Assembly: GCA_029099845.1 (NCBI GenBank)
Contig: JAQXOT010000014.1
Span: 72,879-111,348, forward strand
Direction of reading: 5' to 3'
Origin: a bacterium
GTDB lineage: Bacteria; Bacillota_I; Bacilli_A; RF39; UBA660
Length of the DNA stretch: 38,470 nt
A program made the translations under genes and the position numbers. A model generated the notes under the pieces. The model was not told the DNA's origin, searched no databases, and worked only from the letters and a program-made list of their open reading frames with translations. Below, piece by piece: positions 1 through 38,470 of the stretch. The number at the start of each line of letters is the position of its first letter. Position 1 is the first letter of the stretch.

Positions 1-154
1 TAGTAAGATAAGGGCTACCTATTTTACTATCAAGCATTAATACTTGATCGAATTTTACTGTGTCACCAGCTTCTGCATCTAATTTTTCAATGAAAATTTC
101 TTGATTTTCTTGAACATAGTATTGCTTTCCACCAACTTTAATTACAGCGTTCAT
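1..154 (-). CDS. rplU: Ribosomal protein bL21, N-terminal part (runs off the left edge)
   Basis: Large-subunit ribosomal protein bL21, which binds 23S rRNA. The visible 51 codons begin [17 protein letters not shown], the standard L21 start, followed by the usual [13 protein letters not shown] segment. The ATG at 154-152 is preceded by a perfect AGGAGG (170-165) at a 10-base spacing. The gene leaves the window before its end. In Firmicutes rplU is normally followed by prp, the cysteine protease that trims L27, and by rpmA. Those genes would lie just left of base 1 but cannot be seen. Expression is probably set by the leader RNA and promoter immediately upstream. Confidence 0.95.
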
Positions 155-254
155 ATAATATATACCTCCTTCATATTAACTTAAGACTCGCTCTTAAGGT
201 ACAAAATAATTGTTTTTACCTTTTCAATGCGGTTTGAGCATGAGGCGTCAAACA
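155..254 (-). ncRNA. L21-leader-like 5' untranslated RNA of rplU
   Basis: The stretch between the rplU promoter and start codon is about 100 nt and strongly structured. Read on the minus strand it contains GTTTGA/TCAAAC (253-232), GGTA/TACC with an A/T-rich extension (220-198), and CTTAAGA-GCGAG-TCTTAAG (198-180), followed by the AGGAGG. Firmicutes rplU operons carry a conserved leader (the Rfam L21 leader family) thought to mediate autoregulation. Position and layout fit, but I have not matched it to the covariance model. Confidence 0.65.
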
Positions 255-259
255 GTTTG

Positions 260-289
260 ATTATAGCATGTCGAATTTACTTTTGTCAA
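260..289 (-). promoter_or_regulatory. Promoter of rplU
   Basis: On the minus strand there is a perfect -35 TTGACA (289-284), an 18-nt spacer and an extended -10 TGCTATAAT ending at 260. This is the best-looking sigma-A promoter in the window. Directly upstream of the -35 is TAGTGTAAAA, the same ten bases that form one arm of the inverted repeat upstream of the promoter at 3385-3413. Confidence 0.85.
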
Positions 290-418
290 ATTTTTACACT
301 ATATTTTTCTTTATTTTTAATATTTATAGTGCTTTTTTAGTTATATGGTTCTTTTATTACTCTATTTTTTTGATATTGCTGATATTTCTAATTATTTATA
401 TTGTCTTTAGAAAGCTTT

Positions 419-2350
419 TTACATATGTAGTTGTTTTTTACTCGTTTTTAACACTTTGTGAGGAGCAATAATGCTAGCTACTTGAGTCAATTCATCTTCT
501 GTTAGTACGGTATCTTTTAATAAGCCATACAATAGTCGATCACTAACTTTGCCGGTTGATGCTATACTGGCTAAGTTTCTAGCCGTTTTATTTTTGGAAA
601 AGGTTACTCCACCAATATTATAAGTGCGTGGAGTGGCACTATACTCTTCTAGCCTATTAATGTCACTATTTTTCTTTTTATCAGATTTTTGAAGAATAAC
701 GTTTGATGGCAGATTATATTGGGCACTATTATAAATATAGTTACCAATTTCTTTATCTGCAACAAAGAAGTGTTCTGCTGATAAAGCCTTTTTAATTTCT
801 TCTTCTGATGATGGTGGCATGTCTATAGCTTTTAATAGTCTCAATCGTTCAAAACGATTAGCATAGTTTAGTAATTCTATATTTTCCTCTAAGATAGGTT
901 CTAAGTCTAATTCAAGCAATGTATCGATTGCTAAATCTAGGTTTTTAGTTCCTAAGAAACGACAATTCATACCTGTTTTAAGACGATCTAATAGGTAATA
1001 ATCAATTAACGTATCAATCCCTTGTTCAAATGTTTTATGATTAGTTGTTAAGACAACATCTGCAGCGGTAAAGATATACGGATTAAGCTTTGTTTTCTTG
1101 ATAAGCTCTAAATTATGCATAAAGTCTTTATAAACTGGTTGATTTGGATTAAATAATTTGGTATTTAGTAATAAATCCGTGGTGATTATTCCTTTATCTA
1201 CTAGTTCTTTATAAGTACTAATAGTATCTAAGTTACTGCTTTTTAGTATTTTCAGTATATCACTAGATGATTTTATATTCATACTCGTTAAATATTCAAG
1301 CATAGTTTGAACATCTTCAATGCTATTATTCATAATAGTTCCAACGGCATAATCTTCAGGAGAAATTCCATATTGAGCTAAGAGTGCTTGATATCTTGAT
1401 TTTGAATTAGCAAGAAGTTGGCGATTTTCTTCAAGGGCTTTATCATATATTTTTTGGTTATGTAGATAAATTACTTCTAGGGCTTGTTTTCTTATGCTAG
1501 CATCTTCTATTTGGCCTAGTAATTTATCGATATTTTTTATTTCAGTTCCACTAGTAATATTTTGATAAATTTCTTTTTCTAGTGTGCTATATGCATTTTG
1601 TAATTTTAAGTAGCGCCTATCTTTTGCTTTTTGCTCATGTTTTTTATTTTCATAGTAATCTCTTGTTCTTTTAATTATTTTTAAAAGAGCTTCGGGATTT
1701 ATGTCTTTTTCAAGTATTTCAAGAAATACTTTATTTTGCTTTTTGGCGGGAACTTTTTGTCCTTCTTCAGCTTCGAACATTTCTAAAGCTTGCATATATC
1801 TTTTATATTTTTCTTCAATGTCATTCATTACACCAGAAACAACTAAAGCATTACTTACGCTTTTATTGTATGAGACAAATAAATCCATAAATGGCACAAA
1901 CTTTTGACGGTCTAAATTAAGAACTGATACTATATTATCAAATAGTAAAACCGTTAAAACTTCTTCGAGGGCTAATTCTTCTGCAGATATTTTATTATTA
2001 GATTTTAATTTATCTTTTATAGTATTATACATTCCCGTATTGTATAGACTTGTCAAAGTAATAGCCAACTGACTAAGTATTTGGTGGTTTTCATTTTCAA
2101 AAAGTGTTCTGTTATCTGATACTATTTGAGTAACAGAGTCAAAGTCTAAGTCTGGATTATCAGTCATTATAATAGCTATGGCTAAGTCTAATTTATTAGT
2201 GTTTAATAAGCTTTTGATACTATTGCAACTGTTTTTTGTAAAAAATTTCTCATAAAATGTTAATTGGCGATCTTCTTCTTTGGCCTTTAATTCTAATTCG
2301 GCTTGAACTTTATGTATTTGTTTTAATAATTCAAACAATTTAGTCACCAT
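419..2350 (-). CDS. Large alpha-helical protein of unknown function, copy 1 (partner of the RelE-like protein)
   Basis: I do not recognise this 643-residue protein. It is predicted to be soluble and almost entirely helical, with charged coiled segments (about residues 215-320) and a C-terminal block containing RTYNIGGVTFSKNKTARN. It has no signal peptide or membrane span. It is clearly paralogous to the product of 3476-5338: shared blocks include the CRFLGTKNL / CQFLSSKNL region and the SKNK-RN motif. The start overlaps the stop of the upstream RelE-like gene by 11 nt, implying translational coupling. The ATG at 2350 has its AAAGG too close. By analogy with copy 2, a TTG at 2338, five bases after GGTGA, may be the true start. 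The pairing with an identical neighbour type in both copies suggests that the two products act together. Confidence 0.75.
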   Translation of the reverse strand: MVTKLFELLKQIHKVQAELELKAKEEDRQLTFYEKFFTKNSCNSIKSLLNTNKLDLAIAIIMTDNPDLDFDSVTQIVSDNRTLFENENHQILSQLAITLTSLYNTGMYNTIKDKLKSNNKISAEELALEEVLTVLLFDNIVSVLNLDRQKFVPFMDLFVSYNKSVSNALVVSGVMNDIEEKYKRYMQALEMFEAEEGQKVPAKKQNKVFLEILEKDINPEALLKIIKRTRDYYENKKHEQKAKDRRYLKLQNAYSTLEKEIYQNITSGTEIKNIDKLLGQIEDASIRKQALEVIYLHNQKIYDKALEENRQLLANSKSRYQALLAQYGISPEDYAVGTIMNNSIEDVQTMLEYLTSMNIKSSSDILKILKSSNLDTISTYKELVDKGIITTDLLLNTKLFNPNQPVYKDFMHNLELIKKTKLNPYIFTAADVVLTTNHKTFEQGIDTLIDYYLLDRLKTGMNCRFLGTKNLDLAIDTLLELDLEPILEENIELLNYANRFERLRLLKAIDMPPSSEEEIKKALSAEHFFVADKEIGNYIYNSAQYNLPSNVILQKSDKKKNSDINRLEEYSATPRTYNIGGVTFSKNKTARNLASIASTGKVSDRLLYGLLKDTVLTEDELTQVASIIAPHKVLKTSKKQLHM

Positions 2351-3356
2351 CCTTTACTTTGATAGCACCATCGCCTTTTGACGATGATATTTTGTCAAAT
2401 AATTCTTTTTCATAGTCTTTTTGGAGCTTTATGAATTCTTCATTTTGAAGATTTGCAATTAATTGATTTTCTATTGATTGATAATTACTATAATGGTTTT
2501 TTAGCATTTTACGATAGCCTTTATCATTATCTGATTTTTTTATAAAGGCGCTTATAATAGCATAAGTATTACTATTTAAACGTTTAAAAATTACTCGAGT
2601 TTTAAAATCTTTAACTTCACATAACCCTGCTAATTCGCTATTTCCAGAAAAGCGTTTTACATTTTTGAAAGTTCCATCTTTGATTGATTGTAGTAAGCCA
2701 TAAAACCTTTCATAATATTCCGGATCAATTTTATCAATTTCTTCTAATATTCGAATATTGCCACCTGATGTTGGTACAAAAATCAAAGTGTTTTCTTGGC
2801 TTTCCTCGGTATTAAGCTCCATCGTTTCTTTTTTTAGGCGTTTTGCAATTAAATCAGCTAGGCGTTGTTCTAGTAGAAGATCATCTTTTAATTTAATTAG
2901 ATCACCTTTTGGTAAGTCTCCCTGAGCTATTACAAATTCTATGTCACCTTTACTACGAATGATTTCTGCTTTGATACGTAGCAATATTTTCTCATAATCA
3001 TGATTTGTTTTTATTGGCAGTGCGGTGTCTATTTTTTCTTCTAATTCATCTTCTGGTATTTCTTTTAAAGCTGAATAATAATATTCTGCCTCACTTGTGA
3101 AATCGTCATCTTTAGTAGATGATGATTCTGATTCATCACTTGATGATTGTACTTCCTCTTCAAAAAATTCTTGGTCTTCGTCAAAAGATGATTCTTGCTT
3201 AGCAGTGGCAACTACTCTTTTTAATTTAGCATTTTCAGCACTTATTTCACGGAAAGCACGGCTATTATATTGAATCGCTGCACGTAGTTGTTCTTCACTA
3301 GCATGTTCATGATCTACATTTACATATTGGCCTTGGCGTTCATCCTTTGTATCCAT
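2340..3356 (-). CDS. Acidic protein with C-terminal RelE/HigB-like domain, copy 1
   Basis: A 338-residue protein. Residues 1-110 are low-complexity and acidic (Ser/Asp/Glu runs), and residues 110-190 are helical. The C-terminal part from about residue 195 has the order strand (LIFVPTSGGNIRILEEI), helix (YYERFYGLLQSIKDGTF), then strands with CEVKDFKTRVIFKRL and AIISAFIKKS. That order resembles the RelE/ParE/Gp49 fold, in which the last strands carry Arg/Lys residues used on RNA. This is inference from pattern, not a profile hit. The start is ATG 3356 because GGGGGA lies four bases upstream; longer in-frame starts would run into the promoter. The stop overlaps the next gene. A toxin-like or RNA-binding role is possible, but the large helical partner is unlike a classic antitoxin. 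Confidence 0.7.
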   Translation of the reverse strand: MDTKDERQGQYVNVDHEHASEEQLRAAIQYNSRAFREISAENAKLKRVVATAKQESSFDEDQEFFEEEVQSSSDESESSSTKDDDFTSEAEYYYSALKEIPEDELEEKIDTALPIKTNHDYEKILLRIKAEIIRSKGDIEFVIAQGDLPKGDLIKLKDDLLLEQRLADLIAKRLKKETMELNTEESQENTLIFVPTSGGNIRILEEIDKIDPEYYERFYGLLQSIKDGTFKNVKRFSGNSELAGLCEVKDFKTRVIFKRLNSNTYAIISAFIKKSDNDKGYRKMLKNHYSNYQSIENQLIANLQNEEFIKLQKDYEKELFDKISSSKGDGAIKVKDGD

Positions 3357-3384
3357 TTTGTCCCCCTTCTCATTGTTGTGCCAT

Positions 3385-3413
3385 ATTATAACACAAATGT
3401 TTGATTTTGTCAA
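3385..3413 (-). promoter_or_regulatory. Promoter of the copy 1 module
   Basis: Minus-strand TTGACA (3413-3408), a 17-nt spacer and TATAAT (3390-3385): a consensus sigma-A promoter giving a short leader of about 20 nt before ATG 3356. It abuts an inverted repeat on its upstream side. Confidence 0.85.
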
Positions 3414-3414
3414 G

Positions 3415-3441
3415 TTTTACACTAGCCTGGATAGTGTAAAA
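3415..3441. repeat. Perfect 10-bp inverted repeat next to the -35 box (operator candidate)
   Basis: TTTTACACTA, a 7-base spacer, then TAGTGTAAAA. The arms match perfectly and the repeat begins two bases upstream of the -35 hexamer. There is no T-tract on the minus-strand side, so it is a poor terminator. The same half-site adjoins the rplU -35 box. Confidence 0.7.
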
Positions 3442-3460
3442 TGGTTTGGGGATTACATAC

Positions 3461-3484
3461 AAAAAAAGAAGTCTATTAAACTTC
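3461..3484 (-). terminator. Weak terminator after copy 2 helical gene
   Basis: On the minus strand GAAGT-TTAATAG-ACTTC is followed by seven T residues. The stem is only five pairs and the TAG stop lies in the loop. Confidence 0.45.
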
Positions 3485-5338
3485 ATATACTTTTTTTAAT
3501 GATGGATTGATTTCTTTGGGTACTAAAGCGTTAATTATAGAATCATATTCTTCATCAGATAAGATAGACTCAGAGGTTATACATGTGATGATATTATTAT
3601 TAGATTGATTATAATTTCTTTTAACTTTGTTTTTAGAAATTAAAGCATCACCTATTTTATAAACACGACTAGTTTTAGAATACTTTTCTAGTTCCTCAAG
3701 ACTTAGTACAATTTCTGGAATATCTTTTGTATGAAAAATAGCATTATAGATATATAATTCAATTTTGTTATCATCCATTAAGAAACTTTTAGCTTGTAAA
3801 ATATCTTTTATTTCTTCAGTAGATGATAAAGGAACATTTAACTTTTTTAACAAGGCTAAGCGCATAAAATTTTCTTTATAATTTAATAATGATAAATCCT
3901 CTACTAAATTATCTTCACAACCTAGTTCTAATAAGCAATCAATCGCTTCTGATAAGTTTTTAGATGATAGAAATTGGCAGTTAGTTCCTGTTTTTAGTTC
4001 TTTCAAAAGACAATATTCACGTAAAATATTAATATTTTCTTTTAATTGACTGGGGTTTTGAAAAAATAATTCTTGCGAAGCTTGAATGGCTCTGGGATTT
4101 AAGCCTTTTTCTAAGAAAAAGTCCATATTTAATTTAAAGTTTTTATAGGTAGTACTTTGGGGATTAAATATATCTAAGTTTTTAGTAATTGTTGCTTGGT
4201 CAAGAATACCCTTACCTATTTGGCCAAGAATATCTCTTACCATGGCTAAATTACTGTTTTTTAATATTGTGATGCAATCTTCTGGTGGCAGTGCTAATTC
4301 TTTTAATAGCTTGATTTCTTCTTTTACATCTTCAATTGGTTTTGCCATTATATTTTGAAGATCACTTTCTGCAATTGAAAGACCATAATTATCTAATAGA
4401 GCTTGATAAATATTTTGCGGATTTGCTAATAATGCTTGATATTGTTCTTCTAGATCTTTATATATTTCTTGATTATGTAAGTAGATAATTTTTAATAAAT
4501 TTAAGCGAATTTTTTCACTAGTTATTCTGAATAGTAATGGCTTTATATCTTTTATTTCATCGGTGGCTTTTAAATTACTCAAATTTTCTTCAAGAACTAA
4601 ATAGGCATTAAGTTCTCTTTTTAAGGCTCTTTTACGGCTAAGATCATTTTGCTTTTCTTTATCATAATAGCTTCTAGCATCGTATATAACTTTTCTAATG
4701 GCCGGCAAATTAAATTCTTTTTTTACTAGTGATTCACTTAGGCCTAAAAGTTCTTTCATATTGCTAATCTGACCATCTATATCTTCACTAACTTTACTCT
4801 TACTGTGATATATTTCAGCGATTGCTTTAGTGCATAACATGGCATCTATATAGGAAGGAATATTTTCTAGTCCTTCCATAAAAGAGTAAACATCTATATT
4901 TTTAACTCTAGATAGTTTTAAGACTAAAGAAAAACCTAGTCTTACAGCAGATAGATGAATATTGGGTTTTCGATTTGGTTTTACGGCTTCCTTTACTTCA
5001 TCATAGACATCATAATTATCTAAATCAAGAAAAGCATCAAGGACTTCTCTAAGTTTTAATTCATCGGTTTCTTCTAAAAATTTTCTATTATTAGAAATTG
5101 TTCGGTAAATATAGGAAAAACTTTTCTTTCGTTTTGGATCAGCTAAAGCAATAGCAATTATCATATCAGTCGAAGAAACTTTACTAGCTAATTTTATTAA
5201 GTCAACTTCGTTACTAGCCCAAACATTATTTAAAAATTCTAATTCGTCATTTGTTACGTTTAGTAAAAATGCTAAGTGCGTTTTTTCTTGCTCGATTAAC
5301 TGAAGCAATTCTTGTTTTTTTATTTCTAAATTATTCAT
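3476..5338 (-). CDS. Large alpha-helical protein of unknown function, copy 2
   Basis: This 620-residue protein is paralogous to the product of 419-2350 over its whole length, diverged but with matching helix blocks. Shared features include CQFLSSKNLSEAIDCLLELG, the PLSSTEEIKDIL segment and, near the C-terminus, SRVYKIGDALISKNKVKRN. There are no membrane segments or catalytic motifs that I recognise. The start ATG overlaps the stop of the RelE-like gene by eight bases, with AAAGGTGA upstream at good spacing. That supports coupling and helps to judge the start of copy 1. The divergence between copies suggests an old duplication, kept as a pair rather than as single genes. Confidence 0.75.
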   Translation of the reverse strand: MNNLEIKKQELLQLIEQEKTHLAFLLNVTNDELEFLNNVWASNEVDLIKLASKVSSTDMIIAIALADPKRKKSFSYIYRTISNNRKFLEETDELKLREVLDAFLDLDNYDVYDEVKEAVKPNRKPNIHLSAVRLGFSLVLKLSRVKNIDVYSFMEGLENIPSYIDAMLCTKAIAEIYHSKSKVSEDIDGQISNMKELLGLSESLVKKEFNLPAIRKVIYDARSYYDKEKQNDLSRKRALKRELNAYLVLEENLSNLKATDEIKDIKPLLFRITSEKIRLNLLKIIYLHNQEIYKDLEEQYQALLANPQNIYQALLDNYGLSIAESDLQNIMAKPIEDVKEEIKLLKELALPPEDCITILKNSNLAMVRDILGQIGKGILDQATITKNLDIFNPQSTTYKNFKLNMDFFLEKGLNPRAIQASQELFFQNPSQLKENINILREYCLLKELKTGTNCQFLSSKNLSEAIDCLLELGCEDNLVEDLSLLNYKENFMRLALLKKLNVPLSSTEEIKDILQAKSFLMDDNKIELYIYNAIFHTKDIPEIVLSLEELEKYSKTSRVYKIGDALISKNKVKRNYNQSNNNIITCITSESILSDEEYDSIINALVPKEINPSLKKVYEV

Positions 5339-6311
5339 TAGTCATCACCTTTTGCTTTGGTTGGCATGTGTTTTTTATTGGAGATAATTTTTGCATAAGT
5401 TCTACTTCATAGTCATGGTGTAGTGTTAAAAACTCTTCATCCTCTAATTTCTTTACAAGGGTTTCTTCCATAGGAAGATAAGATTGAATAATAGATTCTA
5501 GTGATGAGCGATAGGCTGCAGTTATTTGAAATTTTTTGGCAAAAACTGTTAATATGGCGTATGAATTTTTATCAAGCCGATCAAAAACTACTCTAAGCAT
5601 TTTACCTCTTACTTCTGATACGCTACCATAATTTTCGCCTTGAAAGCGTTTAACTCCTTTAAACGTACCATTTTTTATCGATAAAAATAACTCGGATAAT
5701 TCTGGGTAGTATTCTAAAGGCATACTATCTATTTCAGAAAATATTCTAATTTTACCAGTTGCTGTCGGAACAAAAATAAGTCTATTTTCTGATGATTTTT
5801 CTTGTTCGTCTGTTAATTCTTCTTGAGGAAGTAAGACAGAAGTAAATAGTTGGAATTTTTGCTGATTAAATAATATTTCATCTTTTATTTCTTGCATTTC
5901 TCTTAAGGTTAAGTTTTCATCTTTAATAAATTCTGTTAACTCTTTAATATCTTTTAAGACTTCTGCCTGAAGGCGTAATATTAGTTTTTGATAATGGGGA
6001 TTTTTTCTCGATGGTAGTATTTTAAAAAACATTTCAGAAAGATTTTTATTAGTTAGTTTATTTAAAGCTACGTGGTAATAATCTACTTCATCTTCAAAAT
6101 CCTCTTTGGCACTATCTTTATCTAATTTAAATTGTGTTATTTCATCTTTTACGGGTGCGGCTTTTTTAGCTTTTGAATGATTAGATATACTACTTTTTTT
6201 AAGATTAGTAATTTCTTTTCGTGTTAGGGTAGCTTCCATAATATTTTTTTCGATACAGGCAATTAGTTCTTCTTCAGTGACATTATCTAAATTTAGTATT
6301 TCAAACCCCAT
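5331..6311 (-). CDS. Protein with C-terminal RelE/HigB-like domain, copy 2
   Basis: A 326-residue paralogue of the product of 2340-3356. The N-terminal helix (EEELIACIEKN) corresponds to EEQLRAAIQYN in copy 1, followed by a charged linker with Lys-rich segments. The C-terminal domain from about residue 175 has LIFVPTATGKIRIFSEID, a helix with LFLSIKNGTFKGVKRF, then VSEVRGKMLRVVFDRL and AILTVFAKKF, again with the RelE/Gp49-like strand order. A clear AGGAG precedes ATG 6311 by seven bases. No strong -35/-10 pair is visible upstream; TTGAAT at 6363 lacks a well-placed -10. The function is unknown; an RNA-targeting or toxin-derived role is inferred from the fold pattern only. Confidence 0.7.
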   Translation of the reverse strand: MGFEILNLDNVTEEELIACIEKNIMEATLTRKEITNLKKSSISNHSKAKKAAPVKDEITQFKLDKDSAKEDFEDEVDYYHVALNKLTNKNLSEMFFKILPSRKNPHYQKLILRLQAEVLKDIKELTEFIKDENLTLREMQEIKDEILFNQQKFQLFTSVLLPQEELTDEQEKSSENRLIFVPTATGKIRIFSEIDSMPLEYYPELSELFLSIKNGTFKGVKRFQGENYGSVSEVRGKMLRVVFDRLDKNSYAILTVFAKKFQITAAYRSSLESIIQSYLPMEETLVKKLEDEEFLTLHHDYEVELMQKLSPIKNTCQPKQKVMTNE

Positions 6312-6451
6312 AATTTTTCTCCTTTTTTTAGTTTTTTAGCTTATCATAAATAAAATACTTATTCAAGATATTTATGTTTTTATTTTCTTTAAGATTAATT
6401 GATATTTAGTTATTTTTTAGATTTACTTATTAGTTTTCTTTTTTCATTAAT

Positions 6452-6478
6452 AAAAAAGGGGCACTTTGGTCCTTTTAT
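6452..6478 (-). terminator. Terminator after addA
   Basis: On the minus strand AAAAGG-ACCAAAGTGCC-CCTTTTTT forms a six-pair stem with a small internal mismatch and a T6 tail, 30-60 bases after the addA stop. The rest of 6312-6509 shows nothing else I can support. Confidence 0.65.
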
Positions 6479-6509
6479 TAAGTATTAATAATTTATTTTA
6501 TTATATTAC

Positions 6510-9500
6510 TTATTCTATAACTTGTCTAAAGCAGTTATCTATTATTGAATATAAGTAGCAATCAACGTCCTTTTTAGTTTTTTCTTTAATTACTTTACGA
6601 TAACCATTTAATTGTTTATCATAATTAGGATCATTAATTTCCTTTAATTTATAATCAATAATAATCATTTTATCATCTCTTTCTATTAATAAATCGATAA
6701 TTCCATGAGAATAGGTGTTATTATCTAAATATGTAAATTCATATTCTTTATACATTTTACACATTAAGTTATTTTTTATTATATCTGTTTTTAAGAAATT
6801 ATTAATCCTTGTCATTACCCAATCTGGGAGATTTCTATTATCAAGTTCTGGTGCACAAAAGTCTATTTGTTCTAATACTTCATGTACTTTAGTACCAAAA
6901 TCCATTAGTTCTTGTTCTTGTGGTGTAATTAAGTGAAGATTATCTTTGGAGTAATGACTTTCTTCTATATAAGTATCTTCTTTTTTTTCTTGTTCTAATA
7001 CTTGAAGATTATCTACTATTTTTAAAGCTTCTTCTGATGAGGAGTTCTCGGTACTTTGATAGGCTCTTGTTACTTTTATATCGGTTTTTTCTTCAAATGG
7101 CAAAAGAACCGAGTAAATACTTTTAATGATTGATAAGAAACTGTTATACTTGTTGCGCTCATATGTTGGAACAAGTTCAAAGACTTCTTTAGTTTCTTCC
7201 TGTTCTGGCATAACAATAATCATCTTTTCTTTGGCACGAGTAACTGCTACATATAAAAGCCTGATTTTTTCTGATATTTCTTCTTTTTTAGTAGTTGCTT
7301 TTAGCAAAGTTTTTAAAATGGTATCTTTATAGTAACCATCAACTTTTTGGAGAACTAAACCATATTTATTATCATAAATAATTCGCTCTTTTAATTCTAG
7401 AGTGTTAAATTTATTAGAAAAACCGGCAAAGTAGCAAATTGGGAATTCTAATCCCTTAGACTTATGGATAGTCATAATTTTACAACTATTGGGACTAGTA
7501 GTGTTAATTGAAAATTTTAAATCGTAGTCAGCATCAAATATTTCATCTAAGTAATTAGTAAAATCATAGATAGTATTGCCATTTTCTTCAAAGCTTTTTA
7601 CTAAGTTATAGAAGTATTCGGCACGTATTCTAAATGATTTTACGTTGCCAATAGTTATTAATTTTTCTTCATAGTTAAAGTTTTCTAAAACATAATTTAG
7701 ATATTGTGAAGCACTCATTATGTCAATGTTTTCTAGAACTTCTAAACATTTTTTATATAAAGCTGTTTCTTGATAAGTATTATTTACAACACAACTATAA
7801 ATTTCTTCATCAGACATTTTAAATAGAAAGCTTCGAGATACAGAAACGAAACTATATTTAAAATCTTCAGAAAAGTTTTTTTCTTTAATACAAATTAATA
7901 ATTTTAGAAGATTTTTAATAACTAAAATATCTTGATCTTTACGAAGAGCTTCATCCTTTAGAATAGTTAAAGGGATATGTAGATACTCAAATATTTTTTT
8001 ATATAAATCAAAGCTTTTACTTTTATCAAGGAGAATAACAAAATCTTTATATTCTGCGTCACGTAATATACCGGTATCTTTATCAAAAACTTGATATTTG
8101 GAAGAAACTTTCTTTAGAATATCTTGGCCAATGATAAAAGCTTCTTGTTCATCTTTGGTGAATGGTTTAGGAACATCCTTATAAGTTAGGACTGTTAAAT
8201 TATAGTCTTGATTTGTTTTTCCTTGCTCAAGATAAGAATTATTGCCAAAGACCATTCTATGTGAAGTTTTATAATCAGCTCCCCCTATTTCATCATCCAT
8301 AAATAAATCAAATAATAGATTGATATTTTCTAAGACTTCTTTTCTAGAACGGAAGTTTTTTACTAAGTCGATTTTTATACCAGCATCAGTATCTCGGTAA
8401 GTATCGTATTTATTTTTGAAGATATAGGGGTTAGCATTTCTAAAACGATAGATTGACTGCTTAATATCCCCTACCATATAGACATTATTATTGGAAATAA
8501 GGGAAATAAATTTTTCTTGAGTATCAGATGTATCTTGGTATTCATCAACCAGTATTTCATTAAAAGAATTAGTTAACTCTTCTTGAACGTCAGGAAAATC
8601 AGAAACAACTTTGATGGCAAGACGAGCGATGTCATTGAAGTTATATAATTCATTTTCTTGTTTATATATAGTTAGTTCTTTATCTAATTCTTTAATGATA
8701 TCAATTATAACTTTAACATTTGATTTAGTAGATAGAATTTCTTCTTTCATTTGTTCTTCTGTTTCATAAATTAAAAGTTCTTTTAATTCTTTTATTTGCG
8801 AAGAAATAGCTTCTTTTATTTGCTTTCCTTCATCACTAGAACCTTTAGGTACTGGTTTTAAAGATTTAAAATCAAGAGATGTCGCAATATCTTCATAGGT
8901 ATTTGCTTGTAATAATTTAGATAATTGATCCTCTATTGTGCAAACATATTCACCGTCAAAGTAGTCATTAAGTTGAGTTATTAATTTAGAAATATTTTTC
9001 CGATATGAATTAATTAAATCTAAGTACTCTTTAATAAATTTATCTATATTTTCATCAGTAAAATATGAAGACATATATTCTTCTAAATATTTTTCTTTAT
9101 CATATTTTAGTTCTATTTTTTTATAGGCAGAAAGAATATAATTTTTTAATTCTTGATCATCTTTTAAGCAGAAATCTTGGATTAGTTTCGTAAATCTTTC
9201 TTTAGGGGACAAGTAATATTTATCCATGATTTCATCAAGTAGTTTATTTTTCTTTATGTCGATTACTACTTCATCTGTGATTTTGATGTTGCTGGTAACA
9301 TTTAATTTTGTGTGATATTTTTTTACAACGGAAAGTGAGAATGAATCAAAGGTTGTTATATAAGCACCGTCAATTAAGGTAGCTTCTTCTTCTAAACCTG
9401 GGGTTTTATTAATAGCTTTTCTAATACGTTCTTTCATTTCTGCTGCAGCAGCATTAGTAAACGTTAGAATTAGTAGTTGATTTATATGGATACCACTTTT

Positions 9501-9620
9501 TAATTTACGAAGTGTACGTTCAGTTAAAACGGCTGTTTTGCCAGAACCAGCTCCAGCTGATACGATAATATTTTTACCTTCTTTATTGATGGCATCTTGT
9601 TGTTCGGGAGTCCATGCCAT
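6510..9620 (-). CDS. addA: ATP-dependent helicase/nuclease subunit A
   Basis: AddA is the UvrD-like helicase and nuclease subunit of AddAB, which resects double-strand breaks for RecA. The N-terminus MAWTPEQQDAI leads into Walker A AGAGSGKT (residues 22-29). Walker B VDEYQDTS is near residue 358, followed by VGDIKQSIYRFR, HKSKGLEFP and the VTRAKEK arginine motif. The C-terminal RecB-family nuclease domain carries HEVLEQIDF and the IIDYKLK catalytic motif near residue 988. At 1036 residues it is shorter than the roughly 1200 of Bacillus AddA but appears complete. Its ATG overlaps the addB stop as TAATG, so the two subunits are translationally coupled. A hairpin terminator follows. Confidence 0.96.
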   Translation of the reverse strand: MAWTPEQQDAINKEGKNIIVSAGAGSGKTAVLTERTLRKLKSGIHINQLLILTFTNAAAAEMKERIRKAINKTPGLEEEATLIDGAYITTFDSFSLSVVKKYHTKLNVTSNIKITDEVVIDIKKNKLLDEIMDKYYLSPKERFTKLIQDFCLKDDQELKNYILSAYKKIELKYDKEKYLEEYMSSYFTDENIDKFIKEYLDLINSYRKNISKLITQLNDYFDGEYVCTIEDQLSKLLQANTYEDIATSLDFKSLKPVPKGSSDEGKQIKEAISSQIKELKELLIYETEEQMKEEILSTKSNVKVIIDIIKELDKELTIYKQENELYNFNDIARLAIKVVSDFPDVQEELTNSFNEILVDEYQDTSDTQEKFISLISNNNVYMVGDIKQSIYRFRNANPYIFKNKYDTYRDTDAGIKIDLVKNFRSRKEVLENINLLFDLFMDDEIGGADYKTSHRMVFGNNSYLEQGKTNQDYNLTVLTYKDVPKPFTKDEQEAFIIGQDILKKVSSKYQVFDKDTGILRDAEYKDFVILLDKSKSFDLYKKIFEYLHIPLTILKDEALRKDQDILVIKNLLKLLICIKEKNFSEDFKYSFVSVSRSFLFKMSDEEIYSCVVNNTYQETALYKKCLEVLENIDIMSASQYLNYVLENFNYEEKLITIGNVKSFRIRAEYFYNLVKSFEENGNTIYDFTNYLDEIFDADYDLKFSINTTSPNSCKIMTIHKSKGLEFPICYFAGFSNKFNTLELKERIIYDNKYGLVLQKVDGYYKDTILKTLLKATTKKEEISEKIRLLYVAVTRAKEKMIIVMPEQEETKEVFELVPTYERNKYNSFLSIIKSIYSVLLPFEEKTDIKVTRAYQSTENSSSEEALKIVDNLQVLEQEKKEDTYIEESHYSKDNLHLITPQEQELMDFGTKVHEVLEQIDFCAPELDNRNLPDWVMTRINNFLKTDIIKNNLMCKMYKEYEFTYLDNNTYSHGIIDLLIERDDKMIIIDYKLKEINDPNYDKQLNGYRKVIKEKTKKDVDCYLYSIIDNCFRQVIE

Positions 9621-11941
9621 TATTCTTCACCTCCTAGAAATGATAAATCATCAACTTTGTCATAATATACCTGATCAGGTTCTCTCATATAGCAAAGGTC
9701 TTTATACTGGCAAAATTCACAAGCAATATTTTTGCCGGCATAAACTTTGGGATTAATTGAAAAATCACTTGATAATATTAAATCAGTTTTTTCAGAGATA
9801 TGATTTTTGGTATATTGGATTAAATTATATAAAGTATCATTATCTATTACTTTAGCGTATGTTCCAAATCCTTTTTCTTCAGTATAGGACATGCTTTTAA
9901 TGTATTCGCTTTTTTCATACGTACTATCAAAGCGTGCAAGAAGACTGGTATCATCCGTTGAATATCCTTGTAACATTAAATTGTCTTTATATATTTGTTC
10001 TTTATCTTTTTTGGCAGTCCAGGTTGGATATTGGAACATAATGTTTTGGTAGTAGATACCAGTAAAGATTGGATTATTAAAAACTTTGGAATAATGTATT
10101 AAATATAAATATACTGGTAGTTGCATATGTAGTCCATATTTCATTGGTTCAATATGGGTATCAATAGTTCCAGTTTTATAATCAACAATTGTAAAGTATG
10201 TATCTTCGATTTTTTGATAATACATAATTTTATCGATGGTTCCTGTAAAAATAACGGATACTTTTTTATCTAAGGAAACATCAATTTTCTTTTCGTATAA
10301 AGCATTATCATAGCCAGTTAGTAAGGCTTGTTTTTTTAAAGTTTCAATTAAATGAAGAAGGTCTTTTTTTATACGTAATAATAGTAATCTTTCTTTTAAT
10401 GATAACGTTCGTCTTTGTAAATATTTTTGATATTCTTCTTCAAAATTAAAATTTGTTTTTTGATACAAAGAAAGAATATTATGGTATAAAGATCCAATAA
10501 AAGCTGAAAATGTATCTTCATATTTATCTAATTTTAAGACATATTTTATGTAATATTTAAAAGCACATTCATTATATGCGTTTAAGCTTGTATAAGATAA
10601 TTTTAATGGATATGGTAAATTACTTAAATAAGTATCATTATTAATACCAGTATATTTATTAGAGTACGTGTTATATGGTATTTGATAGTGACTATATAAA
10701 GCTTCTAGTCCGGGACTTTTTTCACCATATAAGTGATATAAATCTAATTTCTCGGCTAGTCGAAGTTTATTATAGGTATTTGACTTATTAAACATATCTT
10801 CATCGGGCTTTATTATTTCTAAATTTAAGTCAGTGATTAAACTAGACTTATAGAAACTACTAAATGGAGAAGATAATTTATAAGACAGATATAAATTTTT
10901 AATATGGCTTAAAATATATGTAAGAGATTCTTTATTACGTTTGTTAATATATGCTGTTTGGTATAAAGGTACCTCATCTTTAATAGCGTCATTAATATAG
11001 GCGATATCTTTCTCCATTTTTGGTAAAATATCTTGATTAAATCCTAAAAGAAAGACATATTCGTCATCTTCAAAAATATCTTGATAAATATCTTTAATAT
11101 TTATAGCATTTGCTTTCTTTTTTGCAGAAAGATAAGTATTTTTTAATTTATCAAGTAAAATAGTTTGATATTCTTTAGTATTTTCATCTAATGAAGATAA
11201 ATCAGATAAGATATTAATTAATTTACGGTTAATTGGATTTTTATTTTTATCTTCTAAATCAAGCTCTTTATCTTTTAAATAATCATTTACTACTTTCGTT
11301 GAATAAAGCGATGCTTTTGGATCTAAGTTAATGGGAATGTTGTAGTGGTTAAATAATTTATTCATAATATAATAATAGTCATTTGAAATATTGGTAAGAA
11401 CTATTTTGTTTATATCTACTCCATTATTAATAAGCTCTAATATTTTTAAGCAAACATAATTTACTTCTTCTTCAATGGTTTTACATTCTACTACTTTAGC
11501 AGATAAAGTACTCTTAGGAATTTCTATTTTTGTATTTAGCATCTCTTCTTCATATTTATCTAGATCATAATAATTTTTAGTTATGATATTTTTAGTAGAA
11601 AGATACTTTTTAAAATTGGGATTTTCTTTAAGCAAATTTTCTTTTTTTAGTTCTATTTTTAAGTCTTTTAAGAAGTTTAATTTAGGACTTTTATATTCTT
11701 TTTTTTCATCTATTACGTATAAATTTTTTAGATATACTTTGGCAACATCTAAATTATAATTATACTTATGCATTAAATAGGCAGAGGCTTTTTCATCATA
11801 AGAAAAATAATAATTATTTTTAAATTCTTCTTTAGTCATAAATTTTATATTATATAATTTATCATCCAGCATTTGCTCATTTAAAATTTTCATCTTTGTA
11901 GCATTAGGACAAACTATTAAATTATTGTCTTGATATTTCAT
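9620..11941 (-). CDS. addB: AddB-like nuclease subunit, short form without a Walker A motif
   Basis: Partner subunit of AddA. The C-terminal nuclease has VDYKTG near residue 590. Four cysteines are placed for the AddB iron-sulfur cluster: one in NECAFKYYIKYVLKL (about residue 458) and three in CEFCQYKDLC (about 740-748). At 773 residues it is much shorter than Bacillus AddB (about 1150). The N-terminus MKYQDNNLIVCPNATKMK lacks the P-loop seen there, so the helicase-like half is reduced and probably cannot bind ATP. The start chosen is ATG 11941, preceded by GGTGAT; an upstream TTG would place that ribosome site inside the gene. The operon order addB-addA is the Firmicutes norm. Confidence 0.88.
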   Translation of the reverse strand: MKYQDNNLIVCPNATKMKILNEQMLDDKLYNIKFMTKEEFKNNYYFSYDEKASAYLMHKYNYNLDVAKVYLKNLYVIDEKKEYKSPKLNFLKDLKIELKKENLLKENPNFKKYLSTKNIITKNYYDLDKYEEEMLNTKIEIPKSTLSAKVVECKTIEEEVNYVCLKILELINNGVDINKIVLTNISNDYYYIMNKLFNHYNIPINLDPKASLYSTKVVNDYLKDKELDLEDKNKNPINRKLINILSDLSSLDENTKEYQTILLDKLKNTYLSAKKKANAINIKDIYQDIFEDDEYVFLLGFNQDILPKMEKDIAYINDAIKDEVPLYQTAYINKRNKESLTYILSHIKNLYLSYKLSSPFSSFYKSSLITDLNLEIIKPDEDMFNKSNTYNKLRLAEKLDLYHLYGEKSPGLEALYSHYQIPYNTYSNKYTGINNDTYLSNLPYPLKLSYTSLNAYNECAFKYYIKYVLKLDKYEDTFSAFIGSLYHNILSLYQKTNFNFEEEYQKYLQRRTLSLKERLLLLRIKKDLLHLIETLKKQALLTGYDNALYEKKIDVSLDKKVSVIFTGTIDKIMYYQKIEDTYFTIVDYKTGTIDTHIEPMKYGLHMQLPVYLYLIHYSKVFNNPIFTGIYYQNIMFQYPTWTAKKDKEQIYKDNLMLQGYSTDDTSLLARFDSTYEKSEYIKSMSYTEEKGFGTYAKVIDNDTLYNLIQYTKNHISEKTDLILSSDFSINPKVYAGKNIACEFCQYKDLCYMREPDQVYYDKVDDLSFLGGEE

Positions 11942-11957
11942 TTTTATCACCAATATT

Positions 11958-11986
11958 ATTATAAACTTTTTTAGAAAGCTGGTAAA
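11958..11986 (-). promoter_or_regulatory. Probable promoter of addBA
   Basis: Minus-strand TTTACC (11986-11981), a 17-nt spacer and a perfect TATAAT (11963-11958), about 16 bases before the addB ATG. The leader would be very short. Confidence 0.55.
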
Positions 11987-12018
11987 GTTAATTACTTTGG
12001 TTTTTGATTATCGTTTAG

Positions 12019-12053
12019 AAAAGCACTTGATTATTTATGACTCAAGTGCTTTT
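12019..12053. terminator. Strong hairpin terminator downstream of the ABC operon
   Basis: AAAAGCACTTGA, an 11-base loop, then TCAAGTGCTTTT: a perfect 12-bp stem with T/A tracts on both sides. It separates the ABC-transporter operon (minus strand, ends 12096) from the addB promoter. Confidence 0.85.
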
Positions 12054-12095
12054 TTAATTTGAATTAATTCATATTTTAAAGAATAGAGAAAAATC

Positions 12096-12737
12096 TTATT
12101 TTCCTGATTCTTCCTTTAAAGTATAATTTTCTATTTTAAAGACTGTATCACATAAATTATTCAAGTCTTCTTTCATATGGGTTGCGAGGATAATTGTTTT
12201 ACCTTTTTTCTTCTCTTCTAGTAATACTTTTGTAATCATCTCTTTTGATTCATCATCTATTCCGTTAAATGGTTCATCTAGTATTTCCACTTCTGGATCT
12301 TCCATTAATACTTGCGCTATTCCTAATTTTTGTTTCATGCCAAGGGAATATTTTGAATATTTTTTGTCTTTTTCGGAAAGAAGATTTACTTTTTTTAAGG
12401 TTTCTATAATTTCTTTTTCACCTACTTTTCCTTGAATACTTGCTAGAAGGTGAAGATTTTGATAACCTGTAGCATCTGGGAGAAAATTAGGTCTTTCAAT
12501 TAAAGCCCTTGTTGATGGAGCAAATTCTTTTTCTAGATTAATGCATTTATCATCAAATAGAACTTTGCCAGAAGTAGGATTATAAAAGCCACAAATGATT
12601 TTAAGTAAAACACTTTTACCAGCACCATTTCTTCCTACTAGTCCATAGATCTTGCCGGGTTTGAACTCTACATTTATATTTTCTAGAATAGTTGTGTCTT
12701 TAAATTTTTTGCTAATATCTACTAATTTTATTTTCAT
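12096..12737 (-). CDS. ABC transporter ATP-binding protein (BcrA/NatA-like)
   Basis: A 213-residue ABC ATPase. Walker A is GRNGAGKS near residue 36, the signature YSLGMKQKLGIAQ and Walker B EVEILDEPFNGID follow, and the switch His sits in ILATHMKE. Its small size and single domain match bacitracin/lantibiotic-type exporters and immunity ABC systems that pair with ABC-2 permeases. It is the last gene of a five-frame operon led by a secreted peptide gene. Its ATG overlaps the TGA stop of the upstream permease (ATGA), implying coupled translation. Exporter or self-protection for the product of 14474-14881 is the likeliest job, inferred from context. Confidence 0.85.
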   Translation of the reverse strand: MKIKLVDISKKFKDTTILENINVEFKPGKIYGLVGRNGAGKSVLLKIICGFYNPTSGKVLFDDKCINLEKEFAPSTRALIERPNFLPDATGYQNLHLLASIQGKVGEKEIIETLKKVNLLSEKDKKYSKYSLGMKQKLGIAQVLMEDPEVEILDEPFNGIDDESKEMITKVLLEEKKKGKTIILATHMKEDLNNLCDTVFKIENYTLKEESGK

Positions 12738-13309
12738 TTATTTTCTCCTTCTTTTTCAATAATATTTTTACTATTATTTCTCATTACAATAATACTAAGT
12801 ATGGAAAAGATTATGATTCCTAATAGATAATATAAATATGAGATATCAAAATTTTTAGGGATTATAATTAACATTAGGATAATCAAAAAAATATACATAT
12901 TATTTATTTTATAACTTAACTCTCTTAGAAAAATAGTCATAATGGATATACATGAATAATATAGAATATCTTTTATTATCATTGTTAGTACTGTTATTAT
13001 TGAAAGATTAAACTTTAGTATTAGTGGTAAAGCTACTATATATTCTATTGTTCTAAAAATAAAAATGCTAAATATTAAACAAATTATTTTTTCTAATATA
13101 AATTTTTCTTCTTTTATTCTTAAAAATATATTATCTAAATTATAAATCAAATCTCTTGTTATAATATGTAAAGCAATATATATGTAGAATGCTGAATTAA
13201 AAATAAAAAATAGTACTGCAGTATAGTCTTGTATATCACTTAAATTTCGTCCTAGTATGATATTATATGTATCATCGCCTGGAAGAAGCTTTTGAAATAG
13301 TAATTCCAT
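12734..13309 (-). CDS. ABC-2 type permease, C-terminal part (split from 13272-13526 by a frame change)
   Basis: A 191-residue membrane protein with about five hydrophobic spans and an amphipathic cytoplasmic loop (RIKEEKFILEKIICL), as in ABC-2 permeases. Its ATG lies inside a hydrophobic stretch. The same frame stays open upstream to about 13400 and reads LFFIIFYKYFLFIIILI, continuing the span begun in the overlapping 84-codon frame. The simplest reading is one permease of about 250 residues broken by one extra base, for example in the T5 run of CTATTTTTCATT. No convincing ribosome site precedes this ATG. It could be a real frameshift, phase variation or a sequencing error. Confidence 0.6.
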   Translation of the reverse strand: MELLFQKLLPGDDTYNIILGRNLSDIQDYTAVLFFIFNSAFYIYIALHIITRDLIYNLDNIFLRIKEEKFILEKIICLIFSIFIFRTIEYIVALPLILKFNLSIITVLTMIIKDILYYSCISIMTIFLRELSYKINNMYIFLIILMLIIIPKNFDISYLYYLLGIIIFSILSIIVMRNNSKNIIEKEGENK

Positions 13310-13526
13310 AATTAAGATTATTATAAATAAAAAGTACTTGTAAAATATAATGAAAAATAGTGTTGCTAAAAGGTGAAATGATCGATGAGAATTTATTCAT
13401 GCTCGCTGGCACTTGCAAACGTCCAAAAATGCTCATAAGTATCAATAAGAGAAAAAATATTTTAAATGAGTTTTTCGATGTAAGATATTCAAATATTTTA
13501 AATTTATTATATAACTTGCTTTTCAT
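13272..13526 (-). CDS. ABC-2 type permease, N-terminal part (frameshifted)
   Basis: An 84-residue frame, MKSKLYNKFKIFEYLTSKN followed by one hydrophobic span, a short loop (GRLQVPASMNKF) and the start of a second span. It then runs out of sense as NNLNYGITISKASSRR. The N-terminal pattern (basic start, first span, external loop) is that of the neighbouring ABC-2 permease. Its ATG overlaps the stop of the upstream permease by 20 bases, as expected for a coupled operon gene. A shift of one base joins it to the frame of 12734-13309. I treat the two as fragments of one gene. Confidence 0.5.
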   Translation of the reverse strand: MKSKLYNKFKIFEYLTSKNSFKIFFLLLILMSIFGRLQVPASMNKFSSIISPFSNTIFHYILQVLFIYNNLNYGITISKASSRR

Positions 13527-14427
13527 ATACTTTTATAGCTTTTTCCTTTCTACCTATCAAGATGTAGATTATTGATAGGTTAATAAAAATTACTCCTATT
13601 ATAACTAAGTATAATATAAGTGGAGATGTGGTATCATCAAAAAACCAATAATGTCCTATTAAATTAAAATAATTATTAGCCCCATAGTCAAAACCAAAAA
13701 TTCTTTTGATTACATAGGATCCAAATACCATAGAAGCTAAATCTAAAACTATGAAATAAATGTATCCTAATACTGTGCAAATTACTTTGTTTTTACTGAT
13801 GAATGACATAAATACACCGATTAGGGAATAAGCAAAATGTAGTAAGTATAAACTAGAGGTAAGAATAAGGAAATAAGCAAAAAAATGATTATATTTGAAA
13901 GTGTCTATTTCTGGCATAGGAATCATTTCTGTTGTTATGTTGGTAAAATTAAAATTAGTAATTAGAGCGGATATTAGTAAAATAATGGCATACATCAAGG
14001 GTATCAATAAAGCCGTTTTGGCAGCCACTAATATGTATTTTTTTAATATTTTTTTGTATGCTGTTCTGGTTAGCATATTTTCTATATAGCCACTGGAAAT
14101 TTCATCTTGTATTTGAAATATTACTAACAAAATCATGATTAGTGGTGATATATAGGCAATTAAGCCAAAATTAGTAGTTGTTTCAACAACATATGAAGCT
14201 AATGTTATTGTGTCAAATTTTTCTCTTGGATTATTTGCTAAGTACGTATCTAGTTCTTCTTGACTCTTAAATTTTGAACAAATTGCTTTTTCTCCTGGAC
14301 AATTTTCTTTTACTGTGTTGTATTCAAAGATAGTTGGCATATAATCAGATATTATTTCTTTAAAACAAGAGGCAACCGATAGTAAAAGGAATAAAATGGT
14401 TATTGTTATTATTAATTTATTTTTCAT
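13507..14427 (-). CDS. ABC-2 type permease with an extracytoplasmic loop
   Basis: A 306-residue membrane protein. After the first span (residues 5-25) comes an external region of about 60 residues containing two Cys (ENCPGEKAICSKF), then five or so spans. The cytoplasmic QIQDEISSGYIENMLTR segment is typical of ABC-2 permeases that contact the ATPase. GGAGG lies four bases before the ATG. It is the second gene of the operon, 46 bases after the bacteriocin-like gene, and overlaps the next permease gene. Together with the following permease and the ATPase it would form an exporter or immunity pump. The substrate is unknown. Confidence 0.75.
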   Translation of the reverse strand: MKNKLIITITILFLLLSVASCFKEIISDYMPTIFEYNTVKENCPGEKAICSKFKSQEELDTYLANNPREKFDTITLASYVVETTTNFGLIAYISPLIMILLVIFQIQDEISSGYIENMLTRTAYKKILKKYILVAAKTALLIPLMYAIILLISALITNFNFTNITTEMIPMPEIDTFKYNHFFAYFLILTSSLYLLHFAYSLIGVFMSFISKNKVICTVLGYIYFIVLDLASMVFGSYVIKRIFGFDYGANNYFNLIGHYWFFDDTTSPLILYLVIIGVIFINLSIIYILIGRKEKAIKVYEKQVI

Positions 14428-14444
14428 AGGGCCTCCATTTAAAC

Positions 14445-14926
14445 GATAAGTATGGAAAAATATTTTAAAATTATTATTGACTATCTATTGCCCAAGAACC
14501 ATTATAGCTAACTTTTAATGCATTGTAATTTTTTGTTTTCAAGTTTAGTCTATAATAATTTGGAGCCGTATGCTGTTCTCCCCACGATGCAGATCCACCG
14601 CCATGTGTTGCGTATGCCCAACTTGAATATCCAGTTGTGGTATAAACAGCATAGGTTCTACCACCCATTGTGTATGTATTTCCTAATGAGTCCCTTGCAC
14701 CAAGATTTGTAAATGATTGTTGTGTATATTCATCCTGTTTTTGTTGTTCATTGCTTGTCCATGTACCGTGTAGAGCTGATATTTCAACGTTCGAGTAATA
14801 ATATGTTTTAGCAAAGGCATTACCAATGCTTAATATCGATAGTAATCCAACGATTACCAATGTGTATTTTAAATATTTCATTTTTCTCTCACCTTTTCGT
14901 AATATAACAATATTTCCATACTTATC
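14445..14926. repeat. 14-bp inverted repeats flanking the bacteriocin-like gene
   Basis: GATAAGTATGGAAA at 14445-14458 on the plus strand recurs exactly on the minus strand at 14926-14913. Both arms continue into ATATT with a small gap. One arm lies in the promoter/5' region of the secreted-protein gene, and the other lies between that gene and the ribosome site of the permease gene. Confidence 0.7.
14474..14881 (-). CDS. Small secreted bacteriocin-like protein
   Basis: A 135-residue preprotein. MKYLKYTLVIVGLL followed by SIGNAFA is a standard signal peptide, with cleavage predicted after AFA. The mature part is about 110 residues without Cys, rich in Tyr, Trp, Ser and Gly (ATHGGGSASWGEQ), and ends VSYNGSWAIDSQ. 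Size, composition and the downstream ABC genes recall lactococcin-972-type or DUF2712-type secreted proteins, but I cannot assign a family with certainty. The start is ATG 14881, preceded by AAAGGTGAG; the longer frame to 14932 has no ribosome site. It is the first gene of the ABC operon. Antimicrobial peptide, signal or surface factor are all possible. Confidence 0.65.
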   Translation of the reverse strand: MKYLKYTLVIVGLLSILSIGNAFAKTYYYSNVEISALHGTWTSNEQQKQDEYTQQSFTNLGARDSLGNTYTMGGRTYAVYTTTGYSSWAYATHGGGSASWGEQHTAPNYYRLNLKTKNYNALKVSYNGSWAIDSQ

Positions 14927-14958
14927 TAACAATATTGTATATTATTCTTTTTTGGTTG

Positions 14959-14984
14959 AAAAGCAATTGTCTTTTGCTTTTTTT
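14959..14984. terminator. Hairpin with T-tract on the plus strand
   Basis: AAAAGCAA, a 7-base loop, then TTGCTTTTTTT. It would work best on the plus strand, where no gene is present, and might also end leftward transcripts from the broken XRE gene. Confidence 0.35.
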
Positions 14985-15186
14985 GAAGGGAAAATTATGA
15001 TATAATTTGATTTTATATATTAATGATTAAGCTAAAATTTATTTTAGAATTTGTTGGATGAGTAAAATTTTTGCAAACAAAGGTGTACTATTCTATCTAA
15101 AGAAAATACAAATTTTTCTTAAAATATTCACCCAATCGAATGCTTAAGTTTTTAATATAAAATCATGATATCAATACTAATAAACT

Positions 15187-15423
15187 TCACTTATTGGCAA
15201 CTTCATAGCTTGGGTAATCAGTAGCAAATAATAACTCATCAATACTTACTCCAAAAATTTTGCTTAATTTAAGTAAAATAGCAATGTCAGGAATAGACTT
15301 TCCTAATTTTCAACTGCTTACTGCTTGTCTGCTGACTGGAATCATTTTTGATAATTGTTCTTGGCTAAAACCCTTTTTTATTCTCATTTCAAAAATAAAT
15401 TTTCCAATTTTTTTCTGATTCAT
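15187..15423 (-). pseudogene. XRE-family HTH regulator interrupted by TGA at the conserved Trp
   Basis: Reading from ATG 15423: MNQKKIGKFIFEMR, then a helix-turn-helix GFSQEQLSKMI-PVSRQAVSS, a TGA codon (15312-15310), then KLGKSIPDIAILLKLSK and FGVSIDELL, ending at TGA 15187. Family members have SKWE-GKSIPDI here, so the stop replaces the conserved Trp of the HTH (a TGG to TGA change). Elsewhere in the window Trp is TGG and TGA ends genes (for example 12734 and 19068), so this is a nonsense mutation and not an alternative code. The 78-codon length is normal for small XRE repressors. It lies in a gene-poor, probably decaying region; an intact product is unlikely. Confidence 0.8.
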
Positions 15424-16063
15424 ACCTTACTGCCTTTTATATGCGTATAAATTTTTATTCATATGTACGTTAACTATCAAAAGTAAATAATTACATTGAC
15501 TTATATCCACATATATATTCCTTTCAATTTCAGTATATATGTAATATTAGATAATTTTTAACTTTTCCGTAAGTGGTATGTTTTTGTTACTTTACTTGCA
15601 ATTTAAATAAATTTTCACTTTAATTATAACATAAAAATATATATTTTTTTAAATCAAATTAATAAAAATAATGGTAATTTCTTCCATTATTTTATACTAT
15701 TTTCTATTTATTCCTAATGAGATGTAATAATCCGCTTCTTCACCATTCTTTTTATCACATTTAAAGAGTTTAATGTTTTATAGCATTTAAGAGGAAAAAT
15801 TTTTAAGTTTCCTACTTTATATTTGAAATACACTAGAGATTTTGTAATATTTACTTTGTTTATTCGAAAAAAATATTTCTAGTACTATAATTTCTTTTAG
15901 ATTTATTCTTATACGAGTTATGATATCAATTAATAAAATTATTGCCATGCCATAATTATTTCTGTTTACAACATGGTAGAAGATAAAAAATATTTCTATT
16001 TTTACTTATTCTATCGGCTTTTGACATTATAAAATTATTATTTGTTGGTTTTATTATATCAGT
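15424..16063. other. Gene-poor AT-rich stretch, probably decayed sequence
   Basis: No frame with a start, ribosome site and plausible length is visible. On the minus strand a fragment ending at 15697 reads KCDKKNGEEADYYISLGI, and an adjacent frame upstream reads YKVGNLKIFPLKCYKTLN. This suggests remnants of a gene broken by frameshift. ACATATATA and TATATATGT (15509-15517 and 15534-15542) form an inverted repeat that could be an operator of the dead XRE gene. The stretch 14985-15186 likewise shows nothing codable. Confidence 0.45.
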
Positions 16064-16104
16064 TAAAAAAAGAAAAGAAGCTAACTTATTATTCAGCTTC
16101 TTTT
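16064..16104 (-). terminator. Terminator of the rpmF operon
   Basis: On the minus strand AAAAGAAGCT, a 12-base loop containing the rpmF stop, then AGCTTCTTTTCTTTTTTT. The stem has ten perfect pairs. Confidence 0.8.
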
Positions 16105-16295
16105 TCTACTACTTTGTTTCCTTTATAGCTTCCACATTTTGGGCAAACTCTGTGTGGTTTAATCATTTCTCCACAACTTGGGCATTTAGTCATACCAGGA
16201 ACTTCCATAGCGTTGTGACTTCTTCTCATTCTCTTTCTAGTTTTTGAAACTTTACGGAAAGGAACAGCAAACAACTGAATGTCTAATTTCATCAT
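16089..16295 (-). CDS. rpmF: Ribosomal protein bL32 with an N-terminal extension
   Basis: Large-subunit protein bL32. After the extension MMKLDIQLF the sequence is the canonical [19 protein letters not shown], then a zinc ribbon with CPSC and CPKC pairs. Normal L32 starts M-AVPF, so nine residues are extra. They resemble the LNLQFFA leader of Firmicutes L27 and of some phage capsid proteins, which the protease Prp removes before the Ala. Cleavage between F and A would restore the normal N-terminus. The ribosome site GAGGAG overlaps the yceD stop region and lies seven bases before the first ATG, so the extended start is well supported. The gene is third in its operon and is followed by a strong terminator. 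Confidence 0.93.
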
Positions 16296-16299
16296 ATTA

Positions 16300-16788
16300 T
16301 CACTCCTCTTTGTAATCTTTTAATAATTCACTAAACGGATTGTTGGCGGTTTTTGTTAGTTCGTCTTCACTAATTAGTCTCCATCCGTCCCCGTGAAATT
16401 TACTGAGATCTTCGACCTTAGTAAATTGTAAGGGGATCTCCAGTACAATATTTTCCCATAAAAACTGAAATATATCAAGTGTATTTTCATCTTTTTTGCA
16501 ATTTTCTTCTAAAATATCGTCATATTCCACCGAAATTGGGTACTCGATTGGTTCAAGTGAAATGGAGTCTTGCAAAATTATGGTGCCCGTTATTTTGGCG
16601 GCAATGTAGTCTTCTTCTGAGTCTAAATCTTCAGAAGATGTTTTTAAATATACTTTGCCAGTCACATTTAGATTGGATGCTTCTATTACTGATTGCTCTG
16701 TACAATACTCTTTTGGTAATGTATAGATACCAGTAATGTCTATTTCTTTTTTTGTCTGACTGTGTAATAAACTTAAATCAATATTCAT
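16300..16788 (-). CDS. yceD: YceD/DUF177 family protein
   Basis: A 162-residue DUF177 protein. Members are encoded directly upstream of rpmF in most bacteria and are linked to 23S rRNA and large-subunit biogenesis. Visible family features are the N-terminal strand-rich part ([13 protein letters not shown]), the central [16 protein letters not shown], and the acidic [19 protein letters not shown] helix. The usual Cys pair is not conserved; single Cys residues remain at other places. Its TGA stop is followed directly by TAA and overlaps the Shine-Dalgarno region of rpmF. GAGGA precedes the ATG. Cotranscription with rpmF is near certain. Confidence 0.88.
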
Positions 16789-16800
16789 ATAAAATTCCTC

Positions 16801-17376
16801 TTATCTAGTGGCTAGCTTTTCACCATCTTCAACAATTTGAATTAATCCATGATAATGGAAATCATTATTAATACTCATTGCTGATGTGTTACTTAGCCAT
16901 ACGCGCACAGTATAATCTTTTTCTCCTAAGGCTTTAATAGTATCTGTTTTTAATGTTTCGTTTTCTAACTCTGAAATAGTGTAAATTTCATTTTTGTTGT
17001 TGCCTTCTTTAATTGAAACCCTTAATATGTCTTTTGGAATGCTTTGATCAGTACATAAGTCATTAATCATTGTCTCATAATCATCCACTAGTTTTATTTG
17101 GTAATCTACTGGTTCTGTTAAATTATTTTTAACCGTGAATGTATAAGTTGTTGATGATAGGCCAACTGAATCTGAAACAGGAGTTGCTTTCGTTAATGCT
17201 ATTTTAGCACCATCTTTTTCATGAAAGATTATTTCTAAAGATTCAGAACTATAGCCAATATCGGTTGCACTAATAAAATGATAATATATATTATAGGTTG
17301 CAATAATGGCAACTGCTAAAATAACAAAAATGAAGATGATATTTTTAATAATTGTTTTCTTACGATTGTAATACAT
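16801..17376 (-). CDS. Membrane-anchored protein of unknown function
   Basis: A 191-residue protein with a basic N-terminus (YYNRKK), one membrane span (about residues 10-32) and an exported domain of about 155 residues. The domain looks like a beta-sandwich: STTYTFTVKNNLTEPVDYQI resembles Ig-like or camelysin-like strands, and later NDFHYHGLIQIVEDG. I do not recognise a family. ATG 17376 is chosen because GAGGTG lies five bases upstream; the ATG four codons earlier lacks a site. It is the first gene of the operon with yceD and rpmF, 12 bases before yceD, an unusual leader for that pair. Confidence 0.7.
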   Translation of the reverse strand: MYYNRKKTIIKNIIFIFVILAVAIIATYNIYYHFISATDIGYSSESLEIIFHEKDGAKIALTKATPVSDSVGLSSTTYTFTVKNNLTEPVDYQIKLVDDYETMINDLCTDQSIPKDILRVSIKEGNNKNEIYTISELENETLKTDTIKALGEKDYTVRVWLSNTSAMSINNDFHYHGLIQIVEDGEKLATR

Positions 17377-17393
17377 ATAACACCTCACACTTA

Positions 17394-17423
17394 ATGATAA
17401 TACGGCTCCATTTAACTAGTCAA
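17394..17423 (-). promoter_or_regulatory. Promoter of the 17376-16089 operon
   Basis: Minus-strand TTGACT (17423-17418), an 18-nt spacer and TATCAT (17399-17394); an alternative -10 TATTAT lies three bases closer. It lies directly ahead of the ribosome site. Confidence 0.6.
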
Positions 17424-17470
17424 TATTTTATAATATTACTTGACATTTTATATTGTAACACATTTTTTGA

Positions 17471-19063
17471 TTATTTAAAAGGCTTATAAATTTTAGCAAT
17501 AAACTCTGCAACTTTTATTCCATCCATTGCAGCCGTTGTAATACCTCCAGCATAGCCAGAACCCTCACCACAAGGAAATAGTCCTTTAATATTTGATTGA
17601 CCAGTTTTATCCCTTGGAATTCTAACTGGCGATGAGGTCCTACTTTCAATAGCACTTAATATGGCTCCATCAGTTGCATATCCTGGAATTTTTTTAGCAA
17701 AAACGGGAATGGCTTCTTTTAGGGCATCAGTTATATAATTTGGTAATATTTCATTTAAATTGCTGAAAGAATATGCACCTTTCATACTAGGCGTAATGTC
17801 TAAAAAGTCCGTACTTGTCTTATTATTTTTGAAATCTTTATATAGTTGAATTGGAATTTTTCCTTGGCCTTTTTGATAAGCTAGTTCCTCTAAGTGGCGT
17901 TGATAGGCAATTCCCGATAAAGGATCATTACCAAAATCTTCTGGTGATATTGTTACGACAAGGGCACTATTAGCATTTTTTTCATCCCGTTTATAGTTAC
18001 TCATGCCATTGATTGCTAAACGATTCTTTTCTGATGAGGCATTGACAACAAAACCACCAGGGCACATACAGAAAGAGTATACTCCTCTTTGTTTAGTCGT
18101 TGTGTAAGTTAATTTATAACTTGCTGGAGGAAGCACTTTACTTAATTTAGCTCCGTACTGGGCTTCATTAATTAATTTTTGAGGATGTTCTATACGAATA
18201 CCAATAGCAAATGGTTTTGGTTGTAGTGATAAATCATAATTATTTAGCATGGTGAAGGTATCTCTCGCGCTATGTCCAATGGCTAAAATTAGAGTATCAC
18301 AATCAATGGTTGTTGTATTATTTACTTTGATTCCGTATAAAGTATTATCACTGATTAATATATCAGTTAAACAGGTATGATATCTAAATTCGCCACCCAT
18401 TTTAATTATTTTATTGCGAATATTTTTGACAACAGTTCTTAAAATATCGGTGCCAATATGTGGATGATTTAAGTATTTTATTTCCTCTGGTGCACCGTTT
18501 TCAACAAAAATATCAAAGACTTTTTGGCAGCGAAAAGCTTTGTCTTTTACTAAAGTATTTAGTTTACCATCAGAAAATGTTCCAGCTCCACCCTCCCCAA
18601 ATTGGACGTTAGTATTTATATCAAGTTGGCCAGTTTCCCAAAACTGTTCAATTATTTCTACCCTTTCATCAACACTAGAGCCTCGTTCAATAATTATTGG
18701 CTGATAATTATGTTCTGCTAAGATATAGGCGCAGAAAAGCCCCGCTGGTCCACTGCCAACAATTATTGGCCTTTTTTTCATGGTAGTGGTTCCAGTAATT
18801 TCAAAAGTATATGTTTCATCTTTAGTTTGAAAAATATCGTTAGAGTTGTTTTTCCTTAAAATTTTTTCTTCGTTAGATAATGTAACATCTACTTCATAAA
18901 CATAGTGAATATTATCTTTTTTTCTAGCATCTAATGACTTCTTAACAATCCTTAAAGTTAAAATTTCTTTTTTGTCTATTCTTAGTAATTTTGATATTTT
19001 TAAAGTTAAAAAATCTTTATTATCTTTAGTTAAAGGGATTTTTATTTGTCTTATATGAATCAT
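17471..19063 (-). CDS. FAD-dependent dehydrogenase (COG2509 type)
   Basis: A 530-residue flavoprotein. Residues 1-95 form the small N-terminal domain typical of COG2509 (KIPLTKDNKDFLTLKISK, later DARKKDNIHYVYEVDV). The FAD-binding GSGPAG is at 103-108, with acidic ERGSSVDER downstream, then VQFGEGGAGTFSDGKLNT and near the end GLFPCGEGSGYAGGI with AMDG. These blocks are family hallmarks; the physiological substrate is unknown. ATG 19063 is chosen because AGGAG precedes it at good spacing; earlier in-frame starts lie inside the upstream gene. It starts four bases after that gene's stop, so the two flavoproteins are cotranscribed. Confidence 0.88.
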   Translation of the reverse strand: MIHIRQIKIPLTKDNKDFLTLKISKLLRIDKKEILTLRIVKKSLDARKKDNIHYVYEVDVTLSNEEKILRKNNSNDIFQTKDETYTFEITGTTTMKKRPIIVGSGPAGLFCAYILAEHNYQPIIIERGSSVDERVEIIEQFWETGQLDINTNVQFGEGGAGTFSDGKLNTLVKDKAFRCQKVFDIFVENGAPEEIKYLNHPHIGTDILRTVVKNIRNKIIKMGGEFRYHTCLTDILISDNTLYGIKVNNTTTIDCDTLILAIGHSARDTFTMLNNYDLSLQPKPFAIGIRIEHPQKLINEAQYGAKLSKVLPPASYKLTYTTTKQRGVYSFCMCPGGFVVNASSEKNRLAINGMSNYKRDEKNANSALVVTISPEDFGNDPLSGIAYQRHLEELAYQKGQGKIPIQLYKDFKNNKTSTDFLDITPSMKGAYSFSNLNEILPNYITDALKEAIPVFAKKIPGYATDGAILSAIESRTSSPVRIPRDKTGQSNIKGLFPCGEGSGYAGGITTAAMDGIKVAEFIAKIYKPFK

Positions 19064-19067
19064 AATA

Positions 19068-20282
19068 TCAACTCCTACTGCTCTTACCAGCAATCAAGCC
19101 GCTAATCCAAGCAAAACCTAAATTATAGCCACCACAGTCTCCATCTACATCTAAAAGTTCGCCCACAAAATATAAATTTTTGTTAATAGTAGACTCCATA
19201 GTTTTAGGATTAATTGCTGATAATGGAATGCCGCCGCTACAAGTTTGAGCTTGATCAAAGGATTTTGTGCCGATTATTTTGATCTTTAAATTAGTTAATT
19301 TTTCTATTAGTAAGTTTTTTTCATTGTCTCTTAAATTATCCCACTTTTCTTCTACTGTTAAGTTGCAAATCTTTAATATAACTTTAATTAATTTGGGATT
19401 TAGTAATCCTTCTAATAATTCAAAGATAGTACGATTTCTGACAATTTCATTTCTTGTTGCTAACCAGTCTAGAGCATTATTTTCTATAAATGGCAAAAAA
19501 TTTATTGCAACATAAAGTAACTGATGTTCTTTTATGTTGCGACTTACAAACCGACTTAAATTAAAAGTACAAATACCACTAATACCATAGTCTGTTAACT
19601 GCAGCTCACCAAGATTTTCTTTTACTAATTGATTATTGGAAAAAAGACTGATTTTAGCTTCACATCTTATTCCATTCCAGTCTTTAAAGTATTTTTCATT
19701 GCCTACTAACTGAACTAAAGCTGGTAATGGTTCAATAACTGTATGTCCTAATTTTTTAGCTAAATTATACCCATTACCATCGGAACCTGTTTTAGGGGAT
19801 GCTTTTGAACCTGTTGCAATTATTACGGCATCAGCAATAATTGATTCATTATTAACACTAATTATATATTTTGAATTTTCTTTTCTGATATTTTCTACAT
19901 AGGAAGAGGTATGAATTTTTACTCCAACTTGAGATGCTTCTGTAATTAAAGCATCTCTAATACTTAAGGCTTGATTTGAATATGGGTAATAATAGCCATT
20001 CTTGATTTTAGGAATTATTCCTATTCTACTAAAAAAGTTAAGTATTTCTTCTTGATTAGACTTAGTTATTATATCTTGCAAAAGTTCATGGTTAGTACTG
20101 TTGTAATGGTTTAAATCTTGATCAGAATTCCAATAATTACACCTACCATTTCCGGTTGCAAGAATTTTTTTGCCACAAAAAGCATTTCTTTCTAATAAAA
20201 TTACATTGGTTGAAGATGTTTTAGCACTTATAGCTGCTACTAATCCTGATGCTCCTCCACCAATAATAACGATTGTTTTCAT
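19068..20282 (-). CDS. HI0933/YhiN-family flavoprotein (BaiN-like NAD(P)/FAD oxidoreductase)
   Basis: A 404-residue flavoprotein. MKTIVIIGGGASGLVAA provides the FAD Rossmann motif (GGGASG at 8-13), followed by ERNAFCGKKILATGNGRCN, the family signature. ATGSKASPKTGSDGNGY and the C-terminal CSGGIPLSAINPKTMES, LYFVGELLDVDGDCGGYN also match. Relatives include BaiN-type bile-acid reductases and many uncharacterised enzymes, so the substrate is open. ATG 20282 has GGTGAT upstream; a longer start at 20315 would cover the -10 box. The stop is TGA, one sign that this genome uses TGA as a stop. It precedes a second flavoprotein gene in the same operon. Confidence 0.9.
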   Translation of the reverse strand: MKTIVIIGGGASGLVAAISAKTSSTNVILLERNAFCGKKILATGNGRCNYWNSDQDLNHYNSTNHELLQDIITKSNQEEILNFFSRIGIIPKIKNGYYYPYSNQALSIRDALITEASQVGVKIHTSSYVENIRKENSKYIISVNNESIIADAVIIATGSKASPKTGSDGNGYNLAKKLGHTVIEPLPALVQLVGNEKYFKDWNGIRCEAKISLFSNNQLVKENLGELQLTDYGISGICTFNLSRFVSRNIKEHQLLYVAINFLPFIENNALDWLATRNEIVRNRTIFELLEGLLNPKLIKVILKICNLTVEEKWDNLRDNEKNLLIEKLTNLKIKIIGTKSFDQAQTCSGGIPLSAINPKTMESTINKNLYFVGELLDVDGDCGGYNLGFAWISGLIAGKSSRS

Positions 20283-20297
20283 TTTATCACCATGATT

Positions 20298-20306
20298 ATT
20301 ATAACA
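20298..20306 (-). promoter_or_regulatory. Extended -10 promoter of the flavoprotein operon
   Basis: TGTTATAAT on the minus strand, 16 bases before ATG 20282. No good -35 is present; the TG extension probably compensates. Confidence 0.55.
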
Positions 20307-20362
20307 CGATTGCATAATAAAAGAGAATAAGCAAATATTCCCTTTTTGGATATTATTTTTGT

Positions 20363-20491
20363 TTAAGCGATTCGGAAAGCTGGGGAAACGCCCAAATCAA
20401 AACTAGTATTCGCAACCATACACACCCCAGTATTATGGCTACAAAAAAAACAAGTTGGCCACAAAGGTGGAGCAGAGCGCAACCACCACCA
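20363..20491 (-). other. Compositionally anomalous 3' end of the prepilin gene (candidate variable region)
   Basis: The last 43 codons, from TGG-TGG-TGG to TAA, contain by hand count 19 A in 129 bases (15%) and 60 G+C (47%), against a gene that is otherwise A-rich and low in GC. Codons rare in the window occur together: CGC, GGG, GCG, TCC, CGA. The 3' end, with GGCGTTTCCCCAGCTTTC, is GC-rich. This pattern fits the adenine-targeted variable region and fixed 3' IMH of a diversity-generating retroelement, but no template is visible here. An imperfect hairpin (AATATCC, A5, GGGAATATT) follows the stop. Confidence 0.5.
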
Positions 20492-21628
20492 AACTTCTGC
20501 ACCATTATATTCTTTTATAACTTCGCTATAATTACTTGATGTAGTATTATTTTTATTATAATAATCTAATTGTCTTGTTTGATTTTGAGATGTATCATTA
20601 TTACCATCATTCCAAATTTCTTTTGGTGATAATAAATATAATTTATCAACTGATGTAAAATTAGTTTCGTTTACTGTTGGACCATGTCCTGATATAACTG
20701 TTGTTTCAGATATTGAACCATACATATAGTAAGGCATTTCTTCCACTATTTCGTTATTCACATACGTTCTTAATTTGCTTGCAGGCCATCCGCCTAGATT
20801 CGTATCGGCAGAATTCATATTATGTTTAGTAATTATATCGACAAACTCCACCACAAACCCACAAGCAGTTTGAGAAAAACCTTCTTGTGAACATTCACTA
20901 GGTGTTGTCGTATTTGCAACTCTTACTGTATGTGTTCCAAATTCTCCCATATCTACTTCTTTTGTATCTCCTACTTGATATGGATAATTTCCTGACCTTA
21001 CCGCTCCAGCAATTCTAAGCCAGCTATCTGTTGCAAAAGATATTCCTTTTACTGTTTTAGTTCCACCTTCAACACTACATGTTGTTACTTCTTCATCTAT
21101 AAATGGATCTACCATAATTGAATTTAATTTTTCTTCTTCATTCAAATTATCTAAATTCATCAACATATCACCACGTACCAATTTATCTGATTCCTTTGGA
21201 CTTCCCAAATTATCATAAATACCATGAGTTCCATCTGATAAAGCTACATAAAATTTTGTTACTTTTTTATTACTTTTGGTTGTAACATTTACCCTTACAT
21301 AACCCTTAACATCACGATTACCCCAAGATGATTTTCCGCCTTGTCCAAGTAAAGATGACACATTACTACTGCTTGTATCGATTAAAACATAATAATTTCC
21401 ATTATCCATACCAGATGCATATGTATTCGTATTTCCACACATCAAATTATCAGAAGTCCACTGTGTTCTAGCTGCATTGGCATATGACTTTGCAATATCA
21501 ACAAAAGTATCTTTTCTTGAGTTTTCTATTACTCTAGATATTGCAGGAATTGCGACTAACATTAAAATACCCATAATTACTATTACCGCTAGTAATTCTA
21601 TTAAAGTGAAACCATTTTTCTTTTTCAT
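20363..21628 (-). CDS. Type IV prepilin-like protein with C-terminal DUF6273-like domain
   Basis: A 421-residue surface protein. MKKKNGFTLIELLAVIVIMG is a class III prepilin leader, cleaved after Gly with E5 of the mature form retained, followed by the long hydrophobic helix. Residues 60-190 form a pilin globular domain with Cys pairs. From about 200 the sequence has SWLRIAG, GDTKEVDMGEFGTHTVRVA, DKLYLLSPKEIW and TRQLDYYNK, then WWWLRSAPP and GVSPAFRIA at the end, a DUF6273-like domain (C-type-lectin-like arrangement, inferred). The segment between WWWLRS and GVSPAF is the variable loop in relatives as I recall them. AGGTG lies five bases before the ATG. The promoter has an unusual poly-G spacer. 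No pilus assembly genes are in the window. Confidence 0.8.
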   Translation of the reverse strand: MKKKNGFTLIELLAVIVIMGILMLVAIPAISRVIENSRKDTFVDIAKSYANAARTQWTSDNLMCGNTNTYASGMDNGNYYVLIDTSSSNVSSLLGQGGKSSWGNRDVKGYVRVNVTTKSNKKVTKFYVALSDGTHGIYDNLGSPKESDKLVRGDMLMNLDNLNEEEKLNSIMVDPFIDEEVTTCSVEGGTKTVKGISFATDSWLRIAGAVRSGNYPYQVGDTKEVDMGEFGTHTVRVANTTTPSECSQEGFSQTACGFVVEFVDIITKHNMNSADTNLGGWPASKLRTYVNNEIVEEMPYYMYGSISETTVISGHGPTVNETNFTSVDKLYLLSPKEIWNDGNNDTSQNQTRQLDYYNKNNTTSSNYSEVIKEYNGAEVWWWLRSAPPLWPTCFFCSHNTGVCMVANTSFDLGVSPAFRIA

Positions 21629-21671
21629 AACTACACCTAACCTTTGTAAGACTATTATCTATTATATATAA

Positions 21672-21703
21672 AGTATACCCCCCCTCCCACGTTTTTTTGT
21701 CAA
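21672..21703 (-). promoter_or_regulatory. Promoter of the prepilin with G7 and A7 tracts in the spacer
   Basis: On the minus strand -35 TTGACA (21703-21698), then a spacer holding an A-run and GTGGGA followed by seven G, then TATACT (21677-21672). The spacer is 20 nt, against the optimum of 17. Loss of two or three bases from either run would give good spacing. Homopolymer tracts in this position are the classical arrangement for phase-variable transcription. Confidence 0.6.
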
Positions 21704-21728
21704 TTGATATTTTACTTAGTTATATTAA

Positions 21729-21759
21729 CAAAAAAGATTAGAACATTTCTCTAATCTTT
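21729..21759 (-). terminator. Terminator of the M13 peptidase/ABC operon
   Basis: On the minus strand AAAGATTAGA, a 7-base loop, TCTAATCTTTTTTG. A perfect ten-pair stem plus T-run, starting at the stop codon. Confidence 0.88.
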
Positions 21760-23686
21760 ACCATACTCTTAGTCTTTCATCTTCTGGAATATACATTTCA
21801 TTATCTTTCGAAACATTATATACTTCATAGAATAAGTCTGTTGATGATAGTGTGGCATTAACACGATATTTATTAGGAGCATGAGTATCAATTAGTAATA
21901 ATAACTTGGTATATTCTTCTCTAGATTTTTCAGCCCATAAGGAAGCAAAACTGGCATACATAGAACGGATTTCTTGACTGCTTGCCTTTTTTTCTTTTGC
22001 AATACCACTGATACAAGAAACGGCTCCTAAATCCGCAATATTTTCAGAGATCGTTAATTCACCATTGATATAATTTCCTGATATTACTTCATATTTATTA
22101 TAGTAATCTATTACCTCTTTTTGGATCTTTTCATAATTACTTCTATCTTCATCTGTCCACCAATTTGCTAAATTTCCCAACTCATCAAACTTGGAACCAT
22201 TTGCATCAAAGGCATGAGTTACTTCATGGGCAATGATCATTCCTATTGTGCCTAAATTTTCATAATATGTTTTTTCTAGATCAACAAAGTTGACTGAAGC
22301 AGCTGGAAAATTAATAGAATTATCTTGAGGATTATAGTAAGCATTAACTGTTATTTGATCCATTAATGGTATTTTCTCATTCGTTAACAAGCTTTGATAT
22401 TCATAATCTGATATTGTTTTCATTATTGAAAGAATATTTTCAATTAATGTTTTATCACTTGTTAAATTATAGTTAGCAGAATATTTGGGATACGTTTCTG
22501 TTAAGCCAATATTTATAGTCATATTTTTTACTTTATTAATAGCCTTTGTTTTAGTTTCTGGACTTAACCAAGTCAAATTAGAAATATTGCTTTCATAATA
22601 ATTTAGAATGTCATTAATCATATCTAAAATATACTTTTTAGAATTGGCATCTAAATACTGACTTGCATATAATTCGTCTATATCATATTGAAATAAATTA
22701 GTAATTACCGTTTGGGCATTATATTCAAGGTCTAAATCTTTTTCTATTCCTAATTGCTCATTTTCAAAATCATTAGCAATTTTAGCATAATCCTCAGTTA
22801 AATAGTTACAATAGCTTTGCAATATTTTTAGTTTTACGCTTTCTTTTAGTGTTTCAACATTTTCTTCCGTTAAAGAATTGTTAATAGCTATATAATTACC
22901 ACTATCTAAAATACTTAATTTAATATTATCTGGGACCGTTATGAAGTATGAATCTGGTAATTTATTATAAATTTTTTTAAGTTCTTCTTTGGTGATGATG
23001 TTATACATATTTTCTATATCATTAAAGTATTCTGATGGTTTAGACTGTTTTGCTATTTCAGTATAATAATCAGTTATATTTTTAGATATTTCTCTAGCTT
23101 GCTTTTTATCATAACCATATTGTTTTAGGAGTTTTATTCCATATTGTTTTATTAGTGCTCTTTGTGCTAGATAATCATCAGCTATATAATAATCACTTGG
23201 TGCTGAAAAATCAAAAGTTATTGGTGATAAATATAACATATTTTTTGAAGTATCTTTAAAATCACTCATTATGTTTTTGTTTATAAAAATGGGAATAAAC
23301 AACTCATTTTCTACAATAATAGCATTATTGATAAAATCGTTAATATTTGTTGATTGATCAATTAAATTTAAATAATAATTTATAGTTGATAGACCATTAT
23401 TATTTCTGGTATTTATATCAATTAGTTGATTGTATAAAATATTAATATTTGGGTTTTCTGCAGTAGCTATTTTTTCTTTAAATACTAAATCAACTTGCTT
23501 ATCTACTTCATCTTGAATTTCTGTAAAGGTACTGATAGTAAATTCATCATCTTCTAAAACATACTCATCTATTTTATCTTTATTAATATAAGTATAGTAA
23601 TCTGTTGTTAATTGAGATTGAGATAAGCTACAACCTGTTACTATGACAATTAATAATACTAATAATATTTTCTTTATTTTTTTCAT
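21758..23686 (-). CDS. M13-family (neprilysin-like) zinc metallopeptidase lipoprotein
   Basis: A 642-residue exported peptidase. MKKIKKILLVLLIVIVTGC is a lipoprotein signal (lipobox VTGC), so the enzyme is membrane-tethered outside the cell. Zinc site: HEVTH (the HExxH motif) followed by FDANGSKFDELGN, with the third ligand Glu in ENIADLGA. The substrate-binding NAYYNPQ motif lies upstream, as in neprilysin and PepO. Length matches the family (about 630-700). The C-terminus is normally CxxW; here it ends RLRVW without the Cys. It follows an ABC permease by one base and shares its terminator, suggesting that peptide processing or turnover is tied to that exporter. Confidence 0.92.
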   Translation of the reverse strand: MKKIKKILLVLLIVIVTGCSLSQSQLTTDYYTYINKDKIDEYVLEDDEFTISTFTEIQDEVDKQVDLVFKEKIATAENPNINILYNQLIDINTRNNNGLSTINYYLNLIDQSTNINDFINNAIIVENELFIPIFINKNIMSDFKDTSKNMLYLSPITFDFSAPSDYYIADDYLAQRALIKQYGIKLLKQYGYDKKQAREISKNITDYYTEIAKQSKPSEYFNDIENMYNIITKEELKKIYNKLPDSYFITVPDNIKLSILDSGNYIAINNSLTEENVETLKESVKLKILQSYCNYLTEDYAKIANDFENEQLGIEKDLDLEYNAQTVITNLFQYDIDELYASQYLDANSKKYILDMINDILNYYESNISNLTWLSPETKTKAINKVKNMTINIGLTETYPKYSANYNLTSDKTLIENILSIMKTISDYEYQSLLTNEKIPLMDQITVNAYYNPQDNSINFPAASVNFVDLEKTYYENLGTIGMIIAHEVTHAFDANGSKFDELGNLANWWTDEDRSNYEKIQKEVIDYYNKYEVISGNYINGELTISENIADLGAVSCISGIAKEKKASSQEIRSMYASFASLWAEKSREEYTKLLLLIDTHAPNKYRVNATLSSTDLFYEVYNVSKDNEMYIPEDERLRVW

Positions 23687-23687
23687 A

Positions 23688-24851
23688 CTAAGCACCAAAT
23701 AGAACTTTCTCTGATTTGAATTTTTTTATTAATATATATAGCAATATGACTATGTATATTATAGTTGATAATATTGTTAAAAATAAGTTTAAGTAACTGA
23801 TATTTCCTGAATATAAATCCATTAAAATTGTAGTGTGACTTAAAATTGGAATTATATAGTATGTTGCGGATATTGGGATATTTAAAAACGAAATTAACAT
23901 TGGCATGATACAAACAACTTGTAATATTTGACCTGCGGCTTGAGCTTCTTTATAGGTTTTTGCTGATGAAGTTAATAGTATTGCAATGGCTGCTATTAAA
24001 AAAGCAGCTATAATGCATATTATTATTCCCCAAATTATAGCTAATAGACTTATACTGAAACCTTTGTATACTTCAAACATGTTAGTAGCAATAGCAAAGC
24101 TTGCTATAGTAATTATAAAGCCTATTATTGATGATATAAGTCCAATAATTGCTGTTGCTAAATATTTTCCAACTATTAATTCTTTTGTAGTTACAGGAAG
24201 GGTTAAAATCGTTTCTAAAGTGCCATTTTCTTTTTCGGCGGCAATTGATGAGGTAGCCATATTTACGGCAGCTAAGGCAATTGCCATAATAATATAGGTA
24301 AATGACACATTCATTACTAGTTCAATCATAAAGCCTTCAGTTGATAACTCTTTTCCATCAGTTGTTTTTAATTCATAATTAATATTTCCGTAAGCTACTT
24401 CTGGATCAATATCTTCACCTTTTATATATAGATCACCTAAATATTTATTATAAGCTTCTAAGTATTCAGCAGCATAGCTTGCAGCCTGAGAATCCATAAT
24501 ATTCTTGCTTGAATATATGGTATATAAGTTTTTATCAGAATCATAATATATATATGTTTCAATACTGCCTTTATCATAGGCTTTTTTCATTTCTTCAAGA
24601 TTTTTATATTGAGTTGGATTTAAAGATAATTCTGACATTATACTTTTTTCAGTACTATTTGGTTCATAATTTATACCTAATTGATATTTGGTATTGTCTG
24701 TTCCCATAAGGGAATCTTCCATAAAGCCAAAAAAGAAAATGAAGGCGGCAATTATAAAAGGAAAGCAAAATATCATAAAGATTGTTTTTTTATCTCTCAT
24801 AATTGATCTTAATTCTTTTTTGATGGTAATTATAATATTACTTTTCTTCAT
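23688..24851 (-). CDS. ABC-2 type permease (NatB-like)
   Basis: A 387-residue permease. It has an N-terminal cytoplasmic segment (IKKELRSIMRDKKT), span 1 (about 20-42), a large external domain (45-175), then five spans ending near residue 375. EKENGTLETILTLPVTTKEL is the ABC-2 coupling segment characteristic of NatB and related exporters. The start ATG overlaps the ATPase stop by 14 bases, with AGGAGG upstream, and the next gene starts one base after this stop. Na+ export is the classical NatAB role. With a peptidase in the same operon, peptide or stress-related export is equally possible. Confidence 0.85.
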   Translation of the reverse strand: MKKSNIIITIKKELRSIMRDKKTIFMIFCFPFIIAAFIFFFGFMEDSLMGTDNTKYQLGINYEPNSTEKSIMSELSLNPTQYKNLEEMKKAYDKGSIETYIYYDSDKNLYTIYSSKNIMDSQAASYAAEYLEAYNKYLGDLYIKGEDIDPEVAYGNINYELKTTDGKELSTEGFMIELVMNVSFTYIIMAIALAAVNMATSSIAAEKENGTLETILTLPVTTKELIVGKYLATAIIGLISSIIGFIITIASFAIATNMFEVYKGFSISLLAIIWGIIICIIAAFLIAAIAILLTSSAKTYKEAQAAGQILQVVCIMPMLISFLNIPISATYYIIPILSHTTILMDLYSGNISYLNLFLTILSTIIYIVILLYILIKKFKSEKVLFGA

Positions 24852-25596
24852 ATTGTCCTCCTATTAGTGCAAAGAAACTATCTCTTAGGTTAGTAGTATT
24901 TGTTTTTATTCTAATTTCTTTTGGGGTTCCTGTCGCTATTACTTGGCCTTTATTAATCATGACAATTCTATCACAAATATTTTCAGCTTCTTCCATATAG
25001 TGTGTGGAATATAAAATACATTTGTTTTTTGCTTTTTCTTCCTTTATAAAATCTAGGATTACTTTGCTGGAAATAACGTCTAGGCCACTAGTTGGTTCGT
25101 CTAATATATAATATTTTGGATTAGAAACTAGGCACCTTGAAATGCCAGTACGTTGATATTGACCAGTTGATAAGGTCTCAATTTTTTGATGTTTAAAAGC
25201 TTCCATAGAAAATCTTTTAATAATAGTATCAATTCTTTTTTCTAAGTCTTCTTTTGGAATTCCATGGTACTCACCACACATTTTTAATAATTCATAAGGG
25301 GAAATATCTTTGTATAATTTTGTATTTCCTGTTAAAAAAGAAATATTTTTTTTAATTTCAATGGAATCTTTTTGATGTGTTTTACCATCGATTATTATTT
25401 GGCCACTAGTTGGTGTCATAATCCCAGCAATCATTCTTAATAAAGTGGTTTTCCCAGCTCCATTTGGGCCTATAATACCAATTATTTCTCCTTCTTTTGC
25501 AGTAAAGGAAATATCATTATCAGCTAAAAAAGAAATACTTTCTTTTTGATTAATCTTTTTTTGAAATTTTTTCGAAACATTTTTGACTTCAATCAT
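24838..25596 (-). CDS. ABC transporter ATP-binding protein (NatA-like)
   Basis: A 252-residue ABC ATPase. Walker A GPNGAGKT is near residue 43, Q-loop FLTGNTKLYKDIS follows, then signature LSTGQYQRTGISRCLV, Walker B YILDEPTSGLD and switch STHYMEEAE. The STHYMEEAE and TGTPKEIR ends are typical of NatA/CcmA-type ATPases. GGAG precedes the ATG by about eight bases. It is the first gene of a three-gene operon with the NatB-like permease and the M13 peptidase, all overlapping or nearly touching. Confidence 0.9.
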   Translation of the reverse strand: MIEVKNVSKKFQKKINQKESISFLADNDISFTAKEGEIIGIIGPNGAGKTTLLRMIAGIMTPTSGQIIIDGKTHQKDSIEIKKNISFLTGNTKLYKDISPYELLKMCGEYHGIPKEDLEKRIDTIIKRFSMEAFKHQKIETLSTGQYQRTGISRCLVSNPKYYILDEPTSGLDVISSKVILDFIKEEKAKNKCILYSTHYMEEAENICDRIVMINKGQVIATGTPKEIRIKTNTTNLRDSFFALIGGQYEEK

Positions 25597-25624
25597 TTTT
25601 ACACTCCTTCTACTCTACTTTAAT

Positions 25625-25654
25625 AGTATAATATGAGCTGATATTTTTTGTAAA
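25625..25654 (-). promoter_or_regulatory. Probable promoter of the ABC/peptidase operon
   Basis: Minus-strand TTTACA (25654-25649) with TATACT (25630-25625) at 18 nt; TATTAT at 15 nt is an alternative. About 30 bases before ATG 25596. Confidence 0.5.
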
Positions 25655-25685
25655 TATATTTAAATATTTTATTATAGATTATTAT

Positions 25686-25724
25686 AAAAAAGAAAACTTG
25701 GCGGATAAGGCCAAGTTTATTTTT
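25686..25724. terminator. Bidirectional hairpin after the thioredoxin-like gene
   Basis: AAACTTGGC, a 7-base loop, GCCAAGTTT, with A-rich and T-rich flanks on both sides. It separates the surface-protein cluster from the ABC operon. Confidence 0.85.
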
Positions 25725-25767
25725 TATTCAAGTACTTCTAAAATTACCTTTTTATTAGGTATTAAAA

Positions 25768-26502
25768 CTATTTTGTCTTTTTCTTCTCTTTTGGTTCTTT
25801 ATGTATTTTATCGTTTTTTTCTTCTTTTGCTGGCTTTTCTTTTACTACTTCTAGTTTATTTTCTATCTTATCAAGTTTATTTTCTAATTGTGAAAGTTTT
25901 TTATTAGTAAATAAAATTATTACTATAGTGGCAATTAAAACAATAAAGATATTACTGATAACAGCAAATTTTCCTGATTGAAAGAATTCTTTTCTTTTAG
26001 CTTCTGCCTTGGATTTTTCTAATTCTTCCATAACATCGTATTTATCTTTTGCGTCATATTGACTTTTGATAGCTGTTTCAATAGCTTCGTTATATTGTTC
26101 ACTATAACCTTGGAATACTTCCTCACCAATAACGATAAATGGAACACCACTAGCACTTTGGCCTAGAAAATCAGCTACTTCTTCATATAAATTAGCATTA
26201 TCTGTATTAGTCCAAACTTCGTATGATACTAGTTTAAAATATTTGCCATATTCTTCACTTATATCATTTAAATATTCTAGAAATTTTCTACAGTATGCAC
26301 AACCTGAACCTCTGAAAAGGTATATTGTTGTTTGCTTGTCTGTTTCTTTATAATCAGAATATTTTACTTCAATATCTTCTTCAGTTAAAGTTTCAATTAG
26401 ATTTTTACTTGAATATTTTGTTGTGTCTTCTTCTTTAGCTAATGTTGCAACAGGCATCAATAATAATGCTAACATCGCGATTAATAATACTTTCTTTTTC
26501 AT
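25768..26502 (-). CDS. Membrane-anchored exported thioredoxin-fold protein, copy 1
   Basis: A 244-residue protein. It has a signal peptide ending in ATLA, then a thioredoxin-like domain (about 35-150) with IYLFRGSGCAYCRKFLEYL, giving a CAYC redox motif, and ASGVPFIVIG with the cis-Pro. A membrane span follows (about 185-205), then a cytoplasmic coiled coil (LENKLDKIENKLEVVKEK) and a Lys/Glu-rich tail. The redox site would face outside. It is paralogous to the product of 27442-28191. AGGAGG precedes the ATG. It probably forms or shuffles disulfides in exported partners such as the Cys-rich prepilin nearby. Its own promoter is present. Confidence 0.82.
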   Translation of the reverse strand: MKKKVLLIAMLALLLMPVATLAKEEDTTKYSSKNLIETLTEEDIEVKYSDYKETDKQTTIYLFRGSGCAYCRKFLEYLNDISEEYGKYFKLVSYEVWTNTDNANLYEEVADFLGQSASGVPFIVIGEEVFQGYSEQYNEAIETAIKSQYDAKDKYDVMEELEKSKAEAKRKEFFQSGKFAVISNIFIVLIATIVIILFTNKKLSQLENKLDKIENKLEVVKEKPAKEEKNDKIHKEPKEKKKTK

Positions 26503-26521
26503 TTTACATTCCTCCTACTTT

Positions 26522-26550
26522 GTTATATCAGGTGTTCTTTGATTAGTCAA
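26522..26550 (-). promoter_or_regulatory. Promoter of thioredoxin-like copy 1
   Basis: Minus-strand TTGACT (26550-26545), a 17-nt spacer and TGATATAAC (extended -10, ending 26522), 20 bases before the ATG. Confidence 0.75.
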
Positions 26551-26573
26551 CAATTTCTTTATTAGGACATTTT

Positions 26574-27332
26574 TTATTTTTCAGTAATTTCCATTATTTT
26601 TAGACTTTTAATTATGTTTTGACCATTATTCTGTTCGTATTCAAGTTCAAATGTTCCTTTAATATATGAATTTTTCTCCTTGATATCATAATATTTAATT
26701 ACTTCACCAGTTATAATAGTTTCTGACATTTGTAGATTATCAAAGACAATATTTTGCTTTTTAACGTCCTTAAGCTCTCCTGAACCAATTAATATATAGC
26801 AGTTATTGGTATTGCCATTAATATCACATTCTCTAATATTTTCTTTTGATCCTACAAAATTTCCTGATGAATCCTTTTTAAACTCAGAAAAATCAATGGT
26901 TATTCCCCTATATAAAAACGTTGGAAGGGCATTAAATACTTCATTTACTGCTTTAATAAAATCATTATATTTTATATATAACAAGTTCGTAGGATTTGAT
27001 TCTTTTTCATATAATACTTTATATTTTTTTATGGCACTATTACTTAATAAGTAATTAGATATTCCATCCACATCTGATAAGTCAAGTAAATTTTTATTTG
27101 TTTCAGTCCAGCTTGTGAAATATAGTGCCATAAATTCATCAAGATGCAAATCGATTAGTACTTTTTCTGCTGGTGATTTTATATTTTCTTCTTTTTCTGT
27201 TGATTCTATTAATTTGTCGTTTTCCTTTGTTTTGACATCTTTTTTTGATGATGTATAAAGAAACATGCCACAAGCTATTAATATGATACTGGCAATAATA
27301 ATCAATAGCAAAATTTTATTTTGTTTTTTCAT
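26574..27332 (-). CDS. Membrane-anchored protein of unknown function between the two thioredoxins
   Basis: A 252-residue protein. The N-terminus MKKQNKILLLIIIASIILIAC is a hydrophobic anchor. LIAC would fit a lipobox, but hydrophobic residues continue after the Cys, so a membrane anchor is equally likely. A charged linker (KKDVKTKENDK) follows, then a globular exported domain with one Cys pair (RECDINGNTNNCYILIGSG) and a beta-rich C-terminus (YIKGTFELEYEQNNGQN). I do not recognise a family. ATG 27332 has GGAG nine bases upstream; a GTG five codons earlier lacks spacing. Sitting between two disulfide-type oxidoreductases, its Cys pair is a plausible substrate. Confidence 0.65.
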   Translation of the reverse strand: MKKQNKILLLIIIASIILIACGMFLYTSSKKDVKTKENDKLIESTEKEENIKSPAEKVLIDLHLDEFMALYFTSWTETNKNLLDLSDVDGISNYLLSNSAIKKYKVLYEKESNPTNLLYIKYNDFIKAVNEVFNALPTFLYRGITIDFSEFKKDSSGNFVGSKENIRECDINGNTNNCYILIGSGELKDVKKQNIVFDNLQMSETIITGEVIKYYDIKEKNSYIKGTFELEYEQNNGQNIIKSLKIMEITEK

Positions 27333-27366
27333 TTTAACTTTCTCCACACCTATATATTTTTATTTT

Positions 27367-27395
27367 AATATGTAATAATTTATAAATTACATATT
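27367..27395. repeat. 10-bp inverted repeat in the 109-bp gap upstream of 27332
   Basis: AATATGTAAT, a 9-base spacer, ATTACATATT. Perfect arms and no T-tract. It could be an operator or a stem in the transcript leader. Confidence 0.5.
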
Positions 27396-27441
27396 TTATA
27401 ATCTTTAGTAAAAGAAGGCCTAAAGAAACTATTTTATATAG

Positions 27442-28191
27442 TTATTGTTGATTAATATTTCTTTTTTGTTTCTTAATTTTATTTTCTTTTTTAAGTTTAC
27501 TCTTGTCTTTATCCTTATCAATAGTTAAATTTTCATTAGATGTTACTATATTAGTTAGTTTTTCTATCTCTATTTTTAATTCTTTATTTTTATTATTTGT
27601 GTATTTAATGATCAATAAACTGGCTATTAAGGTAATAATAGTGTTAATTATAATTGAAAAAGTACTAATTTGGAAAAACTCTTTTCTGTATTCAGCTGTT
27701 TCAGCTTTTTCCATTTCTTCAAAAACGTCATATCTATCTTTGCTATTATATAAATCTTTTATAGCCTGCAAAATATTAGGATTATCATCCTCACTATAGC
27801 CTTGGAATACTTTATCTCCTATAATGATAAATGGTACCCCCCTATTTTCTTTTTCAAGAAATTCTGCTACTTCACTATATAATATTGCATTATTTTGACA
27901 TGACCAAACTTCATAAGAAACTAATTTAAAGTATTCTCCGTATTCCTCAGTTATACTATTTAGGTATTCTAAAAATCCTCGGCAATACGTGCAGTTATTT
28001 CCTCTAAACATGTAAATAGTTATTTGTTTATCAGTTTCTTTGTAGTTTTTGTATTGCAATTCAATATTTTCTTCAGCTAATGTTTCTTTTAGATTTAATG
28101 TTTCATATTTTTTTACTTTGGCTGTTGTAGTGATTGGTATTAATAACAAAAGTAGAATAACTGTAAATAATATTTTATTTATTTTTTTCAT
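27442..28191 (-). CDS. Membrane-anchored exported thioredoxin-fold protein, copy 2
   Basis: A 249-residue paralogue of the product of 25768-26502. It has a signal peptide (FTVILLLLLIPITTTAKV), then a thioredoxin-like domain with IYMFRGNNCTYCRGFLEYL (CTYC) and RGVPFIIIG (cis-Pro). The helix DVFEEMEKAE, a membrane span (about 180-200) and a Lys-rich cytoplasmic tail follow. The sequence around the active site is nearly the same in both copies, but the dipeptide between the cysteines differs (AY versus TY), which can tune redox potential. ATG 28191 is preceded by GGAG at six bases; two upstream ATGs lack sites. It lies 60 bases after the duplicated-domain protein gene. Confidence 0.8.
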   Translation of the reverse strand: MKKINKILFTVILLLLLIPITTTAKVKKYETLNLKETLAEENIELQYKNYKETDKQITIYMFRGNNCTYCRGFLEYLNSITEEYGEYFKLVSYEVWSCQNNAILYSEVAEFLEKENRGVPFIIIGDKVFQGYSEDDNPNILQAIKDLYNSKDRYDVFEEMEKAETAEYRKEFFQISTFSIIINTIITLIASLLIIKYTNNKNKELKIEIEKLTNIVTSNENLTIDKDKDKSKLKKENKIKKQKRNINQQ

Positions 28192-28251
28192 AAAATTCTC
28201 CATATTTTCCATTAATATTTCTTTTTATTCATACTTTTGATTGGCAAGGCT

Positions 28252-28878
28252 TTAATTGCAATCATAAATTATGAATACTGGATTCTTTTCATAATTATAT
28301 TTTTTATCAATATCAAAAAATATAATTCCACTATCGTCTGGACAAGAAGTATCGATTAGGCTTAAGTCATATCCTCTGCTTTTGTACATGCCTATTGTCA
28401 TGTAGTAGCCTCCATCACCCTTTACAAAATTTAAATATTCATTATTTTCATACAATTCATCGGCTATTTTAATTAAAGAAGTCTCGGAGGATATATTAGC
28501 ATTATCTTTTGTTTCATCATTACAAGTACTTATGGTATAAATTGGATTGAAATTGTCAGTATCATCAATATCAAAATATATAATTTTAAAGTCATCTGGG
28601 CAAGAAGAGTCAACTATATCAACATTATAGCCTCTCTTCTTATATTCACCAAAGGACATATAGTAAACGCCTTTCTCATAATCTTTTGGTAATTTAGTGT
28701 AACTACCATCACTATACATTTCTTTGGCCAGTTCCAGCAAAGAACTATAGTTCTTTGTTGGAACTGGTTGTGGTGCATTATCGTCACTCTTTAAATTAAA
28801 TAATATATAAGCGCCAATAAAACATAAACCTAAAATAAGTAAAATTATACCAATTATTCTCATTTTTTTATTTTTCAT
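28252..28878 (-). CDS. Membrane-anchored protein with two tandem Cys-pair domains
   Basis: A 208-residue protein with an N-terminal anchor (RIIGIILLILGLCFIGAYIL) and two homologous exported repeats. Repeat 1 (about 46-118) contains YYMSFGEYKKRGYNVDIVDS, then SCPDD, IIYFDID and STC. Repeat 2 (about 133-207) contains YYMTIGMYKSRGYDLSLIDT, then SCPDD, IIFFDID and YDC. Each repeat has one conserved Cys pair, SCPDD...C, likely a disulfide. I do not know the family. It lies 26 bases after the giant prepilin gene and 60 before thioredoxin copy 2, so cotranscription is likely. The name describes what is seen; no function is known. Confidence 0.7.
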   Translation of the reverse strand: MKNKKMRIIGIILLILGLCFIGAYILFNLKSDDNAPQPVPTKNYSSLLELAKEMYSDGSYTKLPKDYEKGVYYMSFGEYKKRGYNVDIVDSSCPDDFKIIYFDIDDTDNFNPIYTISTCNDETKDNANISSETSLIKIADELYENNEYLNFVKGDGGYYMTIGMYKSRGYDLSLIDTSCPDDSGIIFFDIDKKYNYEKNPVFIIYDCN

Positions 28879-28904
28879 ATTTAAATCATCCTTTGCGTAT
28901 AATA

Positions 28905-30590
28905 TTATTTGCTATATGTATATTGAGTATATCCACCACAACAGCCTTCAGAACAATTACAAGAGTATGAGCAAGGATGTCCACCTTTACCACAGCAACC
29001 ACCACAATTTGAACCATGGCATGTGTCACAATGCGTGCAAGATTTGGTACAGATATATTTTGAATTAACTTTATATGTATATGAAGAAGTGGTTGACTGT
29101 CCTACAGTATTAGTACATGTTACGGTGTGTTTTAGACTTGATGGAGATAACGTTTTAGTTGCTCCAGATGAAATTGCTATTGGTGCACCTGTATTTCCAT
29201 CTACGCAAGTAGCTGTTGATGTTGAACCACTAAGACTAAACGTAATTACCGGTGGCTTTAGCGAAACTTTGAAATTTCCAGTGTTACAAGTATTGGTATT
29301 ACCAGCTGCATCTCTAACAAAACCATACCAAGTTATGCCATTTGTCGCTCCTTGGGTTTCACTTGATATACTATTATATGTAGCTGTACTATTATTTACC
29401 AATCCGTATGATACACTAGACTTTTGGACAATTCCAGGATTGCTAACATTTAATGTTAGTGTTACAACTGATGTATATGTTGTTGGTCCACCAGTACCAG
29501 ACTTTGTTATTGAACAAGTTGGTGCTGTTTTATCAATCATAATATTGTTTTGGGCTATTTCCGAGCAGTTGTCAGCATAGTCACAAGCCCTTATTTCAAC
29601 AATCTCATTTCTTTCTTCAGTAAAAGCGGTGGTAGTAAAATTATTAGTTGCTGATTGTGAATATGTATGCCATACGTTTTCACTATTAGGATAACGATAT
29701 TGATAATATCGAATTCCTGATATGTTATCTGATGATGTTGCTTTAATTACATAGCTACCAGCGTTAACATAACTTGCTCCAGCCCAAACACCATTTTTAC
29801 TGTTTTCTAGAACTGGAGTATTTGGAGCAACGCTATCAAATCTTAACACTTCTGATGACCAAGCATCTTGAGCGAATCTTCCGCGAACATCTACTACTTC
29901 ATCACCATCAATAAATAAGTAATATTCTCCATTCATGTTAGAAACTGTAGTAGTGAATGTAAGTGTAGTTTCCCCTGACTCATTGCGAAAATTATATTGA
30001 GTAAGGTCTGTTGGAAGCGTATTTTTATCTGTTGACCAGCCATATTTGATACCTATATTAGGATTGAATCCTTCTTTAGCACTTAGCTTTATTGCAATTT
30101 TCTTGGTCTTTGACCAATTATTACTTCCTTCTAAATTTTCATAACTTATTCTAATTGTAGGTAAATCAGTCATAGCATTCTCGCTACATTTAGAAAGAAC
30201 TTTATTATATACTTCTTTACCATCTTTGGTACAATATAAAGAAATTGCATAAGTATATTTATTGGCATTTCTTTCTACGTGGACAAATGTTTTATCATTG
30301 TCGCAAGTTATTCCATTGGTTTCATAATTTTTAATTAACGTTTTAGCACTTAAATCTTGAAATGATATGTCATAGCAACCATTTCCAGTTAAGCCAAACA
30401 TATCTTCCGAATAAGAATCAACGTAAAGTTTTCCCGCATCTTCAAGAGTATCTGAATATGACTCAAATTTTTTATTTTGGTTTCTAGCCTGTAGTTGTTG
30501 TACTCCTGGTAATGCAAGAACTGTTATAATACCCATAATTGTAATTACAACTAGTAATTCAATCAGTGTAAATCCTCTTTTGTCTTTCAT
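28905..30590 (-). CDS. Giant type IV prepilin-like protein with a 12-Cys tail
   Basis: A 561-residue exported protein. MKDKRGFTLIELLVVITIMG is a prepilin leader with Glu at +5, followed by the N-terminal helix and a pilin domain with Cys residues (to about 140). Two or three beta-sandwich repeats follow: one around RISYENLEGS, one after DSVAPNTPVLENS, one after DKTAPTCSITKSG, resembling bacterial Ig-like/surface repeats. The final 50 residues hold 12 Cys, including CTHCDTC, CGGCCGKGG and CNCSEGCC. Normal pseudopilins are 100-200 residues, so this is a long tip-type or scaffold pilin. GAGGTGAG precedes the ATG. Downstream genes encode Cys-pair and thioredoxin-like membrane proteins. Confidence 0.82.
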   Translation of the reverse strand: MKDKRGFTLIELLVVITIMGIITVLALPGVQQLQARNQNKKFESYSDTLEDAGKLYVDSYSEDMFGLTGNGCYDISFQDLSAKTLIKNYETNGITCDNDKTFVHVERNANKYTYAISLYCTKDGKEVYNKVLSKCSENAMTDLPTIRISYENLEGSNNWSKTKKIAIKLSAKEGFNPNIGIKYGWSTDKNTLPTDLTQYNFRNESGETTLTFTTTVSNMNGEYYLFIDGDEVVDVRGRFAQDAWSSEVLRFDSVAPNTPVLENSKNGVWAGASYVNAGSYVIKATSSDNISGIRYYQYRYPNSENVWHTYSQSATNNFTTTAFTEERNEIVEIRACDYADNCSEIAQNNIMIDKTAPTCSITKSGTGGPTTYTSVVTLTLNVSNPGIVQKSSVSYGLVNNSTATYNSISSETQGATNGITWYGFVRDAAGNTNTCNTGNFKVSLKPPVITFSLSGSTSTATCVDGNTGAPIAISSGATKTLSPSSLKHTVTCTNTVGQSTTSSYTYKVNSKYICTKSCTHCDTCHGSNCGGCCGKGGHPCSYSCNCSEGCCGGYTQYTYSK

Positions 30591-30712
30591 TTTCTCACCT
30601 CTATTTTACTATTTAATAATATCATTTATTCTTTAAAAAATCTACTATTATTTTTTAAAGTTAGCTTTTAATTTTGCTATATGAAATGAATAAGGCAATA
30701 AAATAGTTAAAT

Positions 30713-30780
30713 TTATAAAAAAAGTATGATTTTACTTTAATAGCTTTAACTAGCTTTATTAGTAAACTCATACTTTTATT
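30713..30780 (-). terminator. Long hairpin terminator after the DUF1810 gene
   Basis: On the minus strand AAAAGTATGA-G-TTTACT, a long loop, AGTAAA-A-TCATACTTTTTTT: sixteen pairs with one mismatch and a T7 tail. The remainder of 30591-30810 shows only AT-rich sequence. Confidence 0.8.
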
Positions 30781-30810
30781 TTTGAACATAAATTTATTAA
30801 AGAAAATGTT

Positions 30811-31359
30811 TTAACGTAATTTTTGCTCATTTTTAGTGAACTTTGGCATTTCTTTTGGAAGTTCACCGAAAAAAATTAAGCTTTCTGTTGCCTTATCTTT
30901 CTTTCCATTAAAGAATTTTTCTAGAACTTGATTAAATATTTGATTTTCTGTGTCCTCTTCGTTTGTATTGATAAATAATGTCGGCATTTTTCCTGATTTG
31001 GCAGTGTCTTTTTCTCTTAATAATTCGGCAGCATAACTAAATAGTGTCATACTTGATTGAAGTTTTTGAGAATCAATTGATCCAAATATTTCAATTGGAT
31101 TAGTCTTTTCTTGTAATAATAGGACTTCACAAAGATTGACTAAATGGGTGTGCAGTTCTTCATCTTGTAAATAAGCAACGGCTTCTTTCATATCATGAAT
31201 GGCATAATATGTAGCCATCGAACTTCTACCAAGGCCTTTTATTTGAGGGAAAATATACCACATCCAATGTGTTTTTTTCTTGCCCGCTTGCAACTCTTTA
31301 TAGGCTGATGCATAACTTTCCTTTTGAGCTTCTTTAAATCTTAATAAATTATTATCCAT
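30811..31359 (-). CDS. DUF1810 family protein
   Basis: A 182-residue DUF1810 protein (sometimes called calpastatin-like from a weak resemblance). Family blocks are RFKEAQKESYASAYKELQAG, THWMWYIFPQIKGLGRSSMA, YYAIHDMKEAVAYL, the ILGS-like IFGSIDSQKLQSSMTLF and FNQVLEKFFNGKKDKAT. No biochemical function is established that I know of; genes of this family are scattered and often horizontally moved. ATG 31359 has GGAG at eight bases and starts MDNNLLRF like relatives. It stands alone, with its own terminator. Confidence 0.9.
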   Translation of the reverse strand: MDNNLLRFKEAQKESYASAYKELQAGKKKTHWMWYIFPQIKGLGRSSMATYYAIHDMKEAVAYLQDEELHTHLVNLCEVLLLQEKTNPIEIFGSIDSQKLQSSMTLFSYAAELLREKDTAKSGKMPTLFINTNEEDTENQIFNQVLEKFFNGKKDKATESLIFFGELPKEMPKFTKNEQKLR

Positions 31360-31464
31360 AATATCATCTCCAAGATAAATCAACAATTTAAAACTGCTAA
31401 ATATTAGTAATTAATTTGATTATGGTTTATTTTACTACATTTTAGAAATATGTACATACTTTTT

Positions 31465-32550
31465 TTAAATTTTGACATCTATTTTATCAACGTTTGAAGT
31501 AAGATCTGCATCTGCTTTTTCATAGGAAGAGTGAATATTTGAAATGGAATCAGTAAGTGTTACTATCTTTAGTAGTATATCAGTTGTTGAACTGAAATAA
31601 TTTTCAACACAATTTTGTATTTTGCTTGGAACATTTGTAGTACTTATGCAGCCACTAGTAGAAAATGTTGTATTTAAAAAATTACTATTTTTTATGGATG
31701 TTCTAATATTGTTTATATAGTCAGATAAAATATTATTATCAGATTTAATATCATAAGCAGTTAAAGTAGTTAAGCGTTCTTTTTTTAGTTGGAATACATT
31801 AATATCAAATAGTTCATATAGTGAATTAGTATCGGTGATATAGTCTGATGAAATTGGTTCAAAGTTGTTACTGGTAGGATTATATGTCATAAGTTTATAG
31901 CCAGATGGTAAGTCTTTTTGACCAGTAATAAATTCCATAACTCCTTCTAATATGAAGTTGGCATTCATGGCAGCATGTTTTCTAGTGGAGTGACTTAGAT
32001 CAACATTTTCATCAACAGCGAGTAAAACATTTACTCCCTCTTTGGCCAATGTTTTGTATGAGTCAACTTGGTAATTTGGTGATTGGGCGAAAGCAACAAC
32101 AACCGCATTACTATCTTTCAATGTTTTAATTTGTTCCTTATTTGGCCCACCATAACAAATATAACCATCAGACATAGAAATAATGGGAGCTTGAACTGTG
32201 TCTTTATAAGTTTCAATTAGGTCAATACTGTCTTTAACAGCACAAATACCACCAGCACTATAGCCATTAAAAGAAACGTTGTTAGGACTTAGATTATAAT
32301 CTGTTAAAGTCTTTTTGATAAGATCAATTGTTGTAAAGTCATCTCTAGACGCTTGTATTACAATAGTGTCACAATTTTGTTCATTAAATTTTTGTAAAAA
32401 TACTTTCCAATCTCTATAATAACCTCCTGAACCGTGTTCATATACTAATATTTTTGTTGCAGGGGTAACCGTATCGGGAACATATACTTCTGTTGTTGTC
32501 CCATTGCTCGTGGTAAAAGTTTTAATATTATTTTGACTTTCCGAATTCAT
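31465..32550 (-). CDS. Alpha/beta-hydrolase with a C-terminal coiled domain carrying a YxxxD motif
   Basis: A 361-residue protein without a signal peptide. The first 210 residues look like an alpha/beta hydrolase: VYEHGSGG (oxyanion loop, 37-43), nucleophile elbow GYSAGG (96-101, Ser98), candidate acid Asp180 or Asp184 and candidate His187/His192 in DLSHSTRKHAAM. Residues 235-361 are a separate helical domain with two Cys and a final coil containing YEKADADL (YxxxD at 343-347). That resembles WXG100/LXG proteins and the secretion motif of type VII substrates. The link to type VII secretion is inference; no Ess genes are present. GTAGGTGAT lies upstream of the ATG. Confidence 0.7.
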   Translation of the reverse strand: MNSESQNNIKTFTTSNGTTTEVYVPDTVTPATKILVYEHGSGGYYRDWKVFLQKFNEQNCDTIVIQASRDDFTTIDLIKKTLTDYNLSPNNVSFNGYSAGGICAVKDSIDLIETYKDTVQAPIISMSDGYICYGGPNKEQIKTLKDSNAVVVAFAQSPNYQVDSYKTLAKEGVNVLLAVDENVDLSHSTRKHAAMNANFILEGVMEFITGQKDLPSGYKLMTYNPTSNNFEPISSDYITDTNSLYELFDINVFQLKKERLTTLTAYDIKSDNNILSDYINNIRTSIKNSNFLNTTFSTSGCISTTNVPSKIQNCVENYFSSTTDILLKIVTLTDSISNIHSSYEKADADLTSNVDKIDVKI

Positions 32551-32617
32551 TTTATCACCTACTTTTTTGAGTTAGATTTAAGTTCTTACTCTATTTTTAT
32601 ATGATGTTTATGTTATT

Positions 32618-32626
32618 AGTATAGCA
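32618..32626 (-). promoter_or_regulatory. Extended -10 upstream of the hydrolase gene
   Basis: TGCTATACT on the minus strand, about 70 bases before ATG 32550, with only a weak -35 (TTTATG) at 17 nt. Confidence 0.4.
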
Positions 32627-32700
32627 TGTATTATATTAAACATAAAGTTATAAATTATTTAATTTTTTTATTATTTAGATAATTATATACTTTTTCAAAT

Positions 32701-33789
32701 CTATCTCTTACCCCTACTAATGTTTAATAATATGCCGATGCTTATCATGGAAATTAGTAGTGAACTACCACCATAGCTTAAAAAAGGAAGTGTTACTCCG
32801 GTTACTGGTATTAGGCCTATTACCACCATTAAATTCATTAGCGTTTGAAATATTAATTGAAATATTATACCGAAAGATAAATATTTAGAGAAAGCATTTG
32901 GAGCATTTAGTGATATTTTGATACTACGCCATAGTATTAGAGAAAATAAGCCGACAACAATAAAAGCTCCGGCAACCCCAAATTCTTCAGCGATTATGGA
33001 AAAAATAAAATCAGTTTGTGGTTCAGGAAGATAAAAATGTTTTTGGATAGAATTGCCAAAACCTAAGCCTAATAGTCCGCCTGGCCCTATTGCATATAAT
33101 GACTGAATTATTTGAAAACCAGTTCCTAAAGCATCACTCCAGGGATCTAAAAAAGATGTAATTCTATCCATACGATATGGAGCAATAACAATTAAAATTA
33201 TTACTCCTATTAGACCGATTATTCCTCCAGAAAGAAAAAACTTCATATTAACTCCCGCAATAAATAATAAAGAAATTATAGCCATTACCAATATTACTCC
33301 TGTACCTAAATCTGGCTGAAGCATGATAAGGAAAAAAAATAACAAAGTTATACCAAGAATTGGGAAAACGCCTTTAGTATAACTTTTTACAAATTTATTA
33401 CTATTAGCAAGATATTTACTTGTAAAAATTATTAAACCAAGTTTAGCAGCTTCGCTAGGTTGAATTCCTAAAGAACCAATTCCAAACCAAGATCTACTGC
33501 CATTTCTTATACTACCTATTCCGGGGATTAATACTAATATTAGTAAAATTAAACAGCCAATGATGATTTGATTAGCTTTTTTATAATATAAATGATAGTC
33601 TATTTTTGATATTAAGTACATTAGGAATAAGCCTATTAAAAAAAAGATTGATTGATATTTTAAATAATGAAATTTATCATTAAACTTGTATTCTGCCCAA
33701 ACACTTGATGATGAATATATCATTAAAAGACCAAATAATGATAAAAGTATTACGGCTGCTAAAAGAATTTTATCTGCTTTTTTAGACAT
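32701..33789 (-). CDS. ftsW: FtsW/RodA/SpoVE-family peptidoglycan polymerase
   Basis: SEDS-family glycosyltransferase that polymerises lipid II with a class B PBP. It has 362 residues and about ten membrane spans. Family blocks: SIRNGSRSWFGIGSLGIQPS with EAAKL, MLQPDLGT, the large loop with GTGFQIIQSLYAIGPGG and LGLGFGNSIQKHFYLPEPQT, DFIFSIIAEEFG, and GVTLPFLSYGGSSLL near the end. The catalytic Asp after PEPQT is present. GAGGTGAT precedes the ATG and TATAAT is at 33811-33806. The cluster also has mraY and a PBP fragment, but murD and murG are not adjacent here. FtsW (division) and SpoVE/RodA roles cannot be separated by sequence alone. Confidence 0.92.
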   Translation of the reverse strand: MSKKADKILLAAVILLSLFGLLMIYSSSSVWAEYKFNDKFHYLKYQSIFFLIGLFLMYLISKIDYHLYYKKANQIIIGCLILLILVLIPGIGSIRNGSRSWFGIGSLGIQPSEAAKLGLIIFTSKYLANSNKFVKSYTKGVFPILGITLLFFFLIMLQPDLGTGVILVMAIISLLFIAGVNMKFFLSGGIIGLIGVIILIVIAPYRMDRITSFLDPWSDALGTGFQIIQSLYAIGPGGLLGLGFGNSIQKHFYLPEPQTDFIFSIIAEEFGVAGAFIVVGLFSLILWRSIKISLNAPNAFSKYLSFGIIFQLIFQTLMNLMVVIGLIPVTGVTLPFLSYGGSSLLISMISIGILLNISRGKR

Positions 33790-33862
33790 ATCATCACCTC
33801 ATTTAATTATATTTTTATATGGAAAAAAAAGAACTAAGCGATTAAGTATTATTTGAGGTTTA

Positions 33863-33891
33863 TTTACAATTTTTTATTTATATATTAAAAT
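33863..33891 (+). promoter_or_regulatory. Promoter of the plus-strand gene
   Basis: TTTACA (33863-33868), exactly 17 nt, TAAAAT (33886-33891), about 25 bases before the TTG start. Confidence 0.65.
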
Positions 33892-33915
33892 ACAAATAGA
33901 CAATGAGGTGATTTT

Positions 33916-34707
33916 TTGAAAACACGTTTAGATATTTATAAAAATAATTTGACTATACGCTTTAATTATAAAGAAAAAAAATATATGGCCTATTTTCCTA
34001 ATGGTGAACAAGCTTTAGATTTAAATCTTAAATCAGAAAAAATTTTAGCTAAAAAAAATAAGGAGCTTTTGCTGAATCCAAATTTATTGGAAAAGAAAAT
34101 GCAAGAAGCTAAGACAGCCTTGCGGTATGAGAAATTAAAAAATATGGGCTTTCGTTGTGATAGTTTTGAAGTTTTGTATAGTGAACGAGAGTTTGATGTA
34201 ATTGGTGATGATTTGGCTAGATACTTGGATCAATTAGTACATGAGGATGATGTGCTTATTGGGATTCATAGAACAGGTAGTGCTAGTTTAGATGATATTG
34301 CGAAGATTTTAAAATATGGGCTTGTTATTACTAGGTTAAATGGTAGTACAACAAATAGCTCAATACAGTTAGGAAATAACGTTGGTTATTATCCAAATAA
34401 TGAAACAATTATAAAAGAATTAATTAATGCTGATGCATATAAGTCTTCACTTGGCTCTATATTAATTAGAATTCCTGATTGTGATCTTGAAAAAGATATT
34501 TTTATGATTGATATGGAAACAGGAAATTTTATATTAGATCCAGCATATATTGTTGGCTTTATCCCGGTTGAAAAAGATGGGCATATTTCAGAAATTATTA
34601 CGGCAAAACAAGGCTATGATAAAGCCCCATTTAAGTCAATTGATACCCTTTATGATGATAGAGATTATGCTAGAAATTTAGAGCAAGGTTATAAAGAAAG
34701 CAAATAA
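33916..34707 (+). CDS. Protein of unknown function, possibly ADP-ribosyltransferase-like; the only plus-strand gene
   Basis: A 263-residue soluble protein. The start is TTG with GAGGTGAT upstream, unusual here. Residues 1-110 are charged and helical (KNKELLLNPNLLEKKMQEAK). The second half begins VLIGIHRTGSASLDDIAKIL then KYGLVITR, and ends FILDPAYIVGFIPVEKDG. An IHRT motif followed by an IAKILKYGL helix recalls the H-x-T plus helix opening of ADP-ribosyltransferase-fold enzymes (KptA, DarT and similar). The glutamate of that fold is not certain, so this is a weak inference. It interrupts the mraY-ftsW minus-strand cluster, with its own promoter and terminator, which suggests an insertion. Confidence 0.6.
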   Translation: MKTRLDIYKNNLTIRFNYKEKKYMAYFPNGEQALDLNLKSEKILAKKNKELLLNPNLLEKKMQEAKTALRYEKLKNMGFRCDSFEVLYSEREFDVIGDDLARYLDQLVHEDDVLIGIHRTGSASLDDIAKILKYGLVITRLNGSTTNSSIQLGNNVGYYPNNETIIKELINADAYKSSLGSILIRIPDCDLEKDIFMIDMETGNFILDPAYIVGFIPVEKDGHISEIITAKQGYDKAPFKSIDTLYDDRDYARNLEQGYKESK

Positions 34708-34716
34708 TTTAACAAA

Positions 34717-34760
34717 AAAATAAACCTCAATTCACGCAAAGTTGAATTGAGGTTTTCTTT
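34717..34760. terminator. Bidirectional terminator between the plus-strand gene and mraY
   Basis: AAACCTCAATTCA, an 8-base loop, TGAATTGAGGTTT: a 13-pair perfect stem with T-rich tails on both strands, serving two convergent genes. Confidence 0.9.
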
Positions 34761-34782
34761 TACTTTTTTGATATCTATTTTG

Positions 34783-35763
34783 CTATAGCCAAACACCGAA
34801 AATAATTCCAGCCATTGATAAAATTAGACCACATACCCAAAATAATTTTACAATATCTGTTTCCTGCCAACCTAATTTTTCAAAATGGTGATGGATTGGG
34901 GTCATTAAAAATAGTTTTTTATGAAAAACTTGAACCCAAAATGTTTGAATGATAACGCTTAAGGTCTCAATGACAAAAATGCTAGCAACTACAAGAAGCG
35001 TTAATTCGCGGTGAGTTAAAATAGCAATGGCTCCCATGACCCCGCCAAGTGCTAAAGAACCAGTGTCTCCCATAAATACTTTAGCTGGATAAGTATTATA
35101 TATTAGAAATCCTAGCAGACTACCAACAAGGATTAAACTAAAGATACCAATATCTTCAAAACCAACTATTAAGGAAATTAAGCTGAAAGCAATAAAGGCA
35201 ATGGCTGATAACCCACCAGCAAGACCATCTAGACCATCAGTAAGATTGACGGCATTGCTTGAGCCAACTAAAACAAAGAGAATAAATAGTCCATAAAGCC
35301 AGCCCATTTCAATATCAATATGTAGTGTTCCTATAACTAAAGCTGTTTGTCCACCGCTTCGCATATATATATAGAAAAAGCCTATAGCAATTAGGACTTG
35401 CATAAATAATTTTTGATAAGCGGTTAAGCCTTCGTTGTTGCCTTTTCTAATTGATAAAAAATCATCTAAGAAACCAATACAAGCATATCCTAAAAAAACT
35501 AGTAAGACTATGCCTAAATTTGAGGTATAGGAGATTTTATTTGTAATAATTAGACCAACCGTTGCGGCAACAGTCGATATAATAAATATTAATCCTCCCA
35601 TGGTAGGTGTTCCCTCTTTTTTACGATGAGTCTCACCAACAAAGATACTAATTTTTTGACCAGCATGCATTTTCTTTAAAAAAGGAATAATTACTAGTCC
35701 TAAAACTACCGATATTAAAAAGCCAATCATTATAGCAAAAATTGCCTTTGTTAATAGTAACAT
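34783..35763 (-). CDS. mraY: Phospho-N-acetylmuramoyl-pentapeptide transferase
   Basis: MraY transfers phospho-MurNAc-pentapeptide to undecaprenyl phosphate, making lipid I. It has 326 residues and ten membrane spans. Hallmarks: [17 protein letters not shown], the DD motif in [43 protein letters not shown] and [13 protein letters not shown]. All catalytic residues (the Asp pair, the third Asp and the HHH) are present. ATG 35763 is chosen because GGAG lies eight bases upstream; a GTG three codons earlier would overlap that site. It lies downstream of the PBP fragment and the coiled-coil gene, as part of a division and cell-wall cluster. Confidence 0.96.
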
Positions 35764-35789
35764 TTTTGTCACTCCATTTCTCTTGTAAC

Positions 35790-35798
35790 ATTATATCA
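35790..35798 (-). promoter_or_regulatory. Extended -10 promoter of mraY
   Basis: TGATATAAT on the minus strand, about 27 bases before the ATG; the -35 is poor (TCATAA). Confidence 0.5.
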
Positions 35799-35866
35799 TA
35801 ATTGAATTATTATTATGAAAAAATGAATAATTTTAGACAAAACTTTACATTATTAAAGAATGTTTT

Positions 35867-37255
35867 TTATTTTTCAATTATTTTTACTTTGTTGTTATTT
35901 ATCGTTAAATTATTTTCTTGTTCTTGTTTTAACTCTATTAATTCTTCTTCTTTTTTGGTTAAAGATATAGAAATTTCCTCTAAATTTTCAAGTAATTTAT
36001 CATATTCTTTTACTTTGCCAAAATAGTCCTGATACTCATTTTTTAAGTCTTTGATAATTATAGTTAATTGTTGTTTTGTTTTACTGATTAAAGTAAGTGT
36101 TTTTGCAAGGGAAGCTAAACTATTAGTAATTTCTTGTTCATAGTCTGTTACTATGACATTTTTATAATGTTCTTCTTCTACTCGTGGCTGAAGATGATTG
36201 CGAAAAACATGAATTAGGCTAATAGTTAGACTGGCTATTCTAAGTGCACTTTTAGGCCCTGGTATTAAAACTTGGGGACTTATTAGATCACGAATAACGC
36301 GGCTGCGATTGTTTAAAAAACGTAATTTATAAGTTATTTTTTCTTCTTCACTATTGGCTTTTACTAATTTTTGATTTAATCTTTTAGCTAAACTTTCTTC
36401 TTCTATTTGAAATTTTAGTAAATCTCTATTAAAATCATCGAATGAGTCATATGATGATTTTAATTTTGAAAAGTGTTCTTCATCTATATTTTTTTGTTTT
36501 TTGCATAAATCAAGATTGGTTAAGATGATTTTTTTTCTTTCTTCTAGTTCTTCAATTTTTTTTGAAAGTAAAATGTATAAATCAGAATCTTTTATGTCTG
36601 GTGAAGGCTTATTTTGATTAAAGTCATTTAAATATATAGTAATCAATTCTTTAATAGCTTCTTGATTGTATGCTTTTTCTTGAGCATTTAGGGCTTGTTT
36701 TAAGGCTTCTAATTTGTTTGTAATTAAAGTTAGTCTATCTAATAATTTTTGGATAGTATCTAAATCACTGGAAGTTGATGCTGAGGAGTCAATAATTTGA
36801 TATTCATAGGATATTTCTTTTAATTCGGTCTTTATTTTTTTTAATTTTGTTTCATAGTAGGTAATAATTTCATTGTCTTCTATTTTTTTAAAGTCTTGGC
36901 TAATTGTAGTATTAGGAATATTTATACTAGTCTGTTCTTCTTCAATCACAACTCCATGATCTTTGGAGTGGTTCTTGTTAGGTTTTTCTTCGTTTACTTT
37001 TTTAGCTAGACTTGGGCATTCTTTTTTGGCTTTAGTTTGATTTAGTGAACTCATTTCTTTAAATATGGTGCAAACTACGGTTAATGGTAAAACTGTGATA
37101 AAACTTTTAATTTGATTTTCTTTTAATTTTTTTTCTTCTTGACTAATATCCGTTTCTTGACTATATTCTTGAAGTTTTACTTTTTGTTTTTTAGTAAGAT
37201 TAATAGTTCTTTGATTATTTTTTTGATTAGCTTTTGTAACTATTCTTGAGTTCAT
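35867..37255 (-). CDS. Coiled-coil protein of unknown function in the wall-synthesis cluster
   Basis: A 462-residue protein that I do not recognise. A basic N-terminus is followed near residues 50-63 by a short hydrophobic segment (FITVLPLTVVCTIF), which may be a weak membrane span. The rest is Lys/Glu/Leu-rich coiled coil (residues 120-320 and 375-455), separated by a conserved-looking block with NRSRVIRDLISPQVLIPGPK. CGGTGAT precedes the ATG. It sits between the PBP fragment and mraY, where murE or a division gene would often be. That context suggests a cell-envelope or division role, but nothing in the sequence proves it. Confidence 0.65.
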   Translation of the reverse strand: MNSRIVTKANQKNNQRTINLTKKQKVKLQEYSQETDISQEEKKLKENQIKSFITVLPLTVVCTIFKEMSSLNQTKAKKECPSLAKKVNEEKPNKNHSKDHGVVIEEEQTSINIPNTTISQDFKKIEDNEIITYYETKLKKIKTELKEISYEYQIIDSSASTSSDLDTIQKLLDRLTLITNKLEALKQALNAQEKAYNQEAIKELITIYLNDFNQNKPSPDIKDSDLYILLSKKIEELEERKKIILTNLDLCKKQKNIDEEHFSKLKSSYDSFDDFNRDLLKFQIEEESLAKRLNQKLVKANSEEEKITYKLRFLNNRSRVIRDLISPQVLIPGPKSALRIASLTISLIHVFRNHLQPRVEEEHYKNVIVTDYEQEITNSLASLAKTLTLISKTKQQLTIIIKDLKNEYQDYFGKVKEYDKLLENLEEISISLTKKEEELIELKQEQENNLTINNNKVKIIEK

Positions 37256-37302
37256 GTTATCACCGTATTAAGTTTATCATATTTTTTGGCTTATTGATAA
37301 TT

Positions 37303-38343
37303 TTATTCTAAAAGTAAACGGATGGTTCCGCGGTCTTCTAGCTTGCTACCAGCTTCAGGTGATTGAGAGACGACAGTTTGGCCTGTTCCGGTATATTCAA
37401 TGTTAAAATTTACTAATAATTTTTTGGCTTCGGTAACTGATAAATTTGTAACATTTGGGACTTCATATAAAATTTTGTCTGTCCATTCTAGATCCTTTTC
37501 TAAACCTGATGATTGAGGACTGATATCTAGGGCATCTATAATATCCAAAAGAATACGCCTAGCTATTGGAGTCGTAGTATAGCTAGAAAGTAAGGCTGTA
37601 TTTTTAGGATTGTCAATAGCAAGATATAAAACAGCTTGAGGGTCGTTTGATGGAACTACTGCCATAAATGACATGATATAATTTCCTACTAGATATCTAC
37701 CATTTTCTACTTTCTGAGCAGTACCCGTTTTGCCCCCAATTCGATAGCCATCAATATAAGCTGATTTCCCACCGCCTTTAGCAACAACACTTTCTAAAGC
37801 ATGGCGCATAATACTTGAAGTTTCACTACTAATTACCTTGCGAACTAAGCTTTTACTATGTTCTTCAATAATAGTATTAGTATTCTTGTCAAAAATATTC
37901 TTAACAATATATGGCTTATATAAATAGCCACCATTTACAACTGCGGATACGGCTGTTACTTGTTGAATAGGTGTAACACTTATTCCTTGACCAAAGGCAG
38001 TAGTTGATAGTTCTACATTACCTACTTTGTCTAAATCGAATAAAATGCCAGTTGATTCCCCATTTAGGTCTACGCCTGTTTTTTCACCAAAGCCAAATTT
38101 TTCGATATAGCTAAATAGTTTTTCTTTTCCCAGTTCTTGACCTAATTTTACAAAGCCAGGATTACAAGAATTTTGTAGTACTTGTAAATATGTTTGATCT
38201 CCGTGACCACCAGCTTTCCAGCAACGCATAGTAGTACCATCAACGGTAACTTTTCCAGAATCATAGAAATGATCATGCTCTAAGTCTACAATTTTTTCTT
38301 CAACGGCACTTGCCATAGTAATAATTTTGAACGTACCTACCAT
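37303..38343 (-). pseudogene. Class B penicillin-binding protein (SpoVD/FtsI-like), N-terminally truncated
   Basis: The 346-residue remainder of a transpeptidase that cross-links peptidoglycan. It begins MVGTFKIITMASAVEE, where intact relatives read EPGSTFKIITMASALEE. It therefore starts at the SxxK box with Gly in place of the catalytic Ser, and lacks the whole N-terminal half and membrane anchor. The SxN motif (SCN, 59-61) and KTG (205-207, GGKTGTAQK) are present, and a PASTA domain ends the protein (VPNVTNLSVTEAKKLL). In-frame sequence upstream stops at a TAA only 11 codons before, and that region belongs to an ArsC-like gene and its terminator. There is no ribosome site. A rearrangement or a misassembly is likely. 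Confidence 0.8.
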
Positions 38344-38360
38344 TTGGTGATTAGCAAATA

Positions 38361-38388
38361 AAAAAGGAATATATTAATTACATTCCTT
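38361..38388 (-). terminator. Terminator of the ArsC-like gene
   Basis: On the minus strand AAGGAAT, an 11-base loop, ATTCCTTTTTT: seven pairs plus a T6 tail, overlapping the stop codon. Confidence 0.75.
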
Positions 38389-38470
38389 AATTGTATTCCA
38401 TTCTATTTCTTTGAATCCTATTAAAACTATATCATCTAATTCTAATAAAGGTCTTTTTACAAGCATACCA
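38374..38470 (-). CDS. ArsC/Spx-family protein, C-terminal end (runs off the right edge)
   Basis: The last 31 codons read GMLVKRPLLELDDIVLIGF then KEIEWNTIKECN and stop at 38374. LVKRPLL followed by a VLIGF strand and EW is the C-terminal signature of the ArsC/Spx/MgsR thioredoxin-fold family, where the Arg of KRP is functionally important. The Cys-containing N-terminus is beyond the window, so arsenate reductase and Spx-type regulator cannot be told apart. Its own terminator follows at once. The gene is unrelated to the PBP frame that begins 31 bases downstream. Confidence 0.75.
   Translation of the reverse strand, partial: GMLVKRPLLELDDIVLIGFKEIEWNTIKECN

Follow-up and report, generated by a model that had tools for sequence, protein, structure and literature searches.

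A prepilin gene promoter with a G tract in its spacer as a probable member of a large class of putatively phase-variable promoters in uncultured Bacilli

The window analyzed here, a stretch of 38,470 nt from an uncultured member of the Bacilli, contains a promoter that carries a G tract in its spacer and precedes a type IV prepilin-like gene. We consider it probable that this element belongs to a large, lineage-wide class of poly-G spacer promoters that are phase-variable through slipped-strand events, as in Neisseria porA. In this class, a consensus -35 element, a G tract of usually 8-12 nt on the non-template strand and a consensus -10 element precede genes of surface proteins that are secreted or anchored in the membrane. 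In the proposed mechanism, slippage during replication would alter the number of Gs and, with it, the distance between the -35 and -10 elements, which in turn would alter the efficiency of RNA polymerase initiation. Each surface gene would be switched stochastically and independently of the others. The window copy (G3-A-G7, with a spacer of 20 nt) would probably be a slow-switching or partly locked member of the class, and a paralog on contig C16 of the same genome sits at 17 nt.

The window promoter is located on the minus strand, between its prepilin gene and an M13-family peptidase gene that precedes it on that strand (21758..23698, minus) and is not part of the switch. A -35 element of perfect consensus, TTGACA (21698..21703), is followed by the 20-nt spacer AAAAAACGTGGGAGGGGGGG (21678..21697) and by the -10 element TATACT (21672..21677), exactly as the first-pass annotation had described. 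The spacer reads A6-C-GT-GGG-A-G7, that is, an A run (A7 if the last A of TTGACA is counted) and an interrupted G tract; the G7 run (21678..21684), the proposed slippage site, directly abuts the -10 element. Since our consensus promoter scan covers spacers of 16-18 nt, this promoter was absent from its output. The gene driven lies 43 nt beyond TATACT (ATG at 21628; 20363..21628, minus) and encodes 421 aa, with an N-terminal N_methyl domain (PF07963, E = 1.3e-8) and a C-terminal DUF6273 domain (PF19789). Its methylation motif GFTLIELL followed by a hydrophobic helix identifies it as a type IV prepilin-like protein. The arrangement is thus of the porA type in two respects, with a homopolymer between recognizable -35 and -10 elements (TTGACA-20-TATACT) and a downstream gene for a surface-exposed type of protein. 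The window contains a second prepilin-like gene (28905-30590, minus; N_methyl, 561 aa, cysteine-rich tail), which is not preceded by a G-tract promoter.

The G7 run had also been flagged as very rare in such AT-rich DNA. Taken alone, this argument was weak, as the 1.14-Mb assembly contains three G7 runs (and no G8 run) against about 2.3 G7 runs expected from its composition, numbers with which a chance placement of one G7 in a spacer would be compatible. What is non-random about the window G7 is its location in the spacer, not the run itself: the pattern TTGACA N2-14 G5 N0-10 TATA matched a single site in the window and none in 100 dinucleotide-preserving shuffles of it. The exact window-promoter pattern had no match in genome_contigs or viral_contigs.

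We have then searched the family for promoters of the type TTGACA-N-G5-N-TATA. They were found in 126 of the 386 family genomes, with up to 32 per genome, and a reversed-pattern control was near zero. When the family sites were read individually, TTGACA and a TATAAT-like box were seen to enclose runs of G7-G13, with a ribosome-binding site and a gene of an exported protein coming next. This search refuted chance as an explanation of the promoter class. Given that the same architecture recurs in a paralog and in other prepilin promoters as well, it is also highly improbable that the window G7 falls in its spacer by accident.

The association between G runs and promoters also held in the opposite direction. 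When G8 or longer runs were sampled in ten family genomes regardless of promoters, 30 of the 32 were found within -35/-10 promoters, and one more adjoined a TTGACA at a contig edge. Such runs, of which about 0.4 per genome are expected from composition, numbered 19-54 in the richest genomes. Tract length in the family had its mode at 9-10, and in 33 of 75 cases the G run abutted the -10 element. Loss of MutS could be ruled out as the cause of the tracts, for MutS1 was present, over the cut-off, in 48 of the 50 genomes tested, including the source genome. Of the 54 family tracts checked for their position (genomes G285, G361, G218, G280, G282 and G059), 20 were no more than 500 nt away from the end of a contig, against 2.3 expected. 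This excess fits repeated or polymorphic sequence breaking the assemblies, two causes that a count does not separate.

The genes behind these promoters are mostly of the surface type. Based on a hydrophobicity test, a crude stand-in for signal-peptide prediction, an N-terminal export or anchor segment was present in 72 of 82 downstream genes in the family, compared with 27 of 82 background genes from loci gathered for unrelated reasons (p = 4e-13). Outside the family, among the matches listed, such a segment was found in 74% of 98 first downstream genes; the figures were 30% for background open reading frames and 14% for 21 genes that followed non-G promoters at these loci. G-tract promoters stood directly before prepilin genes at five other loci (L042, L063, L281, L298 and L329). 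Other targets in the family included a large group of proteins with a signal-like segment ending in SYA, GYA or TFA, lipoproteins and anchored proteins.

The pattern is not confined to the family. Among GTDB species genomes, at least 120 stretches carried it, distributed over Bacilli, many Clostridia, Saccharibacteria, Selenomonadaceae and others. Outside the family, among the matches listed, the spacers of the G promoters ranged from 14 to 20 nt (SD 1.7), whereas those of non-G promoters in the same loci were held sharply at 17 nt (SD 0.8; Levene p = 3e-9). For the family alone, the modal spacer was 19 nt and the spread was not significantly wider than that of non-G promoters (p = 0.11).

We have compared tract lengths between promoters with closely similar surroundings. 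Among 25 promoter pairs matched by their flanks (at least 80% identical), tract length differed in 14, and genome G285 carries three copies with 100% identity over the compared flanks and either G11 or G12; all of these lengths derive from short-read assemblies and are uncertain by about one base. What has been observed directly is how the promoters are built, how enriched they are, that they are linked to surface genes, that their spacers spread in length and that copies with identical flanks differ in tract length. They suggest that tract length would also vary within populations and that such variation would affect transcription.

The spacer data can be read in another way. G runs have an A-like helix geometry, and with such a run a spacer of about 18-20 nt could become the optimum, making these promoters constitutive and free of switching. 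The family mode of 19 rather than 17 nt and the frequent contact of the G run with the -10 element would agree with this. We nevertheless regard a purely structural role as quite unlikely, because it leaves unexplained the concentration of the promoters before surface genes, the length differences between identical copies and the spacers of 15-16 nt. The earlier proposal of a phase-variable poly-G spacer was strongly supported for the class, by architecture, surface genes, broad spacers and length differences between flank-matched copies.

One feature of the class goes beyond spacing. The poly-C equivalent was essentially absent (three matches in 11 family genomes), so that G is found almost exclusively on the non-template strand, a bias that would not be needed if spacing were all that mattered. 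This points to a constraint that goes beyond spacing, for example slippage coupled to transcription, a promoter property peculiar to G or a factor that binds the tract. The strand bias is also the best support for a different view, in which a trans-acting regulator (CsoR/RcnR/FrmR-like or other) binds the G tract as its operator and controls a surface-protein regulon, length differences being tolerated noise. A genuine example of a G-rich operator between -35 and -10 elements was indeed recovered by the pattern in some of the same genomes, since the gene at one of the matches, L083, belongs to the CsoR family (PF02583) and has the site CCCCTAGGGG in its own promoter spacer. That site, however, is palindromic, a C4-TA-G4 dyad, whereas the promoters of the surface genes carry a plain G run without a C arm. 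The window promoter is no exception, and a CsoR-like operator was excluded there. Moreover, a spacer regulated by a factor would be expected to be held at 17 nt, yet it spans 14-20 nt among the matches listed, and copies that are otherwise identical have drifted apart in tract length. Control of these genes by a regulator of this kind thus appears unlikely, and slippage in the spacer remains our preferred reading of the class.

The window copy itself departs from the class in several ways. Its G7 is shorter than the family mode and is part of an interrupted tract (G3-A-G7), whereas frequent slippage would call for an uninterrupted run of about 8 or more and the relatives mostly have G8-G12. 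The sequence GT-GGG-A-GGGGGGG looks like a tract of the G11 type in which one G has changed to A, because in relatives this core is uninterrupted, as in genome G334 (TTGACAAAAACGT-G11-TATAAT). The same genome contains two more genes with both the prepilin and the DUF6273 domain, L002 on contig C16 and L003 on contig C15. The L002 promoter, TTGACA-AAAAAGTGGGAGGGGGA-TATACT, has a spacer of 17 nt and is clearly related to that of the window, with the interrupting A common to both. In comparison with the window, it has lost one A and one C and carries G5-A in place of G7, so that the change from 20 to 17 nt is more than one clean slippage step. The promoter region of L003 had no G tract, and the two genus mates sampled had no poly-G promoter of this pattern.

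These observations leave room for the window promoter being a locked relic, i.e., a copy fixed as a weak 20-nt promoter within a class that is otherwise phase-variable, with the C16 paralog fixed at 17 nt. The interruption GTGGGAGGGGG, present in both paralogs, would then be older than their split and retained since, and both the short G7 and the lack of a G tract in the third paralog and in the genus mates are consistent with such fixation. Against it, neither the A run nor the G run is the same in the window and C16 copies, which indicates that length has changed after the split, and the window G7 still abuts the -10 element. We treat complete locking as a serious contender, while leaning somewhat against it. 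The presence of MutS1 should limit slippage by mismatch repair, and the window promoter, whose tract is short and contains an interrupting A, may be semi-locked and switch only rarely. That it still switches often seems rather doubtful on the same sequence features. Hence, a phase-variable switch is plausible at the window copy, whose length comparison was limited to one diverged paralog (17 vs. 20 nt); in related genomes, tract length varied for the class at large, whereas the genus mates offered no such promoter for comparison.

Insertion sequences were found beside a number of G tracts. A sequence upstream of the C16 paralog promoter, CTGTCCACTTTAAGCTTACCACTACA, was considered as a conserved regulatory element and rejected, since its relatives adjoin IS3-type transposase genes; we read it as an insertion sequence end. 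An IS3-type end (TGTCTACTTTAAGTTTACCACTACA, with an rve-domain transposase inside) is located a short distance upstream of several poly-G promoters (L002:1465-1500; L088-L117). A G7 or longer run was present within 160 nt outside of 15 of 28 such ends, compared with 14 of 774 background stretches, for which a target preference of the element or a safe site common to both might account. Some G9-G10 tracts beside the ends lie outside TTGACA promoters (L101, L103 and L104), and in L103, and apparently in L101, the tract is placed just within the start of a reading frame. The position of these last tracts suggests that frameshift-type switches may also occur in the family.

The pilin had further been proposed to vary in sequence at its C-terminus. 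The L002 and L003 proteins are nearly identical over their first 280 residues and then strongly diverged with indels, which identifies the DUF6273 domain as the variable part. Divergence among paralogs was therefore borne out. Active diversification did not find support: the source genome (91% complete) and two genus mates yielded no reverse transcriptase (RVT_1), and nothing resembling a template copy of the region that encodes the C-terminus was found beyond weak chance matches. As the variation moreover extends over about 180 residues and includes indels, we do not claim a diversity-generating retroelement behind it. Reverse transcriptases of the diversity-generating type, with YMDD and IGxxxSQ motifs, are present in several other genera of the family (L360-L365). 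Retroelement-driven diversification is thus possible in the wider lineage and unsupported in the source genome.

The type of switch proposed here is already known. In Neisseria meningitidis, the level of PorA transcription depends on how many Gs lie between the -10 and -35 elements and is altered by the gain or loss of a single G (PMC3899988), and for meningococcal FetA a 17-bp spacer gives consistently high expression (PMC4577077). The window promoter resembles porA in having a homopolymeric G tract in the sigma70-type promoter spacer of a surface-protein gene. It differs in that its tract is interrupted, and the setting differs as well, porA being one locus of a Gram-negative pathogen, whereas up to about 30 such promoters per genome were found here in uncultured Bacilli. 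Another parallel is the gut commensal Bifidobacterium breve, where a G tract of about 10-12 nt in a sortase-dependent pilus gene acts as a frameshift switch. Slippage was measured for that tract by Penno et al., who found mixtures of G11 and G12 in one culture and a published G11 to be mostly G12 (PMC9187656). Both systems combine a gut commensal, a pilus gene and a G tract; the characterized B. breve tract, however, is in a coding sequence and concerns sortase-dependent pili, while the one described here is in a promoter spacer and concerns a type IV-like prepilin. The B. breve study mentions further G tracts in promoter spacers in one sentence, beyond which we found no description of a poly-G spacer promoter class in the open-access literature searched (PMC9187656). 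The taxon and the scale are therefore new as far as that literature shows.

A low-GC relative, Mycoplasma hyorhinis, has a multigene family of surface lipoproteins, vlp, with a poly-A tract in the promoter of each gene. The promoters described here differ from the vlp system in having poly-G rather than poly-A tracts and in serving many unrelated surface proteins instead of a single lipoprotein family.

For the lineage as a whole, we lean cautiously toward a contingency system of uncultured gut Bacilli and other bacteria, including many Clostridia. In such a system, a genome would have tens of surface genes that are unrelated to one another, every one under its own poly-G spacer promoter, and together these would generate a combinatorially variable surface; the G-only strand bias would reflect a constraint beyond spacing. 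It is this lineage-wide use of G-only spacer tracts that we consider the part worth following, and because the switches are recognizable from sequence, their variation is directly testable in existing long-read metagenomes. If true, entire lineages of gut bacteria with small genomes, so far uncultured, would vary their pili, matrix-like and lipoprotein-type proteins in the manner of porA at tens of loci per genome, which would have a bearing on phage resistance, host interaction and strain-level metagenomics.
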